64,000 bases of DNA from a bacterium. Its GTDB lineage: Bacteria > Sumerlaeota > Sumerlaeia > SLMS01 > JAHLLQ01. This document shows, piece by piece, positions 1 through 64,000 of the stretch. A model generated the notes under the pieces. It saw only the letters and a list, made by a program, of their open reading frames with translations. It was not told the origin of the DNA and did no database searches. The position numbers and the translations under genes are program-made. Where the stretch lies: positions 444,979 to 508,978 of the forward strand of contig JAHLLQ010000003.1 in NCBI GenBank assembly GCA_020444065.1, written 5' to 3'. Position 1 is the stretch's first letter; every line of letters begins with the position of its first letter.

Positions 1-2
1 CG

Positions 3-1421
3 CCCCCGATTCCGGGCACGGTCAATCGCGTTTCGTCGCAAAGCAGCGGCAGCGAACTGGCACGCGCCGGTATGGCCGGGCTGGCCGGAGCGGCCTTTCT
101 GCTCGGCCTGATTTCTCTGCTTACGCCGTGCGTTTTCCCGATGATCCCGATCACGATTTCGTTCTTCACGAAACGCGCCGCTTCCACGCGCGCCAAGCAG
201 GTCGGTTTGTCGTCCATCTACGCGGGCTCGATCGTGGCAGGCTTTGCGATCCTGGGATTTGGGCTGGCTGTTGCGATGCGGTTATTCGGCTGGGGAGTCG
301 AACGCGCCGGCGCCATCAACCAGTTGGCGGCCAATCCATGGCTGAACCTCGGGCTTGCGGCGTTGTTCATCGTGTTCGCGCTCAGCCTGTTCGGCTTGTT
401 CGAAATGCAACTGCCATCCAGTTGGACGCAGAAACTGCAGAAGCGTTCCTCCGGCCGAACGGATGCGATGGGCGCGATGCTGATGGCGATCGTGTTTGTG
501 ATCGTGTCCTTCACCTGCACCGGCCCGATCGTCGGGCCGCTGATTGTGCTGACGCTCGAGGGCCACTGGCTGAAGCCGTTCGTTGGCCTGACGGCTTACG
601 CTGTCGGCTTCTCGCTACCGTTCTTCGTCTTGGGCCTTGTGCCACAGGCGATTTCCGCACTGCCGAAGTCCGGCGGCTGGTTGAACTCGACCAAGGTTGT
701 GATGGGCTTCCTGGAACTGGCTGCCGCGCTTAAGTTCCTTTCGAACAGCGATCTCGTCTGGAGTTGGAACTTCTTCACGCGCGAGATCTTGCTGGCGACC
801 TGGGTCACGATCTCCTTCCTGACGACGTTGTATCTGATCGGAATGGTTCGCCTCCCGCACGACCCCGAGAAGAGCGCCGTCGGACCGGGGCGGCTCATGC
901 TCGCCATCGTCTTCGGAACGATTTCGCTGTATCTGACGGTTGGTCTGTTTGGTGGCCGGCTGCACACGTTTATCGAATCCTATCTGCCGCCCGACGCGGC
1001 TTCGAGGCGCGGAGGCACGACGGTCGTTGTGGCCGGTGGAGGCCACGCCGAAGTGGAAGAACTCGATTGGATTCTGAATGACTACGAAGCCGCACTGGCG
1101 CTCGCGAAGAAGGAGAACACGCCGCTGTTTGTCGACTTCACCGGGTGGACATGCACAAACTGCCGCCTGATGGAGAAGGAGATGTTCCCGCGTCCGCGCG
1201 TGAACGAGCTGCTCGAGAAGTACATTCTCGTGTCGCTGTACACCGACGACAAGGACGTGGGGGAGAAGTACCAGCGCATGCAGGCGGAGCGCTTCGGCAC
1301 ATTCTCGCTGCCATTCTATGCAATCGTGACTCCGGACGAGGAGACGGTCGCAACCTTCAGCGGATTGACGCGCAACGAAGATGAGTTCGTCGACTTCCTT
1401 CGAGCTGGGCTGGGAACCTGA
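3..1421 (+). CDS. dsbD: DsbD-like thiol:disulfide interchange protein, 5' end outside window
   Basis: Inner-membrane reductase that carries electrons from cytoplasmic thioredoxin to the periplasm. The frame stays open to the left edge, so the N-terminus is missing; the first visible ATG (72) is probably internal. The visible part starts with the DsbD transmembrane domain: helices with SLLTPCVFPMIPI and, about 130 residues on, SFTCTGPIVGP, whose cysteines are the membrane redox pair of the family. After about eight helices comes a thioredoxin-like domain with the CXXC motif GWTCTNC near residue 360 counted from the ATG at 72. The usual N-terminal DsbD-alpha domain would lie upstream and cannot be seen. 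A reductant supply to periplasmic proteins would suit the c-type cytochromes NrfHA at 15.8-17.7 kb, but that link is inference. A strong hairpin follows at 1447. Confidence 0.9.
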   Translation, partial: PPIPGTVNRVSSQSSGSELARAGMAGLAGAAFLLGLISLLTPCVFPMIPITISFFTKRAASTRAKQVGLSSIYAGSIVAGFAILGFGLAVAMRLFGWGVERAGAINQLAANPWLNLGLAALFIVFALSLFGLFEMQLPSSWTQKLQKRSSGRTDAMGAMLMAIVFVIVSFTCTGPIVGPLIVLTLEGHWLKPFVGLTAYAVGFSLPFFVLGLVPQAISALPKSGGWLNSTKVVMGFLELAAALKFLSNSDLVWSWNFFTREILLATWVTISFLTTLYLIGMVRLPHDPEKSAVGPGRLMLAIVFGTISLYLTVGLFGGRLHTFIESYLPPDAASRRGGTTVVVAGGGHAEVEELDWILNDYEAALALAKKENTPLFVDFTGWTCTNCRLMEKEMFPRPRVNELLEKYILVSLYTDDKDVGEKYQRMQAERFGTFSLPFYAIVTPDEETVATFSGLTRNEDEFVDFLRAGLGT

Positions 1422-1446
1422 GAGGTGCGAAGGAAGCCGATAAGCG

Positions 1447-1482
1447 CCTGCCCCCGGAAGTGGGAAGTCTTCCGGGGGCAGG
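1447..1482 (+). terminator. Rho-independent-like terminator after dsbD
   Basis: Perfect 14-bp stem (CCTGCCCCCGGAAG and its complement) with an 8-nt loop, 25 bases after the dsbD stop, followed by the short T-containing stretch TCTTT. Confidence 0.75.
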
Positions 1483-1484
1483 TC

Positions 1485-2035
1485 TTTGGGGGGGATCGTT
1501 ACCCAGGGAGGGTACGCTTCTGTTCGGCCGCGCGGCCAATTCGTCTCCTGATCCTCTGCAGTCAAGAGGGCCGCACGGCCAAAGCACGGCCGCGCGAACG
1601 CAGTCAGCCTTGGAAATCATCATCATGTCAGGGAACTGTTTTCGGAGATGGTCTCACATCGGTCGACGGAGACCATGAAAAGCGATGACTGCCTGCCGAA
1701 TCGTTCCCAATCCCAACATGCTTACACGTTCCCGGCGATATGGCCGGGAGATACTGGTACTTCCCCAACGGGAAAGCGTGCAAACACTGCACCAGTTTTT
1801 GGAGCGTCTCTGATGCAAGCGTTGATGGCTGAGACCTCAGGACTTACGGGCGGCACGGTCCCCTTCCACTGGGATTCTACCGATTGCACCGGAATTGTCG
1901 CTTGCCCTGTTCCTGTGCAGACGTATCGAAGCATGTGTGTACGCGGAGTTCTCCGGTTGCCAAGCTCCCCGTCCTCGCGATACCTCATCCCAGTATGGCG
2001 GCGATCCCATTTCTGCGCCGCCCCCGAGGAGTTTC
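1485..2035. other. Intergenic region upstream of nusB, no convincing gene
   Basis: About 550 bases with no open frame that has protein-like composition. Two small palindromes are visible: GGTCTC...GAGACC around 1648-1675 and TCCCGGC-GATAT-GCCGGGA around 1731-1750. The nusB promoter probably lies here, but I cannot place a confident -35/-10 pair. Confidence 0.4.
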
Positions 2036-2479
2036 ATGGGTAGACGCCGTCAATCTCGAGAAGCTGCTTTTCAGGTTCTCTTCTCGACGCACTTCACCGG
2101 ATTCGATGTTAGCGACGCGACCGTCAGCCACGGCATGATGGCGCACGACGATTCGCGCTCGGTCGACGAGTTTGCTTCTCGTCTGCTGCAACTTGTGGCC
2201 GAGCACCACGAAGAGATCGAGGAGACCCTCGATGGGGCGCTGAAGCATTGGACGCTCGAGCGTCTGTCCGCCACCGATGGCGCGCTGCTGCGGCTGGGCG
2301 TTGCGGAGATTCTCTACATGGACGACGTCGCGGGCGCTGTAACCGTGAACGAGTACATCGAGTTGGCAAAGAAGTTCGGGGATGCGGAGTCGCGGCGCTT
2401 CGTGAACGGTGTCCTGGATCGGATTCTCAAGGAGCAAGATCCCGCGAAGCCACAGGAGGCGGACCTTGGAAGTTCGTGA
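2036..2479 (+). CDS. nusB: Transcription antitermination factor NusB
   Basis: Small all-helical RNA-binding protein that with NusE (S10) binds boxA in rRNA leaders and supports antitermination. The 147-aa product has the normal NusB length. It starts MGRRRQSREAAFQVLF, the typical basic opening with the R-x-x-A-x-Q-x-L/F helix, and ends with the family signature VNEYIELAKKFGD..RRFVNGVLD. The frame stays open upstream to 1895, but the ATG at 2036 is preceded by GAGGAG at 2026-2031 with good spacing, and homologues start here. The end overlaps the start of the DUF2284 gene, so the two are probably translated together. Confidence 0.95.
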   Translation: MGRRRQSREAAFQVLFSTHFTGFDVSDATVSHGMMAHDDSRSVDEFASRLLQLVAEHHEEIEETLDGALKHWTLERLSATDGALLRLGVAEILYMDDVAGAVTVNEYIELAKKFGDAESRRFVNGVLDRILKEQDPAKPQEADLGSS

Positions 2480-3011
2480 GAGATACGTCGCCCGCATTAT
2501 GAACGATCCGGCGGTCTTTGGACTGACCGAGGCTAAGTTCATTTACTCGTCGCAGATTTTCGTGAATCGATCGGTGCGTCTGCGCTGCCAGTTCACTTGC
2601 GACGAGACGCGCCAGTCGGATCTCACGCCGCCGTACTCGCCGACTGTGGAAGAAACGCGCGAGATGCTCGGCGAGTACAAGTACGGACTGATCGTTCGCC
2701 TCGAAGAACCGTTCGGGCAGCGAGATCACTTGAAGGTCTGGAGCGATTTCTCCGGAACCGTCCTGCACACCGAGAAGGAATGCCTGAAGCGCGGCTACCC
2801 GCGCGCGTTTGCGCTTGCGATCGGGACGTGCCTCTATCTGCATCACGACGATCGGTTTCGGCCGTGCGAATTCCCCGGCAAGCAGCGCCCGACCCTCGAA
2901 GCGCTCGGCATCGAGCTCAAGGACACGCTTGAGATGGTGCACTGGGGCGATCTGATCAACCGCGACGAAGACGATCCGTTCCAGTTGTTCGGCGTGTTGC
3001 TTCTTGAGTGA
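2466..3011 (+). CDS. DUF2284-family protein with degenerate metal-binding cysteines
   Basis: The family (DUF2284) is described as predicted metal-binding proteins of unknown function. The core RCQFTCDETRQSDLTPPYSP followed by TVEETREMLGEY matches the family block, as does the later GTCLYLHHDDRFRPCEFPGKQRP. Two normally conserved cysteine positions are changed. The family CPPYSP reads TPPYSP here, and the CxxCxxC block keeps only its first Cys, with L and HHD in place of the rest. I place the start at TTG 2466 because a perfect AGGAGG (2454-2459) sits 6 bases ahead; this overlaps the nusB end by 14 bases. The nearest ATG (2499) has no Shine-Dalgarno sequence. It faces the antiporter gene tail to tail with no gap. 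Confidence 0.75.
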   Translation: MEVRERYVARIMNDPAVFGLTEAKFIYSSQIFVNRSVRLRCQFTCDETRQSDLTPPYSPTVEETREMLGEYKYGLIVRLEEPFGQRDHLKVWSDFSGTVLHTEKECLKRGYPRAFALAIGTCLYLHHDDRFRPCEFPGKQRPTLEALGIELKDTLEMVHWGDLINRDEDDPFQLFGVLLLE

Positions 3012-4262
3012 TTAAGTCTGCTCTTCTTTCTCGACCAATCCCAGTTTGAACAGCAGCGGCTTCATCGTGAGGCCCTGGACGATCAGCGAGAAACAAACGA
3101 ATCCAAACCCGAGCACAAGAAGCAAGTCGCGCGCTTCGCCGACGACTCCTGTGCGCGGAAGGCCAAGCAGGAGCGCGATCGGGATGGACCCCCGCAGGCC
3201 GCCCCAGTTCAAGACGTGTGCCCACCGGAATGGATAGATTCCGCGGCGGCCGAAGAACTCCCGGCCGATCGCGAACATCGGGTAAACCACGATTGCTCGC
3301 GCGACCAGAACCACAACGATAGCAATGCCCAGATCACCCAGGTGACCGATCACTTCATCCTTTGGAATAACCTGGAGTTCCAGGCCGATCAGAATGAAGA
3401 GGATCGAGTTGATCAGGAAGTCGATCGATTCGAAGAAGACCTCGACCGTGGCGATCGTCTTCGGATACATCGCGAGTTTCCGCCCGTAGTTGCCGAGTAG
3501 TAAACCCGCAGCAACCGTTGCGATTACGCCGGAGAGATGGAAGTGCTCGGCGACCCAAAACGTCCCATAACAACAAACCAGGCAAATCGCGTTTTCCAGC
3601 AGGTGATCGTGCAGGCGCCTCAGTACGAGGAACGTTGCATAGCCGAGCGCCACTCCGACGATGGCGCCACCGAGTGCCACCTTTACGAACTCGAGCAACG
3701 CGACACCGGCGTGGAAATCGTGCGCGCCGCTGACGACACTGAGCACGATCGCGAACAACACCACGCCGGTCCCGTCGTTGAAGAGCGACTCGCCCTCGAC
3801 GAGATACTTCAAGTCCTCCGGCACGGCATACTCGCGGAAGATCGCAAGCACCGAGACCGGGTCCGTCGGGCAGATGAGCGCGCCAAATAGCAACGCAATG
3901 CCCAACGATGAGAAGACGCCGAGGGCGAATGACAATCCGCCAATCAACAGCATCGATGCAGCCACACCAATCGTCGCAAAAATGGCGACCGGAATGGCGT
4001 GCGCACGCAGGCGATCCAACTGCATATGGAACGCGCCCTGGAAGAGCAGCGGCGGCAGAAAGACCAGGAAGATCAGTTCCTTGCTGAAGCCTGTCTCGTG
4101 GATTTCCGGCCCGATGTGAAAGAGCGCCAGGCAAAGCCCCACAACGGTCAGCGCAATCGTGTACGGCACATGTGTCAGCCATCGCGCCACGATACCAACG
4201 AGGCAGGCAATCCCCACCAGGGCGATATACGTCCCAACTGCGTGTTCAATCGTGATGTCCAT
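3012..4262 (-). CDS. Na+/H+ antiporter, NhaP/CPA1 family
   Basis: Twelve-helix-type inner-membrane exchanger that swaps internal Na+ (or K+) for protons. The 416-aa product has the CPA1 hallmarks: CPTDPVSVLAIF (TDP at 133-135) and GESLFNDGTGVVLF with the Asn-Asp pair at 162-163 that forms the ion site. VWGGLRG-type sequence appears late as NWGGLRGSIPIAL. It has no long C-terminal cytosolic domain. The ATG at 4262 has no clear ribosome-binding site. The gene runs in the same direction as the phosphatase upstream, 27 bases away, and may be cotranscribed with it. The transported ion cannot be fixed from sequence. Confidence 0.9.
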   Translation of the reverse strand: MDITIEHAVGTYIALVGIACLVGIVARWLTHVPYTIALTVVGLCLALFHIGPEIHETGFSKELIFLVFLPPLLFQGAFHMQLDRLRAHAIPVAIFATIGVAASMLLIGGLSFALGVFSSLGIALLFGALICPTDPVSVLAIFREYAVPEDLKYLVEGESLFNDGTGVVLFAIVLSVVSGAHDFHAGVALLEFVKVALGGAIVGVALGYATFLVLRRLHDHLLENAICLVCCYGTFWVAEHFHLSGVIATVAAGLLLGNYGRKLAMYPKTIATVEVFFESIDFLINSILFILIGLELQVIPKDEVIGHLGDLGIAIVVVLVARAIVVYPMFAIGREFFGRRGIYPFRWAHVLNWGGLRGSIPIALLLGLPRTGVVGEARDLLLVLGFGFVCFSLIVQGLTMKPLLFKLGLVEKEEQT

Positions 4263-4289
4263 TCGCGATCGCTAGCGCTCGGCGGCTAG

Positions 4290-6173
4290 TCACTCCTTCG
4301 TGTTTTTGCCGTCTTTGCGCAGCATTGCGTGATCGATCCGTTGGCCCGTCTGCGAGTAGGCTTCGACGGTGACGTTTTCCCTATCGAGCGTAAAGAACGC
4401 GTAGTGAGGCTGCGTCGAGTGTGTCTTGAGGTTCGGGCTCCACGGAAGATCGAGTTCCTTATCGTACCACGGCGCGCCTGCACCGCCGCTGGTGATCTGC
4501 CATACCGGATACTTCATCTCCAACTCGGTCCCATCCAGTGTCGTGCGCGATCCGATATCGGTCTCATTTGTGACAATCAGTCGGCTGTAGGCGTGCTCGT
4601 CGCCCGTGATGAACGCGACAGACTTCGGCGAGGAGGAGACAATCTCCCAGATCGTATTGCGATTCTTGACGATCGGGATGTCCTTGTCGTCGACCTTGCC
4701 ATCGCGATTCGTGTCGCCGCTGCGATACCACATCGCGTCACGTGTGTGTCCGCCATTGGGGAAGGGCGGTTCCTGCGCAGCGAAGAAGATGTATTCCACG
4801 CTGTCATCATCGTTGGCCTTGGCGACTTCTTCACGCAGCCATTCGACCTGATTCGGCAGGATGTAGCCTTCGAGGTTTCCGCCAATCTTATACGGATCGC
4901 TGCTGAACCAGTAATTGTTGTTCAGCATAAAGACGCGGACTGGACCGTAATCGAAGTAATACACTGTCTCATCGTAGGACGGCGAGCCTTCGCCTTCGTC
5001 CTTCGGGCCGTTCGTCGGATTCACGAACGCGTCGGCGAACACTGTCTCGGAGTTCTCTTCGCCCAGTCTGTCGACTGTGACGCCCCAGCGACTGCCATCG
5101 TCGAAGCGGGTCAGCAGGGCTTCGTGATTTCCCATGCCCTCATAGATCGGAATCCGCGCGTGCACGGGTCCCATGATCCAACGGAAGGCATTCAATTGAT
5201 TGCGATAATCATCCGGACTGGTCGTGTAGCCGTTGATCAAGTCACCCGCGAACACCACGAAGTCCGTGCCGCGGAAGTAGAGATCTGTTCCCAGCGAGTA
5301 GAGCGAGGCGCCATTTACTCCGCCGAAGTTATTCATGCCGCTGCCGTTTCCTTCGCGGCTATCGACCATCGCAGCAAATCGAATCGGCCAGTCGCCGGGC
5401 GTACTGAACTCATACGGCCGTACCGTCGTATCGCCGGTCACGACCTGGTAGCGATACATCGCACCTGGGTTCATTCCCTCGATCTTGGTTTCGTGCCTGA
5501 TACCGACACCATTGGAACGGAACGTCATCCACTGGCCGGTTTCGTAGTAGACTCCGTTGGAGAGAGTGATGGGAACGACACGCACTTCCCCTGGGACCTC
5601 CCGATCCGTCTCCCAGGCGATGACGGCGGTGTTCGGTGTTACCTGCTCAACCGTCGGGCCGAACGTTACATTCGTCGCATCGCCGAGTGTTTCCGGATTG
5701 AAGTACACACGGCCCTCGAAGAAGCGCGTTGCGCGGAAACTCGGGATATAGACCTCGACGCGATAGGTAACGCGCGGCTCGTAGGGCGTATTCGGCAGGC
5801 GGCGCTTGATGCTGGAGAAATCCGCCGTGATACTGTGCTCTGTGCGCAGATCCGTGACTTCACCGTCCTCGCGCCCGCCGCAGAAATAGTGGAAGCGCGG
5901 ATAGTCGAGTTCCTCGTCCAGCGTGTTTGCTCCGCCCGACAGAACGGCCGGCGGGGTCGGCTCTTCGGTTTCGAAGGTCACTTCAAACCTGCCAGGTTCG
6001 ACGATCTTTACGGACGGCGCGCCCTTCAGGAATCCGTAGGTCGATTCCTTCGTCGTCTCGCTTGGCGGCTCAATCGGCATCCCGAATCGTCCGTGAGGTT
6101 CCTGTCCTTGGGCAAGAATCCCGGTCGGTCCACCGGAAATCACAAAGGCAAGTAGTATGAGTAGCAATCGCAT
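4290..6173 (-). CDS. Secreted purple acid phosphatase-like metallophosphoesterase
   Basis: Likely exported phosphohydrolase. The ATG at 6173 opens a signal peptide (MRLLLILLAFVISGG...ILAQG); the frame extends a further 15 codons upstream without a signal-like start. In the 627-aa product, residues about 170-255 resemble the N-terminal fibronectin-III-like domain of purple acid phosphatases (VTPNTAVIAWETDREVPGEV). The two-metal site follows: D271 (MVDSREG), GDLIN 310-314, GNHE 348-351 and GDEH 524-527. GDTNRDGKVDDKDI at 486-499 is a Ca-binding EF-hand/dockerin-like loop inserted in the catalytic domain. The natural substrate is unknown; phosphate scavenging is plausible. It is divergent from the MATE gene. 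Confidence 0.85.
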   Translation of the reverse strand: MRLLLILLAFVISGGPTGILAQGQEPHGRFGMPIEPPSETTKESTYGFLKGAPSVKIVEPGRFEVTFETEEPTPPAVLSGGANTLDEELDYPRFHYFCGGREDGEVTDLRTEHSITADFSSIKRRLPNTPYEPRVTYRVEVYIPSFRATRFFEGRVYFNPETLGDATNVTFGPTVEQVTPNTAVIAWETDREVPGEVRVVPITLSNGVYYETGQWMTFRSNGVGIRHETKIEGMNPGAMYRYQVVTGDTTVRPYEFSTPGDWPIRFAAMVDSREGNGSGMNNFGGVNGASLYSLGTDLYFRGTDFVVFAGDLINGYTTSPDDYRNQLNAFRWIMGPVHARIPIYEGMGNHEALLTRFDDGSRWGVTVDRLGEENSETVFADAFVNPTNGPKDEGEGSPSYDETVYYFDYGPVRVFMLNNNYWFSSDPYKIGGNLEGYILPNQVEWLREEVAKANDDDSVEYIFFAAQEPPFPNGGHTRDAMWYRSGDTNRDGKVDDKDIPIVKNRNTIWEIVSSSPKSVAFITGDEHAYSRLIVTNETDIGSRTTLDGTELEMKYPVWQITSGGAGAPWYDKELDLPWSPNLKTHSTQPHYAFFTLDRENVTVEAYSQTGQRIDHAMLRKDGKNTKE

Positions 6174-6316
6174 GTCAATTACTCCAAAGGCAAAGTGTGC
6201 GGTCTTCGTACAATCCAATTCGATCTCCTAGCGTAACCCATGGCGTGGGGGCAAACTAGAAGTCGCGTCTGGCTTTGCTTGCAACCGCGGCCCGGCGACA
6301 GCCAGATTCGCCCGCT

Positions 6317-7798
6317 ATGACGTCCGCCACCGCCACATCCCGCCCGCTGCCCGTTCGCCCCATCCTTGGGACAGTGTTTCGGCTGGGTGCACCATCGGTT
6401 CTTGAAAGCCTTCTGCAGTCGGCCGTCTTCCTTGTCGATGCGCTGATGCTGGCGAGATTGGCGAATAACCAGATCTACCTCGCGGCCACGGCCGTCACCG
6501 GCGTGACGTTGTGGCGACTCTCGAATACGGCCGGCATCACGCAGGTCGGCGCAGGCGCCTACGTCGCGCGTCGCTGGGGCGAGACCCGTTTTGCGGAAGC
6601 TGGGCGGGCGCTCGGCCACGCTATTAGTCTCGGCGGCCTGATCGGGCTGGTTGTCGCGATTGCGTTTTGGCCCTTCGCTCGCGGGCTGTTCCAACTCCTG
6701 CAGACTGAAGATCCCGTCCTTGGTGTTGCCACCAGCTACTTCCACATCGTTCTGCTGTCGTTCCCGTTTCGACTAGCCTTCTTCAATATGACCGGCAGCA
6801 TGCGCGCCGCCGGCGATACGCGCACGCCGATGTTGCTGACGCTGCTGATGAACGCTCTTAACATCGGGATGAACTACGTTCTGATCTTCGGACACTTCGG
6901 TTTCCCGAGAATGAAAATGGATGGCGCCGCGTGGGGAACGACCTTCAGCGTCATCATCGGCCTGGGAATCGGATTGATCCTTCTGCACCGCGGGCTGACG
7001 CCGCGGCGCGTGATGGAACCGCCGGAAGACATGCCGCTTGCACTGACCGGCGACCAGGAACTCGAAGGCGACGACCTGCAGTTGATCCCTCCGGCGGAGT
7101 CCAGCGAAGGGGTTCTTCGCATTGAGGCCGACGGCTTTCGCATCTGGATGCCAAACGTCACCCCGACGATCATGCGTGTTTCGTGGCCTGCCTTCTGGGA
7201 GGAGATTCTCGTCTCCATCGGGTTCATGGTGTTCCTCGGCATGGTGGCCAGCTTTGGCGTCGAGGCGCTTGCCGCGCACACGGCGACCGTGCGCATTGAA
7301 TCGCTGAGCTTCACCGCCGGCTTCGGCGTTGCCGTCGCCACGGCGACGATGATCGGCCAGGCGCTCGGCGCGCGCAAGATCGCCCTCGCATCGCGCCTCT
7401 TCTCGCTCAACGTCGTGGTTACGATGGTCATCATGGGCGTAATGGGAATCCTGTTCGTCGTGTTCCCCGGTTGGTTTCTCGACTGGTTCGATGTCCAGGG
7501 CAACGTGCGCGACATCGGCCTGATGCTGATGTTCCTGATTGGCCTGCAGCAGTGCTTCATCGGCTCCGCAATGACGCTGAGCGGTGGCCTGCGCGGCGCC
7601 GGCGACACACTGCCGCCTTTCCTGACGCAGATTGTCGGAACCATCGGAATGCGGATCGGACTGGGCTATCTGCTCGGTTACAAACTGGGGATGGGCATTG
7701 CAGGGGTCTACTGGGGAACTGTGTTCGACTGGTTGATGCGAACAATCGTGCTTGTGTACTTCGTCTGGCGCGGCAAGTGGAAGCACATTGATGTCTAA
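6317..7798 (+). CDS. MATE family multidrug/metabolite exporter
   Basis: Inner-membrane antiporter of the MATE family, exporting cationic or amphipathic compounds against Na+ or H+. Two six-helix halves are visible: RLGAPSVLESLLQSAVFLVD opens the first, and VSWPAFWEEILVSIGFMVFL the second. The internal repeats MRAAGDTRTPM and LRGAGDTLPPF are the family signature in each half. The hydrophilic loop between the halves (about residues 232-280) is longer than usual and acidic (ALTGDQELEGDDLQL). The start is uncertain: ATG 6317 is chosen, TTG 6275 is also in frame, and neither has a clear Shine-Dalgarno sequence. The substrate cannot be inferred. Confidence 0.9.
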   Translation: MTSATATSRPLPVRPILGTVFRLGAPSVLESLLQSAVFLVDALMLARLANNQIYLAATAVTGVTLWRLSNTAGITQVGAGAYVARRWGETRFAEAGRALGHAISLGGLIGLVVAIAFWPFARGLFQLLQTEDPVLGVATSYFHIVLLSFPFRLAFFNMTGSMRAAGDTRTPMLLTLLMNALNIGMNYVLIFGHFGFPRMKMDGAAWGTTFSVIIGLGIGLILLHRGLTPRRVMEPPEDMPLALTGDQELEGDDLQLIPPAESSEGVLRIEADGFRIWMPNVTPTIMRVSWPAFWEEILVSIGFMVFLGMVASFGVEALAAHTATVRIESLSFTAGFGVAVATATMIGQALGARKIALASRLFSLNVVVTMVIMGVMGILFVVFPGWFLDWFDVQGNVRDIGLMLMFLIGLQQCFIGSAMTLSGGLRGAGDTLPPFLTQIVGTIGMRIGLGYLLGYKLGMGIAGVYWGTVFDWLMRTIVLVYFVWRGKWKHIDV

Positions 7799-7799
7799 C

Positions 7800-7830
7800 A
7801 AAAACCCGCCCCGCACAACGGCGGGGCGGG
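7800..7830 (-). terminator. Terminator of the first secreted DNase gene
   Basis: Perfect 10-bp stem 7805-7814 / 7821-7830 (CCCGCCCCGC with GCGGGGCGGG), 6-base loop. The A-run at 7800-7804 is a U-tract on the minus strand, 28 bases beyond the stop of the minus-strand gene. It may also stop transcription of the MATE gene, whose stop codon abuts it. Confidence 0.85.
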
Positions 7831-7857
7831 CAAACTTCCCGACTATCAACTCGGAAG

Positions 7858-8730
7858 TCAGTCAGTGTCTGACGTTGAATAGAGTTTCAACCAGATTGGT
7901 GCGTGATCCGAGAGGTTATTGCGGAACGTACACATTCCGGAGATGTAGTCGCGTCCTGCGCTGGAGTATTCCGTCACATACGCGGTCTGCATGAAGAAGT
8001 GGTCGTAAGGATTCGCGAACGCGCAGGACGAATTGATCGTCGTGTTGCTATTCACCTTGTAGCTGACCTGCGGCGAGATCACAGACGTGCTCTTCAGGCG
8101 GCTGAAGTAAGAGGACGTTGCGTTGCGATTGAAGTCGCCAAGCAGGATCACGTCCTGATCAGAACTGCTGGCGTTCTGGATGCTCTTGAACACGTCGGCG
8201 ATCGCGTTGATCTCCGCCTTGCGCTGGGTCGTTGTTCCCCAGATGCAATGCCAGTTGATGAACGTATAGTCCGCGCCTGTATTCTTGTGGCGCAGCTTCA
8301 CGATTTGCGGTTCGCGTTCGAACTTGTCGCCCGAGTCGCTCCATACGTATTGGCTCAGGATGCTGACGCGATCGGTGCGGTAAACGACGGCGTAGCGTTC
8401 TTTGTAGCTGCTTCGTCCGATAGCGCTGGTGACTTTGTAGCTCCACGTCACGCCGCTGCGGCTCGTCATGGCCGAGGCGAAACTCGAAGCGCTGCTGCTG
8501 TACATGACTTCCTGCAGAAAGATGACGTCGACGCCGTTACCGGCGCTACTGCTGGAACCGAAATCTTCCCACGCCTGGTCGGCATAGCCGCTCCAGTTGG
8601 TTTCTCCACTCCACCCCATGTGGCGGGCATTCCAGGAGAGAACACGAAGATAAGATCCGGCGAAAAGGTTCGAGGGCAGGACGAGGGCAGTGGCCACAAT
8701 GGCGGTGAGGAGTAGTGTGCGAACTTTCAT
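7858..8730 (-). CDS. Secreted endonuclease/exonuclease/phosphatase (DNase I-fold) protein, copy A
   Basis: Exported member of the EEP (DNase I-like) superfamily, which cleaves phosphodiester or phosphomonoester bonds with Mg2+. The signal peptide is MKVRTLLLTAIVATALVLPSNLFAG. Catalytic blocks: VLSWNARHMGWSG at the start, the metal-binding Glu in VIFLQEVMYSS, INWHCIWG, the Asp/Asn pair in VILLGDFNRNATSS, and the C-terminal SDHAPIW carrying the general-base His. The start at 8730 is supported by AAGGAG 8 bases ahead. A second gene of the same length (290 aa) at 53248-54120 aligns without gaps, roughly three quarters identical by eye. Substrate (DNA, RNA or phospholipid) is not settled by sequence. 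Confidence 0.88.
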   Translation of the reverse strand: MKVRTLLLTAIVATALVLPSNLFAGSYLRVLSWNARHMGWSGETNWSGYADQAWEDFGSSSSAGNGVDVIFLQEVMYSSSASSFASAMTSRSGVTWSYKVTSAIGRSSYKERYAVVYRTDRVSILSQYVWSDSGDKFEREPQIVKLRHKNTGADYTFINWHCIWGTTTQRKAEINAIADVFKSIQNASSSDQDVILLGDFNRNATSSYFSRLKSTSVISPQVSYKVNSNTTINSSCAFANPYDHFFMQTAYVTEYSSAGRDYISGMCTFRNNLSDHAPIWLKLYSTSDTD

Positions 8731-8892
8731 GGGACTGCTCCTTACGAAATGGGGGCTGGGTTCCTCCTGAACTTCTTGGAAAGAGAAACTTCAGTCCCCT
8801 TGTTTCGACAGGAGACAGCAGGCCGTCAAGCAATTTGGACTAATTTACGAAAATCACACCAAATATTGGGATTTGGGGCGAAAAAGGGGGTG

Positions 8893-10722
8893 CTAATACC
8901 CTGTCGATCGCACCACGTCGCCGATGTCCAGCACGAAATCGCCGTTCAGATCCGCATCCGTCTTCTCAGAAGGACTGAGGCTCAACTGCGCGAGCAGGAA
9001 GTCTGCGATCTCCGTTGTTGAGACAGGCAGGGGAGTCGGAATCGGCGTTGGAGTGCCCGTCGGGCTGGGTGTTGGAGTAGCCGAAGGTGTCGGCGTCGGC
9101 GTGTTCGTCGGCGAAGGACTGGGTATTGGTGTTGGCGTCTTTGAAGGTGTTGCGGTCGGAGGCACGCCCGTGGGAGTTGCAGTCGGCGTCTCGGTGGGCG
9201 TGGCACTCGGTGTGGGAGTCGGCGTATCCGATGGGGTGGGCGATGGTGTCGACGACGGCGTCGGGCTGGGCGTGTCGCTTGGCGTCGGCGAAGCCGTCGG
9301 TGTGGGGGACGGAGTCGGCGTGGGCGTGGGTGGGAGCAGAGGGTATTCGTTCCCCACAACCACATCACGCGTTCCTGTGCCATTGAACGATGGATCGACG
9401 TAGAGCACTCGCAGACGCGGAGTGTTATCCACTGGCGTCAGGGCCATCTGTCCCGGACCGGTGTGGTAGAGCGCAGAGACCGTCGGATAGATCTCGCCGG
9501 AATCGCTGAAGCTGGAAATCGGTGCGGCAGGATTCCCAGTGAAGCCGCCAAGGTTGAACTTCTCGCTCAGTCCACCTGTGTTGCGCACGGCAACGATGCG
9601 TTGATTGAACTCATCCCACGAGATATGCACGCGCCGCGTGAAGCGATCCTGAACATCGATATCGCCATCGACGATGATGGATGGATAGCTCGGCTGGAAC
9701 TGCGATGTGGACGCCGCGAAGCTCTCCACGAGCGTGACGCTGGGCTCATCTGTGTTTCCTTCAAGAGGAGAAAACTGCAGATAGTTGACCGTGCGCTGTG
9801 GCGTATCCGTGCGAATGAATGCCACGTGCCCGACCCAGTAGTCGCGCCCAGTGCCAACGGACTGGACGTCGAGAGCAGGGCTGTCACCGGTCGCCGTGCC
9901 CGTCTGGCTGTTCAAGATCGGAAGGACCTGGGAGAAGTAAGTAATCGCAGAGGACGTGTTCTCGTTCGCAATCACGGACGTGTAGAGACCACCGCCCTTC
10001 TCCCATACGATCGCGCCTTGGTGGAAATCGTTGATCGTATCAACCATGTGAACGATATCGATGACTGGGTTGGCTTCGCCGTTTGTCTCATCCACGTCGC
10101 CGGGCTGGTCGGAGATATCGGCCGGGCTACCCCAGTACGTGACGGTTCCCACATTGCCGGTCACTAGCAGCACATCGTTATCGACCGGTGTGCTGAACGG
10201 GTCCGGACCGATGTAGGCAATCATCGGCAGGACCTTGTTGCCGTACTTCACGGTTGCGACGGAAGGCGTGCTTTCCGACTGACCCTCTGTGTCCGTCGCG
10301 TTCGACTGGCTGCGTACGATATTGCCGGACGGATTAAAGATCGCGTGGTAGATGTCGGTGGCTGTGTCGCTGGATCCGCCCGGGCCTTCCCAGGCCACGT
10401 GGGCGTTGCCGTTCCGATCGACTGCGATGGACGGGTGATTGTGGGGGCCGACCGTCGTGGAAAGTTGAACCGGCGGCAGGAAGTCCGACCCGCCGACGGT
10501 CTGCTCCACCGTGCCGAAGATATGCGTCGTGCCATCGGCCGTGCCGACGTACGCGACATAGACCTTTCCAAGCGAACTGTTGTCGCGATGCTGGTGCGTG
10601 ATGACAACATTGCGCACGCTGCCGCCCACATCGAGAGCAACCGGTGCGGATTGGTTAAAGCCAATGGCCTGGGCAATGCCTGCAGTCAAAACCACAAGGG
10701 TCAAAATCGCAAATCGACGCAT
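8893..10722 (-). CDS. Secreted protein with Pro/Thr linker and C-terminal dockerin-like repeat
   Basis: Function unknown; 609 aa. Signal peptide [19 protein letters not shown]. Residues about 20-460 form a beta-rich domain with repeated blocks such as [18 protein letters not shown] and [16 protein letters not shown], which recall the blades of sialidase-like propellers. A 110-residue linker rich in TPTP, SPTP and ATPT follows, then a short C-terminal end with [16 protein letters not shown], a Ca-binding dockerin-type loop. Only one such loop is visible, where cellulosomal dockerins have two. The start at 10722 has GGAGG 8 bases ahead. The layout (exported head, extended linker, Ca-binding tail) suggests a cell-surface or extracellular protein. 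No catalytic motif is recognised. Confidence 0.75.
9027..9336. repeat. Low-complexity coding repeat (Pro/Thr linker)
   Basis: Six- and twelve-base units of the type GGCGTCGGNGTN repeat within the minus-strand gene at 8893-10722 and encode the TPTP/SPTP linker. This is a protein-level repeat, not a CRISPR array or mobile element. Confidence 0.85.
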
Positions 10723-10772
10723 AGTTGGAACCTCCATGGAAAACCGGAGCAAACACGAGACCAGCCTCGCAC

Positions 10773-11090
10773 TTAGTGGGGCCACCACACCTTGCCATCT
10801 TCTGTTTCTATAACGCGCGTTTGGGCTCCGTCACGGCTTTCGAAGTAGCGGGCCTTGACGCCGGGGGCGAGGGACTTCGCCAGGTCGGGCGAGTCGGGTT
10901 CGGATTCGAAGAACTGGATGGAATACGGCCCGGGCGGATCGAGGAATGTGAATGCGACGCGGTAGTACGGCGCAGGGATCCCGGCACCGTCAGGCTGAGG
11001 CGTCAGCGAATGGATCTCGATCGACCGCGGCTTTGCCGATTTTCGAAGCTCATCGGCCTGCCGGCGGCGTCCGGCGTTGAACAGACTCAT
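10773..11090 (-). CDS. Small cytoplasmic protein of unknown function
   Basis: A 105-aa protein with no signal peptide or membrane segment. Residues about 22-104 look like a compact beta domain ([43 protein letters not shown]). The ATG overlaps the stop of the phosphoesterase gene upstream in ATGA fashion (11087-11090), so it is very likely real and translationally coupled to it. I do not recognise the family. A role with the phosphoesterase is inference from the overlap only. Confidence 0.65.
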
Positions 11091-12031
11091 GAAATCTCCT
11101 GGGCTACCTGTGCGGCGGCCTTCTGCAGGTTGCGATATTCTCCCGGGGCGGGCTCCGGGACGTCAACCTGCGACCAAACCTCTTCCTCAACGCTGTATGT
11201 GTGCAGGCGCATGCGCGTCTGCCCGTCTTCGCGAAGCAACTGTGTGAAGCCGAGATCCGGATTCGGATCGTGCCGGATCATCAGCGGCGCCCCCCCGTTC
11301 AGATACGTGATGTTCGGTTGGGCCGAGCTGCGATACACCCAGCGATAGTGATGGTGCCCGTGCAGATAGAGCACCGGAATGTCGAGGCCGCCGAGCAGTT
11401 GGAGAAGCGGTTCGGTGTTGTAGAGCTGAATGCCGCGGTCGTGCTTCAGAACGCCCGGAGGATCCTCGGCGGGGAAATGGCAAAGCAGCCAAAGCTCCCG
11501 GACATTCGCAGCATTCTCCGAGAGCCAATGGGCCAGTGCGTCGATTTGCGGTTTCGGGACGCGGCCAAAGCTGCCCGTCAGGCCGTTCTTCGTCGTCGCA
11601 TCCAGGCCCGCCAGCCAAACACCGTCTCCGAGATCGCTGTAGTGGGGCCACGTTCCCATGTCGCACCAGTTCGAAAGGTGAGATTCAAACGTGCGCGAAC
11701 GAATGGCTCCGCCAGTATAGCGATCGTGATTCCCGGGCACGGCGCGAATTCGCCCCGGAAGTTTCTCGTCAAGAACAGAGAGAGCGGCGAGTGCGGCCCG
11801 ATACTCGGACTTAAGTGCCGTTGTTGTGAAATCGCCACTGAACAACATCCAATCGGCGTGCAACTCCATCATGCGCTCGACCAGGACGACCCCGCGATGA
11901 ATATGAAACTTGCGCGCCCGATTCAGCGCCAGATTCCCAACGCCGAGAATGCGCTTTCCAAACAGCGCCATCGGATTGCGCGGGAAGCGCCAGAAATGCA
12001 AATCGCCAATGTGCAGTGCCGTGAACGACAT
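11087..12031 (-). CDS. Calcineurin-like metallophosphoesterase (cytoplasmic)
   Basis: A 314-aa two-metal phosphoesterase without signal peptide. The five family motifs are in order: ALHIGDLHFW (D-x-H), MLFSGDFTT (GD), VPGNHDRYTGG (GNHD), LLCHFPAED (the usual H) and YLHGHHHYRW (GHxH). This pattern is shared by CpdA/Icc-type cyclic-nucleotide phosphodiesterases and many relatives, so the substrate is open. It lies 31 bases downstream of purB on the same strand and overlaps the next small gene by 4 bases, forming the tail of the amylase-purB run. Confidence 0.85.
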   Translation of the reverse strand: MSFTALHIGDLHFWRFPRNPMALFGKRILGVGNLALNRARKFHIHRGVVLVERMMELHADWMLFSGDFTTTALKSEYRAALAALSVLDEKLPGRIRAVPGNHDRYTGGAIRSRTFESHLSNWCDMGTWPHYSDLGDGVWLAGLDATTKNGLTGSFGRVPKPQIDALAHWLSENAANVRELWLLCHFPAEDPPGVLKHDRGIQLYNTEPLLQLLGGLDIPVLYLHGHHHYRWVYRSSAQPNITYLNGGAPLMIRHDPNPDLGFTQLLREDGQTRMRLHTYSVEEEVWSQVDVPEPAPGEYRNLQKAAAQVAQEIS

Positions 12032-12062
12032 TTGAGACTCTTTCCATCCTCTACTCAGTTTA

Positions 12063-13364
12063 CTATTTCAGGCTGATACCACAGCGTTTGTAAATTGCGG
12101 TGACGTGCGCCAGGTAAGGCGAAACATCGAATGCATTTTCGAGTGTCTCGCGGCCGATCTTTGCGGCGACAACATCTTCCTTCAGCAACTCGTCCAGGAA
12201 CGCATCCCCCCCATTCCAGGTTCGCATCGCGGCGGCCTGGACGGCAGCATAGGAATCCTCGCGGGAGAGCCCTTCCTCGACAAGACGAAGTAGAACCCGT
12301 TGTGAAAAAACTAACCCACGAGTCAGGCCGATGTTATCCTTCATCCGCTGCTTGTTAACTCTCAATCCAGAGAGAACGCCGATCAATTTGTTCAGCATGT
12401 AGTCGGTCAACATGCACGCGTCCGGGAGGTTGATGCGCTCGACACTGGAATGAGAAATGTCACGTTCGCTCCAGAGGGCAACATTCTCCAGGGCCGGCAT
12501 CGCATATCCGCGCAGCATACGCGCCAGTCCCGTCAGCCGTTCGCAGATGATCGGATTGCGCTTGTGTGGCATCGCGGAACTGCCCTTTTGGCCTTTGCGG
12601 AACGGTTCTTCCAGTTCGCGAATTTCAGGGCGCTGCAGGTGCCGAATCTCTGTGGCGATCTTCTCGATCGAGGCACCGATCTGTGCCAGCGCCAACGCAA
12701 ACTCCGCGTGACGATCGCGTTGCAGAACTTGCGTTGAAACGGGAGCGACGGAGAGCTTCAGTTTCTTACACACACGCTCCTCAAGCTTTAAACCCGTGTG
12801 GGCCGCCGTACCGACCGCGCCGCTGATCTTGCCAAAGGCAATCGACTGGCAGGCGGCGTCAAAACGGACTTTCTGGCGCTCGAATTCCTGGCGCCACACG
12901 AGCGCCTTGAGGCCGAACGTTGTTGGTTCCGCGTGCATCCCATGCGTGCGGCCCATCATGATCGTGTGGGCGTGCTTCTTCGCCAGTTTTGTCAGTTCTT
13001 TTTTGACGGTGTTGAGATCGCGCTGAATGATCTCGCCCGCACGTTTCAGGCGCAGGGCGAAGGCAGTATCCACGACATCGCTGCTCGTCAGGCCCAAGTG
13101 GACGAAGCGCGAGGAGGGACCGATTTTCTCTGCGAGTTGCGTTGTGAACGCGATCACGTCGTGGTGGACGGTGTTTTCTATTTCTTCAATTCGGGCGACA
13201 TCGATCTTTGCGCGGCTATGAATGCGCTTCAGGTCGGCATCGGGGATTTTCCCCATCTTGTTCCATACATCGCAAACTGCCAGTTCGACTTCGAGCCAGG
13301 AAGCGAATTTCGCCTCCTCGTTCCACAGGTCTTTCATGGGAGAAAGCGAATAACGATCAATCAT
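12063..13364 (-). CDS. purB: Adenylosuccinate lyase
   Basis: Cytoplasmic enzyme that removes fumarate from SAICAR and from adenylosuccinate in purine synthesis. The 433-aa product starts MIDRYSLSPMKDLWNEEAKF, a standard PurB opening, and carries the lyase signature GSSAMPHKRNPI with the catalytic mobile-loop serine, plus the upstream HDVIAFTTQL and MMGRTHGMHAEPTTFG blocks that hold the catalytic histidines. Length is normal. The ATG lies 3 bases after the stop of the amylase gene, so the two are probably on one transcript, an unusual pairing with no obvious metabolic link. Confidence 0.97.
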   Translation of the reverse strand: MIDRYSLSPMKDLWNEEAKFASWLEVELAVCDVWNKMGKIPDADLKRIHSRAKIDVARIEEIENTVHHDVIAFTTQLAEKIGPSSRFVHLGLTSSDVVDTAFALRLKRAGEIIQRDLNTVKKELTKLAKKHAHTIMMGRTHGMHAEPTTFGLKALVWRQEFERQKVRFDAACQSIAFGKISGAVGTAAHTGLKLEERVCKKLKLSVAPVSTQVLQRDRHAEFALALAQIGASIEKIATEIRHLQRPEIRELEEPFRKGQKGSSAMPHKRNPIICERLTGLARMLRGYAMPALENVALWSERDISHSSVERINLPDACMLTDYMLNKLIGVLSGLRVNKQRMKDNIGLTRGLVFSQRVLLRLVEEGLSREDSYAAVQAAAMRTWNGGDAFLDELLKEDVVAAKIGRETLENAFDVSPYLAHVTAIYKRCGISLK

Positions 13365-13367
13365 CGG

Positions 13368-15149
13368 TTACTGTTCCCGTTCGAGGATTAGAATGCCTTG
13401 CGGTTTCAGTGCGCCGGTCTCCAACGCGTTTCCTGCTTCCGTTTCCCAACCGTCGACAACGCGCCATGGCATGCGCGCCGTGCGTCCGGCGCCGCCGCGA
13501 TAGAATGCCGCTTCGTAAAGCAAGTCCTTGATCGAAACGGCATCCTGCTCCGAAGTATTCAAGATAACAAGAGTTCGATCGTTCGGAGAATTCAATTCAT
13601 ACGCCAGCAGCCCCGGCTTGTCCCCGGCCGCGACGAAGCGCGGGAATCCGTGCCGGAACGACTCGCGAGCCTTGCGCGATTCCAGAAGTCGTTTTGTGAA
13701 TTGGAAGAGTTCCGATGTCGTATCGAAATTGTCACCCAAAGACGGCCCGGCTTCGAACAAGCCATCAAACATATCTTCCCGGCTATCCGACCAACCGCGT
13801 CCCTCTGCGCCGGAGAAACCCTGCTCCGTTCCGTAATAGATAATCGGCGTTCCGCCGGTAGTCATCAGATAGACGAGGGCCAGCTTTAGCCGATTATGCA
13901 ATTTCACTTTGTCAGGCTGGCTTCCCTTGGCAATTGCCAGGAAGCGTTTCCCGTCGTGGTTGTCCAGGAAGCGCACAAGTCGCCCGCGGGCGTGCTCGGC
14001 CAGGTTTGTCTGGAGCTGGTAGTTGATTTCAGATAGCTCCAATGTCCCAGACGTTGCGCGCGCGAACACATCCTGCAGAACGGGAAGCCGGGGGAAATCG
14101 AGCAGCGAATCGTAGGCCGGTGAACCGTCCGGCTGCACGAGGAACTCATTCAGGAACGGAATATCATAATCCCAGACTTCGCCAAAGATCATAAAATCGT
14201 CTTTGCCGAGCGACGCCGCGTGTTCCTTGATTGCCGGGCACCACTCGTACCAGAAGTCCGGTTCGACGTGCTTGGTCGTATCGACACGAAACCCATCGCA
14301 ATCGGTCGCCGTGATCAGATCGGAGTAGAATCGGATCATCTCCTTGCGCACTTCTGGCAATTCGGTCTTCAGATCGTTAAGGCCGAAAAGCTCTCCGAGT
14401 ACCAGCGACTCCGGGTAGTTCCAATCCAGGTTTCCGTGCGCGTGAAAGAGCTCGAGATTATCGAATGGCGGGTTGTAGCGAACGTTTGAATTCCGCCAGC
14501 GCAGTTCATACTCATCCGGCGGCGGCAGGAACGCCGGCGCACCTTCGCCGACCGTCTCGATCAGATAGCTCATGTGGTTGCACACCACATCGATGAAGAC
14601 GCGGATGTCGCGCTTGTGGGCTTCGTCGATGAAGTCCTGCAACTCAGCCAGCGTTCCCCAATGCGGATCGATTCGTCCAAAGTCGAGCGCGTGGTAGCCA
14701 TGGTACTGACCGTGTGTATTCAGCACCACGGGCGAAATCCAGACGGCCGAAACACCGAGCTCTTCCAGGTACGGCAGCTTCTCCTTCAGGCCGGCGAAGT
14801 CACCTCCGTGGATCCGGTCCGCGTGCGCACGGTCGATCGTTCCACGGGGGTGATCGTTGTCGTTATCCGGATCGCCGTTGTACCATCGATCTGTCAGCAG
14901 GTGATAGATGACCTCGTCGCGCCAGTCGCCGGGAGAGGGGAAATACGAGTCGCGTGGCGTCTTGGCCGCCTCGGTGATCGAATAGGCCGGATCGACGAGG
15001 ACGGCGCGGATGGGCCTGTCGCGTTCGAGATCCGCCCCGGGGCTGGGGCCGCGGACCGGTTCGGGCCCGTGGCCGCACGCCAGCAAGAGAGCTGTGCACA
15101 GGACGCCCGCCAAGGCACCTGCAAGACGAGTTGCGCGTTTTTCGGACAT
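13368..15149 (-). CDS. GH13 alpha-amylase-family lipoprotein
   Basis: Glycoside hydrolase family 13 enzyme acting on alpha-glucans. The ATG at 15149 (GGAG ahead) opens a lipoprotein signal with lipobox LLLAC (Cys25), so the 593-aa protein should be membrane-anchored outside the cytoplasm; the longer open frame upstream lacks a signal. GH13 regions are clear: DVVCNH 187-192; DGFRVDTTKH with nucleophile D290; FGEVWD with acid/base E324; FLDNHD with D399. An early YHLLTDRWYNGD and GGDFAGLKEKLPYL are typical of maltogenic or cyclomaltodextrinase-like members, so the exact substrate (starch, maltodextrin) is uncertain. It heads the minus-strand run containing purB. Confidence 0.92.
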   Translation of the reverse strand: MSEKRATRLAGALAGVLCTALLLACGHGPEPVRGPSPGADLERDRPIRAVLVDPAYSITEAAKTPRDSYFPSPGDWRDEVIYHLLTDRWYNGDPDNDNDHPRGTIDRAHADRIHGGDFAGLKEKLPYLEELGVSAVWISPVVLNTHGQYHGYHALDFGRIDPHWGTLAELQDFIDEAHKRDIRVFIDVVCNHMSYLIETVGEGAPAFLPPPDEYELRWRNSNVRYNPPFDNLELFHAHGNLDWNYPESLVLGELFGLNDLKTELPEVRKEMIRFYSDLITATDCDGFRVDTTKHVEPDFWYEWCPAIKEHAASLGKDDFMIFGEVWDYDIPFLNEFLVQPDGSPAYDSLLDFPRLPVLQDVFARATSGTLELSEINYQLQTNLAEHARGRLVRFLDNHDGKRFLAIAKGSQPDKVKLHNRLKLALVYLMTTGGTPIIYYGTEQGFSGAEGRGWSDSREDMFDGLFEAGPSLGDNFDTTSELFQFTKRLLESRKARESFRHGFPRFVAAGDKPGLLAYELNSPNDRTLVILNTSEQDAVSIKDLLYEAAFYRGGAGRTARMPWRVVDGWETEAGNALETGALKPQGILILEREQ

Positions 15150-15379
15150 CCTGATCTCCCACGGGCCGATTGGCTCGGCGGTCACCATCCTCGCCCCCGG
15201 CCCCCGTGCGCAAGGGCGGTGTGCCCCTATGTCCCGGGTCGGAACGCGTTCATGCGGACTTGCAATCCGTTCTCGCCCCGAGGTATCAAGGTGCCAAGCG
15301 CGCACAGTGCCGATTTCAGGGCGGCGGTTCTCCGCAGGATCGGTCCGCGCGACAATCCCCAAGGAGGCCAGATCCCCTC

Positions 15380-15589
15380 ATGGCTCACCATACCTATAAG
15401 AAGATCGAAGTCGTCGGCACGTCCCCGAACTCCATCGACGAGGCCATCCAGAACGCCGTCGCGAAGGCCTCGAAGAGCGTTCACAAGATGCGCTGGTTCG
15501 AACTCGTCGAAGCCCGAGGCGCCATCGACGGCGACAAGGTGACTGAATTCCAGGCAACGGTGAAGATCGGTTTTACACTGGACGACTGA
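15380..15589 (+). CDS. Dodecin, flavin-binding protein
   Basis: Small protein of a family that assembles into a hollow dodecamer storing FMN, FAD or riboflavin. The 69-aa product has the whole family layout: MAHHTYKKIEVVGTSPNSID, the helix EAIQNAVAKASKSV, then MRWFELVEARG, whose Trp stacks on the flavin, and FQATVKIGFTLDD at the end. The open frame extends further upstream, but the ATG at 15380 follows AAGGAGG (15361-15367), although at a long spacing of 12. It is divergent from the amylase gene and followed by its own terminator, so it is probably monocistronic. Confidence 0.93.
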   Translation: MAHHTYKKIEVVGTSPNSIDEAIQNAVAKASKSVHKMRWFELVEARGAIDGDKVTEFQATVKIGFTLDD

Positions 15590-15610
15590 GAAGGTCTTGC
15601 AGAGAAGTCT

Positions 15611-15664
15611 GGGGCGGCCGGGTCGGGGATGACTCCCACGATCGGTCGCCCCGATTCCATTTTT
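15611..15664 (+). terminator. Terminator after dodecin
   Basis: Stem GGGGCGGCCG (15611-15620) pairs with CGGTCGCCCC (15643-15652) with one G-U pair, followed by GATTCCATTTTT. It lies 21 bases past the dodecin stop. Confidence 0.7.
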
Positions 15665-15769
15665 AGAAGCAACTATCCGATTTCGCTTGCGCCGAGCCCT
15701 GCGAAGTTGTCTATTTTGGACATAGACGATATGGAATATCGAGAATGGTCCGAATGGAGCGTGGCGAAT

Positions 15770-16240
15770 ATGCGTTGGAAGGTCCTCTTAGTCGCCGGAA
15801 TCGCATCAGGCATTGCCCTGGGTGTCGCGGCTGGCATTGGCGGGTTCACCTTCGTTTACGCGGAGGGCGCCTCCTACCTGGTCGACGATCCCGAGTCCTG
15901 CGCAAACTGCCATATCATGAATGAGCAGTATGATGGCTGGTCGAAATCCAGTCACTCCTCCATCGCCACATGCAACGACTGTCACACTCCACACACATTT
16001 GTGGGCAAGTGGACGACCAAGGCCCTGAACGGCTATCATCACTCGATGGCTTTTACCGTCGGCGGCTTCCACGAACCCATCCAGATTACCGAGCGGAATC
16101 GACGCATCACCGAGCAGGCCTGTCGAGATTGCCATGGCGAAATCGTCAGCATGATCGATCCCGAATCTGCATCGCCTCATGCCGGTTCGGACTCCTTATC
16201 TTGCCTGAAGTGCCACCAGTCCGTCGGGCACTTGCACTAA
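15770..16240 (+). CDS. nrfH: NrfH-type tetrahaem cytochrome c, quinol-oxidising subunit of nitrite reductase
   Basis: Membrane-anchored cytochrome that takes electrons from menaquinol and passes them to NrfA. The 156-aa product has one N-terminal helix (residues 4-30) and four CXXCH haem motifs: CANCH (44-48), CNDCH (68-72), CRDCH (118-122) and CLKCH (145-149). CHIMNEQYDGW matches the first-haem region of NrfH, where Met serves as a ligand. I prefer ATG 15770, with GGAG at 15756-15759; ATG 15731 is also in frame and would add 13 residues. nrfA follows 34 bases later. Confidence 0.93.
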   Translation: MRWKVLLVAGIASGIALGVAAGIGGFTFVYAEGASYLVDDPESCANCHIMNEQYDGWSKSSHSSIATCNDCHTPHTFVGKWTTKALNGYHHSMAFTVGGFHEPIQITERNRRITEQACRDCHGEIVSMIDPESASPHAGSDSLSCLKCHQSVGHLH

Positions 16241-16274
16241 TCATCTCGCCCAGCGGGGCACAGGGAGACATCTC

Positions 16275-17714
16275 ATGAGCGCAAAGACGCCCAAGTCGCC
16301 AGGACGCAAGTTATTCACAATCATTGTCATAACCGCTGTGATTGCGGCGGGCGTCTCGCTCGCCACCGTGGCGCTGCTTGTCAGCATCTTCGAGCACAAA
16401 CAGGAAGCGCGGAACCCGTTCTACCGTGTCGTCGAGTTAGACGATGACACAGTGGATCCAGAGATCTGGGGGAAGAACTTTCCGCTCCAATTCGATTCGT
16501 ACAAGAAGACTGTCGACATGGTGCGGACGCGTCATGGGGGCAGCGAAGCCGTGATCCACGAACCGACTGAAACAGATCCACGGACTGAAGTCTCTCAGAG
16601 CAAGATCGAAGCAGATCCTCGCATGAAGCGGATGTGGGCGGGCTACTCGTTCTCCGCGGACTTCCGCGAGGAGCGTGGCCACGCGTACATGCTTGTGGAC
16701 CAGACCTACACCGGCCGCCAGCAGGCGGCTCCGCAACCTGGCACTTGCATTAATTGTCACGCTTCCACGTATACCGCCTACAAAGAGCTCGGCGATGGCG
16801 ACATCATGGAGGGGTTCGCGAAGATCAATCAGATGTCCTATGCCGAAGCCCGCGAGCACGTCGATCACCCGGTCTCGTGCCTGGATTGCCACGATCCAGA
16901 CACGATGCACCTACGGGTCACGCGGCCCGCCTTCATCGAAGGCATCCGCCTGGTTAAGGCCGCCGAGGGACTCGATGACTACGATGTGAATCGAGATGCC
17001 TCTCGCCAGGAGATGCGCACCTACGCCTGTGCTCAATGCCACGTGGAATATTACTTTGCCGGCGATGAGAAGCGGCTCACGTTCCCTTGGCACAACGGCC
17101 GTAAGGCGGATGAGATTCTGGAGTACTACGAAGAGATTGGATTCAAAGACTGGACGCACAAAGAAACCGGCGCACCGATGCTCAAAGCTCAACATCCGGA
17201 GTTCGAAATGTGGAGCCAGGGAATTCATTCGAAGGCAGGCGTTTCTTGCGCCGACTGTCACATGCCGTACATGCGAGTTGGCGCTCAGAAGGTCAGTGAC
17301 CATCACGTTCGTAGCCCCTTGCTGAACATCAACAACGCTTGCCAGACTTGCCACCGCGAAAGCGAGAGCGAGATGCTGGACCGCGCAGAGACTATTCAGG
17401 CCCGTCATATTGAGATGCGGGACATGGCGCTCGATGCGCTTGTGGAGCTCATCGACGGTATCAAGAAGGCTCAGGATGCAGGGGCGACACAGGACGAGCT
17501 AGCGGATGCGTTGAACTACCAGCGGAAAGCCTCGTTCCTCCTGGACTTTGCGGAGGCAGAGAACTCAGCCGGCTTCCACGCCGACCAGGAGGCTGCCCGC
17601 GTATTGAGTAAGTCGATGGACTTCTCCCGGCGAGGTTGGATGACTCTCGCCGATTGGTGGGAAGGCCAGCGCACAGAAACAGATACGATTGCCGAGGTTA
17701 TTCCCGCGGATTAG
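16275..17714 (+). CDS. nrfA: Ammonia-forming cytochrome c nitrite reductase, CXXCH-type haem 1
   Basis: Pentahaem enzyme reducing nitrite to ammonium with six electrons. The 479-aa product has an uncleaved-looking N-terminal helix (13-38) and five haem motifs: CINCH 158-162, CLDCH 202-206, CAQCH 252-256, CADCH 325-329 and CQTCH 356-360. Family active-site features are present: ERGHAY (R134), CAQCHVEYYF and WSQGIHSKAG with H318. The unusual point is the first motif. In most NrfA the catalytic haem is bound by CXXCK with Lys as ligand, but here it is CXXCH, a variant known from a minority of NrfA such as that of Campylobacter jejuni. With nrfH it forms a two-gene operon, without Ccm-type accessory genes nearby. 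Confidence 0.95.
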   Translation: MSAKTPKSPGRKLFTIIVITAVIAAGVSLATVALLVSIFEHKQEARNPFYRVVELDDDTVDPEIWGKNFPLQFDSYKKTVDMVRTRHGGSEAVIHEPTETDPRTEVSQSKIEADPRMKRMWAGYSFSADFREERGHAYMLVDQTYTGRQQAAPQPGTCINCHASTYTAYKELGDGDIMEGFAKINQMSYAEAREHVDHPVSCLDCHDPDTMHLRVTRPAFIEGIRLVKAAEGLDDYDVNRDASRQEMRTYACAQCHVEYYFAGDEKRLTFPWHNGRKADEILEYYEEIGFKDWTHKETGAPMLKAQHPEFEMWSQGIHSKAGVSCADCHMPYMRVGAQKVSDHHVRSPLLNINNACQTCHRESESEMLDRAETIQARHIEMRDMALDALVELIDGIKKAQDAGATQDELADALNYQRKASFLLDFAEAENSAGFHADQEAARVLSKSMDFSRRGWMTLADWWEGQRTETDTIAEVIPAD

Positions 17715-17716
17715 CA

Positions 17717-18289
17717 CTACTCCGTCCGCCGGAATTCGACGTCGATGGCTTCTTCTTCCTCTTCCTCATCCGGCGCATGGTGGCCGTACGTGCCCGGTTC
17801 GGCGTCGAAGACTCCCGGACGAGATGCCGGGCCGGAGGATGGCGGACGAGTCCCGAAATGGGCCTGGAACCCTCCCGGGCCCATTCCCGTGCGGCGCATC
17901 TTGAAGGCGCGTTTGCCCCATCGCATCAGCGCCCGCGCATAGACTCGGCGGCAGATCGGCACCAGCGTCGAGAATCCGATCAGATCTGTGATCATGCCCG
18001 GCGTGATCAGCAATGCCCCACCGATCAGGATCATTACTCCATCGGCGAGCGATTGCGCGGGAAAGCGTCCGGCTGCCAATTCCGTCTGGGCCTTGCGCAA
18101 CACCGCGAGGCCCTCGTGCTTCGCCATCGCAGAGCCGACGATCGCCGACACAATCGCGACGGCAATCGTGGCGGGCCAGGTGATCAGGCTCGCCATCAGG
18201 AAGATCAGCCAGATCTCCAGCAGCGTGAAAGTGGCGAACAGGAAGAACAGAATGGTTCCGATCGGCAGGCGTCGGCGTTGAGCTGGCAT
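17717..18289 (-). CDS. fxsA: FxsA family membrane protein
   Basis: Small inner-membrane protein; in E. coli FxsA overexpression relieves exclusion of phage T7 by the F plasmid, and the normal role is unknown. The 190-aa product has the family core: helices LPIGTILFFLFATFTLLEIW, then a second helix, AKHEGLAVLRKAQTELAAGR, and GVMILIGGALLITPGMITD with its conserved Gly/Pro. The C-terminal 60 residues are hydrophilic, Gly/Pro-rich and acidic at the end (DEEEEEEAIDVEF), which is not conserved. It is adjacent to the phosphodiesterase gene, which ends one base before this start, and it converges on nrfA. Confidence 0.88.
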   Translation of the reverse strand: MPAQRRRLPIGTILFFLFATFTLLEIWLIFLMASLITWPATIAVAIVSAIVGSAMAKHEGLAVLRKAQTELAAGRFPAQSLADGVMILIGGALLITPGMITDLIGFSTLVPICRRVYARALMRWGKRAFKMRRTGMGPGGFQAHFGTRPPSSGPASRPGVFDAEPGTYGHHAPDEEEEEEAIDVEFRRTE

Positions 18290-18796
18290 CTAGGCGAGTC
18301 CCTTTCTGGACCAGTCGAGGGCGATGAAGTCGAAGGTGAACTGCTTGCGCTCGCCGTCCCATTCCAGAATCGCCAGCGACGGCACGTCGCGGAAGCGCGG
18401 TTTGCCGGCGGAGCCCGGATTGACGACCCAGACGCCGTCGTGCAGCGCCTGGTAGCGCTGGTGCGTGTGCCCGAACAGGATCAGCCGCGGCTGTTGTGCG
18501 GCGAAATGCCTCACAAACGTCTTGGGGTGTGCCATCCCAGACTGGATCAAATGGCTGTGGGTGATCACGACCTTGCCGAACGCCGCATCGATCACGCGCA
18601 AGGCCGGCAGCCGCGGGCTCATCAGATCGCAGTTTCCGTGGACGGCGTGGGTTGGCGCGATGGCTTCCAGCTCGTCGAGGATGTGCTCCCCGACGACGTC
18701 CCCGGCGTGGAAAATCGCCTCCACGCCCTCAAAGAGCTCGAAAACCTGGGGGTGAAGATTGCCGTGTGTGTCGGAGATCAGGCCGTATCGGGTCAT
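18290..18796 (-). CDS. YfcE/MJ0936-type phosphodiesterase
   Basis: Small cytoplasmic metallophosphoesterase, 168 aa. It has the motifs of the YfcE/MJ0936 group in order: GLISDTHGN, IFHAGDVVGE, VHGNCD (in place of GNHD, typical of the group), VITHSHLI and LFGHTHQRY, followed by VVNPGSAGKPRF, the usual group ending. Family members hydrolyse phosphodiesters of uncertain physiological origin. Stop and fxsA start are contiguous (18290/18289), which indicates cotranscription. Confidence 0.9.
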   Translation of the reverse strand: MTRYGLISDTHGNLHPQVFELFEGVEAIFHAGDVVGEHILDELEAIAPTHAVHGNCDLMSPRLPALRVIDAAFGKVVITHSHLIQSGMAHPKTFVRHFAAQQPRLILFGHTHQRYQALHDGVWVVNPGSAGKPRFRDVPSLAILEWDGERKQFTFDFIALDWSRKGLA

Positions 18797-19006
18797 TATC
18801 GTGATCGGCGGAGGGTCGCGAGCTCCAGAATGGGGTATTGGGACACAACATCCGCTTCCTCAGGACCTTGTTTGCCAGTCCCGGGCCACAGCAGCAAGGG
18901 GGATGGGGCCGTTCGGAAGCGCCAAATCGGAACGCTGGTCGGTTGCAGACTGGAAGACGGCGCTCCCATCTTCCTACGCGCTTCGCACTTCGGCGGACCC
19001 GAGGGT

Positions 19007-19133
19007 GGCGTACTCGCACTCAGCGGAGCGGCACTCGTACTCGTTCTCGGATCGTTGGCTTGCTTCTTGGGCAAGGATGCCCAAGTCACCTCGGTGGGTG
19101 CGAGTACGAGTTCGAGTACGTGTACGAGCGGTG
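19007..19133. repeat. GTACTCG-rich inverted repeat in the pheS upstream region
   Basis: The gene-free stretch 18797-19249 contains tracts of the hexamer-like unit ACTCGT: 19007-19050 in one orientation and, about 55 bases later, the complementary tract GAGTACGAGTTCGAGTACG (19109-19127), so the segment can fold on itself. The first tract closely matches 62458-62500 (shared pattern GGCGTACTCGNACTCAGCGRAG, then CGGCACTCGNACTCGTNCTCG), so it is a dispersed repeat. The rest of the gap shows no gene; the pheS promoter presumably lies in its right end. Confidence 0.6.
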
Positions 19134-19249
19134 GAGCAAGTGATCTCTCCCATACCTTCCCTTGACGTAAACCGGCGCGGGCCGGGACCATTCGGGGCCC
19201 TGGCTCACGAGAGCCGGGGAACACTTTACTTTGTGTCGGTGACTCACGA

Positions 19250-20332
19250 ATGTCTGAACCCACAACAACCGATTCGACCCCTCAGCCTGAGGCCGCCCCA
19301 TCGGCGCTCGACGGGCTGCTGGCCGACGTCAAGCGCGTCGGCGAGGCCGCGCGCGACGAGTTCAAGAAGGCCGGCTCGACGGCTGCGGTCGAGGAGCTTC
19401 GCATCAAGTACCTCGGCAAGAAGGGCCAGCTCGCCGAGATCAACCAGCGTTTCGGCCAGCTCTCCAACGAGGAGAAGCCGATCGCCGGCAAGCTGCTGAA
19501 CAGCCACAAGGCGCAGATCATCAATCTGGCCAAGGAGCGCCGCGAGGCGCTCGAGTTGGCGGAGATCAACGCGCGTCTGAAGGCGGAAGGCATCGATGTG
19601 ACGCTGCCGGGCACGGCTCCGGCCGGCGGGCACGCGCATCCGATTCTCCAGGTGCAGCGCCAGGTCGAAGAGATCTTCCGCGCGCTCGGCTTCCAGATCA
19701 CTGAGAGCCCACAAGTCGAGAGCGAGTGGGTGAACTTCGACGCGCTGAACTTCATGGCCGATCACCCCGCGCGCGACATGCAGGACACGTTCTTCACGGA
19801 GCGCGGCCGCGTGCTGCGCACCCACACGTCCGGCAACCAGATTCGCACGATGATCGATATGGAGCCGCCGCTGGCCGTGATCAGCTCCGGCAAGGTCTAT
19901 CGCTGTGATTCAGACGTCACGCACTCGCCGATGTTCTTCCAGACGGAAGGCTACATGGTGGGGCGCGATATCTCGATGGCGCATCTGAAGGGCGTGCTGA
20001 ACGAGTTTCTGCACGCGCTGTACGGACCGGAGATCGGCACGCGCTTCCGGCCTTCGTTCTTCCCGTTCACCGAGCCTAGCGCAGAAGTGGATATCGAATG
20101 CGTCTTCTGCGGCGGCGACGGATGCCGCATCTGCTCCGATAGCGGTTGGCTGGAAGTCCTTGGTTGTGGGATGATTCACCCGGTTGTTCTTCGCAATTGC
20201 GGGATCGACCCAGACAAGTGGTCCGGCTTCGCGTTCGGCGTGGGGTTGGATCGCATTGCAATGTTGAAGTACGGAATTAACGACATTCGCCTGCTGTACG
20301 AAGGCGATTTGCGGTTCTTGTCGCAGTTCTAA
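19250..20332 (+). CDS. pheS: Phenylalanyl-tRNA synthetase alpha subunit
   Basis: Catalytic subunit of the (alpha-beta)2 enzyme that charges tRNA-Phe. The 360-aa product has the N-terminal coiled coil (EELRIKYLGKKGQLAEI), motif 2 region MLRTHTSGNQIRTM, SDVTHSPMFFQTEGY and motif 3 GFAFGVGLDRIAMLKYGIND. Between motifs 2 and 3 it carries ECVFCGGDGCRIC, a four-Cys knuckle seen in one subset of bacterial PheS, probably a zinc site. The N-terminal 20 residues are Pro/Thr-rich and extra. The start codon lacks a strong Shine-Dalgarno sequence. Two small genes separate it from pheT. Confidence 0.97.
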   Translation: MSEPTTTDSTPQPEAAPSALDGLLADVKRVGEAARDEFKKAGSTAAVEELRIKYLGKKGQLAEINQRFGQLSNEEKPIAGKLLNSHKAQIINLAKERREALELAEINARLKAEGIDVTLPGTAPAGGHAHPILQVQRQVEEIFRALGFQITESPQVESEWVNFDALNFMADHPARDMQDTFFTERGRVLRTHTSGNQIRTMIDMEPPLAVISSGKVYRCDSDVTHSPMFFQTEGYMVGRDISMAHLKGVLNEFLHALYGPEIGTRFRPSFFPFTEPSAEVDIECVFCGGDGCRICSDSGWLEVLGCGMIHPVVLRNCGIDPDKWSGFAFGVGLDRIAMLKYGINDIRLLYEGDLRFLSQF

Positions 20333-20359
20333 ATTCGCCCCGGAAACGGGAGGTGTGCC

Positions 20360-20653
20360 ATGCTCAAGTGGGCCTGCCTCATCATGCTCATTCTCGACAT
20401 TCTGCTCTTCGGAGCGGCCGGCTATCGTCTGCTGACGGTGCCTGATGACGATTCACCGGTTCGGAAGTCCGCCGTCCAGGCGACCGATCAGTCGACGCGT
20501 CGTCCGCCCACGCGAGCCGAGATGGAGGAATCCATCGACCCGATGGAAAATCCCGCGGACGCGGAAGACCCGGGCGCCGTTGTCGATCAGCAGCAGGAGA
20601 ATCTCGACGACGCCAAGGCGAAGATTCGGGAGCGATTCGGGGGAGGAAACTGA
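20360..20653 (+). CDS. Small single-pass membrane protein between pheS and pheT
   Basis: Unknown function, 97 aa. An N-terminal hydrophobic helix (about residues 3-25, WACLIMLILDILLFGAAGY) is followed by an acidic, Pro-rich, probably disordered tail with charged end DAKAKIRERFGGG. The ATG follows GGGAGGTG with good spacing, 27 bases after pheS. Its neighbour has the same build (one N-terminal helix and a charged tail), so the two may work as a pair. No family recognised. Confidence 0.7.
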   Translation: MLKWACLIMLILDILLFGAAGYRLLTVPDDDSPVRKSAVQATDQSTRRPPTRAEMEESIDPMENPADAEDPGAVVDQQQENLDDAKAKIRERFGGGN

Positions 20654-20677
20654 TCCAAGGCCTGGGGGCGCTGACGA

Positions 20678-21010
20678 ATGAAAGCCCGCCACTGGATTCT
20701 GGCCATTGCGGCGACGCTTCTGCTCGCCGGAGGAATGTTCGTGCTGCTGATTAAGTTCGGCGATCGCATCATGCCGACCGAGCCTGAACCCGAGTACGAA
20801 CAGCCCACCGCGGGGCTGCAGGAGAACTGGGACACGTACGAAGCGCAACAGCCCGTTGCAAAGCAGCCCACAAGGGCCGACACGCACAAGGCGATGCAGA
20901 TGAACGTCGTGCCCGGAGTCACAAGGACGCGCGAGCGACTGAATAACATCGAGCGCGCACGGGAAGATCTCCGCGAATCCGCGGGGGAGGATGCACCGGA
21001 ACGATACTGA
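20678..21010 (+). CDS. Second small single-pass membrane protein between pheS and pheT
   Basis: Unknown function, 110 aa. Helix ILAIAATLLLAGGMFVLLI near the N-terminus, then EPEPEYEQPTAGLQENWDTY and a basic/acidic helical tail (TRTRERLNNIERAREDLRES) that could form a coiled coil. It begins 24 bases after the preceding small gene and ends 87 bases before pheT. Orientation and spacing argue that both small genes sit on the pheS-pheT transcript. Confidence 0.68.
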   Translation: MKARHWILAIAATLLLAGGMFVLLIKFGDRIMPTEPEPEYEQPTAGLQENWDTYEAQQPVAKQPTRADTHKAMQMNVVPGVTRTRERLNNIERAREDLRESAGEDAPERY

Positions 21011-21042
21011 TCGTTTCGCGCAGAAGATTGAGACTAAACAGA

Positions 21043-21066
21043 CCGCCTGCCCCCGAGGGTGGGCGG
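21043..21066 (+). promoter_or_regulatory. Hairpin in the pheT leader
   Basis: A 10-bp stem with two G-U pairs (CCGCCTGCCC with GGGTGGGCGG) and a CCGA tetraloop, ending 31 bases before the pheT start. It is not followed by a T-run, so it is not a standard terminator. It could be a processing or stability element, or it could modulate pheT expression; this is inference. Confidence 0.4.
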
Positions 21067-21097
21067 CATCGAATACAAAGCAAGGAATGACGACACA

Positions 21098-23506
21098 ATG
21101 AAATTCTCGCTTCGCTGGCTGAGAGAATACCTGGACGCCGATCTGACCTACGAGGAAGTGCTCGATGGGCTGATGACCTGTGGACACGAGGTTGAAGAGA
21201 CGACCGATCTGGGCGCCGGCCACGGCAACATTGTTGTGGGCAAGATTCTCGAGATCAACTCGCACCCGAACGCCGACAAGCTGCACGTCTGCAAGGTTGA
21301 GGAAGCCGACGGCCAGGTGCATTCCATCGTCTGCGGCGCGACGAATATCGAAGTCGGCCAGCATGTTCCGTTCGCAAAGACCGGGGCGACGCTGCCGAAC
21401 GGCATGACGTTGAAGCCCACCGCGATTCGCGGTGTTGAGAGCTGCGGCATGATGTGCTCGGCAAAGGAACTCGGCGTAGCGGACGATCATTCCGGAATCT
21501 GGATTCAGCCCGAGTCGATGAAGGTCGGCGAACCGTTCGACGCGATCATCGATATCAAGGTCACACCGAATCGCCCCGACGCATTGTCGCTGGTCGGACT
21601 GGCGCGCGACCTGGCCGCGAAGAACGGCGGAAAGCTGCGCCTGCCGGAAGTGAAATTCAGCGAATCCGACACGAAGACGGAGAAGGTCGCAAAGGTCATT
21701 GTCGAGTCGCGCGAAGATTGCCCGCGATACGCGGCGCGCGTGATTCGCGGTGTGAAGATCGGCCCCAGCCCGCTGTGGTTGCAGCGTCGCCTCGAAGGCG
21801 CAGGCCTTCGCCCGCGCAACAACATCGTCGATATTACGAACTACGTGCTGCTGGAGCTTGGGCATCCGCTTCACGCGTTCGATCTCAATAAGATTGCCAA
21901 CAAGACCATCATCGTTCGCAACGCGAAGGCGGGGGAGAAGATGGAACTGCTCGACGAAACGACCGTCGAGCTGCAGGAGACCGATCTGCTGATCTGCGAT
22001 CCGGAGAAGCCGGTTGCTCTGGCCGGTGTCATGGGTGGTGGAAACAGCGAAATCGACGACGACACGACAGACGTGCTGTTGGAGTCCGCTTACTTCAAGC
22101 CCTCCACGATTCGTCGCACGAGCAAGCGCCTCGACAAGTCGACCGACGCATCCTATCGCTTCGAGCGCGGTACGGATCCCAAGCGTCTGATCAATGCTTT
22201 GCATCGCGCCGCGCAACTGATCGCGGAATTGGCCGGCGGCGAAGTCCTGAAGACGCACCTCGATGTTGTCGCGAAGCTGCCGGACGTCGAGCCGATCACG
22301 CTGCGCATCGATCGTGTGTGTCGTCTCTCGGGCGTCGAACTGACCGGTCGCGAGATCACCGACATTCTCGGTCGGCTCGGCTTCGAGATTCAGCGCGCCG
22401 ACGAGAAGGAACTGCTCGTCGCCGTGCCGTCGCATCGTCCGGACGTCACACAGGAAGCGGACTTGATCGAAGAAGTCGCCCGCATTCATGGCTACGATCA
22501 GATCCCGTCCGTGTTGCCCGCCGTGGACATTGCCTACACCCCGGCCAGTACCACACAGTCTCTGCGCGAGCGCATCGTTCGCGAAATGATGGGCATGGGA
22601 TACAGCGAGACGGTGAACTTCTCCTTCGTGAGCGAAGAGGCAAACCACGCCGCCGGCGTCGGCGATGACGGGCGAACCGTGCGCGTGCTCAATCCGCTCG
22701 TGCAGGAGCAGACCGTGATGCGCCGTTCACTGCTGCCGTCGTTGCTCGAGAATGTCGTTCACAATTTCAACCACGGTGTCGACCCCGTGCAGATCTTCGA
22801 AATCGGTCACACCTACGCGTGGAAAGATGCGGAGCAGCCGGAGGACGAGGATCCGAAGTCGCTTGAGCCGGCAACCGAGGAGCACTTGTTCCTCGCCGCC
22901 GCCATCAGCGGAACGCGCAAGGCCGACTGGCGCACGCCGGCCCGCGAACTCGACTTCTACGACATCAAAGGCGTCGCCGAGCGCCTGCTCGATCGCCTCG
23001 GAATTCGCCGCACGGTCATCGAGCCGGCCTCGGACCTCGGGATGTTCCACCCGGGCCGTTGCGCGGCCATCCTGAAGGGTGGCGAGCGCCTCTGCTGGTT
23101 CGGCGAACTGCACCCGGCGCTGGCTCGCGAGCTGGACATCAAGCGCCGTGTTTTCCTGATCGAGTGCCCCATCGAGGGCGCGATCCTCGAAGTTTCCGAG
23201 GAGCCGAAGTTCCAGGAGTTGCCGCGCTTCCCAGCGACCAAGCGCGACGTGGCCGTTCTCGTCCCGAAGACGACGCAGGCACAGGATCTGGAGCGCACGA
23301 TTCGCTCCGCCGGCCGGCCGATTCTGGCGGACGTCCAGCTCTTCGACCTCTACGAAGGCAAGAACCTGGCGGAGAACGAACGCTCGCTGGCCTTCTCGCT
23401 GACGTTCCGCGTGGCCGATCGAACGCTGACGGATGACGAGGTCAACAAGGCCTTCGAAGCCATCATCGCGGCCCTGGACAAGAAACACGGGGCGCGCCTG
23501 CGGTAA
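21098..23506 (+). CDS. pheT: Phenylalanyl-tRNA synthetase beta subunit
   Basis: Large subunit, 802 aa, normal length. Domains in order: N-terminal MKFSLRWLREYLDADLTYEE; EMAP/tRNA-binding domain (about 40-150, VGKILEINSHPNADKLHVC); B3/B4 editing domain with VTPNRPDALSLVGLARDLA and NNIVDITNYVLLELGHPLHA; B5 domain; class II-like catalytic fold; and the C-terminal FDX-ACB anticodon-binding domain (LPRFPATKRDVAVLVPK, SLTFRVADRTLTDDEVN). The ATG at 21098 has AAGGA about 10 bases ahead; the frame upstream is not conserved. Likely one transcript with pheS and the two small genes. Confidence 0.97.
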   Translation: MKFSLRWLREYLDADLTYEEVLDGLMTCGHEVEETTDLGAGHGNIVVGKILEINSHPNADKLHVCKVEEADGQVHSIVCGATNIEVGQHVPFAKTGATLPNGMTLKPTAIRGVESCGMMCSAKELGVADDHSGIWIQPESMKVGEPFDAIIDIKVTPNRPDALSLVGLARDLAAKNGGKLRLPEVKFSESDTKTEKVAKVIVESREDCPRYAARVIRGVKIGPSPLWLQRRLEGAGLRPRNNIVDITNYVLLELGHPLHAFDLNKIANKTIIVRNAKAGEKMELLDETTVELQETDLLICDPEKPVALAGVMGGGNSEIDDDTTDVLLESAYFKPSTIRRTSKRLDKSTDASYRFERGTDPKRLINALHRAAQLIAELAGGEVLKTHLDVVAKLPDVEPITLRIDRVCRLSGVELTGREITDILGRLGFEIQRADEKELLVAVPSHRPDVTQEADLIEEVARIHGYDQIPSVLPAVDIAYTPASTTQSLRERIVREMMGMGYSETVNFSFVSEEANHAAGVGDDGRTVRVLNPLVQEQTVMRRSLLPSLLENVVHNFNHGVDPVQIFEIGHTYAWKDAEQPEDEDPKSLEPATEEHLFLAAAISGTRKADWRTPARELDFYDIKGVAERLLDRLGIRRTVIEPASDLGMFHPGRCAAILKGGERLCWFGELHPALARELDIKRRVFLIECPIEGAILEVSEEPKFQELPRFPATKRDVAVLVPKTTQAQDLERTIRSAGRPILADVQLFDLYEGKNLAENERSLAFSLTFRVADRTLTDDEVNKAFEAIIAALDKKHGARLR

Positions 23507-23894
23507 CAGGGCGCCCCCTCTTCGCCCCTTTCGGGGACGATATCACTTTCCTGCTTTCCGTGGGCTCCCTCCCTAGCGCATCCGCGCTTCACGCTCCAGC
23601 GATGCGGTCGGTCACCCACGGCCATTCAGCTTGGCCGCCTCCCGGCGACCTTTTTCGGCGCCCGGATGGTTGTCCCTCGGCTGGATTTGTTCTCCTTCCG
23701 CGTTGCCCTCCGAAGGAGGGCCATTGAATGGCCCCAGGCGACCGGAGGGAGCCTGGGGGGATCATGGTTGGGCTCCCGGTCCCCGAAGGGGGCCAAGATG
23801 CCCCCCCCGATGACCCACACGGTTGAAACCCTCGCTTGAGCCGCACCGACCTCGGCACGAGACTGGCAACCGATCTCGGCGGAGGAACGCAACG
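23507..23894. repeat. Mosaic hairpin-repeat region between pheT and cysE
   Basis: No gene is visible. The stretch carries modular repeats that recur at 63.5-64 kb. A minus-orientation copy lies at about 23605-23640 (GGTCACCCACGGCCATTCAGC), and a plus copy at 23709-23758 begins CCTCCGAAGGAGG, continues GGCCATTGAATGGCC and ends with an 8-bp stem CCCCAGGC / GCCTGGGG around the loop GACCGGAGGGA. Further small palindromes are CCCCTTTCGGGG near 23525 and a GGTCCCCGAAGGGGGCC-type palindrome near 23780. The cysE promoter would be at the right end. Confidence 0.6.
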
Positions 23895-24587
23895 ATGCCT
23901 CATCGGCGGCCGTTCTGGCAGAAAGTAAAGATGGACCTGAAGGCGGCGTTGACAAACGACCCGGCCGCCCGCGGGCCGTTTGCACCCATCGAGATCCTGC
24001 TCACCTACGCCGGGTTCCACGCGATCCTCTGTCACCGGATCATCCACCAGATCTATCGCCTGCACATTCCCGTGCTGCCAAAGGTCCTGGCTTGGCTGAA
24101 TCGCCTGATGACCGGCGTTGAGATCCATCCCGCGGCGAATATCGGCGGCGGGTTTTTCATCGACCACGGAAATGGCGTCGTGATCGGCGAGACGGCCATC
24201 ATTGGCGACTACTGCACGATCTTCCACCAGGTGACGCTCGGCGGTACCGGAAAGGAAACCGGCAAGCGCCACCCGACGCTGAAGAACTACGTGGTCGTCG
24301 GTACCGGAGCCAAGATCCTCGGAAACATCACGATTGGCAACGACGTATATGTTGGCGCAAACAGCGTTGTGCTGACCGATGTGCCGGACGGCTGTACTGT
24401 CGTTGGCATCCCCGGCCGCATCGTTCGCCAGAAGGGCAAACGTCTCCACCCGGCGGCCGCGCTCGATCACATTCACCTTCCGGATCCCGTGCGCGATCTG
24501 CTGCGTGATATGCAGGATCGGGTCGACAAGTTGTCTGAAGAAGTGAAATCGCTGAAATCCGGAGAGCCGCCCTCGGAAGAGGGTTAG
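23895..24587 (+). CDS. cysE: Serine O-acetyltransferase
   Basis: Transfers acetyl from acetyl-CoA to serine, the first step of cysteine synthesis. The 230-aa product is short-form CysE. An N-terminal helical part (MDLKAALTNDPAARG, HRIIHQIYRL) precedes the left-handed beta-helix built from hexapeptide repeats: EIHPAANIGGGFFIDHGNGV with the catalytic His, VVIGETAIIGDYCTIFHQVT, GTGAKILGNITIGNDVYVG and GANSVVLTDVPDGCTVVG. It ends with a coiled-coil-like tail (MQDRVDKLSEEVKSLKS). ATG 23895 follows GGAGGA (23881-23886). No cysK is adjacent. Confidence 0.93.
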   Translation: MPHRRPFWQKVKMDLKAALTNDPAARGPFAPIEILLTYAGFHAILCHRIIHQIYRLHIPVLPKVLAWLNRLMTGVEIHPAANIGGGFFIDHGNGVVIGETAIIGDYCTIFHQVTLGGTGKETGKRHPTLKNYVVVGTGAKILGNITIGNDVYVGANSVVLTDVPDGCTVVGIPGRIVRQKGKRLHPAAALDHIHLPDPVRDLLRDMQDRVDKLSEEVKSLKSGEPPSEEG

Positions 24588-24867
24588 GTCGACTCGCGGT
24601 GTTGCACGCCTTCAGCGTGCGGCGTGTTTCACTTGAGATCCCAGGGCGACGCTTCTGCGCCCGTTTTCGCCAAAGCGAGACCGAACGCGTCGCTTGCCCC
24701 GGGCTGTCGGATGTTCAAGTCCTTCGGACTTTCCTCACATTGCCAAGATGGTTCCCCGCCGAAGAATCCCAACGGGATTCGACATCACACAGCCCAGGGT
24801 CAGCGAGCTTTGCGAGCGCCACCCTGGGTACGCGACCCCATGCCCGATGCACCCTGAAGGGGTGCAA
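24588..24867. repeat. Hairpin-rich intergenic repeat region
   Basis: No gene. Modules with dyad symmetry follow one another: GCACGCCTTCAGCGTGC (about 24603-24620), AAGTCCTTCGGACTT (about 24717-24731), CCCAGGGT...ACCCTGGG around AGCGAGCTTTGCGAGC (about 24793-24830) and GCACCCTGAAGGGGTGC (about 24849-24865). Such modules are common between genes in several PVC-type genomes as far as I recall. They may act as terminators for cysE and the convergent glycosyltransferase gene. Confidence 0.55.
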
Positions 24868-26982
24868 TTATAGCAACTCCGCCACCGCTCGCATCACATC
24901 ATCCGGTTGAATGGCCAGAACCTGCACGTTTGCCGGCAGACCGCGGCGTTCGCTGTCGAAGAGATCGTCCGGCGCACACCGAACCGTCCGGAACGGCAAC
25001 GCCGTCTCCCCATCGGATTTCAACCGCGGCATCGGTCCCCACCGGAATTCCTCCGTTGGGCCGAACAGGATGACCGCAGGCGTGCGCACGGCTTGCGCCA
25101 AGTGAGCCGGTCCGGAATCGGGGCCAAGGAAAATCCGTGCGCGCTTCAGCAGTGCCGCTAGTTCCGCGCTGTCGAAAATGCCATGCACCGAGACGGCCAC
25201 GTCCGTCGGCAGATTGAGCTTCTCTGCCAATCGCCGTCCCTGGCGCGTTCCAGCGAGGAGCACACGCAGGCCGTGCTCGTCGCAGAGGCGCCGGGCGATC
25301 TCGCCCCAGCGCTCCAGATCCCATGACTTCCAATGACCATCCGGACCATCCAGGTGAATGACGGCGAATTTGTTCGCCTTCAGCCCAAGCCTATCGAGCA
25401 CGGAATCGACGCGGCGGCCGGCCTTCTTCGAGGGCTTGTATGTCGGGCGAGTGATCTTTGTTTCGATCCCGAACGGTGCGGCCAGGTCGAGGAGCGCGGC
25501 GACCTCCGCCTTGCGAAGCGACTTGAGAACCCGCTTCGAGGCCAGATCGTACCACAACTGCTGCTCAAGCCCACCGTCGCGATCCCAGCACACCACAGGG
25601 GCGTTGGTCGCAGCGAATAGTCCGAGCGGCGGTGCGCCATGGAAGTACGTCACCACGATTGCATCCGGCTGGGAATCCTGGACGGCTTTCCAGACCCGCC
25701 GGACAGCATCCGGCGAGCGCTTCGAGAGGCTGCTCGGCAAGACGGTGAGTTCATCGATCTCGCGGCGGCTTCGGAAGAGCGGCCCGGCAACCTCGCCGGT
25801 CAGAAGCTCGATTCGCGTGTAGGGCAACGCCGCGCGGAGTTGCTCCAGCAGGGGCATCGCCAGCACCGCATCGCCAAGGAAATCGTAACAGACAACCAGC
25901 AGACGCCCCGGCGGGTCATCGACAGTCGGCAGCGGCGGGATGGGCTTCATTGCGTGATGCAGAAAGGCAGCCGGCTGGCGCAGCAGCGGCTTCGCCTGGC
26001 TGGCGATCACTCCGGCGGCCGCACGACCCAGTAGGGCCGCTCGTTCCGGCACGGACACCGGCTGGCCGACGGCTTCGCGGGCCGATTTCAGGAGCGACCA
26101 CTGGCGGCGCGCCCACGGCATGTGTCGCGCGATTGCCTGGCCCTGTGTCAGCGACTCCTCAAAGAGCAAGTCGCGCCCGATGCGGAAGGGAAGGCTGGCC
26201 AGATCGGCGGCCGCTTCCGGCAGATCCGCGCGCGGCTCCTCGCGCTGCCAGTGCGCCGCGCCATCGTGGCGGGCTCGCGAGGCGATCGCTTCAGAGGCGA
26301 AGCGCTCCGTCGGAATCTTGTGCCACACGATGGCTGTTTGCTCGACGGTGCAACGAACGCCTTCGCGCCGCAGCCGGCGCCACCACTGGGCGTCCTCGCG
26401 GCCGATCGCATAGTTCTGGCGAGATTCGCTGCCGTGCAGACGCCCGCCCACTTCGTGGAAGGGAAAGCGCTCCCAGACGTCGCGACGGAACGCGAGGTTG
26501 GCGGTCTGCGGCAGAATCAGTCGTCCGGCCAGATCGCTGAAGAATGCAGGCGGAGACAGCCCGACGAGCCAATTCAGATCCGGAGAGTAATCCGGCGGCA
26601 CCTCATGGTGCTCGGCGGGCAGGACAGCACCACCGACCGCTTCCGCGTCTTCCAAGGCTGCGGCAAGGCGCTCCAGCCACCAGCGATCTGCATCGCAGTC
26701 ATCGTCCAGGAATGCCACAAACGGCCCGGCGGCCGCGGCGACTCCGCGATTACGCGCCTCGGCGAACCCGGACTGGGGACATTCGATCATCTTGAGGGGG
26801 AACGCGTGCTTCTGGCCTTCAAGGGACTCTCGCGTGCCGTCTTCCGGACTATTCAGGACGACCACGACCTCGTCGGGTATGCGTGTACCCTTGGCCAGAG
26901 TCTTCAACGTCTCGGCCAACAGGTGGATGCGATTGGCTGTCAGGATAACGACGGAAATCCGGGGACGATCCGGCGCAGTCAC
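24868..26982 (-). CDS. GT2-GT9 fusion glycosyltransferase
   Basis: A 704-aa two-domain protein. Residues 1-340 are a family 2 glycosyltransferase: ISVVILTANRIHLLAETLKT, SGFAEARNRGVAAA and the metal/nucleotide motif FLDDDCD (DDD 93-95), then the acceptor region GREDAQWWRRL. From residue 360 a family 9 (ADP-heptose:LPS heptosyltransferase-type) domain begins with GRLLVVCYDFLGDAVLAMPL and ends with GPDSGPAHLAQAV and VILFGPTEEFRWGPM. The gene starts with GTG, overlapping the stop of the small gene upstream by 4 bases (GTGA). The two activities probably act in sequence on one envelope glycan; the sugars are unknown. Confidence 0.88.
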   Translation of the reverse strand: MTAPDRPRISVVILTANRIHLLAETLKTLAKGTRIPDEVVVVLNSPEDGTRESLEGQKHAFPLKMIECPQSGFAEARNRGVAAAAGPFVAFLDDDCDADRWWLERLAAALEDAEAVGGAVLPAEHHEVPPDYSPDLNWLVGLSPPAFFSDLAGRLILPQTANLAFRRDVWERFPFHEVGGRLHGSESRQNYAIGREDAQWWRRLRREGVRCTVEQTAIVWHKIPTERFASEAIASRARHDGAAHWQREEPRADLPEAAADLASLPFRIGRDLLFEESLTQGQAIARHMPWARRQWSLLKSAREAVGQPVSVPERAALLGRAAAGVIASQAKPLLRQPAAFLHHAMKPIPPLPTVDDPPGRLLVVCYDFLGDAVLAMPLLEQLRAALPYTRIELLTGEVAGPLFRSRREIDELTVLPSSLSKRSPDAVRRVWKAVQDSQPDAIVVTYFHGAPPLGLFAATNAPVVCWDRDGGLEQQLWYDLASKRVLKSLRKAEVAALLDLAAPFGIETKITRPTYKPSKKAGRRVDSVLDRLGLKANKFAVIHLDGPDGHWKSWDLERWGEIARRLCDEHGLRVLLAGTRQGRRLAEKLNLPTDVAVSVHGIFDSAELAALLKRARIFLGPDSGPAHLAQAVRTPAVILFGPTEEFRWGPMPRLKSDGETALPFRTVRCAPDDLFDSERRGLPANVQVLAIQPDDVMRAVAELL

Positions 26983-27206
26983 GAGCGGTTAACCTTCACC
27001 AGTGTCTTGCCCACGAACCACACGAGCCAGAAGCAGACAAACGCGATGGCCGCTGCAATGCGCCACTCATCGACGAACACGGTGACAGTCAGGGCGGGAA
27101 GAACCCCACCCAGCCCGACGAATTCCAGAGCCATCCCCAATCGCCTGCGCGATTGGCGTTTGGGTTCATCCGCGGTCGCGGGAATGGGGCTCTCTGCGTC
27201 GGGCAT
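26979..27206 (-). CDS. Small two-helix membrane protein
   Basis: A 75-aa protein with a hydrophilic, basic N-terminus (KRQSRRR) and two hydrophobic segments, MALEFVGLGGVLPALTVTVF and AAAIAFVCFWLVWFVG, ending VKVNRS. The stop overlaps the start of the GT2-GT9 gene, so the two are translationally coupled. Unknown family; a helper for envelope glycan synthesis is possible from context only. Confidence 0.65.
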   Translation of the reverse strand: MPDAESPIPATADEPKRQSRRRLGMALEFVGLGGVLPALTVTVFVDEWRIAAAIAFVCFWLVWFVGKTLVKVNRS

Positions 27207-27226
27207 GGGTGGGCGCTTCCGTGTGA

Positions 27227-28312
27227 TTACTGGCCAGGTATCGGGGCAATTGGGGCGCCCGGTCCCTGTGCATTGCGGATCGAGACCTTCTGCGCCACCT
27301 TCTCGGCAATCTTCCGATAGATGTCGTAGTATTCGGAGTCCTTCTGCCCGGCGATCGGGTTTCCGCCATCCATCGAGCGACGAATGTTGGAATTCAAGGG
27401 CACGGCGCCCAGGAACATGTCCTCGCCCATCGCATCGGCCGTGCGTTCGCCGCCACCGCTATCGAAGACTTCGTCCCGATGACCGCACTGCGGGCACAGG
27501 TAGTAGGACATGTTCTCGACGATCCCGAGGATCGGAATCTGAATCTGCTGGAACATCGCGATGCCCTTGCGCACGTCCTGCAGGGCGATGTGCTGCGGGG
27601 TCGTGACGATGACGGCGCCCGTCACCGGAACCATCTGCGAGAGCGAAAGCTGCACATCGCCGGTTCCAGGCGGGAGGTCGATGACGAGATAATCCTGTTC
27701 GCCCCAGACGACGTCGTTCAGGAGCTGCTTCAGCACGCCATGCAGCATCGGTCCGCGCCAGACGATCGGCTGATCCTCGTTGACGAGAAAGCCCATCGAC
27801 ATCACCGACACACCGTTCGCGCCGATGGGGACGATTCGGTTTTCGACAACTTTCGGACGACCGGACACGCCAACCATCGCGGGGATGTTCGGCCCGTAGA
27901 TATCGGCGTCGAGAAGGGCCACCTTTGCGCCGAGCTCCTTCAGTGCCACCGCCAGGTTCACAGCGGTCGTGGTCTTCCCCACGCCTCCCTTGCCGGAACC
28001 GACGGCGATAATATTCTTGATGCCGGGGATCGGGGCTTTGCCTTCGCCGACGGCTCCCTGGCGCACATTCGCGGACATGGTAATGGTGATCTCGCCGACG
28101 CCTTCGATCTTGGCGATCGCGTTCTCGCATTCGCGACGAATGTGATCCTTCAAGGGGCAGGCCGGCGTCGTCAGTTCGATCTCAGCGGAGACGTTGCCGT
28201 TGTCGTCGACCTCGACGTTCTTCACCATATTCAGTGTGACGAGGTCTTTCTTCAGGTCAGGATCATCAACCGTTGCCAGGGCTTCCATGACGCGTTGCTT
28301 CATATCGGTCAT
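27227..28312 (-). CDS. mrp: Mrp/NBP35-type iron-sulfur cluster carrier ATPase
   Basis: Cytoplasmic P-loop ATPase (ApbC/Mrp) that binds an Fe-S cluster and hands it to target proteins. The 361-aa product has an N-terminal MIP18/DUF59 domain (VDDPDLKKDLVTLNMVKNV, ELTTPACPLKD) and the deviant Walker A GKGGVGKTTT at 107-116. Further motifs are LLDADIYGPNIP, VIDLPPGTGDVQL and the cluster-binding CPQC (C273, C276). Length and order are normal. It lies 20 bases upstream of the small membrane protein gene and may be cotranscribed with the glycosyltransferase genes. Confidence 0.95.
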   Translation of the reverse strand: MTDMKQRVMEALATVDDPDLKKDLVTLNMVKNVEVDDNGNVSAEIELTTPACPLKDHIRRECENAIAKIEGVGEITITMSANVRQGAVGEGKAPIPGIKNIIAVGSGKGGVGKTTTAVNLAVALKELGAKVALLDADIYGPNIPAMVGVSGRPKVVENRIVPIGANGVSVMSMGFLVNEDQPIVWRGPMLHGVLKQLLNDVVWGEQDYLVIDLPPGTGDVQLSLSQMVPVTGAVIVTTPQHIALQDVRKGIAMFQQIQIPILGIVENMSYYLCPQCGHRDEVFDSGGGERTADAMGEDMFLGAVPLNSNIRRSMDGGNPIAGQKDSEYYDIYRKIAEKVAQKVSIRNAQGPGAPIAPIPGQ

Positions 28313-28386
28313 TCTCTAAGTACTCCATCCATCCATAATAATTGGTCCGTAAGCACGACCGGTTGCGGGGCAGTCGTCAAGGCCTG

Positions 28387-30126
28387 TTACCGGCGCCGTT
28401 TCTGATCGTTGTCCGGGGAAACATAGTAGCGACTCCGGTTAATCTCGGTCTCCACTGTCGTCATCGTGATCAGGGGCATTCGACGTGTCAGGACGCGCAC
28501 AAAATCATCTCGTGTTGTGTCTTCCTTCATGACGACGACGCGATGATCCCGGAGTCCGGAGTTGTCGAATTCCCAAGCCGGCCCGCTTGGGTCTTCTGCA
28601 CCGACGTAGCGCACCTCGATGCGCACCTTGCCTCCGCCGAAATCGTCGACCTGCAGGGATTCACCCGCTGGGATGGTCGCTTTATGCTGCTTCGCCGGAA
28701 CCGTACCTGCCGGGATCGACGAAACGGTGACTTCCACCGGCAGGCGCGTGTCGTTAAAGACTTCGAAAATATTCCACATCGCCGTGTAGTTGAGGATGTC
28801 GTAGATCTGCTGAGCCTCGACGTCTTTCTCCATCGGCGACAGGACTTCACCATCCTGGGTCGTGACCGTATTAAAGGTCTCCGGTTTGATAATGGTAAAC
28901 GGATGAGAGTCGGTGTACACCATTCCAAGATAGGCAACGCGATCCAACTGCGATCCGTCTGCATAGGCTAGAATGGCAAGGTTCCGATCCGCAGGTGGGC
29001 GAACGATGGTGATCTGGCCGGGGAACATGCGAACCGGGAAATTGTAGAGCAGTTCCTGATCGATGTCCGCAAAGGTCAGCAGGACCATGTGTGGGGTCGC
29101 ATTCATGACCGGCACCATGCTGGTCTGATTCGTCATCGACCCGGTCATCGCCGTCGGCAGGCCCCTGGTCGGATCGCGGAAGTACTCCTCGACCTTTTCG
29201 CTCAGCACTCGGGCTCGATCATCGATTCCAGGGGTTGGTGTCGGAGTGACGCGCTTCTCTGGAGTCGGCGTGGGTGTGGGCCAGGGCTTCAGTCGGTAGA
29301 CGGTGCGGAATCCGATTTCGTCACGAGTCTGGCCGGGGATGCGCGGAAGACGGGCCGTTGCGCGGCCATCGCCGTCTTCGTAGTAGTTCCCACCCTTCAC
29401 GACCATCGACTCCCCCTCTTCAGGGCCGCGCGGGTTCTTCTTTCCGGCAGCCGCCTCGTGGTATCCGCGGTCAAAGAAGTCCTTTGTCCACTCGGACACA
29501 TTGCCCGCCATGTCCAAGACACCGAAGGGGGATTCATCCGCCGTTTGAGTGCCGACTTCCAGGGTCATGGCGCTGCCTCCGGCACCGATCAATGCCGCTT
29601 CCTTGTCGGGCTGATTTCCCCATGGATAGAGAAACGCCTCCTTGCCACGAGCGGCGATTTCCCACTCGGCTTCGGTCGGCAGGTCCTTGGCCATGTACTC
29701 GGCGTACTGAAGCCCATCGTAGTACGGAATTCCGACTACGGGGCGGCCGTCGTCGAGGAGCTTTTCTCGGCCGTAAATCGTACGTGGCAAGCTCGCGCCC
29801 GTCACCTGGGCGAATTGCTTGTACTGCGCGTTGGAGACTTCGGTTTTGTCGATGTAGTAAGAGCCGATCTCGACGGTGACGGCGGGTCCCTCATCGGGTT
29901 TGAAACCGACATCCGTGGGATCATCGATACCGATCTGATATTCGCCGGCAGGAATCAGGATCATCACACTATTATCCCGTTGCCAGATGATCTCGCGGGG
30001 CAGCTTTCCAAAGTCGGATGTCTCGACCATTTCCGTGCCGGGGACAGGCTTCTGGGCGAAGGCTGCGCCGCAGATCAACATCACGACAGAAATGAGAATC
30101 GCGGAGCTTCTATGCAGGGCTTTCAT
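28387..30126 (-). CDS. Secreted SUMF1/FGE-fold protein with Pro/Thr linker and extra C-terminal domain
   Basis: A 579-aa exported protein; ATG 30126 opens signal peptide KALHRSSAILISVVMLICGA. Residues about 40-275 are a formylglycine-generating-enzyme (SUMF1) fold: MILIPAGEYQIGIDD, YYIDKTEVSNAQYKQF, LPTEAEWEIAARG, MAGNVSEWTKDFF, VVKGGNYYEDGDG and IGFRTVYRL. The active-site cysteine pair of true FGEs is not apparent, so sulfatase activation is unlikely; many bacterial members are structural or binding proteins. A TPTPTPEKRVTPTPTP linker leads to about 270 residues without recognisable domain (FPGQITIVRPPADRNLAIL, NTVTTQDGEVL). It is divergent from the 14-Cys gene. Confidence 0.78.
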   Translation of the reverse strand: MKALHRSSAILISVVMLICGAAFAQKPVPGTEMVETSDFGKLPREIIWQRDNSVMILIPAGEYQIGIDDPTDVGFKPDEGPAVTVEIGSYYIDKTEVSNAQYKQFAQVTGASLPRTIYGREKLLDDGRPVVGIPYYDGLQYAEYMAKDLPTEAEWEIAARGKEAFLYPWGNQPDKEAALIGAGGSAMTLEVGTQTADESPFGVLDMAGNVSEWTKDFFDRGYHEAAAGKKNPRGPEEGESMVVKGGNYYEDGDGRATARLPRIPGQTRDEIGFRTVYRLKPWPTPTPTPEKRVTPTPTPGIDDRARVLSEKVEEYFRDPTRGLPTAMTGSMTNQTSMVPVMNATPHMVLLTFADIDQELLYNFPVRMFPGQITIVRPPADRNLAILAYADGSQLDRVAYLGMVYTDSHPFTIIKPETFNTVTTQDGEVLSPMEKDVEAQQIYDILNYTAMWNIFEVFNDTRLPVEVTVSSIPAGTVPAKQHKATIPAGESLQVDDFGGGKVRIEVRYVGAEDPSGPAWEFDNSGLRDHRVVVMKEDTTRDDFVRVLTRRMPLITMTTVETEINRSRYYVSPDNDQKRRR

Positions 30127-30314
30127 AGCAATGGCATCCTGGGGGCGGTTTCTCGACCAAGCATCGCCCACGAGATTAGGAGCAGGGGGGCAAGAACGAA
30201 AGCGAAAAGGGGTATTGTAATGCGAGTTTGCAAAGATTTGACTTGAGTGACATGCGGTATAATGTTCATGTGACTCTGTCCGGGGAAAACTTATGCAATG
30301 GAGGTTTCAGCGGA

Positions 30315-30773
30315 ATGAGATATAGACCAATGCTTTTGCTGGTGCTGTGTGCTGGCTTGTTGGCAGTAATGCTGCCGCCGCTCCACATACGCGCCAGTTG
30401 CCCTCCGAAGGCGCCCCAGACTCCCTGGAATTGCGATGGTATCCAGGAGAAGTCAGCGCAAGATCAAATCTGCCAGGGCGAGGACGAGACGTGTCCAGCC
30501 TGCATCACCGCGTCAGATACTCCACCGACCATCAAGGTCAACTTCACCGACAATGTTCTGCATGAATGCACCGGCCTGTTCATGGGATCGGGTGATTGCA
30601 AGGGGTCCCTTGCCGTAACCTGCTACGATGTGTACCAGTGCAACTACCTGAGTCCTGCCGTTGCACGTTGTGATCCGGCTGGATGCAATATTCTTGTCGT
30701 GGACTATTGCCGCCAGTTCGACGATGCCACGTACAGTTCGACGGTCTACGGGCCGGATTTCTGCTGTGACTGA
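30315..30773 (+). CDS. Secreted cysteine-rich protein (14 Cys), unknown function
   Basis: A 152-aa product from ATG 30315, with GGAGG at 30300-30304; the frame also continues upstream to an ATG at 30228 but without a signal there. Signal peptide RYRPMLLLVLCAGLLAVML. The mature part has 13 or 14 cysteines, including TCPAC, ECTG, DCKG, RCDPAGC and a terminal FCCD, a density that suggests a disulfide-locked extracellular domain. AGA/ATA-type codons and a lower GC than neighbours point to a different origin. No family recognised. The next gene, another exported protein, follows after a hairpin and may be functionally linked. Confidence 0.7.
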   Translation: MRYRPMLLLVLCAGLLAVMLPPLHIRASCPPKAPQTPWNCDGIQEKSAQDQICQGEDETCPACITASDTPPTIKVNFTDNVLHECTGLFMGSGDCKGSLAVTCYDVYQCNYLSPAVARCDPAGCNILVVDYCRQFDDATYSSTVYGPDFCCD

Positions 30774-30784
30774 TTGAGATCAAG

Positions 30785-30828
30785 CGATTGCTTCCCGCGC
30801 AGTATTCCCGGACGGCGGGAAGCAATCG
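30785..30828 (+). terminator. Hairpin after the 14-Cys gene
   Basis: Perfect 14-bp stem CGATTGCTTCCCGC (30785-30798) with its complement at 30815-30828 and a 16-base loop, 12 bases past the stop. No T-run follows, so partial termination or transcript stabilisation before the next gene is more likely than a full stop. Confidence 0.55.
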
Positions 30829-30855
30829 GACAATGCGCCAATTGGGAGGAATGCA

Positions 30856-31980
30856 ATGCTGAAGCACATTTACAGAAGCTTGTATGGGGTAAGAGTGAAT
30901 AAGGGTGGCTTGATGTGGGCACTGGCTCTGGGGATTAGCGTCGGATTCGCACCCGTGACAGGGCTTTCGCAGGTCGATACCGACAAGGGCCTTCAATCCG
31001 TTCCTGGTGGGCAGGATGAATCGAGACAAGATCGAGAGACCGCACGGGAGACTGCCCTGGCGGTCTTCCTGGACGCATCAGAATGTGAGCGATCCATCCA
31101 GACATGCTCCAAACCGCTTAAGGCATCTATCCATCTTGTTGAATCATCTTCTGCAGTGCTGACTTTCTCCAGCAAGGATGGTTCAGCCCCCGAAGTCGAA
31201 GTTCCTTGGGTCAGGGAGTATTTGATCGAGACGCACCTAGATCGAGGTCAAGGGTGCATAGTATCACTGATTTCTCGGGTAGCGGAGTCATTTGGAGCCG
31301 ATCCCGTCCAGACCGCTTCCACGCAGGTCCTGCATGCTGAGATGAGAGGAAACACGATCCGTCTTATGCCCAATTACAGAGCCGGGATCAGTCAGTTGTC
31401 ACCCTTCGATGATGTGAACGAGTTGGAGAGACTTCAGGGAAACCTGATCATAGATAGCGAGAGATTGGGCGATCCACTTGCCCTGGGATGCTTCGCTCGC
31501 AGTCCGATTCATCTGCGCTTGGATGACTACATCGCACGCTTTCTTTCTCCAGGCGCGCCATTCTCCGAGAATACCGCTGTCAGAATTCTCCCGGGCCTCA
31601 CCGGCGAAGTGGAGTTCGAAATCACCGTGACGACAGATCAAGGAAAGATGAACTCCCAGGAACGGTACCGATATCGTTCATATCTTGGGCATTGGTATTT
31701 GATTGCCTGGGACTTCAGAGTGCCGGGAGAAGGGGTGGTTGATTCCGGGTCGTGGGACTACGGTGTATTCGTGCATCCTGATGGAGAATCCGCTGTTCTG
31801 CCGATATCGCGGTGCTACACCACCAAAATCGATGGGCGTGTGAGCACTCAGCAGGAGGAGGCTTTCTCCATTGAGTTCCTTTCCACTCCGCTGACTCCGG
31901 AAGAGTCGCTGGGTTTGATTGAGACTTATAAGAGCGATGCGCAAGAACGAGGCGCCCACCTTTTCCAGCTAGATGAGTAG
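30856..31980 (+). CDS. Exported protein of unknown function
   Basis: A 374-aa protein preceded by GGGAGGA. An N-terminal hydrophobic segment (GGLMWALALGISVGFAPVTG) after a basic start looks like a signal peptide or anchor. The mature region has two early cysteines (ECERSIQTC), a mid-protein block DYIARFLSPGAPFSENTAVR and a beta-rich end (YRYRSYLGHWYLIAWDFRVP, GSWDYGVFVHPDGESAVLP). No family recognised. Like the preceding gene it is AT-richer than the window average and uses AGA/AGG codons freely. It is 82 bases downstream of that gene on the same strand. Confidence 0.65.
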   Translation: MLKHIYRSLYGVRVNKGGLMWALALGISVGFAPVTGLSQVDTDKGLQSVPGGQDESRQDRETARETALAVFLDASECERSIQTCSKPLKASIHLVESSSAVLTFSSKDGSAPEVEVPWVREYLIETHLDRGQGCIVSLISRVAESFGADPVQTASTQVLHAEMRGNTIRLMPNYRAGISQLSPFDDVNELERLQGNLIIDSERLGDPLALGCFARSPIHLRLDDYIARFLSPGAPFSENTAVRILPGLTGEVEFEITVTTDQGKMNSQERYRYRSYLGHWYLIAWDFRVPGEGVVDSGSWDYGVFVHPDGESAVLPISRCYTTKIDGRVSTQQEEAFSIEFLSTPLTPEESLGLIETYKSDAQERGAHLFQLDE

Positions 31981-32574
31981 GATCCACTCTTCAGGTGCTC
32001 GGTTCTTGGCGAGCCTGTTCTGGCCATCTTGGTAGTTGGGCTGACGACTCGGAGGAGCGCCCTGTAGAGGAGGTCTGGAAGGACAAGAGTCTTGGATCGA
32101 CTGAGTTCGGGATGCCTTCGCTTCTACCCGTTTGCCGAGCCCGGCGCCTCACTTCTAAAAGACGTTCAGCCGCGAATGACTCTCGTCATTTCGGCCTCCG
32201 TTGCTAGGCCACGACCGTGACTCTTTGCAATAGGAACTGTCCCCCGGAGAAGGCGGATCAGAGTCCAGGGGCAAGCAGATCAGCAAGACGATCTCGCTCT
32301 GTACGCATATTTCCCAGTCTGCAACCCATGCCATGTGACCGGCGGGCCTCTTTCGGATAGGAGATGGATATCTTGATATGAGGACAAGGGAGCCTTGCCC
32401 GTTGAGTTCCGCAACGATGCAGTTGATTTGTCTGTTCTCAGGTTAGAAGACGATCAGTGGGGATTTCTCCAAGTCACGCTTTGTGAGGTGCGATGATGAC
32501 GATCACAGACATCGGCAGGTCTCTTTAGTCCCCATACTCATTTGGATGGAGAGACACAGCAAGACCCAAAGAAG
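31981..32574. other. Gene-free stretch, possibly decayed coding sequence
   Basis: About 590 bases without a convincing gene. One short open stretch at 32377-32496 (+) reads like a protein end (VEFRNDAVDLSVLRLEDDQW) but has no start codon and an in-frame stop just before it; it may be a gene remnant. Base composition resembles the two preceding genes. Confidence 0.35.
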
Positions 32575-32602
32575 AAGGGCGGCTCCGGAGAGCCGCCCTT
32601 CG
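32575..32602 (-). terminator. Terminator of the 598-aa secreted protein gene
   Basis: Perfect 12-bp stem GAAGGGCGGCTC (32575-32586) with GAGCCGCCCTTC (32591-32602) and a CGGA tetraloop, 32 bases beyond the stop. The far side is A-rich on the plus strand, giving a weak U-rich stretch on the minus strand. Confidence 0.78.
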
Positions 32603-32633
32603 TTCGGTCAAGGGTTAGTGGTTGTTACCTGCC

Positions 32634-34430
32634 TCAGGGGCAAGCGCTCGCCGGGGCCGCCGGGGAGTCGAACGTACGGACGGTCACCTGATCGATCCGG
32701 GTGATGCCGCTGTCGTTGACGCCGCTCAGGAACGGCTGGAAGGCGAAGACGTCGAACGTGATGTTGCCAAGCCACGTCGAGCCTGTCAGCATCTGCGGCT
32801 CCATAACGATGGAGAAGCGCTTCGAGGAGGTCTCGAGTGAGTTGAGCACGCTCGCGGCGTTGTCGGAACGGAAGTTGAAGTGCGACGTACGTCCCGCGCC
32901 AGCGCCACCAACATCGGTCTGGCTGCCGTTGACACCCAAGCGAAGCTCGGGAAGGTCGACACTCGGTGTCGGTGCGGACATCCAGATATCAACCCACAGC
33001 AGCTTGTCGTTGCCGACGCTGAGGAAGTTCTGGAGGCCGTCGCCGTCCGAGATCCACGTGCCATAGGTCATGGCCGTGCCGGTACCATTCAGGTTCTGGA
33101 TCAGAGCCGTCGTGCCGGAGCCCGTGGTCGTGATCGAGCGGGTCGGGTTGATATTCTGGAAGCGCCACACACCGCCGATATCGAAGGTGGTCGGGCTGGC
33201 AGCCGGAGTCGGCTGGCCACTGGCTGCGACCATCGCCGGGTTACCAGCGTTGTACACCATGGTCTCGCCGGTCAGGCCGTTCGTATCGACCGTGAAGATT
33301 TCAACCTGGCTCAGAGTGGCGTCGAGGGCCACAGTCGGGGTGAAGTCATAAACGTCGAAGAACAACTGGGCGTCGCCGGTGGCATGCGCGTACGCATACT
33401 GACGGAACGCTCTCGGCGTGGTGTTCGGGCCGCTGTTGTTGAACTGGCCTTCAACCCAAGACTCATGGGCCTGGCCAATGCCGTCGGTCGAGTTCGGACC
33501 AACGCGGACACGAAGCGTCGCGTTGTTCAGCTCGTTGCCGGGGGCGTTGTCGCCCGCGATCGTCCAACGGAACATGTACAGGTTGCCCTGCGTCAGGGTC
33601 AGGTTGCCAGAAGGCAGTGCCCAGTCAGCCAGCAGGTTCGTGCCGTCGACCTGTCCACCATTGCCGGTACCGGCAGTGACGGAGGCGGTGGCGGCGGGAG
33701 CCGGGCTGGTAGCGGGGCTCTGCGTGAGGTCGTTGGCGTCGCCACTGACGGTCGGCAACTGATAGCCGGCGGTCAGGAACGTCGAGGCGCCTGCGAAGAT
33801 CCAGCCGTCGAACGTGTCGTAGCAGTCGACCGGCGTGAAGACGCCAGTGGACTCGGACAGACGATCGAGCGTGCCGTCGTTCGTGGTGATAACGGAGAAG
33901 GACTTGAAGCCCAGACCGCTTTCTTCCTGGTCAGTGACGAACATCGTGATGATGGCTTCGTCATTGATCGAGCCCGGATCCGCATACGGAGTCGCATTCG
34001 GCTCGGGGCTGTACTGCACATTGCGGAAGTCAAGGGCATCGCCCGTGTCCACATTGTAGCCATCCAGAAGGATGTCGGCAGTGGTCGGCGGCAGCGTGGC
34101 GTAGCCAAGGTTGCCGTCGATCGAGATCGTCTGCGCGCCACCCGTCAACGGGGTTGACGGAGAAGCAACAGTCGACTCTGTGAAGAGGTACTTCAGTTCA
34201 GACGCCGGAGAGTCGGCATCTGATACGTACGACGCCAATTCAAACGCGTCGCTGAACCGGAAGAGGTTCTGCGTCGTGTCCGTATTGAAGTCGAAGGTGT
34301 CCGAAGTCATCTTGTCGGTCATGAATACAGTGGGGATCTCGTCGACTGTGGGGCCGACTGCAAAGACACTACCACTGACCAGGGCCGCAGCAAGGACACC
34401 TAGGGTTGTTTTGGTGAACCCTTTGCGCAT
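32634..34430 (-). CDS. Secreted 598-aa protein, possibly abundant surface protein
   Basis: Function unknown. A clear signal peptide (RKGFTKTTLGVLAAALVSGS then VFA) precedes a Ser/Thr/Asn/Gly-rich, Cys-poor, beta-type mature chain. Segments such as WALPSGNLTLTQGNLYMFRW, AQLFFDVYDFTPTVALD and TWLGNITFDVFAFQPFLSG recur with similar spacing (a ...FDVxxFxP... element twice), suggesting two related beta-sandwich domains. The start has AAAGGAG about 10 bases ahead, and a hairpin in the leader plus a strong terminator suggest a single, well-expressed gene. It could be an S-layer-like or matrix protein; that is a guess. No enzyme motif found. Confidence 0.72.
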   Translation of the reverse strand: MRKGFTKTTLGVLAAALVSGSVFAVGPTVDEIPTVFMTDKMTSDTFDFNTDTTQNLFRFSDAFELASYVSDADSPASELKYLFTESTVASPSTPLTGGAQTISIDGNLGYATLPPTTADILLDGYNVDTGDALDFRNVQYSPEPNATPYADPGSINDEAIITMFVTDQEESGLGFKSFSVITTNDGTLDRLSESTGVFTPVDCYDTFDGWIFAGASTFLTAGYQLPTVSGDANDLTQSPATSPAPAATASVTAGTGNGGQVDGTNLLADWALPSGNLTLTQGNLYMFRWTIAGDNAPGNELNNATLRVRVGPNSTDGIGQAHESWVEGQFNNSGPNTTPRAFRQYAYAHATGDAQLFFDVYDFTPTVALDATLSQVEIFTVDTNGLTGETMVYNAGNPAMVAASGQPTPAASPTTFDIGGVWRFQNINPTRSITTTGSGTTALIQNLNGTGTAMTYGTWISDGDGLQNFLSVGNDKLLWVDIWMSAPTPSVDLPELRLGVNGSQTDVGGAGAGRTSHFNFRSDNAASVLNSLETSSKRFSIVMEPQMLTGSTWLGNITFDVFAFQPFLSGVNDSGITRIDQVTVRTFDSPAAPASACP

Positions 34431-34939
34431 TAGGACAGTTCTCCTTTCTCTAGGAAGGAATCTCCAAGGTTCCTCTGAACCTCGGGGAAGAGCAGGGGGT
34501 GCACTTCACCAAATAGCCTGTTCGTTGTGGGGAACGTCCTCCTCGCGTGGGAATTTCCGAAAGTCATAGATTTTGTGGTCCTTCCACCGGACTCAGTGTA
34601 GCTGAGAGTGCTCGCTCTTCGGCTCCGCCATCGTCAACTCCAAAATAGCTTCGGAGCACTCCATAGACCAAACCCGCGCCTTTTTCCACGAGTCTATCCT
34701 CTGTTTGAGCACCTTCCGCCCCGCCTGTCAACCGCGATTTGGGTGGGAAGAATGCCTGCCAGCGGCCTCAACGCATCTTCCGAGAGAGCCGTTTTTTCAA
34801 GCATTTTCAATTATTTCCACATGTAGATACCAGGGGGCCGCCCACCCGCCGATCCAGATCCGCTTCAGAATTCCGGACCCCCATTCCCGCCGTCCCCGTT
34901 CCCGGACAATCAATCCGGAATTTCTCTTCGATTCTCGCA
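34431..34939. other. Intergenic region with leader hairpin
   Basis: About 500 bases without a gene. It holds the promoter and leader of the minus-strand 598-aa protein. A small hairpin AGGTTC-CTCT-GAACCT lies at 34467-34482, about 37 bases upstream of that start codon. The remainder is the downstream flank of the acyltransferase gene's neighbour and shows nothing further. Confidence 0.4.
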
Positions 34940-36046
34940 TCACACTCCGCCCCCAGGCTGCTTGACATGGTGGCGTTGAGCGATCACCGAGCGATAGCCC
35001 AACAGCGGCTCCTCGATCAGTTTCCAGGAGATCGTCGCGACCGGGATCGAGATCGCCGCGAGCACAATCGCCCTCAGCCACGGCAGGTCGTACAGCGTCG
35101 GCCAGAGGAAATCCAGAGACCGGGAAACGAAGAAGTGGTAGAGGTACAGGCCGTAGCTGATCCGTCCGACGAAGACCAGCGGGCGCCAGTTCAGGCTCCG
35201 CGCCAGCACGCCGGGGCGCTCCGGGTTGTCCGTCAGCAGCGTTCCCAGCATCCCGAATGGCACCCACGCCACGATTGTATACAACAGTCCAAGAGAGAGG
35301 TGGTTCGCCAAAGGCGTGACCGCGTAGGGTTGTACTCCGGCATAGTCGTAGAGCATCGCCGCGAACAGGCAGGCCGCCCCAAAGAGCAGGATGTACCGGG
35401 AAAAGATTCGAAACCAGGCCTTGCCGTAGAAGCTTGTCGGCAGCGAGGCCAGCAGGCCGCCGTAGGCGAAGCTGTCCATCCGATAGGGGAGCAACATTTG
35501 CAGAGAGGCGAAACTTCCCTCCGGGGGCTGAATTGCCCGGAGGATGGGCGACATAAAGATCAGAATCAGGCAGATTCGGGGCCGCCAGGCGGCAGCCGTT
35601 ATGAAGATCAGCACCGACCAGAAGACGTAGAACTGCTCCTCAACCGCAAGTGACCACGTGTGGATAGCGAGTGGGTTTTGAGGGCCTCTTGCATAATAGA
35701 AGTTCTGAAGCGACATGAGCTGGTAGCGGAATTCCTCCCAGCTTGAGACCCCAGCGAAGTAGGGCACCGTGATGCACATCAGGTAGATGGGTAGGATTCG
35801 CAGGGCTCGGCGCCAGTAGAAGTCCCGGAAGTAGATCGGGCTCTCGCGCCGCCGGATCAGCAGGCGCGTAATCAGAAAGCCGCTGAGGACGAAGAAGTAG
35901 TCCACGCCGATCCAGCCGAAAGGCAGCAGATGGTGCGAGGCGTGGTGGACAAGAACCAGCAGAACCGCAATGCCGCGAATACCGTCCAGGCTCGCGACCC
36001 GGCGGTCGAGGGCCATCAATTCCGACGGATCGTTCCTTTGCGGCAT
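34940..36046 (-). CDS. Acyltransferase 3 family membrane protein (OafA/YrhL type)
   Basis: Integral membrane acyltransferase that O-acylates (often acetylates) envelope sugars. The 368-aa product has the family opening RRVASLDGIRGIAVLLVLVH, the following GWIGVDYFFVLSGFLI and RRALRILP, then HTWSLAVEEQFYVFW, whose Glu belongs to the family signature. About ten hydrophobic helices fill the chain and no extra periplasmic SGNH domain is attached. ATG 36046 follows GAGG; an upstream in-frame start at 36094 is less likely. The neighbouring lipoproteins run in the same direction. The acceptor glycan is unknown. Confidence 0.9.
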   Translation of the reverse strand: MPQRNDPSELMALDRRVASLDGIRGIAVLLVLVHHASHHLLPFGWIGVDYFFVLSGFLITRLLIRRRESPIYFRDFYWRRALRILPIYLMCITVPYFAGVSSWEEFRYQLMSLQNFYYARGPQNPLAIHTWSLAVEEQFYVFWSVLIFITAAAWRPRICLILIFMSPILRAIQPPEGSFASLQMLLPYRMDSFAYGGLLASLPTSFYGKAWFRIFSRYILLFGAACLFAAMLYDYAGVQPYAVTPLANHLSLGLLYTIVAWVPFGMLGTLLTDNPERPGVLARSLNWRPLVFVGRISYGLYLYHFFVSRSLDFLWPTLYDLPWLRAIVLAAISIPVATISWKLIEEPLLGYRSVIAQRHHVKQPGGGV

Positions 36047-36127
36047 GGGGGCCTCGTCGTTGCTGTCGAGCCCGCTGCGGCTGGGCACGAGCACGGCGCG
36101 AACCCGGGTGAAGTCAGGTCTGGGGGC

Positions 36128-37816
36128 TTACTGGCGCGAACGCATCTCCACGAGCCAGCTCTCGACTTCCGCTTCGCGCACTCCGCCGAGACGCAGGTAG
36201 GTCTCGAGTTCCTCAATGGCTTCGTCCAGATCGCCGTGCGATCCGTCGATAGCCAGGGCGAGGTTCAGGTGCGCCGGGGCGAATTCCGGATGGCTTTCAA
36301 CCAGCGGCCGCAATTCGTCGAGGGCCCGGCCGTAGGCCTTCTGGCGCAGGAAGAGCGCGCCGATGTTGTTCTGGGCCCGCGGATCGTTGGGGTCGACTCC
36401 CATGGCATCGCGATAGCGACCCTCGGCGGCCAATTCACGGCCGATTCGAGCCAGCACGTTGCCCCATTTCAGGTAAATATCTGCGTTGTTCGGATCCAGG
36501 TCGGCCGCCCGGCGATACTCCTCGAGGGCTCGGCGCGTCCGCGTTGTTTTCGCCAAGGATTCCGCCAGGTACAGATGGGCTTCGGCATTCTCCGGTTCCA
36601 TGTTGGCCACCTGGGACCAGGCCAGAACGGCGTCGCTCCAGCGGCCTTGCTCGGCAGCCAGAAGTCCGGCCTCGCGCAGGCTTTCCACGTCGTGAACCTG
36701 CTCGCCGGTCAGCTCCGGGAACACGGCCGCGCGGACTTCTTCCGGATCCAGGCTCTCTGCGCGCTGACCCACGGGGCTGTCGCCGCCCTGAATCAGGCTC
36801 GCCAGCGAGGAGCCGATATCGCCGGCCCCCGACCTTGTGCCCGTTTCCGCCTCAGGCGGGTTCTCGTCCTTCGCCAGCGTCGCTTCGGGCGTGGGCTCCG
36901 GCGTCTTCTCCGGCGTTGCCTCAGGAGTCGGGACGGGAGTCGCCGTGGGCCTCGGCTCGTCCTTCATGCCTTCCATCACTGCTTCGCGTGCCGCGTCCGA
37001 CGGCCGATCTTCCGGAGAAGATTTGGGCATTTCGCGGGCTTCATCTTCGTCGAAGGTCGGCGGCGGAGGCGCCATCGGTGTCGACTCAACCCGGGGGCGA
37101 GGCGTTGGCGTCGGGGCCGGCGTCTTCTCCTGGGTCGGCCTCAGAGTCATCTGCTCTTCAGTCTGATCGTCGCGGTTTGAGGGAGTCGCTGGGACTTCGG
37201 CCACTTCGATCGGTGTTTCTTCCACGACCGGAGTCGATTCCACGGCCGGCGTCTTTACCGGCTTCGGCCTTGCAATCTCTGTGGGTTCCGGCGTGGGAGT
37301 CGGCGCCGGCGTGCGGCGCGAGCTCTCGATCGTCGGTCGCTTGATCGGTGTCGGCGTGGGTTCTGGCGTGGCTTCCGCCACGACCGGTTCCTCGTCGATA
37401 GGCAGCTTCAGGCTGGGCGGCTGATCCTCACGGGCCAGCAGTCCCTTCTCGATCAACTGCAGGCGAGCGAGCTCCCGCTCGGCCTCGGCCTGCTCGTAAT
37501 CCGGTGCAACTTCCAGTGCCTTGTCGAAGTAGATCATCGCGCGCTCGGGTTCGCCGAGCAGGTTGTACGAGTGGCCCACCTTATAGTAGAAGGCAGGGCG
37601 GGGCGAAAGCTCCAGCGCCGCCAGGTACTTTTCCTGGGCGGCGGTGTATTCGCCCACCGCTTCAAGATCCTGGCCTTCGGTGAAAAGATCGAAGGCCAGT
37701 GTGCGGCGTTCCTCGTAGATGCGCTGGCGATCGGCGGCGCAGCCCGTAAGGCCGGCAAACCCGACGGCCGTCAGCAGCACCCATCCAAGCGCCCGAGCGC
37801 GAAATGTCAGCTTCAT
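36128..37816 (-). CDS. TPR-repeat lipoprotein with Pro/Thr-rich linker
   Basis: A 562-aa lipoprotein: signal and lipobox GFAGLTGC (Cys26). Residues about 35-115 hold two TPR-like helical pairs (AAQEKYLAALELSPRPAFYY, PERAMIYFDKALEVAPDYEQ). A long linker of TPTP, PEPTPTP and acidic stretches follows (about 140-340). A second TPR block (about 385-545) has four or five units: WSDAVLAWSQVANMEPENAE, RRALEEYRRAADLDPNNADI, EGRYRDAMGVDPNDPRAQNN and YGRALDELRPLVESHPEFAP. TPR lipoproteins serve as assembly scaffolds at the outer membrane. It follows the 181-aa lipoprotein gene by 5 bases, so the two are cotranscribed. Confidence 0.82.
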   Translation of the reverse strand: MKLTFRARALGWVLLTAVGFAGLTGCAADRQRIYEERRTLAFDLFTEGQDLEAVGEYTAAQEKYLAALELSPRPAFYYKVGHSYNLLGEPERAMIYFDKALEVAPDYEQAEAERELARLQLIEKGLLAREDQPPSLKLPIDEEPVVAEATPEPTPTPIKRPTIESSRRTPAPTPTPEPTEIARPKPVKTPAVESTPVVEETPIEVAEVPATPSNRDDQTEEQMTLRPTQEKTPAPTPTPRPRVESTPMAPPPPTFDEDEAREMPKSSPEDRPSDAAREAVMEGMKDEPRPTATPVPTPEATPEKTPEPTPEATLAKDENPPEAETGTRSGAGDIGSSLASLIQGGDSPVGQRAESLDPEEVRAAVFPELTGEQVHDVESLREAGLLAAEQGRWSDAVLAWSQVANMEPENAEAHLYLAESLAKTTRTRRALEEYRRAADLDPNNADIYLKWGNVLARIGRELAAEGRYRDAMGVDPNDPRAQNNIGALFLRQKAYGRALDELRPLVESHPEFAPAHLNLALAIDGSHGDLDEAIEELETYLRLGGVREAEVESWLVEMRSRQ

Positions 37817-37821
37817 GAAGA

Positions 37822-38367
37822 TTACCTGTGGTCAGCCTTGTAGACGAGCGCGCCGTCGCTGAAAGACACCGACCAGTCGCCCTTCTCGAACATTTTCTTG
37901 TAGATCCAGATCTCGCGGGCCGGGCCGACTTCGTACTGCTGGAAAAAGGCCTCCGACGGGTAGCCGTACTGGACGAGGTAGCGATCGCTGTCCATCAGCG
38001 GTCCCTCGAAGACCAGGTCGTTCTGGATGAACTGGCAAAGGACGTTGCGATCCCAGTAGACCCACTCGGTGAACGTCTCATCGCTGCGGGCGTCGATGCC
38101 CTCGCGCATGTAGTCGGGCTGGCCGTGGCGCTGCAGGACGCTCTTCTTGTCGCCTGTCAGAAGATCGTCCTGATGGGCCTCGACCTTGAAGAATGCCTGA
38201 TCGTTCCAGCGGTAGAAGTAGTCAACGGCAGGACGGCCGGTGTAGCGGCGGAACTGCTCCGGTTCGCCGGATGCCCATTGGAAGCGAGGCACACGGTTCG
38301 TGTTACAGCCAGCCATCAGAACGGCCAGCAATACGACCCCGAGGATCGGGACGATGCGTCGGTACAT
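37822..38367 (-). CDS. Small lipoprotein of unknown function
   Basis: A 181-aa lipoprotein with lipobox VLMAGC (Cys21). The mature part contains SVLQRHGQPDYMREG, EWVYWDRNVLCQFIQNDLVF and REIWIYKKMFEKGDWSVSFS. The pattern 'GxPDY... W.Y....... F. F. dG' recalls the small outer-membrane BamE/SmpA-like or GWxTD-type lipoproteins, but I cannot assign a family. It is the first gene of a two-gene unit with the TPR lipoprotein, which suggests a shared envelope role. Confidence 0.7.
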   Translation of the reverse strand: MYRRIVPILGVVLLAVLMAGCNTNRVPRFQWASGEPEQFRRYTGRPAVDYFYRWNDQAFFKVEAHQDDLLTGDKKSVLQRHGQPDYMREGIDARSDETFTEWVYWDRNVLCQFIQNDLVFEGPLMDSDRYLVQYGYPSEAFFQQYEVGPAREIWIYKKMFEKGDWSVSFSDGALVYKADHR

Positions 38368-38479
38368 CTCAGGCTCCTTGGTTCAGTCCGGCGATTTGGC
38401 CCTGACGGACTGACAAGGGATGATTGATGCCACGGCCCTGGGGAGGTCAAGCACGGAAGGGGTTTTTTAGCGATTCAGG

Positions 38480-40573
38480 CTACAACTCCACCGGCTCCAT
38501 CTGCAGTTCCGCCAGCTTCCGGACCAGCAGGTTCAGGAACAGGCCCACATCCGTAACGACCGGCGTCGAATCCATCGAGCCGCGATCGGCCAGCTTCGTC
38601 GCGACTGTAGGGTTGATGTCGACGCAGACCATCCGCACTCCCGCTGGGGTCATATTTCCAACGCCGATCGAGTGCAGCATCGTCGAAAGCATCAGGATCA
38701 TGTCAGCCCCATCGAGAAGCCTGGCGTACTCCGCCTGAGCCTCCACGAGGTCCATCCGCGTGTCCGGCAGGGGGCCATCGTCGCGGATTGAGCCCGCCAG
38801 GCAGAAGGGCACGCTGGCCTGGACCAACTCATACATCAGCCCGCGCTTGATCAGGCCCTGATCCACTGCAGCGGCAATGGAACCGGCACGCCGCACCGCG
38901 TTGATCGCGGCCAGATGGTGCTTATGACCGCCATTGACGGTGATTCCGCGCTGGAGATCCACGCCCAGGCTCGTACCGAACAGGGCGCGCTCGACGTCAT
39001 GCACGGCGACCGCGTTGCCGCCCAGCATGGCTCCGACGTAGCCGTTTCGTACCAATTCACAGACATGGGGCACACCGCCGGTGTGAACAACGATCGGCCC
39101 GGGAACGAGCACGATCTTGCCGCCGCGCCCGCGGATCTGGTCCATTTCCCAGGCGATCGCGTCCACGGCGACCTCGACGCGGCGCTCGCTCGACACCATC
39201 CCCGACATGAAGCGGAACTCGCTCGGGTCTTCCTGGACCTCGGTCTTCGGGTGAATTCGGATGCCGTCGATGCCGCAGACGACCATGTCGCCGGTTCGGA
39301 GGTCGCGGATCAATGTCACGGCTGCCTGGCCATCGCGAACGACGATCACGCCGTCCATGCGCTGGCCGGTGGCGCGAATCCACTCCTCCCCGACCAGGAC
39401 ATCTGTGGGATAAATCGTCGTTGCATAGAAATCTTCCGGGGCCACGCCGTCCTTCTCGACAGACACCAGGCGAGCGGGGCGATGCTCCGGATCTTCCAGA
39501 TTGCCGCCCTTTTCGAGCATTTGTGGCACGATCTCGTTCAGAATCTCGGGCGAAGGGGCGCTGACGGCCAAGCGAATGCGCGATTTGTCGCCGCGGGTCT
39601 GGCCGGCGTGGAATTCGAGCGTCTCGAAGTTGCCGCCGTTCTGGTGAATCATATCCATCACCATCGGCAGGAGCCCTGTGTCGAGCAGATGGCCCTCCAT
39701 CGTGACGATGCGACGAACCAGATCCGTCTTGTGCGCCGGGTGCCGCTTGAAGGGCTCCTCTGTCAGGCGCAGGCTGAGGCATTTGCAGCTTCCGCCGGCC
39801 TTGATGAATTCGGTCATCGGCGTGCGGACGACTTCAAAGCCCCACTCGTTCAGCTTCTGCTGCAACTCCTGCGTGCAGTTGTTCAGAATGACGGCATTGC
39901 CCGTGTCGATCGCGTTGCAGGCGAAATGCACAGCGTCGCGTTCGCTGAGCTCGAAGCGTCGCTCGGCAGGCACAAGTTCCTCAATCTGCCGACGGGCGTG
40001 CTCTTCGAAGGCCTGCGCGTAGTACATCAGGTACCCGCCCGTCAGTGGCGTGAAGCACGTATCCAGGTGGTAGAAGCGTTCGTCGACGAGCCGCAGCGGG
40101 ACGACTTCGATGTCGAGTTGCTCGGCAATATATTCGCAGGCTTCCAGGCGCGTGCGGAAGCCGTAGCCCATGAAGAGGCGCTCTGCCCCGCGATCGAAGA
40201 GCGCATCGCCGGCGCCTTCGAAGTGGAGCCCGCGCGGCATCTCGATGACCTCGAAGCCATTGCGCTCGAACCAGGCCTTGTTGACCGGCTCTTCTTTTTG
40301 GCGTTCCGGGTGGCGAAAGTGCGAATTCACCGCCTTCTTACCGTGAACCAGCCCCGCGTTCGCCGTGAAGACGAGGTCGGGCACGCCTTCTGCCGGATCG
40401 AGAATCTTGACCGTGGTCCGTTGGCCGACCTGGGCGTGCAGCGCCTGCCATTGCGCGCGGGCTTTCTGCACATCGAGTCGTTCGGTGTTCCCTTCCATCC
40501 AAGGGTTGATCACGTAGTCGACGGCGAAATACGTCGGCGGGCACATGAGGATGGAGTGACGTTTCGGGGCCAT
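38480..40573 (-). CDS. agrE: AgrE-type bifunctional arginine dihydrolase / ornithine cyclodeaminase
   Basis: Predicted to convert arginine to ornithine, two NH3 and CO2 (N-terminal guanidine-modifying domain), and ornithine to proline (C-terminal LOR/SDH, TIGR00300-type domain). The 697-aa length matches cyanobacterial AgrE. Residues of the ArgZ/AgrE active site appear in register: N23 (VINPWM), N72 (FTANAG), E119 (HFEGAGD), H169 (FYHLDTCF) and nucleophile C265 (GGSCKCLSL). The C-terminal half has the NAD-binding stretch VVHTGGVPHVCELVRNGYVG and GGHKHHLAAINAVRRAGS. ATG 40573 follows GAGGAG. Upstream on the same strand lie a cyanophycinase-fold lipoprotein, P5C dehydrogenase and proline dehydrogenase, which complete the route to glutamate. 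Confidence 0.9.
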   Translation of the reverse strand: MAPKRHSILMCPPTYFAVDYVINPWMEGNTERLDVQKARAQWQALHAQVGQRTTVKILDPAEGVPDLVFTANAGLVHGKKAVNSHFRHPERQKEEPVNKAWFERNGFEVIEMPRGLHFEGAGDALFDRGAERLFMGYGFRTRLEACEYIAEQLDIEVVPLRLVDERFYHLDTCFTPLTGGYLMYYAQAFEEHARRQIEELVPAERRFELSERDAVHFACNAIDTGNAVILNNCTQELQQKLNEWGFEVVRTPMTEFIKAGGSCKCLSLRLTEEPFKRHPAHKTDLVRRIVTMEGHLLDTGLLPMVMDMIHQNGGNFETLEFHAGQTRGDKSRIRLAVSAPSPEILNEIVPQMLEKGGNLEDPEHRPARLVSVEKDGVAPEDFYATTIYPTDVLVGEEWIRATGQRMDGVIVVRDGQAAVTLIRDLRTGDMVVCGIDGIRIHPKTEVQEDPSEFRFMSGMVSSERRVEVAVDAIAWEMDQIRGRGGKIVLVPGPIVVHTGGVPHVCELVRNGYVGAMLGGNAVAVHDVERALFGTSLGVDLQRGITVNGGHKHHLAAINAVRRAGSIAAAVDQGLIKRGLMYELVQASVPFCLAGSIRDDGPLPDTRMDLVEAQAEYARLLDGADMILMLSTMLHSIGVGNMTPAGVRMVCVDINPTVATKLADRGSMDSTPVVTDVGLFLNLLVRKLAELQMEPVEL

Positions 40574-40730
40574 GGGGGCGCTCCTCGGAGAATTTGGACC
40601 GCTGAAGCAGGGCTCCAGCATTCAATGGGGGCAAGCGATGCTCACCCCATCCGGCCGGGACGGGCCGGGAGGATCGGCATGCGATTCTCGGGTGGGGGAG
40701 CGCGAAGCGGGGCTGTCGCACTCCACAGTG

Positions 40731-41582
40731 TTACATCAGCGGCTCGATAACGACGGCCGCCAGTGCGCTCGGGTTGTCGTTCAGATGCATGACCGCTGCC
40801 TTGCCACCCAGCAGCGTCAGCTTCTGTCCGCCTTCCTCGACCAGCACGGCGCCGTCGGGCGAAATCGCCAGTGCCTTTGCGTCCGGGTTCAATCCCAACT
40901 GCGGCGCCAGCCATTCCTGGTCGGACATCGGATCGTTCATCACGAGGATGATCCAATCGTTCAACAATCCCAGGCCTTCGCGCGCTTTCCAACGCGTTTC
41001 GGCCGGGGGCGTGTAGTCTTTGCGCTTCGCATCGAGCACCACCGCGCCGAGCATCTCGGCGCCGGCGCCGGATCCGGCGATCACACCGCCGCGAGCGCTG
41101 AGTTCCAGGGTTTGTTCCCAGACCTCGGTGGGGGTTCCATCTTCACGAACCAGGCAGGGCAGCAACTGGGCCGAGCCCGCCAGCCCGGAGTAGAACCAGA
41201 CGCCCGCCGCGCCGTAGAGGATGTCGCCATTCTCGCGCGATTCCGTCCGTGCACAGTTCGTGTACGGCACATCGACCGCCTTCACAAAATCAGAGCGGCC
41301 GGCGGATTTCTCGAGAATCGACGCTGCCTCGCGCAGCGGATCGGCTGGAGAGATCGAATCGGTCGGGACGAGAGCTGCGCTGCCACCCGCCAGGCGCTCC
41401 GCGAAAGCCGCGGCCGCGAGGCCATCGGCGGCATCGATGGAACCAGCCAGGATCACGGCTCCGGCAGGAGGAGTCGCCCGCCATGGTGCATTCTCACCAT
41501 CCACGAGGTCCTTGTCCTTTCCGCCACACGCAATAACGAGGGTGGCGAGCACGATCATCGACAAAATCCGGCACGGAAACAT
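40731..41582 (-). CDS. Cyanophycinase-fold (peptidase S51-like) lipoprotein lacking catalytic residues
   Basis: A 283-aa lipoprotein; ATG 41582 with AAGGAG ahead, lipobox LVIAC (Cys19). The chain follows the cyanophycinase/S51 layout: AVILAGSIDAADGLAAAAFA, ILYGAAGVWFYSGLAGSAQL, GGVIAGSGAGAEMLGAVVLD and GLGLLNDWIILVM, then the terminal LTLLGGKAAVMHL. The key residues are gone: the nucleophile elbow G-T-S-A-G-A reads GSGAGA (170-175), placing Gly at the serine position, the DQH motif reads MSDQEW, and the late Glu block reads SPDGA. It is therefore probably a binding protein or an enzyme with altered chemistry. It sits between P5C dehydrogenase and agrE, suggesting a role in supply or sensing of arginine-rich material; that role is inference. 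Confidence 0.72.
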   Translation of the reverse strand: MFPCRILSMIVLATLVIACGGKDKDLVDGENAPWRATPPAGAVILAGSIDAADGLAAAAFAERLAGGSAALVPTDSISPADPLREAASILEKSAGRSDFVKAVDVPYTNCARTESRENGDILYGAAGVWFYSGLAGSAQLLPCLVREDGTPTEVWEQTLELSARGGVIAGSGAGAEMLGAVVLDAKRKDYTPPAETRWKAREGLGLLNDWIILVMNDPMSDQEWLAPQLGLNPDAKALAISPDGAVLVEEGGQKLTLLGGKAAVMHLNDNPSALAAVVIEPLM

Positions 41583-41693
41583 GGTCTGGCTCCTTCGGAG
41601 GAGGGGTATAAGATGCGCAGTTTCCTTCATCGGACCCACGGGCCCGCCAAAAAGCAAGCAGCCTTTGCGGTAGCGATGACGGGATTAGGGCGG

Positions 41694-41728
41694 TGGAGAG
41701 GGGAGCCGGCGACCGACTCCCCTCTCCA
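41694..41728 (-). terminator. Hairpin after the P5C dehydrogenase gene
   Basis: Perfect 12-bp stem TGGAGAGGGGAG (41694-41705) / CTCCCCTCTCCA (41717-41728), 11-base loop, 31 bases past the stop. No clear U-run, so termination may be partial, leaving the lipoprotein and agrE on read-through or on their own promoter. Confidence 0.6.
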
Positions 41729-41758
41729 TTCAGTCCCCACTACTCGTCCCTGCTTCTC

Positions 41759-43417
41759 TTACTCGTCCAGCGGCGCAATGCCGTGGCGCATGATGTTCTC
41801 CGCACAGGCGCGGGCGACCAGGAATTGCTTCAGGTAATCCGGTCCGCCGGCTTTCGAGCCGATGCCTGACAGTTGGAAGCCGCCGAACGGCTGGCGCCCG
41901 ACGATGGCTCCCGTGATGTGGCGGTTCAGGTACATGTTGCCGCACCGGAGTTGCACCTTGGCCTTCTCCAGGTGACTCGGCGTGCGCGAATGCAGACCGC
42001 CCGTCAGCGCGTATTCGCAGTTGTTGTGGATCTCAACCGCATGCTCGAAGTTCTTCGCTTTGATTACCGAGAGCACAGGGCCGAAGATCTCTTCCTGTGC
42101 CATGCGGCTGTCGGGATCGATATCGCCGAACAGTGCGGGAGGGACGTAGTGCCCCTTCTTGGCGAGATCTTTGCACTCGCCAACGAACGACTCCGTCCCT
42201 TCTTTTTTGCCCAGTTCGATGTAGCTCATGATCTTCTTCTGAGCCGCCGGGTCGATCACGGCGTTGACTTGGCAACCGGGGTCCCACGACTCGCTGATCT
42301 TCAGGCTCGCGACGCCTTCCTTCAGACGCGCCATCAGTTCGTCGTAGACGTCCTCGACAACGATCAGACGCGAGCACGCGGAGCACTTCTGGCCGCTGAA
42401 GCCGAAGGCGCTGTAGAGAATGTCCGGCACGGCGGCATCGAGATCCGCGCTCGAGTCGATGATGAGGCCGTTCTTGCCGCCCATCTCGGCGATCACGCGC
42501 TTGACGAAGGCTTGGCCGTGCTGCGTCTTCGCGGCTTCTTCGATGATGTGGAGACCGACTTCGCGGCTGCCCGTGAACGCGATCATCTGGACCTTCGGCG
42601 AGCGCGTCAGCTTCTCGCCGATTTCCGCGCCGGAGCCCGGAAGGAAGTTCACCACGCCGGCCGGAAGTCCACACTCCATCATGATTTCCATAATCCGGTA
42701 AACGACGAAAGGCGTTTCGCGGCTGGGCTTCCAGATCACTGTGTTACCCGTCACAAGTGCGGCGGACATCATGCCCGTCGGGATTGCCATGGGGAAGTTC
42801 CACGGTCCGATCACGCCGACGACGCCAAGTGGCAGGTAGTACAGTTCATTCTTCTCGCCGAGCAAATACGGCTGCAGGTGTTCGCGGTCGCCGATGCGCA
42901 TCATCTCGCGCGCATAGTACTCGAGGAAATCGATGCCTTCCGCGGTATCAGCGTCCGCTTCGCGCCAGGGCTTGCCCGCTTCGAAGACCATAAGCGCGGA
43001 AATCTCATCGCGGCGCTCGCGCACTTTCGCCGCCGTGTCGAGCAGCAACTGGGCGCGCTCGGCGGGTGTTGTCATCGACCACGTCTTGAAGGCTCGCTGG
43101 GCCACTTCAATCGCTTTGTCCGCCTCTTTCTCGCCGGCATACGCGCACTCGCCCAGGACGATCGATGTGTCGCTTGGGCAGGTAACTTTCAGTTTGCGCT
43201 CGGTCTTCACTTCCTTGCCGCCGATGATCAACGGCGCGTTGATCGGGAAGGACGCCTTTACCTTGTCGATGGCCTTCTGAAAGGCCTCGCGCACTTCGGC
43301 CTTCGAAAAATCGCGCAGCGGTTCATTGCGGAATTCCGTCACCGGCTTGCGCATCGGATAGCCAACAGCCGGGGTCTCCAGCTTCTTGCCGTTCTGCTTC
43401 TTAACCTTCAGCATCAT
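41759..43417 (-). CDS. 1-pyrroline-5-carboxylate (glutamate-semialdehyde) dehydrogenase
   Basis: Aldehyde dehydrogenase that oxidises P5C/glutamate semialdehyde to glutamate with NAD+. The 552-aa product belongs to the RocA/PutA-C group. It has an N-terminal extension (LRDFSKAEVREAFQKAIDKV), APLIIGGKEVKTERKL, VVGVIGPWNFPMAIPTGMMS, the cofactor region AFTGSREVGLHIIEEAAK, EMGGKNGLIIDSSADLD with the catalytic Glu, GFSGQKCSACSR with the catalytic Cys, and EIFGPVLSVIKA. The ATG overlaps the proline dehydrogenase stop by 4 bases (ATGA), so the two PutA activities are separate but translationally coupled. Confidence 0.95.
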   Translation of the reverse strand: MMLKVKKQNGKKLETPAVGYPMRKPVTEFRNEPLRDFSKAEVREAFQKAIDKVKASFPINAPLIIGGKEVKTERKLKVTCPSDTSIVLGECAYAGEKEADKAIEVAQRAFKTWSMTTPAERAQLLLDTAAKVRERRDEISALMVFEAGKPWREADADTAEGIDFLEYYAREMMRIGDREHLQPYLLGEKNELYYLPLGVVGVIGPWNFPMAIPTGMMSAALVTGNTVIWKPSRETPFVVYRIMEIMMECGLPAGVVNFLPGSGAEIGEKLTRSPKVQMIAFTGSREVGLHIIEEAAKTQHGQAFVKRVIAEMGGKNGLIIDSSADLDAAVPDILYSAFGFSGQKCSACSRLIVVEDVYDELMARLKEGVASLKISESWDPGCQVNAVIDPAAQKKIMSYIELGKKEGTESFVGECKDLAKKGHYVPPALFGDIDPDSRMAQEEIFGPVLSVIKAKNFEHAVEIHNNCEYALTGGLHSRTPSHLEKAKVQLRCGNMYLNRHITGAIVGRQPFGGFQLSGIGSKAGGPDYLKQFLVARACAENIMRHGIAPLDE

Positions 43418-44889
43418 TCTGTCTCCTTGGGATCCGCCAAGAGTTTATTCTCCGCCACGTGCTCGGTGAAGCGTTGGCGGAGGAACGATTCATTCGAAGT
43501 GTTCTCCAGGATGCGGCGTACCAGGTACGCCATTCCCGGAATCAGTTCGCCGCACGGAACGTAAATCCGTACAGGCAGTTTCATGGTACGCAGAGCTTCA
43601 GCAATCGGGCCTGCCATGCCGAAGAGCATCTGGATTTCAAAACGCGAAGGCGGCACTTTCATCTCTTTCCGCAACGCCAGCGCATGCGCGATCGAGCGCA
43701 CGTTGTGGCTGGCAATCGCGGTGCGAACCAGGTCGTGATTCTCGAGCAGCAGTCGCGTGATGCGCTCGTACATCGCATCCGTCTCGCGTTTCTCCGTGAT
43801 GACCGGCACCGGCCAATTCTTCTGTCGCGCCCAGATCTGCTCACTATCCCAGTACGCGCCCTTCACGAGGCGAATCGTGATCGGCTGATTGTTCTCGCGA
43901 ATCCATGCGAGGAACTTCCGCGCCGAATCTTCCGCGTCCCGCAGGTAAGCCTGGAATACTGTGCCAAGGTTCTCGTAGCCGCGGAATTCCTCTTCGCTCA
44001 GCAGTCGCTTGATGATTTCCAGCGTCATGTCGCGGTGCTCGTACTTCTCCATATCAATATTCACGAACGCACCGGACTTCTTTGCGGCACGTAGCAAGGG
44101 ACGCACGCGCGAGAGAACGCTCTCCGCCGTGCCATCGATATCCATGGCGTCGTACTTCGCGGTGAGGGAACTCAGCTTGATCGAGATATTCACGCGGGGG
44201 CCGCACTTGAAGCGGCGGGACTTCTCGGGCCAGGATCCAAGCAATCCGCCCAGGTTCTCGATCATATCCTTGTAGCGCTTCGCGTAGGCATCCGCTTGGG
44301 AATCGCTGATCACGAATTCGCCCAGCAGATCGAGCGAGAACATGAAGCCGCGCTCTTCCATGTTGCGAATTCGGGGTGCCACGACGCGCGGATTCTCGCC
44401 CGCGATGAACTGCTTGCCCATCGTGGCGATCACCTTGCGGCTGGCCCATGCGAGGGGCCGCTGCGTGAACCCCCGACCGCGGCCCAGGAATCGCGCGATG
44501 GATAGCAGGCTCGTGCCGCCGCCGTGTGCGAAGGACGTGCTGCTGAGGTATTCCTCCAGGTGCTCCGCCAGGATTTTCGGATCGCGCAGCGCGGGATACA
44601 CGTCGACGAAGTGCAACATTCGGAACTTCAACTCCTCGTCGTGCATCATCGCGCGCATCAGTTCCTTCTCGATGCGTTCGCGGCCGATGCCGCTGCTCTC
44701 GCGTGCCCGGACGCGGCGGAAGATCTCGCGCCCGAACCGGCGTGTGGATTCCTCCACCCGAAGGCGTTCGAGATTGAACGTCGGCAGCTCCGGGCTCGGT
44801 CGGCGGGGCTTCGGCTTGATCGGCTGGCTGGCTACCTTGCCGTTGTGCTTGCTTGGATTTTTGGTTTCAGTCGCCATCGTCGTGCTCAC
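43414..44889 (-). CDS. Proline dehydrogenase
   Basis: FAD enzyme that oxidises proline to P5C. The 491-aa product covers the PutA proline-dehydrogenase region: an N-terminal helical part (RVEESTRRFGREIFRRVRAR), then the barrel with FSLDLLGEFVISDSQADAYA, GPRVNISIKLSSLTAKYDAM, FVNIDMEKYEHRDMTLEIIK, TVFQAYLRDAEDSARKF, IRLVKGAYWDSEQI, ASHNVRSIAHAL and FEIQMLFGMAGPIAEALR, ending with VRIYVPCGELIPGMAYLVRR, whose Arg pair binds the proline carboxylate. I place the start at GTG 44889 because GGAGG sits 5 bases ahead; ATG 44877 is too far from it. It leads the P5C dehydrogenase gene. Confidence 0.94.
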   Translation of the reverse strand: MSTTMATETKNPSKHNGKVASQPIKPKPRRPSPELPTFNLERLRVEESTRRFGREIFRRVRARESSGIGRERIEKELMRAMMHDEELKFRMLHFVDVYPALRDPKILAEHLEEYLSSTSFAHGGGTSLLSIARFLGRGRGFTQRPLAWASRKVIATMGKQFIAGENPRVVAPRIRNMEERGFMFSLDLLGEFVISDSQADAYAKRYKDMIENLGGLLGSWPEKSRRFKCGPRVNISIKLSSLTAKYDAMDIDGTAESVLSRVRPLLRAAKKSGAFVNIDMEKYEHRDMTLEIIKRLLSEEEFRGYENLGTVFQAYLRDAEDSARKFLAWIRENNQPITIRLVKGAYWDSEQIWARQKNWPVPVITEKRETDAMYERITRLLLENHDLVRTAIASHNVRSIAHALALRKEMKVPPSRFEIQMLFGMAGPIAEALRTMKLPVRIYVPCGELIPGMAYLVRRILENTSNESFLRQRFTEHVAENKLLADPKETE

Positions 44890-45403
44890 TAGCACCTCCG
44901 TTCGGCGGAATTCACGTCGATACTTTCTACCCACCGGGGCACAGCAGTGCAACGTGAATAGGAAAGCCTATCCACGGCGTGCCCTGCGTTCGCTTGTTCG
45001 AGGTCGGTGTTCACAGGTCCGGCGGGCGGCCGCGACGAAAGCGGAAACGGCCCGGCTGGCGAGCCAGGCGTTCTTCGCCCGTCCGTTCCCTGGTCCGTCT
45101 CGCAATGGAAGTCCTGGATGCAATCATGGGGCGAAAATCCTCACGCGGAACGGGGAAAGCAAGGAGTTTCTATGACACTTTCCCTGGTCCCATCCGAGCA
45201 TTTCTCTCCGCCCTGCGGGATATTTTTGGACGCTTGTTCTTATCGAGGTGTCATAATCGGGATTCGAGAAGTCCTCATTTTTTTTGGAGCGAAAGTGCTT
45301 GCCCTATAGCCGCGCGCCCGGGCAGAGGGACGAGACTGGGGCGCCGTTCGCACCAAATCAGGCGGCGCACCGCCCATGCTCACTATATGACGGAGGACGT
45401 CGA
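44890..45403. other. Divergent intergenic region between proline dehydrogenase and a prepilin gene
   Basis: About 510 bases without a convincing gene. It holds the promoters of both genes. A T-run lies at 45282-45289, an 8-bp dyad TATGACAC/GTGTCATA at about 45171/45247, and GCGCCG...CGGCGC pairs near 45341-45367. I found no clear sigma-54 site or riboswitch. Confidence 0.35.
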
Positions 45404-46072
45404 ATGCACGTAACACATCTTATTTCCCGAGACCGCCGAGGCTTCACACTGATCGAGCTCCTGATCGTTGTCGCCATCATTGCCATCCTGGCGGCAATCG
45501 CTGTTCCGAACTTCCTCGAAGCACAGGTTCGTTCCAAGGTCTCCCGCGCCAAGTCCGACATGCGGACGCTGGCCACGGGCCTGGAATCTTACGTAATCGA
45601 TTACAATCACTATCCGGACGTCGACCGCACGACAATCTCTCCTCCGATCAAGTTGGGTCTGGAGTATTCGCGCCCCGCACTGACGCTGCTTTCGACGCCA
45701 GTTTCCTACATCACCAGCCCTCTGCTGATCGATCCGTTCGCGGTCGGCTCGACAAACACACGCTACTACGGATATGCCAACTGCGACGCCGCACTCCTGA
45801 ATCCAGATCTCTCCGCTGTCGGCGCAAGCTATGCCACCGTGGATAATAAGCCGCGATTCGACAACCACCGGTGGGTCCTGCAAAGCGTTGGTCCGGATGT
45901 CACCAACTTCGCACTGGCAAGTCCCGCCGAATACCCCGACCAGGGCTTCAACAACGCCTATCACTTCCTGGTCGATCCTCAGGATGGCGTGGGAGCCAAC
46001 TTCATTTACGACCCGACGAATGGCACGGTTTCAGTGGGCGACATCGTTCGCACGGCCTTGATAACCGACTGA
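45404..46072 (+). CDS. Type IV pilin-like (prepilin) protein, first copy
   Basis: A 222-aa prepilin. The leader HVTHLISRDRRG is cut after Gly by a prepilin peptidase; the mature N-terminus FTLIELLIVVAIIAILAAIA has the conserved Glu5, followed by VPNFLEAQVRSKVSRAKSDM. The C-terminal half has a disulfide-poor beta domain and ends FIYDPTNGTVSVGDIVRTAL, an ending shared with the prepilin at 56092-56757. ATG 45404 follows GGAGG (45392-45396). Such proteins form type IV pili or type II secretion pseudopili. No assembly genes are in the window. A terminator follows directly, so it is transcribed alone. Confidence 0.9.
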   Translation: MHVTHLISRDRRGFTLIELLIVVAIIAILAAIAVPNFLEAQVRSKVSRAKSDMRTLATGLESYVIDYNHYPDVDRTTISPPIKLGLEYSRPALTLLSTPVSYITSPLLIDPFAVGSTNTRYYGYANCDAALLNPDLSAVGASYATVDNKPRFDNHRWVLQSVGPDVTNFALASPAEYPDQGFNNAYHFLVDPQDGVGANFIYDPTNGTVSVGDIVRTALITD

Positions 46073-46099
46073 TCGGAATCGGCGAAATCCAAGACAATG

Positions 46100-46133
46100 G
46101 CGGCCATCCGAGACCAGGATGGCCGCTTTTTTT
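46100..46133 (+). terminator. Rho-independent terminator of the prepilin gene
   Basis: Stem GCGGCCATCC / GGATGGCCGC (46100-46109 / 46117-46126), 7-base loop, then seven T (46127-46133). Textbook form. Confidence 0.95.
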
Positions 46134-46284
46134 GTGACCCTGGCGATCGAACCTGGACGCGATTTGCGCCGAAATTACGGCGCTTCTGGCTTGCATCCGC
46201 CGTGTGTCGGCGCAACGATACGCCTTGGCGGCGTTAGGGCAGAGCTTTGCAAGAACGGACCGCCAGATCGGGAGCAACCCCACT

Positions 46285-47922
46285 ATGAACGCTGAAGAAC
46301 GGCTTCGCATCATGACTAAAGTCACCGGGGCGGTGCTTGCGCACCACGACTTCGGGGGCTTTTTCCAGGCCGTCGCCGACTGCATGAAGGAACTCCTTCC
46401 GAACGTCGACGACTTCGGGATCGCCCGCTATCGGGCCGAGCGCGAGGAGTTCGAGATCATCGCCACGATTGTCGAGGATGAAGCGACAACGAACATGGGC
46501 GTGCGCAGCGGCCGCGGGGAACACACCCCAGGCGGGTTCCTGCTCAAGCGCGGTCGCACCACGATGGTCAACGACATGGACGCGTTCGAGAAGCAGTTGG
46601 GCGCCCGGATGCGCGAGAAATTCCGCCGCCCGTTCCAGTCCGCAATCGGTGCCCTGCTTGAGCACGGCGACAAGCTGATCGGTTACATGTACATCACGTC
46701 GATGCAGAAGAGCGCCTGGGACGAGCATCACCGGGACGTCTTCGACCTCATCCGCACGGTCGTGACGCTGGCCGTGGACAACGCTCTGGCCTACGACGAA
46801 CTGCATCGCATGAAGGAGGAGGCCGAGCTGCAGGGACAGTACCTGCGCTCCGAGATTGAAGAGAATTTCCCGGCAGACGGCCTGATCGGTCGCTCGCGGC
46901 TATGGAAGTCGGTGATCGCCCAGGTCCAGCAAGTGGCGCCGACCGAGAGCACCGTTCTGATCCAGGGCGAGACCGGCACCGGCAAGGAGGTGCTGGCCCG
47001 CGCGATCCACGAACGCAGCACCCGCGCCCGCAAGCCGCTGATCAAGGTCAACTGCGGCGCCTTGCCGGAGAACCTGATTGAGTCCGAGCTGTTCGGCCAC
47101 GAGCGGGGCGCCTTCACCGGGGCCATGAACCGCCGCGTCGGGCGCTTCGAGCTGGCCCACGGCGGTACGATTTTCCTCGATGAAATCGGCGAGATGCCGA
47201 TGTCGCTGCAGGTCCGGCTGCTCCGGGTCCTGCAGGAGCGCGAATTCGAGCGGGTCGGCGGTGAGAAGCCGATCCGGGTGAATGTGCGCGTGATCACCGC
47301 GACAAACAAGGACTTGCGGGCGGAAGTGGCCGCCGGCCGCTTCCGGGCGGACTTGTACTATCGCCTCAATGTCTTTCCCATCGATGTGCCGCCGCTGCGC
47401 GTCCGGCCGGAGGACGCCGTGCTGCTGACGAAGTATTTCCTGCAGCGCTTCGCCGAGCGCATCGGGCGCAAGGGGCTCCAACTGACCGAAGAGAGCGTCC
47501 AGGCCGTAGCGAACTACTCCTGGCCTGGGAACGTGCGGGAGCTCGAGCATCTTGTTGAACGAGGGATTATCCTGGCTCAGGGCAACCAGGTAGACCTGAA
47601 GGCCCTGTTGATGCCGAACCCTGCGACATTGGCGTTTCCGAGCGATCCGCCCAGCCCGATGGCGACATTGCAGATGCCTGATGTCTCCCAGCCTGCACGC
47701 GAAGTCGCAGAGGGCAAGAAGGTCTCTCTGAAGGATAGTTTCGCCGAAGCCGAACGTTCGGCGATTATCCACGCCCTGGAGGAATGCAATTACACAATCG
47801 GGGGCAAGAACGGCGCGGCGGCAATGCTTGGGCTGAAGCGCCAGACTCTCCAATCGAAGATCAAGAAGCTGGGAATCCCCATGAATAAGGGGAAAAGCGA
47901 GCCCGTGGGGTCAAATTCCTGA
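46285..47922 (+). CDS. Sigma-54-dependent transcriptional activator (GAF-AAA-Fis)
   Basis: A 545-aa enhancer-binding protein. Residues 1-175 form a GAF-type sensor ([40 protein letters not shown]). The central AAA domain has Walker [10 protein letters not shown], the sigma-54 contact loop [26 protein letters not shown] (Walker B) and [19 protein letters not shown] with [12 protein letters not shown]. The C-terminal Fis-type helix-turn-helix is [20 protein letters not shown]. The layout is that of FhlA-type regulators; the signal is unknown. ATG 46285 is preceded by GGGAG at a long spacing. A small hypothetical gene follows on the same strand. The regulated promoters are not identifiable here. 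Confidence 0.93.
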
Positions 47923-48009
47923 CCACAGCCCTTTGTGGCTGGCCCGGCATTTGCCAGTGAACGAGGCAGAAGACGCGTCTTCGGCACGATTTATTAGGGA
48001 AAGACAACA

Positions 48010-48429
48010 ATGAGCAAGACGAGCCAATCACCGATGAACCAGCTCCTGGCGCGCGTCCGCACATGGTGCGGCGTGACCGTCAAGGATGCCAACGGGGCAC
48101 CGGCAACCGTCCTGATCAGGGACAAGCCCATCGCGCGATTCCTTGACGAGCACACCCTCGAGGCCGTCCTCTGCGGCTCGATCAAGCGGCAGGTCATGGA
48201 AGATCCGGACGCCATCCAGGAAGGCTCCAAGTGCCGCAATGACAGCTCCTCGATGGTCGTGGATCTGAATTCCTGCGCCGGCGTCGAGGAAGGGATTCGC
48301 CTACTCCTCAATGCCTATATCACGAGCCAATCTTCCGTGAGCCAGGACTGGTGGCTGCAGGAAGAGAATCTGAACGAAGACCCGACCTGTGAGAAGCTGG
48401 AAGAAGTCCGGAAGCAGCAGGCGAAATAA
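48010..48429 (+). CDS. Small protein of unknown function
   Basis: A 139-aa soluble protein with no signal peptide. It has five cysteines and recognisable blocks GVTVKDANGAPATVLIRDK, EAVLCGSIKRQVMEDPDA and CAGVEEGIRLLLNAYITSQS, then a charged tail. The spread of codons and the terminator after it argue for a real gene. It lies 87 bases after the sigma-54 activator and could be on its transcript. I do not recognise the family. Confidence 0.6.
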   Translation: MSKTSQSPMNQLLARVRTWCGVTVKDANGAPATVLIRDKPIARFLDEHTLEAVLCGSIKRQVMEDPDAIQEGSKCRNDSSSMVVDLNSCAGVEEGIRLLLNAYITSQSSVSQDWWLQEENLNEDPTCEKLEEVRKQQAK

Positions 48430-48456
48430 GAAGCGTCGAAAATAAGAGAAGACTGG

Positions 48457-48484
48457 CGGCCGCCTCGGGATTCCGAGGCGGCCG
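48457..48484. terminator. Bidirectional terminator
   Basis: Perfect 12-bp stem CGGCCGCCTCGG / CCGAGGCGGCCG with GATT loop, between the ends of two convergent genes (48429 and 48499). T-containing flank on the right and A-rich flank on the left fit termination in both directions. Confidence 0.8.
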
Positions 48485-48498
48485 ATTTCATTTCAGAC

Positions 48499-49221
48499 TC
48501 AGCCGACGTTCTTGACGATTCGAACCTCTTCAACGGTCACGAGACCTTCATTCACGAGGCGATCGACTTCGGGGAGGAAGGCTTCGATGTTCTCTTCCGT
48601 ATCGACGATCTCGATGACGATGGGAAGGTCCTGGGAGAGCGTCAGTAAATGCGCCGTATGCAGGTGCGAGTGTTTGCCAAAGCCCATCTGGCCGCGCAGG
48701 ACCGTCGCGCCGGCCAGGCCGGCGTTGCGAGCTCGGTAGACGATCGCTTCAAAGAGCGGCTTGCCGTCCTCGTCGCGATCTTCGTCGCCCAGGAAGAGGC
48801 GGAGCAGCGTTCCTTTTTCACCGAATTCCATCCAGGGTGCCTCCTTTTCCGGTGGGGGAGCGGCAGCGGCCAGCGGCACGGCGCCGGGTTCATCGGTTCG
48901 GGCTCGACGAGCCAGCACGCGTGCGCGTTCGTAGGTCAACAGCGCGCCCTTCAGCATCGGGGCGATGTCGGTGCGGAAGGCCGCGAGGGCTTCCGCTGAA
49001 TCGATCATCTCGACGATCACGGGCAACTCGTTGGCAAACGCGAGGGCCTTCTCGCGTAGGATCTTGCCGTCGCGCGTCGAGAAACCCATGAGGCCCTTCA
49101 GCACCGTAGCGCCCGCGAGGCCGTCATGCCGAGCACGCTTCACCAGCGCCTCGTAGAGCGGCTCGTGGTGCCACTGGACGAAGTTCGTCAGGTAGAATCG
49201 CAGTTGGACCTGCTCTTCCAC
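48499..49221 (-). CDS. Tandem DUF190 protein
   Basis: Two DUF190 domains in one 240-aa chain: residues 1-105 (QLRFYLTNFVQWHHEPLYEA, GLAGATVLKGLMGFS, LPVIVEMIDSAEALAAF) and 132-240 (LLRLFLGDEDRDEDGKPLFE, GLAGATVLRGQMGFG, LPIVIEIVDTEENIEAF), joined by a Pro/Ala linker. DUF190 folds like the PII signal proteins; function is unknown, but it is commonly encoded beside CrcB. Single-domain forms are more usual, so the fusion is a small novelty. The start is GTG 49221, with AAAGGA about 9 bases ahead. crcB ends 14 bases upstream. Confidence 0.88.
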   Translation of the reverse strand: MEEQVQLRFYLTNFVQWHHEPLYEALVKRARHDGLAGATVLKGLMGFSTRDGKILREKALAFANELPVIVEMIDSAEALAAFRTDIAPMLKGALLTYERARVLARRARTDEPGAVPLAAAAPPPEKEAPWMEFGEKGTLLRLFLGDEDRDEDGKPLFEAIVYRARNAGLAGATVLRGQMGFGKHSHLHTAHLLTLSQDLPIVIEIVDTEENIEAFLPEVDRLVNEGLVTVEEVRIVKNVG

Positions 49222-49234
49222 GAGTCGAGTCCTT

Positions 49235-49627
49235 TCAGAGCAATCCGCGGGCGGCCAATGTTCCCAGCCGCACCGCGACCAGGCCGATGAAGATACTGAG
49301 CGTCACGTTCAGCGTTGCCAGGATCCAGGCGCCGTCATCCAGCAGGCCTTGTGTCTCGAACTTGAACGTTGAAAACGTTGTGAACGATCCCAGGAAACCG
49401 ACCGCCACGGCGTAGCGCCAGATCGTCGGCGTGTCGGTCAGTCGTTCCGCCACCATCGTTCCCACAAACCCCAGGAAGAAGCACCCCGCGATGTTGACGG
49501 CGAAAGTCCCCCATGGGAACCGGCTCTCGGAAAGATTCCCGATCCACGCCGAAGTCGCAAAACGCGCCACCGCCCCGGCGGAACCGCCGAGCGCGACAAG
49601 CAGGTAAGGGATGAGGTTTTTGAGCAT
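49235..49627 (-). CDS. crcB: Fluoride channel CrcB/FluC
   Basis: Small four-helix channel that works as a dual-topology dimer to expel fluoride. The 130-aa product has the family motifs GGSAGAVARFATSAW, GTFAVNIAGCFFLGF with the key Asn, and GFLGSFTTFSTFKFET with the conserved TTFSTF, followed by the fourth helix. ATG 49627 has no evident Shine-Dalgarno sequence. It forms a two-gene unit with the tandem DUF190 gene. I looked for a fluoride (crcB) riboswitch in the 124 bases upstream and saw none. Confidence 0.93.
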   Translation of the reverse strand: MLKNLIPYLLVALGGSAGAVARFATSAWIGNLSESRFPWGTFAVNIAGCFFLGFVGTMVAERLTDTPTIWRYAVAVGFLGSFTTFSTFKFETQGLLDDGAWILATLNVTLSIFIGLVAVRLGTLAARGLL

Positions 49628-49751
49628 AGTGCGCTGGACTGTCGTTCGAAGGTGGCCTTCTAGAACAAGTGACGAGTGGCTAGTGGCGAGTAAGAACCAT
49701 CAACCTAACCTTGTCGGTGTCTTGCCTCATTGGCGGCGTCGACCGTCGCAT

Positions 49752-50864
49752 TCAACCTTCCAGCTTCCCCTGAATGAGCGCAAGCATGGCTTCGGCGGTT
49801 TCCTGCCAGGTGCGGGCTTGGGGAGGCTTTCGGCTGGGGCCGATCCCGGTGGCGAGGGCTTCTTCGCAACGTGCGGCGAACTCTTCGGGATCGGCCGCTA
49901 TGGCGACCTCGTCGCCGTAGTCGGATTGCACGTCGGGAATCGGCGTTGAGACAACCGGCCGGCCGGCGGCGAGGTATTCCGGCGTCTTCGTGGGACTCAT
50001 CGTGCAGGTCAGTTCGTTCACAAGCCACGGGATCAGGCACACATCGAAGCCACGCAAGTAGTCCGGGAGGGTGCCGTAATCCTTCGCGCCAAGATGGTGG
50101 AAATTCGGCGAGTCGACGGGACAGCGATCAATCATCACCAGCGGTCCCAGGAAGACGATATTCCAGTCCGGTCGATGCGTGCACAACGCGCGCACCAGCG
50201 GCCAGTCGATGCGTTCGTCGACCGCTCCGAAGTATCCCAGAATCGGTCGCTTGATGGGCTGCAAGTCATCGGGGATCGGACCGTCGTCGGCGCCGCGGGC
50301 GAAGTGCTCGAAATCGATGCCGCTCGGGAAGCAGTGCGCGTCCGGGCGACGAGCTTCCCGCTGGCGGTGGAGGCTGCGTCCGCCCGTGAAGACGAGATCC
50401 GCGCGATCGAGCAGCATCGCTTCCATCTCTGCGACGTCCGCCCCAGTGCGGCGGAAGGACTCGAACGGATCCATGATGTCGTACACAAGCAGATCGTGCG
50501 GTAGGCGATCCAGCAGCGTCGCGAACGCCGGGTGCTGCAGCCACAGCACGCGTCGGCCGGCGGGAGCGCCGTTCAGAAAGTCTGCCCCCCGCGACAGCAG
50601 GCCTCGGCGCGACAGGCGATTCACCGCCACCGATCGCCCGGACAACGGAAGGAACGGCCGGTTCACCGCGCGGCCGTGCTCGCCGAAACGCGCTTCGCGA
50701 TCTTCGGGCGTTGTCAACCAGCGGCGAGAACTCATCAGCGACTCATACAGCACATGGTGCCCGAGCCGATCGAAGCACGCCATCAACTGCTGCGGCCGCT
50801 GAAACAGGCGGCGTTCCCAGACAAGGTGCGAAAGGCACAGGATATGAAGAGGCGGGGCGCTCAT
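49752..50864 (-). CDS. Glycosyltransferase, GT4/GT1-like
   Basis: A 370-aa GT-B fold transferase. The N-terminal half opens LHILCLSHLVWERRLFQRPQ, with the phrase 'W...FQRPQ' common in this group, and the C-terminal half has PILGYFGAVDERIDW, NIVFLGPLV, DYLRGFDVCLIPW and SPTKTPEYLAAGRPVVSTPI with the Glu of the E-x7-E donor-binding motif. Donor and acceptor are unknown. The ATG at 50864 lies inside a strong hairpin (50851-50892) and lacks a Shine-Dalgarno sequence; a TTG at 50903 is the other candidate. It is downstream of the ABC exporter genes on the same strand. Confidence 0.85.
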   Translation of the reverse strand: MSAPPLHILCLSHLVWERRLFQRPQQLMACFDRLGHHVLYESLMSSRRWLTTPEDREARFGEHGRAVNRPFLPLSGRSVAVNRLSRRGLLSRGADFLNGAPAGRRVLWLQHPAFATLLDRLPHDLLVYDIMDPFESFRRTGADVAEMEAMLLDRADLVFTGGRSLHRQREARRPDAHCFPSGIDFEHFARGADDGPIPDDLQPIKRPILGYFGAVDERIDWPLVRALCTHRPDWNIVFLGPLVMIDRCPVDSPNFHHLGAKDYGTLPDYLRGFDVCLIPWLVNELTCTMSPTKTPEYLAAGRPVVSTPIPDVQSDYGDEVAIAADPEEFAARCEEALATGIGPSRKPPQARTWQETAEAMLALIQGKLEG

Positions 50865-50892
50865 CGTTGTTCGATGAAATCCGCGCCCCGCC
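50851..50892 (-). promoter_or_regulatory. Hairpin enclosing the glycosyltransferase start codon
   Basis: Stem GGCGGGGCGC (50851-50860) / GCGCCCCGCC (50883-50892), continued by an inner stem TCATCG (50861-50866) / CGATGA (50872-50877). The start codon of the glycosyltransferase (50864-50862) is in the inner stem. It could terminate the ABC operon or hide the start codon; no U-run is present. Confidence 0.5.
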
Positions 50893-50912
50893 CTGTGCCG
50901 CAATGGGGAGTT

Positions 50913-52157
50913 TTACGTTTCGCTAGTCGTCAGCCAGCCGATAACTTGCTTCCACTTCGGGCGTTTTCCGTGAACCAGAATGGCGATTCGGAAGATGCGG
51001 CCGGAGACGATGTAGGCCACGTAGGCCATGCCGACCAGCAGCGCGACGCAGATGCCCAATTCGACCGGGCTCGGCGATGTGACACCCAGGCGAAGGGGCA
51101 TCGCGACTGGAGCCGTCATCGGGAACAGGCTGAGCACGAGAGCCAATGTTCCGTCCGGGTTCATCATCAGAGGCATCATCATGGCCATCGGAACGATCAG
51201 GAACATCAGCAACGGCCACTGCACCTGCTGGGCTTCCTGCGTGGAACTGCAGATCGATCCCAGCGCGGCGTACAGCAACGCGTAGACCAGGTATCCGAGC
51301 AGGAACAGAAGCAGCAGCATCCCAATGACGGTTGGCTCGATCGTGATGCCTTCGAGTTTCTCGATCGGGCGCACGGATTTGATTACGAAAAACGCCGTGG
51401 CCCACACTGCATACTGCGTGAGGCTCGCAAAGCCGACGCCGAGGACTTTGCCGAAGAGAATCTGACGCGCCGTGACGCAGGAGAGCATCACCTCGTACAC
51501 GCGCGTCGTCTTGTCCTCGATCACCGCCATCATGATCGACGTGCCGTACATGATCAGCGTCATGTAGAGCAGGAACACGAACACGGCGGAAACAATTACG
51601 ACGGATGTCTCGTCCTTCTGTTCCTCGTCAACAACACTGGAGACGTTGAGGTCGACGCGGCGCATGACTTCGCCAATCACCGATGGGGGAATTCCCTTTT
51701 CGTCCAGGCGCATTTGCCTCAGAAGCGATGTGGCCGCGTTGCGCAACTCCTCGCGCACGCGGAACTCCGTCACCGATCGCATGAAGAGATCGATCTTATT
51801 GCCGGCCACAACATCCTTCGGGATGACCATCAGGCCGCGGACTTTCTTCTCCTCGACGCGTTTCTTCGCTTCCTCGAGGGCCTCTTCCGTATTGTCGACT
51901 TTCTCGACCACGTACTTCGACTTGCCGTTCTCGAGTTTGTTCTCCGAGAGAGCCTCGGACAGTTGGTCCGTCAACTGGCCAGAGGCATCCTGCACCGCGA
52001 TGGTCAACTGCGTTGTGTCGCGTTCGGCCAGGTACGCCGGCAGCAACATCACGACCGCAAAGAACACCGGCGTTAGGAACGTGCCGATCACAAACGCCTT
52101 GCGGCGCACAACGTGCATGTATTCGCGCTGAATCAGGCTGAAGAGTTTCGGACTCAT
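50913..52157 (-). CDS. ABC-2 type transporter permease (NatB-like)
   Basis: A 414-aa permease. One helix near the N-terminus (KAFVIGTFLTPVFFAVVMLL), a large extracytoplasmic domain of about 140 residues (QLTIAVQDASGQLTDQLSEA), then five or six helices (VSAVFVFLLYMTLIMYGTSI, GMLLLLFLLGYLVYALLYAA). EDKTTRVYEVMLSCVTARQI matches the conserved coupling region of the NatB/YhaP group, whose characterised member exports Na+. ATG 52157 overlaps the ATPase stop by 4 bases. Substrate not determinable. Confidence 0.9.
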   Translation of the reverse strand: MSPKLFSLIQREYMHVVRRKAFVIGTFLTPVFFAVVMLLPAYLAERDTTQLTIAVQDASGQLTDQLSEALSENKLENGKSKYVVEKVDNTEEALEEAKKRVEEKKVRGLMVIPKDVVAGNKIDLFMRSVTEFRVREELRNAATSLLRQMRLDEKGIPPSVIGEVMRRVDLNVSSVVDEEQKDETSVVIVSAVFVFLLYMTLIMYGTSIMMAVIEDKTTRVYEVMLSCVTARQILFGKVLGVGFASLTQYAVWATAFFVIKSVRPIEKLEGITIEPTVIGMLLLLFLLGYLVYALLYAALGSICSSTQEAQQVQWPLLMFLIVPMAMMMPLMMNPDGTLALVLSLFPMTAPVAMPLRLGVTSPSPVELGICVALLVGMAYVAYIVSGRIFRIAILVHGKRPKWKQVIGWLTTSET

Positions 52158-53113
52158 GCGTGCGCCTCCGTGGGTTCGGCCAGGTTGCCGATCGTATCGA
52201 TTTCCAACCCGCCGACGCGCGCCAGGAAAATGTCGTTCAGCGATGCTTCGAGCTGCACGAAGCGTTCGACCTCCACACCGGCGCCGACCAGGTGCTGCAG
52301 CACCGCCTTTGGCTCGATCTGGCTCTCGAACTGATAGCGCAACGACTTGCCGTGGGGACGTTTCGCCTTCACGCCGTCGAAGCCCTCCAGCGCGGCCTCG
52401 CAGCCTTCGCCGCGGACCTCGATCCAGCCGGCGCCGAACTGATGTTGCACCTCGTCAAGCGCGCCCTGCACGACGACCTCGCCTTTGCGCAGCATAATGA
52501 CGTCGTCCAGCATCCGCTCGGCTTGCTCCATCACGTGGGTGGAGAAGATGACGCCGGTGCCGGATTCGCCGAATTCGCCGATCAGTTCCTCGAACAGGCG
52601 GGCGTTCACCGGATCCAGGCCGCTGAACGGCTCGTCGAGGATCAGCAGCGGCGGCCGGTGCATCACCGTCGCCACGAACTGCACTTTCTGCTGCATGCCT
52701 TTGGAGAAGTCCTCGAGCGTGGACTGGCGGCGATCCCAAAGGTCCAGCCGCTTCAGCCAATACTCCGTCTCCTTCTTCGCATCCGAGCGGCTCATGCCGT
52801 TCACCGCGCCGAAGAAGTGGAGGAGTTCCTCGACCTTCATCTTCTTATACAGACCCCGCTCCTCCGGCATGTAGCCGATGCGGTCCTTGGTCTGATTGTC
52901 GATCCTGCGCCCGAGGACTTCGATCTCGCCCGAGTCCGGGGCGATAATGTTCAGGATCATCCGGATGGTCGTGGTTTTGCCGGCGCCGTTTGCCCCGAGC
53001 AGACCCAGCACGTGGCCGGGATAGAGCTCGAAAGACAGGTCCTCCACCGCCGTGACGCCGTCGTATGTCTTCCGGACGTGTTCGATCTTAATCAATGGTC
53101 CATCATTCGCCAT
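52154..53113 (-). CDS. ABC transporter ATP-binding protein (NatA-like)
   Basis: A 319-aa ATPase partner of the permease. Walker A GANGAGKTTT, Q-loop region IGYMPEERGLYKKMKVEELL, signature LEDFSKGMQQKVQF, Walker B LLILDEPFSGLDP and H-loop VIFSTHVMEQAERM are complete. The EERGLYKKM phrase and C-terminal extension of about 90 residues are typical of the NatA/YhaQ group. The ATG at 53113 is chosen because the alignable part begins with LIKIEHVRKTYDGVTAVEDL shortly after; an earlier start at 53155 is possible. Operon with the permease. Confidence 0.93.
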   Translation of the reverse strand: MANDGPLIKIEHVRKTYDGVTAVEDLSFELYPGHVLGLLGANGAGKTTTIRMILNIIAPDSGEIEVLGRRIDNQTKDRIGYMPEERGLYKKMKVEELLHFFGAVNGMSRSDAKKETEYWLKRLDLWDRRQSTLEDFSKGMQQKVQFVATVMHRPPLLILDEPFSGLDPVNARLFEELIGEFGESGTGVIFSTHVMEQAERMLDDVIMLRKGEVVVQGALDEVQHQFGAGWIEVRGEGCEAALEGFDGVKAKRPHGKSLRYQFESQIEPKAVLQHLVGAGVEVERFVQLEASLNDIFLARVGGLEIDTIGNLAEPTEAHA

Positions 53114-53181
53114 ATCGGGATCCAATCGCCGATGAGGTGTACATACTTCCATCATCTTACGGGGAATATGCCGATTCCTTC

Positions 53182-53216
53182 AAAAAAAGGAACCGCCCCA
53201 GGTGGCCCCGGGGCGG
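53182..53216 (-). terminator. Terminator of the second secreted DNase gene
   Basis: Stem CCGCCCC (53193-53199) / GGGGCGG (53210-53216) followed, on the minus strand, by T7 (A-run at 53182-53188). It lies 32 bases past the stop, as in copy A. Confidence 0.82.
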
Positions 53217-53247
53217 AGGATGGCACAACGGGTATTCGCGACGCGGG

Positions 53248-54120
53248 CTAATCCGTGTCGGAACTGGAGTACAATTTCAGCCAGATCGGCGCGTGATCCG
53301 ACAGGCCGCTGTAGAACGTGCACATGTTGGCAATGTAGTCGCGGCCGGAACTGGAGTACTCCGTCACGTAGCTGGCCTGGTACCAGTAGTGGTCGTAAGG
53401 GCTGGCGAAGGCGCAGGACGAGTTGATCGTCGTCTTGTCGTTCACCTTGTAACCGACGACGGGCGAAATGACCGACGTGCTCTTCAGACGGCTGAAGTAG
53501 GACGAGGTCGCATCGCGGTTGAAGTCGCCGAGCAGGATCACGTCCTGGTCGGTGCTACTTGCGTTCTGGACGCTCTTGAAGACATCGGCGATGGCGCTGA
53601 TTTCCGCCTCACGCTGAGCAGTTGTTCCCCAGATGCAGTGCCAGTTGATGAACGTATAGTCGGCGCTGGTGCTCTTGTCGCGGATCTTGACGATCTGTGG
53701 CTCGCGTTCGAACTTGTCGCCTGTATCGGTCCATAGAGTTGAGGACAGCATCGTCACGCGGTCCGTGCGATAAACGACGGCGTAGCACTCCTTGTAGCTG
53801 CTGCGGCCGACGGCAGAGGTGACCTTGTAGCTCCACGTCACACCACTGACGCTGGAGAGGGCGGAGGCAAAACTGGAGGCGCTGCTGCTGTACATCACTT
53901 CCTGCAGGAAGATAATGTCGCAGCCGTTGGGCGATGTGCTGCTGGTTCCATAATCCTGCCACACCTGATTGGCGTAGCCGGACCAATCGGTCTCGCCGCT
54001 CCAGCCCATGTGGCGGGCGTTCCAGGAGACCGTGCGCATGTACGCACCGGCGAACAGATTGGCGGGCAGAACGAGAGCGACAAACAGAACGGCCAGAAGA
54101 ACACGTGAGCGAGCTTTCAT
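53248..54120 (-). CDS. Secreted endonuclease/exonuclease/phosphatase (DNase I-fold) protein, copy B
   Basis: Paralogue of the gene at 7858-8730, also 290 aa and alignable without gaps. Signal peptide SRVLLAVLFVALVLPANLFAG. Catalytic blocks are kept: TVSWNARHMGWSGETDW, IIFLQEVMYSS, INWHCIWG, VILLGDFNRDATSS and SDHAPIW. It has two additional cysteines (NGCDI, KECYA), making five, which could form disulfides after export. GGAGGAG precedes ATG 54120. The leader regions of both copies are also similar (both contain a GGGGGCT stretch about 10-20 bases upstream). Divergently, 297 bases away, starts a SUKH-type immunity-like gene. Confidence 0.88.
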   Translation of the reverse strand: MKARSRVLLAVLFVALVLPANLFAGAYMRTVSWNARHMGWSGETDWSGYANQVWQDYGTSSTSPNGCDIIFLQEVMYSSSASSFASALSSVSGVTWSYKVTSAVGRSSYKECYAVVYRTDRVTMLSSTLWTDTGDKFEREPQIVKIRDKSTSADYTFINWHCIWGTTAQREAEISAIADVFKSVQNASSTDQDVILLGDFNRDATSSYFSRLKSTSVISPVVGYKVNDKTTINSSCAFASPYDHYWYQASYVTEYSSSGRDYIANMCTFYSGLSDHAPIWLKLYSSSDTD

Positions 54121-54417
54121 TAAAGCTCCTCCTTCTGAATGGGGGCTCGACTCCTTCTATGAAGACGAGATGAATGAATCTTCAGGCGCCGTGATTTGCC
54201 GAAATGAATTTCCGCGTCAAGAGCATTCAGTTGCTTAACGAACAAAAAATCCACGTGGGTAAAATGCGGGATAGTGTCCACCAGGGCGGGGGGAGATCGC
54301 CCCAGCGCTGCCATCGTCTCATTTCCAGGTGGACAACAGGATTCGTCCGGTTACTTCCCATGAGCGGAGTGCTCTTGAACGAGGGTCGCTTTTGCCGAAT
54401 CCAATCTGACGCAGGCT

Positions 54418-54984
54418 ATGAATTTGAGGAGAGTCGCAGCCGTAGGGATCTGGTCGGACTTTGATATCGAAGAATTCTGGGAACAGTCCGAACACGCCAC
54501 GAACGAATACGTCAGCGCGCCTTTGGCGGACGACGTCGTTGCGGCCGTCGAGCGAGAACTTGGTTACAAACTGCCGGCAGCTTACGTCGAATTGCTGCGG
54601 TTCCAGAATGGCGGAATCCCGTGCCGCAGAAATCACTACTCTCCGGCGTATAGCAATTTCCCCGATGTCTATATCGGCATCTGCGGAATCTACTCGATCG
54701 GTGGCGATAAACCCAACTCCCTGCTCGGCGAATTCGGGAGCAGGTTCTGGGAAAGGGAATGGCTGTACCCCCACATCGGTGTGTACTTCGCCGATACTCC
54801 TTCAGGAGGACACGACATGGTAGGCTTGGACTACAGGGCATGCGGACCAACCGGCGAACCCCAAGTTGTTCATGTCGACCAGGAGGACGACTGGAAGATC
54901 GTGGTACTGGCAGAGGACTTCGAGACGTTCATTCGCGGCTTGATTGATGATTCCATCTACGAATGGGAAGATAGATTAACCTAA
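54418..54984 (+). CDS. SMI1/KNR4 (SUKH) family protein, immunity-like
   Basis: A 188-aa soluble protein of the SUKH superfamily, whose bacterial members are mostly immunity proteins against nuclease and other polymorphic toxins. Family features: an early FWEQ helix, the core LADDVVAAVERELGYKLPAAYVELL (SUKH helix pair) in which LPAAYVELLRFQNGG is the most conserved part, then ICGIYSIGG, the Trp-rich region WEREWLYPHIGVYFADTPSG and GHDMVGLDYR, and a closing helix. The gene is AT-richer than the window. It lies beside secreted DNase copy B and is followed after 19 bases by another immunity-like gene. No toxin with delivery domains is visible. Confidence 0.82.
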   Translation: MNLRRVAAVGIWSDFDIEEFWEQSEHATNEYVSAPLADDVVAAVERELGYKLPAAYVELLRFQNGGIPCRRNHYSPAYSNFPDVYIGICGIYSIGGDKPNSLLGEFGSRFWEREWLYPHIGVYFADTPSGGHDMVGLDYRACGPTGEPQVVHVDQEDDWKIVVLAEDFETFIRGLIDDSIYEWEDRLT

Positions 54985-55003
54985 CCGATCAAAAGGCAAG
55001 AGA

Positions 55004-55438
55004 ATGGCATCCTGGTCCATCGGGCATCCTGAAAAGGAACAACTCGTTGTCGAATTCACACCAACTTCAGATCCGACTGGTGAGGTATTCTGGTATCCCA
55101 CTCGAGTGACTATCGATGTGGTTGGGTTTAGCGGTCGCACAAGGACAGAGGGTATTACTCTCTATCAGATGAAGCAATTCCTGAAGGAGCTAGGAGCCGT
55201 TTACACAGAACTGCGCGGAAAGGCCGAATTCGACTCGTTCTGTGGCGGACTCCATGTCGAGCTGGAAGCAGATCGGGTTGGCCACATTACCGTGCAAGGC
55301 TCTCTCCGAGACGACTTCGGCATTGGGAATCGACTCATCTTCAATTTCCAGCTCGATCAGACGTTCCTTCCCCAGACCATTAGTGAGTTGAGGGAGTGTG
55401 TTGCGCTCTGTGAAAAGATCTCACCCAACAAGGAATAA
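55004..55438 (+). CDS. WapI-like/DUF6228-like small protein, putative immunity protein
   Basis: A 144-aa soluble protein. The pattern VTIDVVGFSGRTRTEGITLY, QMKQFLKELGAVYTELRGKA, GLHVELEADRVGHITVQGSL, then FNFQLDQTFLPQTISELREC resembles, from memory, the WapI-type immunity proteins that guard against Rhs/WapA toxins; the 'F.LDQTfLp' phrase is the strongest cue. Assignment is tentative. It shares strand, low GC and 19-base spacing with the SUKH gene, so the two probably form one immunity unit. Confidence 0.62.
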   Translation: MASWSIGHPEKEQLVVEFTPTSDPTGEVFWYPTRVTIDVVGFSGRTRTEGITLYQMKQFLKELGAVYTELRGKAEFDSFCGGLHVELEADRVGHITVQGSLRDDFGIGNRLIFNFQLDQTFLPQTISELRECVALCEKISPNKE

Positions 55439-55542
55439 CATGACACGCATTGGCACGAAGCACGGCTTCGCACCAACAAAGCGGCAGCACGGCCGCCGCA
55501 CTCCAAATGGGCGCGCAAATTACGGAGGATGCGATGCCCTAC

Positions 55543-56022
55543 CTACCCAAACGGATTGCCCACCGATGCGCGGGCGAGTTGTTGCTGGTTGAAGAATGGC
55601 CACAGATCGAGATCGCCGCCGAGTTGGCGCGCGCGCCAGCGTTCGATCTTCTCCATGAGCGTCGGAGATGGGGAATCTGATATCGCCCGAATGTACTCGA
55701 TGATGATTAGCCCTGACAGAAGCATGAAGATCAGAAGGAGGAAATGAAACTTCCGATCAGTCGGCCAGATGTACTCCTCATCTCTCAGGAGGAAGAGCAC
55801 CCAAAGCGCCATTTCCCTACGTTCTGCGCGAATGGAGTCTTCGCCCCGCGGGCAGAAATCTTCTTCCAGCCACCACGCAGCGTCTTGAGTCCTCTTGATC
55901 GCGAGATCACCGTCCACGGGCAGAGCTTGGAGAGAGTCATTGCACTCGTCAAATTCGATCAGGCCCGCCGCATAACGACGGAGTGTCCCAGCCGCCTGGC
56001 GTCGTGATGTGCGATCGATCAT
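55543..56022 (-). CDS. Small membrane protein of unknown function
   Basis: A 159-aa protein from ATG 56022. N-terminal IDRTSRRQAAGTLRRYAAGL followed by IEFDECND resembles a recurrent small-protein family I have seen in Planctomycetes-like genomes ('RR..A..LR..AAGLI..DE'), with AERREMALWVLFLLRDEEYI and WPTDRKFHF next. A single strong helix (FLLLIFMLLSGLIIIEYIRA) follows at about residue 95, then a helical tail ending QLGGDLDLWPFFNQQQLA. Function unknown. It converges on the immunity-like pair and shares their low GC. Confidence 0.6.
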   Translation of the reverse strand: MIDRTSRRQAAGTLRRYAAGLIEFDECNDSLQALPVDGDLAIKRTQDAAWWLEEDFCPRGEDSIRAERREMALWVLFLLRDEEYIWPTDRKFHFLLLIFMLLSGLIIIEYIRAISDSPSPTLMEKIERWRARQLGGDLDLWPFFNQQQLARASVGNPFG

Positions 56023-56091
56023 GGGTGTCGGCTCCAGATGACAGGCCAATTCGATCACGTTGGCGCGCGGTCGTCAACTCCAGGCGCACCC

Positions 56092-56757
56092 TCACCACGG
56101 CTCCGTGTTGTTCGTAAAGCCCGCGATGTCGCCGATGCTGACGGTGCCGTTCGTCGGGTCGTAGATCGTGGAGATGGGGGAGGCGTTTGGCAGGTAGGCG
56201 AAGTGCATGAAGAAAACGTCCTCCGGCAGCGCGGCGTAGCCGCCGAGGGAGTCTTCCAGGTCGGGCCCGACGGAGACGAGCGCGGCCAGCGGCACATTCA
56301 GCCGCGGATCGAAGAACTTCACCGCCGTCGAGGGATAGTGGATGTAGAGCAGCGAGTAATCGCCGTTGTCCAATGTTCCGTTCGGATCGACCACTCCTGG
56401 ATTTGCAGCAGGGATTTGCTGCAGGAAAGAGTACATTTTCTGTGCACCGAACGGATCGCGAAACGCGGACGGGCCGATGTATGAAACCGGCGTGGTGAGG
56501 GGAACGAGCTGCTCCGAGGCAAGAATTCCAAGAGGATCAGTTGGGAAGATCGGCTGCGCCGCGGGGAAGCGGTTGTGATCGACATAGAAGGACATCAGCC
56601 CCGTTTTGCCTGTGCGGATGTTGCCCTTCGCGGCGCTGACCTTCGCGCGCGTTTGGGCCTCGAGGAAGTTTGGCACCGCGATCGCCGCCAGAATCGCGAT
56701 AATCGCGACAACAATCAGTAGCTCGATCAGGGTGAATCCAGAGCGTATTCTTCGCAT
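56092..56757 (-). CDS. Type IV pilin-like (prepilin) protein, second copy, in an ECF sigma operon
   Basis: A 221-aa prepilin with very short leader RRIRSG before FTLIELLIVVAIIAILAAIA and VPNFLEAQTRAKVSAAKGNI. The C-terminal domain differs from the copy at 45404 but ends the same way, with STIYDPTNGTVSIGDIAGFT. ATG 56757 shares a base with the stop of the FecR gene (TGATG), so translation is coupled; ATG 56775 is an in-frame alternative. It is the third gene of a sigma-FecR-prepilin unit, which suggests that sigma/anti-sigma signalling controls it. Confidence 0.9.
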   Translation of the reverse strand: MRRIRSGFTLIELLIVVAIIAILAAIAVPNFLEAQTRAKVSAAKGNIRTGKTGLMSFYVDHNRFPAAQPIFPTDPLGILASEQLVPLTTPVSYIGPSAFRDPFGAQKMYSFLQQIPAANPGVVDPNGTLDNGDYSLLYIHYPSTAVKFFDPRLNVPLAALVSVGPDLEDSLGGYAALPEDVFFMHFAYLPNASPISTIYDPTNGTVSIGDIAGFTNNTEPW

Positions 56758-57527
56758 CACTGGGTTGTGCTCCATCCAGAGGGGTAGCGTTGCGCCGCGG
56801 CGTTTTTCATAAACTCCTCCTGCAAGTCCCGCACCCACGCGGGCACGTCGGCGACCTTGTCCGCGACGATCGGCGGACGGTCGGCTTGTTCGACGAGGGC
56901 GCTCTCGCCCGGCGACAGCGTCTGGCGCGAGCTGCCGGCCTCCAGGCTGATCCGCCCGGATTGCAGGATCACGCGCGTTCCGCCAGAGCCGTGCGAGACG
57001 CCGAACTTCGTTCCCTGCACGGTGACGCGAGCGTTGGGCGTGGTGACTTCGAAGAAGCCCGACTCCGGCTCCACGTTGACCCAAAGGTCACCGTGTTCGA
57101 GTCGCAGGCGATCTTCGCCGACGATGTCCAGTTTCGAATCCGCCGCCAGCAGGACCACCACGCGGCCGTCGTCCAATTGCGCGATGGCCTTTCCGTCGGC
57201 CTTTGTGGTGATGGAATCGCCTTCACGCAGAACCTTCTGCGCTCCTTCCACGCTGCCGGCAGCATAGAGCAGATCGGCGCGTTCCCGGCCGTACTGGCGA
57301 ATCAGAACGATGCCCGTCGCCATCAGCATCAGGACGGCGGCGATGCCGACCCAACTCTTCCAGCCGATCGGAATCACGCGCGCCTTGGGCGCGGGCGCTT
57401 TCTCGGCCTCTTCGCGCAGCGCATCCTTCATCCGCATGGAGAAGCCCTTGGACGGGCGGGATTCCTGCGCCCATTCCTCAGCGGCGCGCTCCAGGAGGCG
57501 CTCGGTTTTGTCGCGGTTGTCAGTCAT
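56757..57527 (-). CDS. FecR-type transmembrane anti-sigma/signal protein
   Basis: A 256-aa single-pass protein. Cytoplasmic N-terminus of about 50 residues (NRDKTERLLERAAEEWAQES) for sigma-factor contact, one helix (WVGIAAVLMLMATGIVLI), then a periplasmic FecR domain: LREGDSITTKADGKAIAQLD, GRVVVLLAADSKLDI, LEHGDLWVNVEPESGFFEVT, PNARVTVQGTKFGVSH and RVILQSGRISLE. ATG 57527 overlaps the sigma gene end by 8 bases. FecR proteins relay outer signals to ECF sigma factors; no TonB-dependent receptor accompanies it here. Confidence 0.9.
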   Translation of the reverse strand: MTDNRDKTERLLERAAEEWAQESRPSKGFSMRMKDALREEAEKAPAPKARVIPIGWKSWVGIAAVLMLMATGIVLIRQYGRERADLLYAAGSVEGAQKVLREGDSITTKADGKAIAQLDDGRVVVLLAADSKLDIVGEDRLRLEHGDLWVNVEPESGFFEVTTPNARVTVQGTKFGVSHGSGGTRVILQSGRISLEAGSSRQTLSPGESALVEQADRPPIVADKVADVPAWVRDLQEEFMKNAAAQRYPSGWSTTQ

Positions 57528-58116
57528 TGAGCAAATCCTCCATCTGGACCCCGCGTTCGTCGAACCACGCGCGAATATCGCGCAGACCGCGGGCCAGGAT
57601 TCCTCCGATCGTGCCCTGGGGGATGCGCAGGACATCGGCGATCTCGCGGATCTTCAGGCCGGCGAAGTACTTTAGCGCCACGGCTTCGCGATCCCGCGGG
57701 GGGAGGGAAGCGACGGCGTCCTCCAGCCACTTGCGGCTTTGGCCTTCCAGAATGCGGGAGCCCTGGCGCGCAGGCTCGGGCGAATCGGGGGCCTTTTCGC
57801 CGAAGCTGAACTCGCGGTTCGTGCGGCCTTTCTCGTATTCTTTCGCCAGGCGCCGCCGCAGGATCGTGAACAGCCACGCACGCAGCGTCTCGGCCGATCG
57901 CGCCTTCTCCCGAGACCGAAAGGCCTCCAGGAACGTGTCCTGAACGATATCCTCCGCCGTTTCCGTCTGAAACGTGTGGAGCCGCGCGTAGTGAAAGAGC
58001 TGCATCCCGTAAAGATCCACCATATACTCTGCCGCCTCGCTATCGCCTTGGCGAAAGCGCTCGAACGTGCCCTGGTCCATCTGCGGAGCGGGCGATTCGT
58101 GCGGCGATTGATTCAT
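57520..58116 (-). CDS. ECF-type RNA polymerase sigma factor
   Basis: A 198-aa sigma-70 family factor with only regions 2 and 4. Region 2: FERFRQGDSEAAEYMVDLYG, ETAEDIVQDTFLEAFRSREK, LRAWLFTILRRRLAKEYEK. Region 4: LEDAVASLPPRDREAVALKY and FAGLKIREIADVLRIPQGTI, the helix-turn-helix that reads the -35 element. ATG 58116 is preceded by AAAGGGA. It leads the FecR and prepilin genes with overlapping ends, and is divergent from the cupredoxin gene, 120 bases away. Autoregulation of both from the shared region is plausible. Confidence 0.93.
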   Translation of the reverse strand: MNQSPHESPAPQMDQGTFERFRQGDSEAAEYMVDLYGMQLFHYARLHTFQTETAEDIVQDTFLEAFRSREKARSAETLRAWLFTILRRRLAKEYEKGRTNREFSFGEKAPDSPEPARQGSRILEGQSRKWLEDAVASLPPRDREAVALKYFAGLKIREIADVLRIPQGTIGGILARGLRDIRAWFDERGVQMEDLLND

Positions 58117-58153
58117 CCACCGTCCCTTTCATCCCTGTTGTGGCCGGTCATGC

Positions 58154-58182
58154 GGTTTTTTTTCGACCTACGCGAAAAAAAC
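58154..58182. promoter_or_regulatory. A/T-tract palindrome between divergent sigma-factor and cupredoxin genes
   Basis: GT8CG (58155-58165) faces CGA7C (58173-58182) across 7 bases: an almost perfect dyad whose arms are homopolymer tracts. It lies 38 bases from the sigma-factor start and 54 bases from the cupredoxin start, so it is well placed as an operator or promoter element. It is unlikely to be a terminator because no gene ends here. Confidence 0.45.
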
Positions 58183-58236
58183 ACCACTTCGCCGCCACAA
58201 CAGGATCAAACACCACGATGAAAGGACACTCACCCG

Positions 58237-58992
58237 ATGAGACGAATGCTTGTGATGGCCGTTTTGATGCTGACAATGATCGGTTCCGCCGCCGCGGGGA
58301 CCTGCACCGATACCTACGAAGGACAGTTCATTCCCCACTGGGACGACCCCACCCAGTTCTTCCTGACCTGCTGGCCCATCCAGACCACCGAAACCACCGT
58401 ATTCGAGGACATCAACGGCAACCCGTTCTCGCTCGAAGGCCTCACCTTCGACGATGAACTTCGCGCCACCGGCTGTATCGACACCGACGGTTTCACGCTG
58501 ATTGCCGACGAAGTCATCCTGCTCACGCCCTCTGCCAGCATCGTGGTGTCCGACGACCAGGTTGTAATGGGCGTCGGCTCCGGTCCGTCGTGGTTCATCC
58601 AGACCACGACGGACCCCGCGATCGGCCAGACGGGATCCGGCAATCCCAACCCGGACATCGTGCTCGTCGAAGGCCAGCGCTACACGTTCACCAACTCCGC
58701 GGCGGGTGCGCATCCGTTCGCGCTGATCGCCAAGGGCTCCACCGCGGCCGGCGACACCGTGCTCCTTGCTCAGGGCAGCAACTCCGGTTCGATGGAAGCC
58801 GACGTCGACGTGCAGTGGGAAGACAACGGCAACGACGTGACCTTCACCGTGTCCGCCTCGCTGATCGCGGCCCTGGAAGGCACCGCCAGCCAATCCCCCG
58901 GCTATCGCTGCGAAATCCACACAGGCGCTATGCGCGGCACCATCACGATCACCTCATTCTCCGCCGTCACCGACTGGCACGCGTACGAGTAA
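58237..58992 (+). CDS. Secreted protein with cupredoxin (type 1 copper) domain
   Basis: A 251-aa exported protein; signal peptide RRMLVMAVLMLTMIGSAAA. The N-terminal 90 residues contain four cysteines and no known motif. The C-terminal half (about 95-250) is a plastocyanin-like domain: LVEGQRYTFTNSAAGAHPFA gives His159, and PGYRCEIHTGAMRGTITITS gives Cys225, His228 and Met232, a complete type 1 copper ligand set. It should carry electrons one at a time or bind copper outside the cytoplasm. The gene begins 120 bases from a divergent ECF sigma gene and ends at a strong terminator. Partner proteins are not evident. Confidence 0.83.
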   Translation: MRRMLVMAVLMLTMIGSAAAGTCTDTYEGQFIPHWDDPTQFFLTCWPIQTTETTVFEDINGNPFSLEGLTFDDELRATGCIDTDGFTLIADEVILLTPSASIVVSDDQVVMGVGSGPSWFIQTTTDPAIGQTGSGNPNPDIVLVEGQRYTFTNSAAGAHPFALIAKGSTAAGDTVLLAQGSNSGSMEADVDVQWEDNGNDVTFTVSASLIAALEGTASQSPGYRCEIHTGAMRGTITITSFSAVTDWHAYE

Positions 58993-59018
58993 CACCCCGA
59001 ATTGGGGTTGAGGAAGAC

Positions 59019-59056
59019 AACCACCCGGGCACCGATGCGATGGTGCCCGGGTGGTT
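59019..59056. terminator. Bidirectional terminator
   Basis: Perfect 15-bp stem AACCACCCGGGCACC (59019-59033) / complement (59042-59056), 8-base loop, T-rich right flank. It lies between the convergent cupredoxin and DnaE-like genes. Confidence 0.88.
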
Positions 59057-59097
59057 TGTTGTTGGTGGTGAGCGGGAACTGCCGGAATCAGATGCGA

Positions 59098-62000
59098 TCA
59101 GCGCGCGGCCACTTCCACCGCATCCTCTGTCGGTGCTTCGGCGGGGGGGCAGTAGACGCGCCAGCGGCCGGGGCCGGCGGTGGCGTCGAGGCCGGCTTCG
59201 AGCAGCGGGCACACAGTGATCTTGCGGCCGGCGATGCGTTGGTAGATGCGCGGCGGGTCGAGCGGTTCGCCGCGGAGCCGCAGGCCGGTGTGGCCTGGGA
59301 AGTCCTTCAACAATGTCAGCAGTCGCTTCAGGTGTTTGCCTTCGAGACGGCTGACATCGATCTCGAGTTCCGTGGCGCGTTCGGCGCGAATCACACACGC
59401 TTCGAGCGTTTCCGCAGCGTGTGCGCGCAGCACCCATTGGAAGTCTTCGCGGCGCAGGCGTCCGGTGACGACAACGAGGCGACCGGCGAGATTGTCCGAC
59501 GTCAGGAACTGCGCGCGCGCACCGGAGGCTTCGATCAGACATCCGGCCAGATCGGCCAGGCACTCGTCGTCCTCTTCCTTTTCCACGGCGTCGATCGTGC
59601 CGACCAGGCAAACGTCCTGGCCTCGATCGCGGAAGGCCAGATCGCGCGGCGGGCGCAGTTGGGCGCGTTCGATGAAGTCTTCGTGCAGCAGCAAGGGGTC
59701 GATGGCCGTTTCGAACCCGAGAACCTCGCGCTCTTCTGCCGCGAGCCACTCCTCGGTTTCTGCTTCCGGTTCCGCGATGACCGGTCCCCCGTCTTCCTGA
59801 TTCTCCAGCCACCATTCCGTGCCGTGGCCGAAGAACTGCAGCGGATCTTCCGTAGCCGAGCGACGCCGACGCGGGCGCAGCAATCCATCGAGCTTTTCGA
59901 GCTGCGCGAGCAACTCCTTGCGGCTCTCGCCGACGGAGTCGAGTCCGCCCGCGCGGATCAAGCGTTCGATGTGGCTGGTGCGCAGGCGACGGGGATCGGT
60001 GCGGCGCAGCAGGTCGGCCAGATCGTTGTAGGTCATTTCGCGCCGAACGGTTTCCAGTTCATCCGCGGCCATCTTGGAGAAGCTGTCGATCGCCTGGAAG
60101 CCGACGCGCACGGCGTTGTCTTCGGGGGCCCATCGCCAGGTGGAACAATTCAGATCCACGGGTCGGATTTCGATACCGAGCGCGCGCGCTTCGCCGAGCA
60201 GTGCCGTGCGCCGACGGCCGTCATCGCCGGCATCGCTAAGCGCGGCCGCCAGGTACGCGGACGTGTCGGTGGCCTTGATGCCCGCGCAGGAGTGGGCCAT
60301 CAGCAAATCGCCGAAGTCGACGCTGCGCCTCTTGGTGTTCAGCACGCGGATCAGGCTCGTCAGGTCCGACGGCTGCAGCTTGCGCAGGCGCCGCTTCACC
60401 GTCGGCGGCTCCAGGATCGAGATGCCCTGGGTGTTGCCTTCGCGAATCAGTTTGTAGGTCTTCGGATCGTCGTGCGGGATCGATTCGGGATCGAAGTGCC
60501 GGTTGCCCTGCTCCCGAACCCAGCGCGTCGCCTCATCCACCAGGTCGAGCATTCGCGAGTGGCTGAGCGCGATGCGGCTGAAGCCCGCGCCTTCCAGCGC
60601 TTCGGCGTCCCACTGGCTGACAACACCGCCGCCCGGCAGCGCCGTGCGAGGCAGGGTCTTCTCGATCGATTCGACGCAGAATGTGAATTCGTTCTCGACC
60701 GGTCGCAGCATTCGCGCGCGCCCATCCAGCCGGCGCGTCATCCACGCGAGCGCCCGCACATCCGTCAGCAGCAGATCGGGATCCGGTTCTTCGTTCGGCG
60801 GGGCCAGATCGGCCGCCTCTTTCGCGGTCGTCCACTCGGTGCTGCGAACCAGGTGGCGCGCGCGCTTGCTGTCCATGCCGGCCAGTTCGAGCGTGCGCTC
60901 GAGCGCCGCCGACGTCGTCCAGCGCTTCCATTTGCCGACCGACACGACGCGGCCTTCGAACAAATCGTCCAGCGCCTGAACGGCCTCGTCGGCCTGCGTG
61001 CGCGGGACGCAGAACTCCAATAGCGGGAACTGGCGTTCGGTTCCTTCGGGCAGTGCGAACGGCAGATCGAATCGCAGCGGATCGACGCGGGTCAGGCCCA
61101 GCAGCGACGCAATAAGGCTGTTTGTCAGGAAGCCGGCTCCCGGACCGCGCAGCACGCCGCGATCGCGGAACTCTTCGTTCAATCGCGCCAGGCAGACGAT
61201 GGCCGGCGCCAGCCCGGCCGCTTCGATGTCGCGGAATTCGCGATTCAGACGTTCGCGCCACCTGCTCGGCAGATCGCCGTACCGCTCGCCAGCCACGGCA
61301 AAAACCTGGTTCCAGATAAACGACTCGGCATCCACGCCGCGGCTGAAATCGAATCGCGGAAAGCGACGAGCGGCGCGCGGCAAATCGAAATCACAAAGGC
61401 CGGCCACGCGGCCAGTGTTCTCGATGGCTTCGGGGTAATCGGCAAACCACTCGGCAATCGCTTCGGTGCTGGCGACATGGGCGCGCTCATGCAGCGGGCG
61501 CTGCAACTCGCCGAGCATTCGCGGGCGATTCGGCAGGTCGACGACTTCCTGGCGGTAGAAACGCCACGCCGCATCATCCTCCGGTCCCGCGCAGTGAATC
61601 TCCGGCACAGCCACGGGGGCCAGTTCATAGTGCGCTGCCACCGCCCACAGACCCTTTGCGGCGCGCTTGCCGATCTCCGGCGTGGGCGCGGGCAAGGACA
61701 GGAAAATCTGTTCCGCGGGGACCGCGCTCAGCAATCCGTCGACGAACGTTTCGATCTCTTCGACGCATTTGCCGAGAACGAGTTCGGTGAGTTCGCCCTT
61801 TTCGCCGCCGACCAGGTAAAGCAATCCGGCGGGTTCAGCCAGCAACTCCTCCCACGTCAGGTGCGCGGGAAAACGCTCCAGCACGCGATCCTGCCCGCGG
61901 TTCACCAGCGCGACGAGGCGTTGCCATCCCGTCTGATCCATCGCGAGCAACCGCACGCGCATCGTGCGGCCTGCGAATGTGTCTGTCCCAAAGGGGAGCA

Positions 62001-62211
62001 CTTCGACTTCGAGACCCAGGATCGGCTGGATTCCCAGGCGTTTTGCCACGGCCACGAACCCTGGGGCTCCAGCCACGGTCATCGTGTCGACCAGCGCCAT
62101 GGCGTCCTGGCCGTGCCGCACGGCCGCACGGCACAAATGCTCCACGCGCGCCAGGCTCTCGCCCAGGCTGAAATCGCTTCGCCCTCCAAGGTGCACGAAT
62201 CGGTCGAACAT
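59098..62211 (-). CDS. DnaE-like (DNA polymerase III alpha) paralogue lacking catalytic residues
   Basis: A 1037-aa protein that keeps the DnaE scaffold: an N-terminal PHP-like domain, RGPGAGFLTNSLIASLLGLT (355-) with VDPLRFDLPFALP in the palm, the fingers region (IPHDDPKTYKLIREGNTQGI), a helix-hairpin-helix region (IEIRPVDLNCSTWRW, VGFQAIDSFSKMAADELETV) and an OB fold (about 870-960, VCLVGTIDAVEKEEDDECLA). All three polymerase aspartates are missing. The PDxDxDF site reads QFPLLEF (394-400), and the later KFDFLGL block reads RIALSHS (545-551). The PHP metal motifs are also lost: HLHxHS reads HLGGRS, and LTDH reads LVDT. The frame is intact, so it is more likely a structural or accessory protein than a decayed gene. 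No imuA/imuB or lexA is adjacent. Confidence 0.85.
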   Translation of the reverse strand: MFDRFVHLGGRSDFSLGESLARVEHLCRAAVRHGQDAMALVDTMTVAGAPGFVAVAKRLGIQPILGLEVEVLPFGTDTFAGRTMRVRLLAMDQTGWQRLVALVNRGQDRVLERFPAHLTWEELLAEPAGLLYLVGGEKGELTELVLGKCVEEIETFVDGLLSAVPAEQIFLSLPAPTPEIGKRAAKGLWAVAAHYELAPVAVPEIHCAGPEDDAAWRFYRQEVVDLPNRPRMLGELQRPLHERAHVASTEAIAEWFADYPEAIENTGRVAGLCDFDLPRAARRFPRFDFSRGVDAESFIWNQVFAVAGERYGDLPSRWRERLNREFRDIEAAGLAPAIVCLARLNEEFRDRGVLRGPGAGFLTNSLIASLLGLTRVDPLRFDLPFALPEGTERQFPLLEFCVPRTQADEAVQALDDLFEGRVVSVGKWKRWTTSAALERTLELAGMDSKRARHLVRSTEWTTAKEAADLAPPNEEPDPDLLLTDVRALAWMTRRLDGRARMLRPVENEFTFCVESIEKTLPRTALPGGGVVSQWDAEALEGAGFSRIALSHSRMLDLVDEATRWVREQGNRHFDPESIPHDDPKTYKLIREGNTQGISILEPPTVKRRLRKLQPSDLTSLIRVLNTKRRSVDFGDLLMAHSCAGIKATDTSAYLAAALSDAGDDGRRRTALLGEARALGIEIRPVDLNCSTWRWAPEDNAVRVGFQAIDSFSKMAADELETVRREMTYNDLADLLRRTDPRRLRTSHIERLIRAGGLDSVGESRKELLAQLEKLDGLLRPRRRRSATEDPLQFFGHGTEWWLENQEDGGPVIAEPEAETEEWLAAEEREVLGFETAIDPLLLHEDFIERAQLRPPRDLAFRDRGQDVCLVGTIDAVEKEEDDECLADLAGCLIEASGARAQFLTSDNLAGRLVVVTGRLRREDFQWVLRAHAAETLEACVIRAERATELEIDVSRLEGKHLKRLLTLLKDFPGHTGLRLRGEPLDPPRIYQRIAGRKITVCPLLEAGLDATAGPGRWRVYCPPAEAPTEDAVEVAAR

Positions 62212-62312
62212 CGGATGCGCTCGTCAGCAGGATTGCCGTGGGGAGAACGCCACAGTCACGCCCTCCGCGATGACGTGTCGCGCGGAACAATGTCAACAAC
62301 CGAAGTGCATGT

Positions 62313-62437
62313 CAGGGCGTTCTCATTGCTCCAATCTCTTCGTTGCGCTGCGGTCGCGTCTCTCGGCCACGTACCTCAGTACGCTCCCTCAAGCCCCGCC
62401 TTGCGCGCCTCGATCTTGAAACAAGCAGAACGCCCTG
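62313..62437. repeat. 125-bp element bounded by perfect 11-bp inverted repeats
   Basis: CAGGGCGTTCT (62313-62323) and its exact complement (62427-62437) enclose about 100 bases that contain the inner hairpin ACGTAC-CTCA-GT-ACG and GC-rich stretches. There is no open frame. It lies in the gap 62212-62505 between the DnaE-like gene start and the lipoprotein gene end. It could be a structured RNA or a small non-autonomous element; no target-site duplication is obvious. Confidence 0.55.
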
Positions 62438-62457
62438 CGGTGGTGGCGGTCTCAGGG

Positions 62458-62500
62458 GGCGTACTCGTACTCAGCGAAGCGGCACTCGAACTCGTACTCG
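62458..62500. repeat. GTACTCG-type dispersed repeat, second copy
   Basis: Matches 19007-19050 over about 43 bases with few differences (shared frame GGCGTACTCGNACTCAGCGRAG). It ends 6 bases before the stop of the minus-strand lipoprotein gene. Confidence 0.6.
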
Positions 62501-62505
62501 ATGTC

Positions 62506-63456
62506 CTACGGAATCCTGCGAATTTCGGTGACCACCCAGTGGGTATCGCCGGTCACGCTGGGCATGCGTTTGATCGGCGCGCGGGTGCGGTCGAAGACTC
62601 CGAAACGCCAGTTGGGGAAGTAGTCCTTCGAGTCGACCCCGCCGCGGAGGAGATGATTCTGAGGAGGATCGACGAGGAGGCGAAATAGCGGACCGGTCGC
62701 CAGCGTGTACCAGACTCCAAGTGTGAATCCTGTCAGAGCACCGATAGGCAGAGCCACGATCGCCGCCGGCACTGCGACCCACCAGGGAGAGATCAGCACA
62801 GCCGCCGCCACCGGTGCGCCGATCGTGCATCCGCCGAGGATCAGGAATAGCCCCACCATGACGGGAGTCTCTGCTGCATTCTTGAGACCATGATTCTCAT
62901 CGAAGCCGCCTCGCCTCAAGAACGTCACTGGCGCATCCAGAATATCCCGCCACAGTCCCCACGCCGGATAAGTGGTTGCCATCCACCAAGAACGAATGGG
63001 CGGACCAGGTGGATCATCCATCACATCAAACCGCGCCCACGAAACCAGGTATCGCACGACCGCTGGACGGGGACTGCCGACGCGGCGGAATTCCAGAAGC
63101 GTTTTGGCAAAGCGCCTGCCTTCCCGCGGGACAGTTGCATCCGGCTTCTGAAGAGCTATCTCCTGCCACCAGTAGGTCAGAAATGCAGTTGGCTCGCCCA
63201 CCCCACCGGGATGTCCTGTGTGCTGGATCAGCGTCCACGTCGTAATAGCTGACGAATCTCTGGTGCTCACCCAGATGCTTATGCTCGGCGGGCTGTCAGA
63301 GTAGAGTCGACATTCGATCTCCAGCCCATCCGGCGACTCAATGCGCGTCGGATGGACTCCGCGCAGCACAAGGGGCTCCATCGGCGTCGGGCCGAAGCAG
63401 CCGCATAGCCAGATGGTGATGATAGATAGGGATGTCACGAGCACGCGACAAATCAT
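62506..63456 (-). CDS. Lipoprotein-like membrane protein of unknown function
   Basis: A 316-aa protein. N-terminal signal with lipobox IWLCGC (Cys20), so probably a lipoprotein. The first 190 residues form a soluble domain (GLEIECRLYSDSPPSISIWV, TAFLTYWWQEIALQKPDATV). Two strong hydrophobic segments follow (MVGLFLILGGCTIGAPVAAA and AVPAAIVALPIGALTGFTLG), unusual inside a lipoprotein, before a hydrophilic C-terminus (FPNWRFGVFDRTRAPIKRMP). No family recognised. Lower GC than the core genes and flanked by repeats on both sides. Confidence 0.65.
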   Translation of the reverse strand: MICRVLVTSLSIITIWLCGCFGPTPMEPLVLRGVHPTRIESPDGLEIECRLYSDSPPSISIWVSTRDSSAITTWTLIQHTGHPGGVGEPTAFLTYWWQEIALQKPDATVPREGRRFAKTLLEFRRVGSPRPAVVRYLVSWARFDVMDDPPGPPIRSWWMATTYPAWGLWRDILDAPVTFLRRGGFDENHGLKNAAETPVMVGLFLILGGCTIGAPVAAAVLISPWWVAVPAAIVALPIGALTGFTLGVWYTLATGPLFRLLVDPPQNHLLRGGVDSKDYFPNWRFGVFDRTRAPIKRMPSVTGDTHWVVTEIRRIP

Positions 63457-64000
63457 GCATATTCGTTACAGGCCGGAATGACGAGTGTCAATGGTAATGT
63501 CTGGCGCGGGGGCACCGACGCGGACTGGATGGCTGGCAGAAGCCATCTTTGCCCCTTTCAGGGACGGCGTGCTCTTCTCTGTCTACCTCGGGTTCCCGCC
63601 CTTCCGCCTCCGCTGAAGCTGCGGCGGATGGCCGGTCACCCGAGGCCATTCAGCTTTGCCCCCCTATCGGGGGACATCTCTCCGGATGTCGCCGGTTCCA
63701 CAGGTGAAATGGAATACTACGAAGAAGAGCCACAGACTGTTGACGAAGATCTCGCCTTGATTGTGTCTCCTGAATCCTCCGAAGGAGGAGCAGTTGAATG
63801 GCCCGAGGTAGAAGCCCCCCTATCGGGGGCTATTTCCGGGAAGATGGGCTGCTTCGAGACTGCGTCCTCCGGGAGGAGGTTCACAGATGATTGATTGAGC
63901 CTCTGCCTCTGCGGCTTGGGTTCGTGTTCACCGAATCCTCCGAAGGAGGAGCAGTTGAATGGCCCCGGGCGACCGCAGGGAGCCCGGGGTAGAAGAGAGC
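63457..64000. repeat. Mosaic hairpin-repeat region at the right edge
   Basis: No gene. A minus-orientation module is at about 63635-63660 (GGTCACCCGAGGCCATTCAGC). Two plus-orientation copies of a 33-base module (CCTCCGAAGGAGGAGCAGTT then GAATGGCCC) are at about 63774-63805 and 63934-63966. The last one continues into an 8-bp hairpin CCCCGGGC / GCCCGGGG around GACCGCAGGGA (63963-63989). CCCCCCTATCGGGGG palindromes occur twice. The same families are at 23.6-23.8 kb. An open frame through these repeats (63478-63894) is an artefact of the repeats. Confidence 0.6.

Follow-up and report, generated by a model that had tools for sequence, protein, structure and literature searches.

The DNA analysed here (the window, 64,000 nucleotides of a Sumerlaeota genome) carries, at positions 40731–41582 of the minus strand, a gene for a putative lipoprotein of 283 residues, here called P0001, in which the ORF translation, the TIGR02069 model, an S51 profile and a fold model point to a degenerate S51 (cyanophycinase-fold) protein. 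The frame comprises 283 codons with an ATG start and zero internal stops, a stop-free run expected by chance with a probability of 3.9e-4 at the local base composition, and inspection shows a ribosome-binding-site-like GAAGGAG (41590–41596, minus strand) 7 nt ahead of the start codon at 41582. The CAI of the gene is 0.627, compared with 0.610–0.741 for eight other ORFs of the window and 0.356–0.522 for the five other frames. A promoter scan at the gene returned zero promoter-like sites, and terminator-like sites were fewer than in shuffled sequences. By inspection, a hydrophobic N-terminal stretch is followed by the lipobox VIA-Cys19, and by these two features P0001 is a predicted bacterial lipoprotein and signal peptidase II substrate, as a preliminary description of this DNA had claimed.

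Profile searches identify the neighbouring genes, all of which run in the same direction as that of P0001. Next downstream, after a gap of 109 nt, lies a gene for an ArgZ/AgrE-type arginine dihydrolase with an ornithine cyclodeaminase domain (38480–40621, minus strand), which scores 1016 bits on NF052231, slightly below the 1025-bit cut-off. Next upstream, after 176 nt, lies the gene for L-glutamate gamma-semialdehyde dehydrogenase (P5CDH; 41759–43417, minus strand), the start of which overlaps by 4 nt with the gene for proline dehydrogenase (PRODH; 43414–44952, minus strand). PRODH, P5CDH and ArgZ form an arginine-to-proline-to-glutamate route, so that the gene indeed lies among arginine-catabolic genes, as previously described. 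Elsewhere in the window, positions 45284–46072 (plus strand) encode a type IV pilin-like protein with a near-identical FTLIELLIVVAIIAILAAIAVPNFLEAQ start found at many related loci, and proteins of this kind recur beside unrelated genes across the genomes examined. Positions 59098–62211 (minus strand) encode a DnaE-like protein of 1037 residues with PHP, NTPase, finger and HHH_6 domains that scores far under every curated NCBIfam cut-off. Because what we take to be its PHP metal-ligand motif and its catalytic aspartate motif both seem, by eye, to be replaced, this protein may be a second dead enzyme of the window.

The relationship of P0001 to S51 proteins is distant. TIGR02069 (cyanophycinase) matches it with an E-value of 3.1e-6 and 26.8 bits, under the cut-off of 126.6 bits, and a Pfam search of the protein returned zero families even at an E-value of 1, PF03575 being among those unmatched. 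To gather relatives, S51 genes were scanned for with a pattern containing SAGAA, which requires Ser at the nucleophile elbow; together with alignment, the scan gave 78 S51 loci and is blind to other serine-less members, and the 78-row alignment omits one of the 78 (L172), for which the frame picked looked wrong. P0001 scores 66.1 bits on a profile of the 77 S51 relatives that had been re-aligned in its absence, and shuffling its mature part 1000 times gave at most 4.0 bits; a second profile, built from 13 Sumerlaeota relatives, gives 37.8 bits versus 5.2 for shuffles. The S51 layout recognised in the preliminary description is thus upheld by both the profile and TIGR02069.

P0001 is likewise predicted to have the S51/cyanophycinase fold. 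AlphaFold2 with the 78-row alignment yielded a model with a pLDDT of 82.2 and a pTM of 0.82, a fold partly given by the S51 proteins of the input alignment, the single-sequence model having a pLDDT of 37.6. In a structural comparison, this model matched the cyanophycinase structures 7uqv (Z 25.7 over 227 residues at 2.4 A), 3en0 (Z 24.8) and 7uqw (Z 24.7), with 226–227 residues superposed at 2.4–2.5 A in all three cases, and the proposed check of a predicted structure against CphB (3en0 and 7uqw) therefore came out in favour of the S51 assignment. The cyanophycinase-like structure 6nqc (Z 20.8) and peptidase E types (Z 16.1 to 18.5) rank next, all other structures have Z-scores of 7.4 or less, and Foldseek concurs with the cyanophycinase match (E-value 9.4e-13). 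A reading of P0001 as a two-lobed periplasmic binding protein would depend on a best Z-score of 7.4, which lies in the range classed as common.

The catalytic residues of the family are replaced in P0001. At the nucleophile elbow, codons 170–175 (41058–41075, minus strand, computed from the ORF start) read GSGAGA instead of GTSAGA, as first described, and place Gly172 at the position at which 77/77 relatives have Ser, a residue fixed in them by the scan pattern. The late Glu block reads SPDGA (residues 241–245), also as described, and in phmmer, alignment and profile comparisons its first four codons, 241–244 (40851–40862, minus strand), occupy the Asp-Glu block, with Pro242 at the position of the catalytic Glu found in 76/77 relatives. 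For the catalytic His our reading departs from the earlier one, which had the DQH motif changed to DQE. Three ungapped comparisons (phmmer versus 7uqv, the 78-row alignment and the independent 77-relative profile) place Leu213-Val214-Met215 (codons 213–215; 40938–40946, minus strand) on DQH, and thus Met215 at the position that is His in 77/77 relatives. The sequence DQE (codons 221–223; 40914–40922, minus strand) lies eight residues further on, and in the 78-row alignment it falls on a conserved Arg-Gly-Arg stretch. The contrary register, with DQE on DQH, appears only in a 14-row alignment of P0001 and 13 Sumerlaeota relatives, where it needs an eight-residue gap, and we rejected it on the strength of the three ungapped comparisons. 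The catalytic His is missing under both registers, the contrary one giving Glu, and the absence of Ser-His-Glu machinery reported earlier is therefore independent of this correction. As judged from these replacements, hydrolysis by the S51 mechanism would be impossible for P0001.

The pocket beside the nucleophile appears to have changed to the same extent. According to PMC3235067, which cites Law et al. 2009, Gln101, Asp172, Gln173, Arg178, Arg180 and Arg183 of CphB are critical and form a pocket beside Ser132. At the positions named there, P0001 has Ser137, Leu213, Val214, Met219, Asp221 and Trp224, that is, 6/6 are replaced, four of them by nonpolar side chains, and of the nine catalytic and pocket positions together, five carry Leu, Val, Met, Met and Trp. 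P0001 keeps 0/9 of these functional positions versus 14/23 other columns that are at least 90% conserved in the 77 relatives (Fisher p 0.0018), and 0/8 versus 10/18 once the columns dictated by the pattern of the scan are removed (p 0.0095). These counts indicate that P0001 has lost mainly functional residues and has retained its scaffold.

We searched for the rest of a cyanophycin pathway in the window's genome and in other genomes. In profile searches, the window's genome had no match to PF03575 and none to PF01112 (the asparaginase-type isoaspartyl peptidase family), and P0001 was its sole TIGR02069 match; an active S51 partner of P0001 in the same genome was rejected on these grounds. The search for cphA suggested in the preliminary description gave no cyanophycin synthetase over the cut-off in any of 40 genomes, the window's own included, with a model that matches weakly and partially in all 40 and put 1/14 controls over its cut-off. 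An IadA-type dipeptidase (TIGR01975) was weakly matched in 37/40 genomes and over the cut-off in none. TIGR02069 matches occur in 11/40 genomes, the window's own counted; those of G000 (26.6 bits) and G004 (24.7 bits) are weak, and the best matches in the other nine genomes reach at least 86 bits. All eight of these nine genomes in which the proteins were read (those of G018 were left out) have the elbow Ser and a His at the DQH position. PF01112 (isoaspartyl aminopeptidase/asparaginase family) is present in 9/40 genomes and co-occurs with S51, being found in 7/9 genomes with an active-looking S51 protein versus 2/31 others (p 6e-5).

In related Sumerlaeota these genes are repeatedly neighbours. 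Among six genomes with both an active-looking S51 gene and ArgZ, the two lie on one contig in four (G006, G008, G011 and G022) and on separate contigs in G003 and G033, and the ArgZ-linked S51 gene of G011 belongs to a second, non-CphE-like type (GGTSAGL). S51 and PF01112 genes share a contig in G003, G008, G009 and G022. Other genes near the Sumerlaeota S51 loci encode DcuC-type, OPT and Na+/H+ antiporter transporters, LysR regulators and an M14 carboxypeptidase. Five loci, L057 (G008), L058 (G006), L063 (G022), L074 (G009) and L177 (G003), are clusters with varying combinations of a secreted active-looking cyanophycinase, PF01112, ArgZ and transporters, and without a cyanophycin synthetase, and these clusters likely serve the use of external cyanophycin. 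This pattern, S51 with PF01112 and no synthetase over the cut-off, agrees with PMC10206079, which reports clustering of the genes for cyanophycinase and isoaspartyl dipeptidase in genomes without cphA1.

The second S51 type in the phylum is also exported (L072:7098-9148, L074:3259-4272, L060:1835-2788, L075:6518-7474 and L076:6387-7292); it has GGTSAGL or GGLSAGC at the elbow and D-S/T-H instead of DQH, forms its own clade, and is present as two tandem copies in G003. The same genome encodes an arginine dihydrolase domain that lacks the cyclodeaminase portion (L069:4850-7495, minus strand), and an adjoining gene encodes an apparently exported BPL_N-domain protein (L069:7471-8388, minus strand).

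Two other genomes from the bacterial family of the window's genome encode another degenerate S51 lipoprotein, at L176:7541-8626 in G004 (P0003) and at L185:964-2205 in G002. Profile comparison ties it to S51 with an E-value of 4e-17; it has DDS or NNS for DQH and Gly for Glu, and it retains a Ser in GGSGW. The two copies are 55% identical, with a dN of 0.36 and a dS of 2.04 (NG86), a ratio of about 0.18 in which dS is near saturation, and this protein is under purifying selection. Its gene lies beside those for a pilin and a response regulator, arginine genes being absent from the locus, and a search of G002 and G004 for PF01112 gave no match. P0001 resembles this lipoprotein in the sequence after the lipobox, and its two non-lipobox cysteines each fall within three alignment columns of a cysteine of this lipoprotein. 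BLASTP of P0001 versus the G004 protein gave no match (E-value 0.87), and hhalign of P0001 versus the G002/G004 pair gave an E-value of 0.0027 with a probability of only 11%, because of which we do not claim orthology. A 49-row tree, in which 26 of the 78 scanned S51 loci were used, joins P0001 with the G002/G004 proteins at 78/87 on long branches, that of P0001 being 2.3 to 3.1 changes per site, and dropping either side from the tree sends the other elsewhere. Orthology is thus a possibility, and independent loss is just as possible. No full-length orthologue of P0001 was found among 385 other genomes, and P0001 alone, run against 84,980 species genomes, had zero matches.

Altogether, these observations lead us to a model, which we consider probably correct, whereby P0001 is a maintained exported pseudoenzyme derived from a secreted CphE-like S51 cyanophycinase and has a non-catalytic role. 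In this model, an ancestor would have used external cyanophycin by way of a secreted cyanophycinase, an isoaspartyl peptidase, ArgZ and finally PRODH and P5CDH; the lineage of the window would then have lost the cyanophycinase and isoaspartyl peptidase steps while keeping the arginine-to-glutamate genes, and the former cyanophycinase gene would have been retained for its non-catalytic role. Because related Sumerlaeota carry active-looking S51 genes beside PF01112 and ArgZ genes, the P0001 gene probably descended from such an external-cyanophycin locus, the front end of which was lost. The position beside ArgZ may also be due to chance, since S51 and ArgZ genes lie apart in 2/6 genomes with both. 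The role of P0001 would most likely lie in binding or in structure at the outer face of a membrane, and involve a pocket turned largely nonpolar. P0001 would work without an active S51 partner, and not as the regulatory subunit of one, because none was found in the genome. It is tempting to speculate further, although we hold this extension to be doubtful, that a single bacterial family within the Sumerlaeota has a lineage of surface pseudo-cyanophycinases of its own, S51 lipoproteins which in three genomes (the window's, G002 and G004) would have lost catalysis, gained two cysteines, come under purifying selection and, in place of cyanophycin, bound a new ligand or partner of probably lower polarity.

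Three other readings were weighed against a maintained pseudoenzyme. In the first, the gene is a relic that drifts without function after the loss of the cyanophycin steps, as would fit the disappearance of the other steps from the genome, the very long branch of P0001 and the missing C-terminal part that CphE relatives have. Drift so deep would, however, be expected to break the frame, and the frame, the ribosome-binding site and the lipobox are intact, codon usage is like that of the neighbouring genes, and most of the conserved non-functional columns counted above are kept. We prefer a maintained role over a dying gene on account of the intact frame, export signal, codon usage and scaffold and of the purifying selection on the comparable G002/G004 lipoprotein, and we regard the relic as unlikely. 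In the second, put forward in the preliminary description, P0001 serves at the cell surface as a binding protein or sensor for arginine-rich peptides, beta-Asp-Arg or cyanophycin, a proposal to which the fold, the arginine-gene neighbourhood and the fact that many lipoproteins are binding proteins lend some appeal. Yet all six of the pocket residues reported in PMC3235067, three arginines included, are replaced, and searches of the genome yielded no cyanophycin pathway (no synthetase over the cut-off, no PF01112, no PF03575). It is improbable that the known pocket binds cyanophycin; another surface may do so. Descent accounts better for the arginine-gene context, since active S51 genes adjoin ArgZ in related genomes; we therefore do not retain this proposal and judge it very unlikely. 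Least credible of all is catalysis by a rebuilt active site, based for example on Ser171, which a three-row alignment sets on the Ser of the G002/G004 proteins, or on the acidic group Asp221–Glu223, DQE being a polar cluster by sequence, given that no examined register places a His at the DQH position and that the elbow aligns free of gaps with 77 active-looking relatives, with Gly at the nucleophile.

If P0001 is indeed a maintained pseudoenzyme, a dead S51 protein was kept, not discarded, and can be traced to its kind of source locus. It would also illustrate that a neighbourhood of arginine genes does not by itself make a cyanophycin receptor. Moreover, several Sumerlaeota likely have a pathway for the cyanophycin of others, consisting of a secreted cyanophycinase, an isoaspartyl peptidase and an arginine dihydrolase, without a synthetase. 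In the open-licence PMC literature, we found no prior account of cyanophycin use by Sumerlaeota or of an inactive or pseudoenzyme cyanophycinase.

Dead relatives of peptidases are generally common, and P0001 can be set beside several known members of its fold family. Peptidase E and aspartyl dipeptidase (1fy2 and 6a4r) belong to the same fold family and match the P0001 model with Z-scores of 18.0 to 18.5, under those of the cyanophycinases; they are active enzymes, unlike P0001. The G002/G004 protein is, like P0001, a predicted lipoprotein with an S51 signal that has lost His and Glu, and differs in having Ser in a broken motif (GGSGW), a retained C-terminal region and another locus. Intracellular CphB of Synechocystis (3en0 and 7uqw) and the Pseudobacteroides protein 7uqv share the predicted fold, at Z-scores of 24.7 to 25.7, whereas their identity to P0001 is 16–20%, the functional residues of P0001 are replaced and P0001 is predicted to be exported. 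Finally, we note that P0001 resembles CphE, the extracellular S51 cyanophycinase of Pseudomonas, in its export signal and S51 domain and, as we infer, in its origin, and that it differs from CphE in lacking the Ser, His and Glu, the pocket residues and the C-terminal region. Active-looking relatives within the phylum are secreted, and their genes adjoin those for ArgZ and PF01112 proteins.

Follow-up and report, generated by a model that had tools for sequence, protein, structure and literature searches.

A polymerase-dead DnaE paralogue conserved across the bacterial class Sumerlaeia

The window, a 64,000-nucleotide stretch of a Candidatus Sumerlaeota genome, encodes a polymerase-dead DnaE paralogue of 1037 amino acids (59098..62211; this gene and all features described below lie on the minus strand). 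The open reading frame runs from an ATG at 62211 to a stop at 59098 through 1037 uninterrupted codons. The protein matches the NCBIfam model of DNA polymerase III alpha (PRK05673, E 2.9e-86), and a sequence profile search against the PDB retrieves PolIII alpha of Taq (E 4.6e-49). Pfam domains above cut-off are PHP, DNA_pol3_alpha, a partial finger domain and HHH_6, and PHP, Pol3 and tandem HhH occur in the order typical of C-family, DnaE-type polymerases. The scores lie below the equivalog and superfamily cut-offs of NCBIfam for DnaE1 (290 against 1002 bits for PRK05673 and 251 against 434 bits for TIGR00594). The 5.2 Mb host genome is 97% complete and carries elsewhere a separate canonical DnaE1 of 1186 codons with intact palm (DDDD) and PHP (HHDHEHCDH) residues. 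Downstream of the dead gene (56092-58116, minus strand) are genes that by eye resemble those of a type IV pilin, a FecR-like protein and an ECF-like sigma factor.

The N-terminal PHP domain spans residues 1-275 (61387..62211; Pfam and ligand alignment). Helix-hairpin-helix domain HHH_6 is retained at residues 679-767 (59911..60177; Pfam), as is an OB-fold region at residues 831-945 (59377..59721), delimited by the predicted structure and the conservation profile. A C-terminal domain (CTD) at residues 946-1022 (59146..59376), placed by the model and the conservation profile, completes the protein. An AlphaFold2 model built from 14 sequences (mean pLDDT 86.8, pTM 0.77) contains the HhH, OB and CTD regions. 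Its best match in the PDB is Taq PolIII alpha (E 8e-57), followed by the M. tuberculosis and E. coli alpha subunits, and the PolIII alpha fold is thus predicted to be kept.

Catalytic residues were mapped by aligning the protein in MAFFT to E. coli DnaE and to the host DnaE1. E. coli D401, D403, D405 and D555 correspond to L397, E399, C401 and A548. The PDxDxDF motif with the first palm Asp pair reads QFPLLEF (residues 394-400, 61012..61032), and KFDFLGL with the third Asp reads RIALSHS (residues 546-552, 60556..60576). The catalytic set D401/D403/D555 is therefore replaced by L/E/A, and it is absent from all members of the class. No substitute Asp pair was found near the palm sites, either in the window protein or in ten orthologues of its order. 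Nearly all dead relatives likewise have Arg in the place of Arg546, the counterpart of E. coli K553. The nucleotide-binding motif GPGRGS has become GPGAGF (residues 356-361, 61129..61146), with F361 where the GS pair had its Ser; GPGAG does not vary within the window's order. The nine PHP ligands HHDHEHCDH read GRDTERGEH, which destroys the metal site. Both His residues of the former HxH motif are lost (HLGGRS, 62176..62193), and the former TDH motif keeps its Asp and loses its His (LVDT, 62083..62094).

The palm and PHP losses fall exactly at the motifs that the preliminary description had quoted as erased. Its statement that the protein is full-length does not hold, since the alignment reveals a deletion it had overlooked: 118 residues equivalent to E. 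coli 637-754, which make up most of the fingers, have been lost at the junction of residues 626 and 627 (60333..60334). The deletion is common to the Sumerlaeia relatives that were aligned across the fingers. A shifted alignment that hides intact Asp residues, which would have undermined the claim, is ruled out by eleven orthologues and by class-wide alignments, where none was found at displaced positions. Judged by its residues, the window protein is excluded as a polymerase because several independent changes coincide (palm Asp, GS motif, fingers), and as a PHP nuclease because most metal ligands are lost.

A degenerate clamp-binding motif, PLQFF (residues 790-794, 59830..59844), aligns with E. 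coli QADMF (920-924). Compared with the QL[SD]LF-like pentapeptide expected after the HhH domain, it is hydrophobic at positions 4-5 and lacks the first Gln. Across Sumerlaeia this position ends in LF or FF in nearly all copies, and several read QATLF, QFTLF, QLTLF or QLQLF. Exceptions are G029, with no recognisable motif, G015 and G016 (VQMQL and VQMQF) and G003 (PLEFL). Because the window motif is degenerate (PLQFF without the first Gln), clamp binding by the window protein is no more than plausible. At the sequence level, the protein keeps the domain layout of DnaE, PHP through to OB and CTD, together with the hydrophobic clamp-motif position.

Orthologues with 39-45% identity and the same losses occur in 11 of the 12 genomes of the window's order. 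In Sumerlaeia, a class of uncultured bacteria, full or near-full relatives are encoded by 35 of 39 genomes, and one more carries a fragment. Every genome of the class that is at least 90% complete has a dead DnaE, in one case solely as a fragment, and those without a copy do not exceed 82% completeness. The single genome from another class of the phylum (87% complete) encodes canonical DnaE only. Since none of the 35 copies keeps the catalytic Asp pair, chance loss is excluded. Both HxH His residues and the TDH His are gone in all 11 orthologues of the window's order. Several other Sumerlaeia families retain 7-8 of the nine PHP ligands next to a dead palm, and the most parsimonious order of events is loss of polymerase activity followed by loss of the PHP site. 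The same profile applied to 346 genomes of other phyla, with the best two candidates per genome scored, recovered mainly ordinary DnaE, which matches the profile over about residues 2-621 only.

The dead DnaE is under purifying selection, which is strong by codon-position differences. The one unsaturated pair of dead genes, G015 and G016 (89% identity), gives dN 0.065, dS 0.59 and a ratio of 0.11, with no sign of relaxed selection; three other pairs gave no estimate, as expected with synonymous saturation. In G009 and G010 (84% protein identity), 119, 86 and 502 differences fall at the three codon positions, and third positions dominate in the other dead-gene pairs as well. In the same seven genomes the mean identity of the dead protein is 44%, against 64% for DnaE1. 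Conservation of the Asp-bearing segments is half that of DnaE1 in this set, and the N-terminal palm (palm-N, here 276-345) and the CTD reach the DnaE1 level. Together, the conserved losses and purifying selection support the preliminary description's proposal of selection for a non-enzymatic role.

In the tree, the dead proteins of Sumerlaeia constitute a single clade (SH-aLRT 100) that falls on the DnaE1 side, apart from DnaE2. As in DnaE1, the OB region and CTD follow the clamp motif, and the exact placement is unsure because the branches are long. The gene would have originated as a DnaE1-like duplicate before Sumerlaeia diversified, and then have been kept as a structural protein.

A conserved promoter-like element, TTGACATTGT (62287..62296), precedes the start codon by 85 bases. 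Elements of this TTGAC type lie 66-94 bases upstream in 10 of 10 orthologues, with TCTTGACANNGT as the order consensus and commonest form. The 8-mer TCTTGACA is common to 8 of the 10; shuffled sequences attained a maximum of 5, once in 200 trials. The same TTGACA-like element also lies upstream of murA and ftsZ, both recognised by sequence alone. For this reason the idea that TCTTGACANNGT marks a repair regulon was rejected; it looks like a housekeeping -35 and argues for housekeeping expression. The dead gene would be expressed constitutively, although TTGACA is a common -35 and no -10 box is recognisable with it. No conserved dyad was found upstream of the gene.

A direct repeat, TTCRC-N6-TTCGC, precedes lexA in all eight genomes tested (once with a mismatch) and also the genome's own dinB. 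It is probably the LexA operator of the window's Sumerlaeia order, and occurs upstream of lexA at L178-L189 and of dinB in two genomes (L129, L127). Upstream of the dead gene the box is absent in 8 of 10 orthologues, and the other two have at best a copy with one mismatch. Immediate neighbours vary by genome and are mostly metabolic, envelope and regulatory genes, with none conserved. A scan of 20 neighbour proteins likewise yielded no conserved operon partner, with the single exception of G032, where the dead gene lies tail-to-tail with a PolY-DnaE2 operon whose DnaE2 is intact. PolY also adjoins an intact long DnaE2 (1189-1305 amino acids) in family f13 (L082:2839-7602, L146, L147), forming a PolY-DnaE2 module.

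We favour, with moderate confidence, a housekeeping, clamp-tethered and non-catalytic DnaE scaffold near the replication fork. The window protein would sit on the sliding clamp and DNA via its FF motif, HhH and OB domains. The unusually constrained palm-N (276-386) and CTD could serve to bind a partner, which most likely belongs to the replisome, for instance active DnaE1 or the clamp loader DnaX. On this reading the protein would be a lasting scaffold or placeholder for housekeeping replication or repair, and not part of an SOS-induced mutasome. The preliminary description had suggested a scaffold in repair or mutagenesis; its non-enzymatic scaffold stands, and mutagenesis appears less likely than housekeeping because the dead gene has neither a LexA box nor conserved repair neighbours.

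The main rival casts the protein as an organiser of the ImuB kind in an error-prone mutasome: after damage it would hold the clamp and pass the primer end on to DnaE2 or a Y-family polymerase. Such an organiser is expected to bind RecA/ImuA and a polymerase as well as the clamp. In favour of this rival, bacteria have their classic dead polymerase in ImuB, the clamp-motif position is retained, 37 of 40 genomes encode a PolY, and in G032 the dead gene lies beside PolY and DnaE2. However, most orthologues lack the operator that is found at lexA and dinB, neighbours are not conserved outside G032, and the window's order showed no DnaE2, which is therefore not an obligate partner; we regard this rival as unlikely. 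Less probable still is an ancestor with PHP phosphoesterase or nuclease activity for which the dead polymerase body provided a platform on DNA, comparable to noncanonical PolX; the window's order would later have lost the activity or changed its substrate. The experimental precedent of noncanonical PolX speaks for it, as do the Sumerlaeia families with a nearly complete PHP site and dead DnaEs of about 925 amino acids from a second class that keep HHDxEHCNR or similar. The original role may have involved a phosphoesterase, because several other families of the class still have part of the PHP site. For the window protein itself such a function is very unlikely, given the three His losses throughout its order.

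Two further explanations have very little in their favour. The preliminary description had named frameshifts in close relatives as a sign of decay, and a decaying pseudogene could account for the faster evolution relative to DnaE1 and for 2 of 35 class copies that are split between frames (G021, L097:7791-10703; G038, L103:7212-10854). Both come from fragmented MAGs, and the splits reflect either assembly errors or local decay. The remaining 33 have an unbroken frame as far as contigs reach, and we reject a pseudogene, a scarcely credible reading that is refuted by class-wide conservation, with near-universal presence and purifying selection. A still active enzyme whose acidic residues have moved or been substituted could point to E399 in place of D403, a position that is Glu in 10 of 11 members of the order. 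It is extremely improbable, as the equivalents of D401 and D555 are almost all non-acidic and variable within the order, and neither the GS serine nor the fingers remain.

Among known systems, the closest is DnaE1 of E. coli and Thermus aquaticus, which shares the fold, the domain order PHP-palm-thumb-HhH-OB-CTD, the clamp-motif position and the tree branch. The window protein differs by the absence of the palm Asp residues, PHP metal site and fingers, and is only about 20% identical. Like DnaE2/ImuC, it is an extra, non-replicative DnaE with a degraded PHP domain. DnaE2 keeps the palm Asps and fingers, whereas the window protein shows the reverse, with a CTD and a position on the DnaE1 side of the tree; DnaE2 never has a CTD (Timinskas 2013, PMC3919608). 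The window gene also has neither the ImuA/ImuB/PolY operon nor the LexA control of DnaE2/ImuC. ImuB is likewise a dead polymerase with a clamp-binding motif, which in the window protein is degenerate. It belongs to another polymerase family (Y) and sits in a LexA-regulated cassette (PMC6511836), a context that the window gene lacks.

The preliminary description had offered ImuB as the precedent for inactive paralogues, which is apt, and others are known from the B and X families. In archaea, inactivated polymerases of the B family (PMC2527604) are an ancient conserved paralogue with dead polymerase and nuclease sites and a proposed structural role, and the C-terminal half of Pol epsilon (PMC2669801) is described in the same terms. 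They share with the window protein the state of a conserved, doubly dead paralogue, but belong to the B family and other domains of life. The noncanonical PolX of bacteria (PMC9226535) combines palm substitutions and palm and finger deletions with a retained, active PHP nuclease. Substitutions, deletions and a PHP domain recur in the window protein, but PolX is of the X family and its PHP is live; the window's GRDTERGEH is not, and other Sumerlaeia families come part of the way.

For DnaE, the preliminary description knew of no inactive paralogue, and this holds in the literature searched, including two C-family surveys. The 2013 survey discarded fragments whose active site was not intact and describes the Asps as absolutely conserved (PMC3919608); a 2026 survey marks dead Y-family groups and reports no dead C-family group. 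A phrase search of 5.39 million papers, few of them preprints or from subscription journals, found no dead DnaE family. Inactivated polymerase paralogues are thus a known kind, and the window gene is the first C-family example that we could find.

Another palm-dead DnaE was found outside the phylum, in G210. Its class, unrelated to Sumerlaeia, holds at least three palm-dead DnaE groups (L165-L174, L221-L241, L152-L154). Palm sites read EEEH and EDDH in the f173 pair and EEQD in the f266 group. The group of about 925 amino acids (f263/f267) combines a dead palm with the mostly intact PHP site mentioned above; it occurs in 21 of 155 genomes searched, all in two families and all without the Asp set. 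In this and the f266 group, a near-consensus clamp motif (QFSLF, QLSLF, QLELPF) stands at or close to the C-terminus of most proteins. Intact DnaE1 was verified in several genomes of this second class. All dead groups cluster in one tree with support of 90, or 98 without the f173 pair, which may reflect common ancestry or long-branch attraction.

We tentatively propose, at somewhat less than an even chance, that palm-dead DnaEs constitute an unrecognised fifth C-family group: ancient, present in at least two unrelated classes, and serving as a clamp-bound structural subunit of the fork, the counterpart of the inactivated archaeal B-family polymerases and Pol epsilon. A dead DnaE that is near-universal in one class and recurs in another shows that a part of the replicase can be retained for a purpose other than synthesis. 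A structural job at the replication clamp, if this is what it does, is undescribed for the DnaE family. The system offers a direct test of whether an inactivated polymerase serves as an architectural subunit in bacteria, as with eukaryotic Pol epsilon. One dead relative exceeds the cut-off of NCBIfam TIGR00594 (454 against 434 bits), so homology-based annotation can mislabel such proteins as polymerases.
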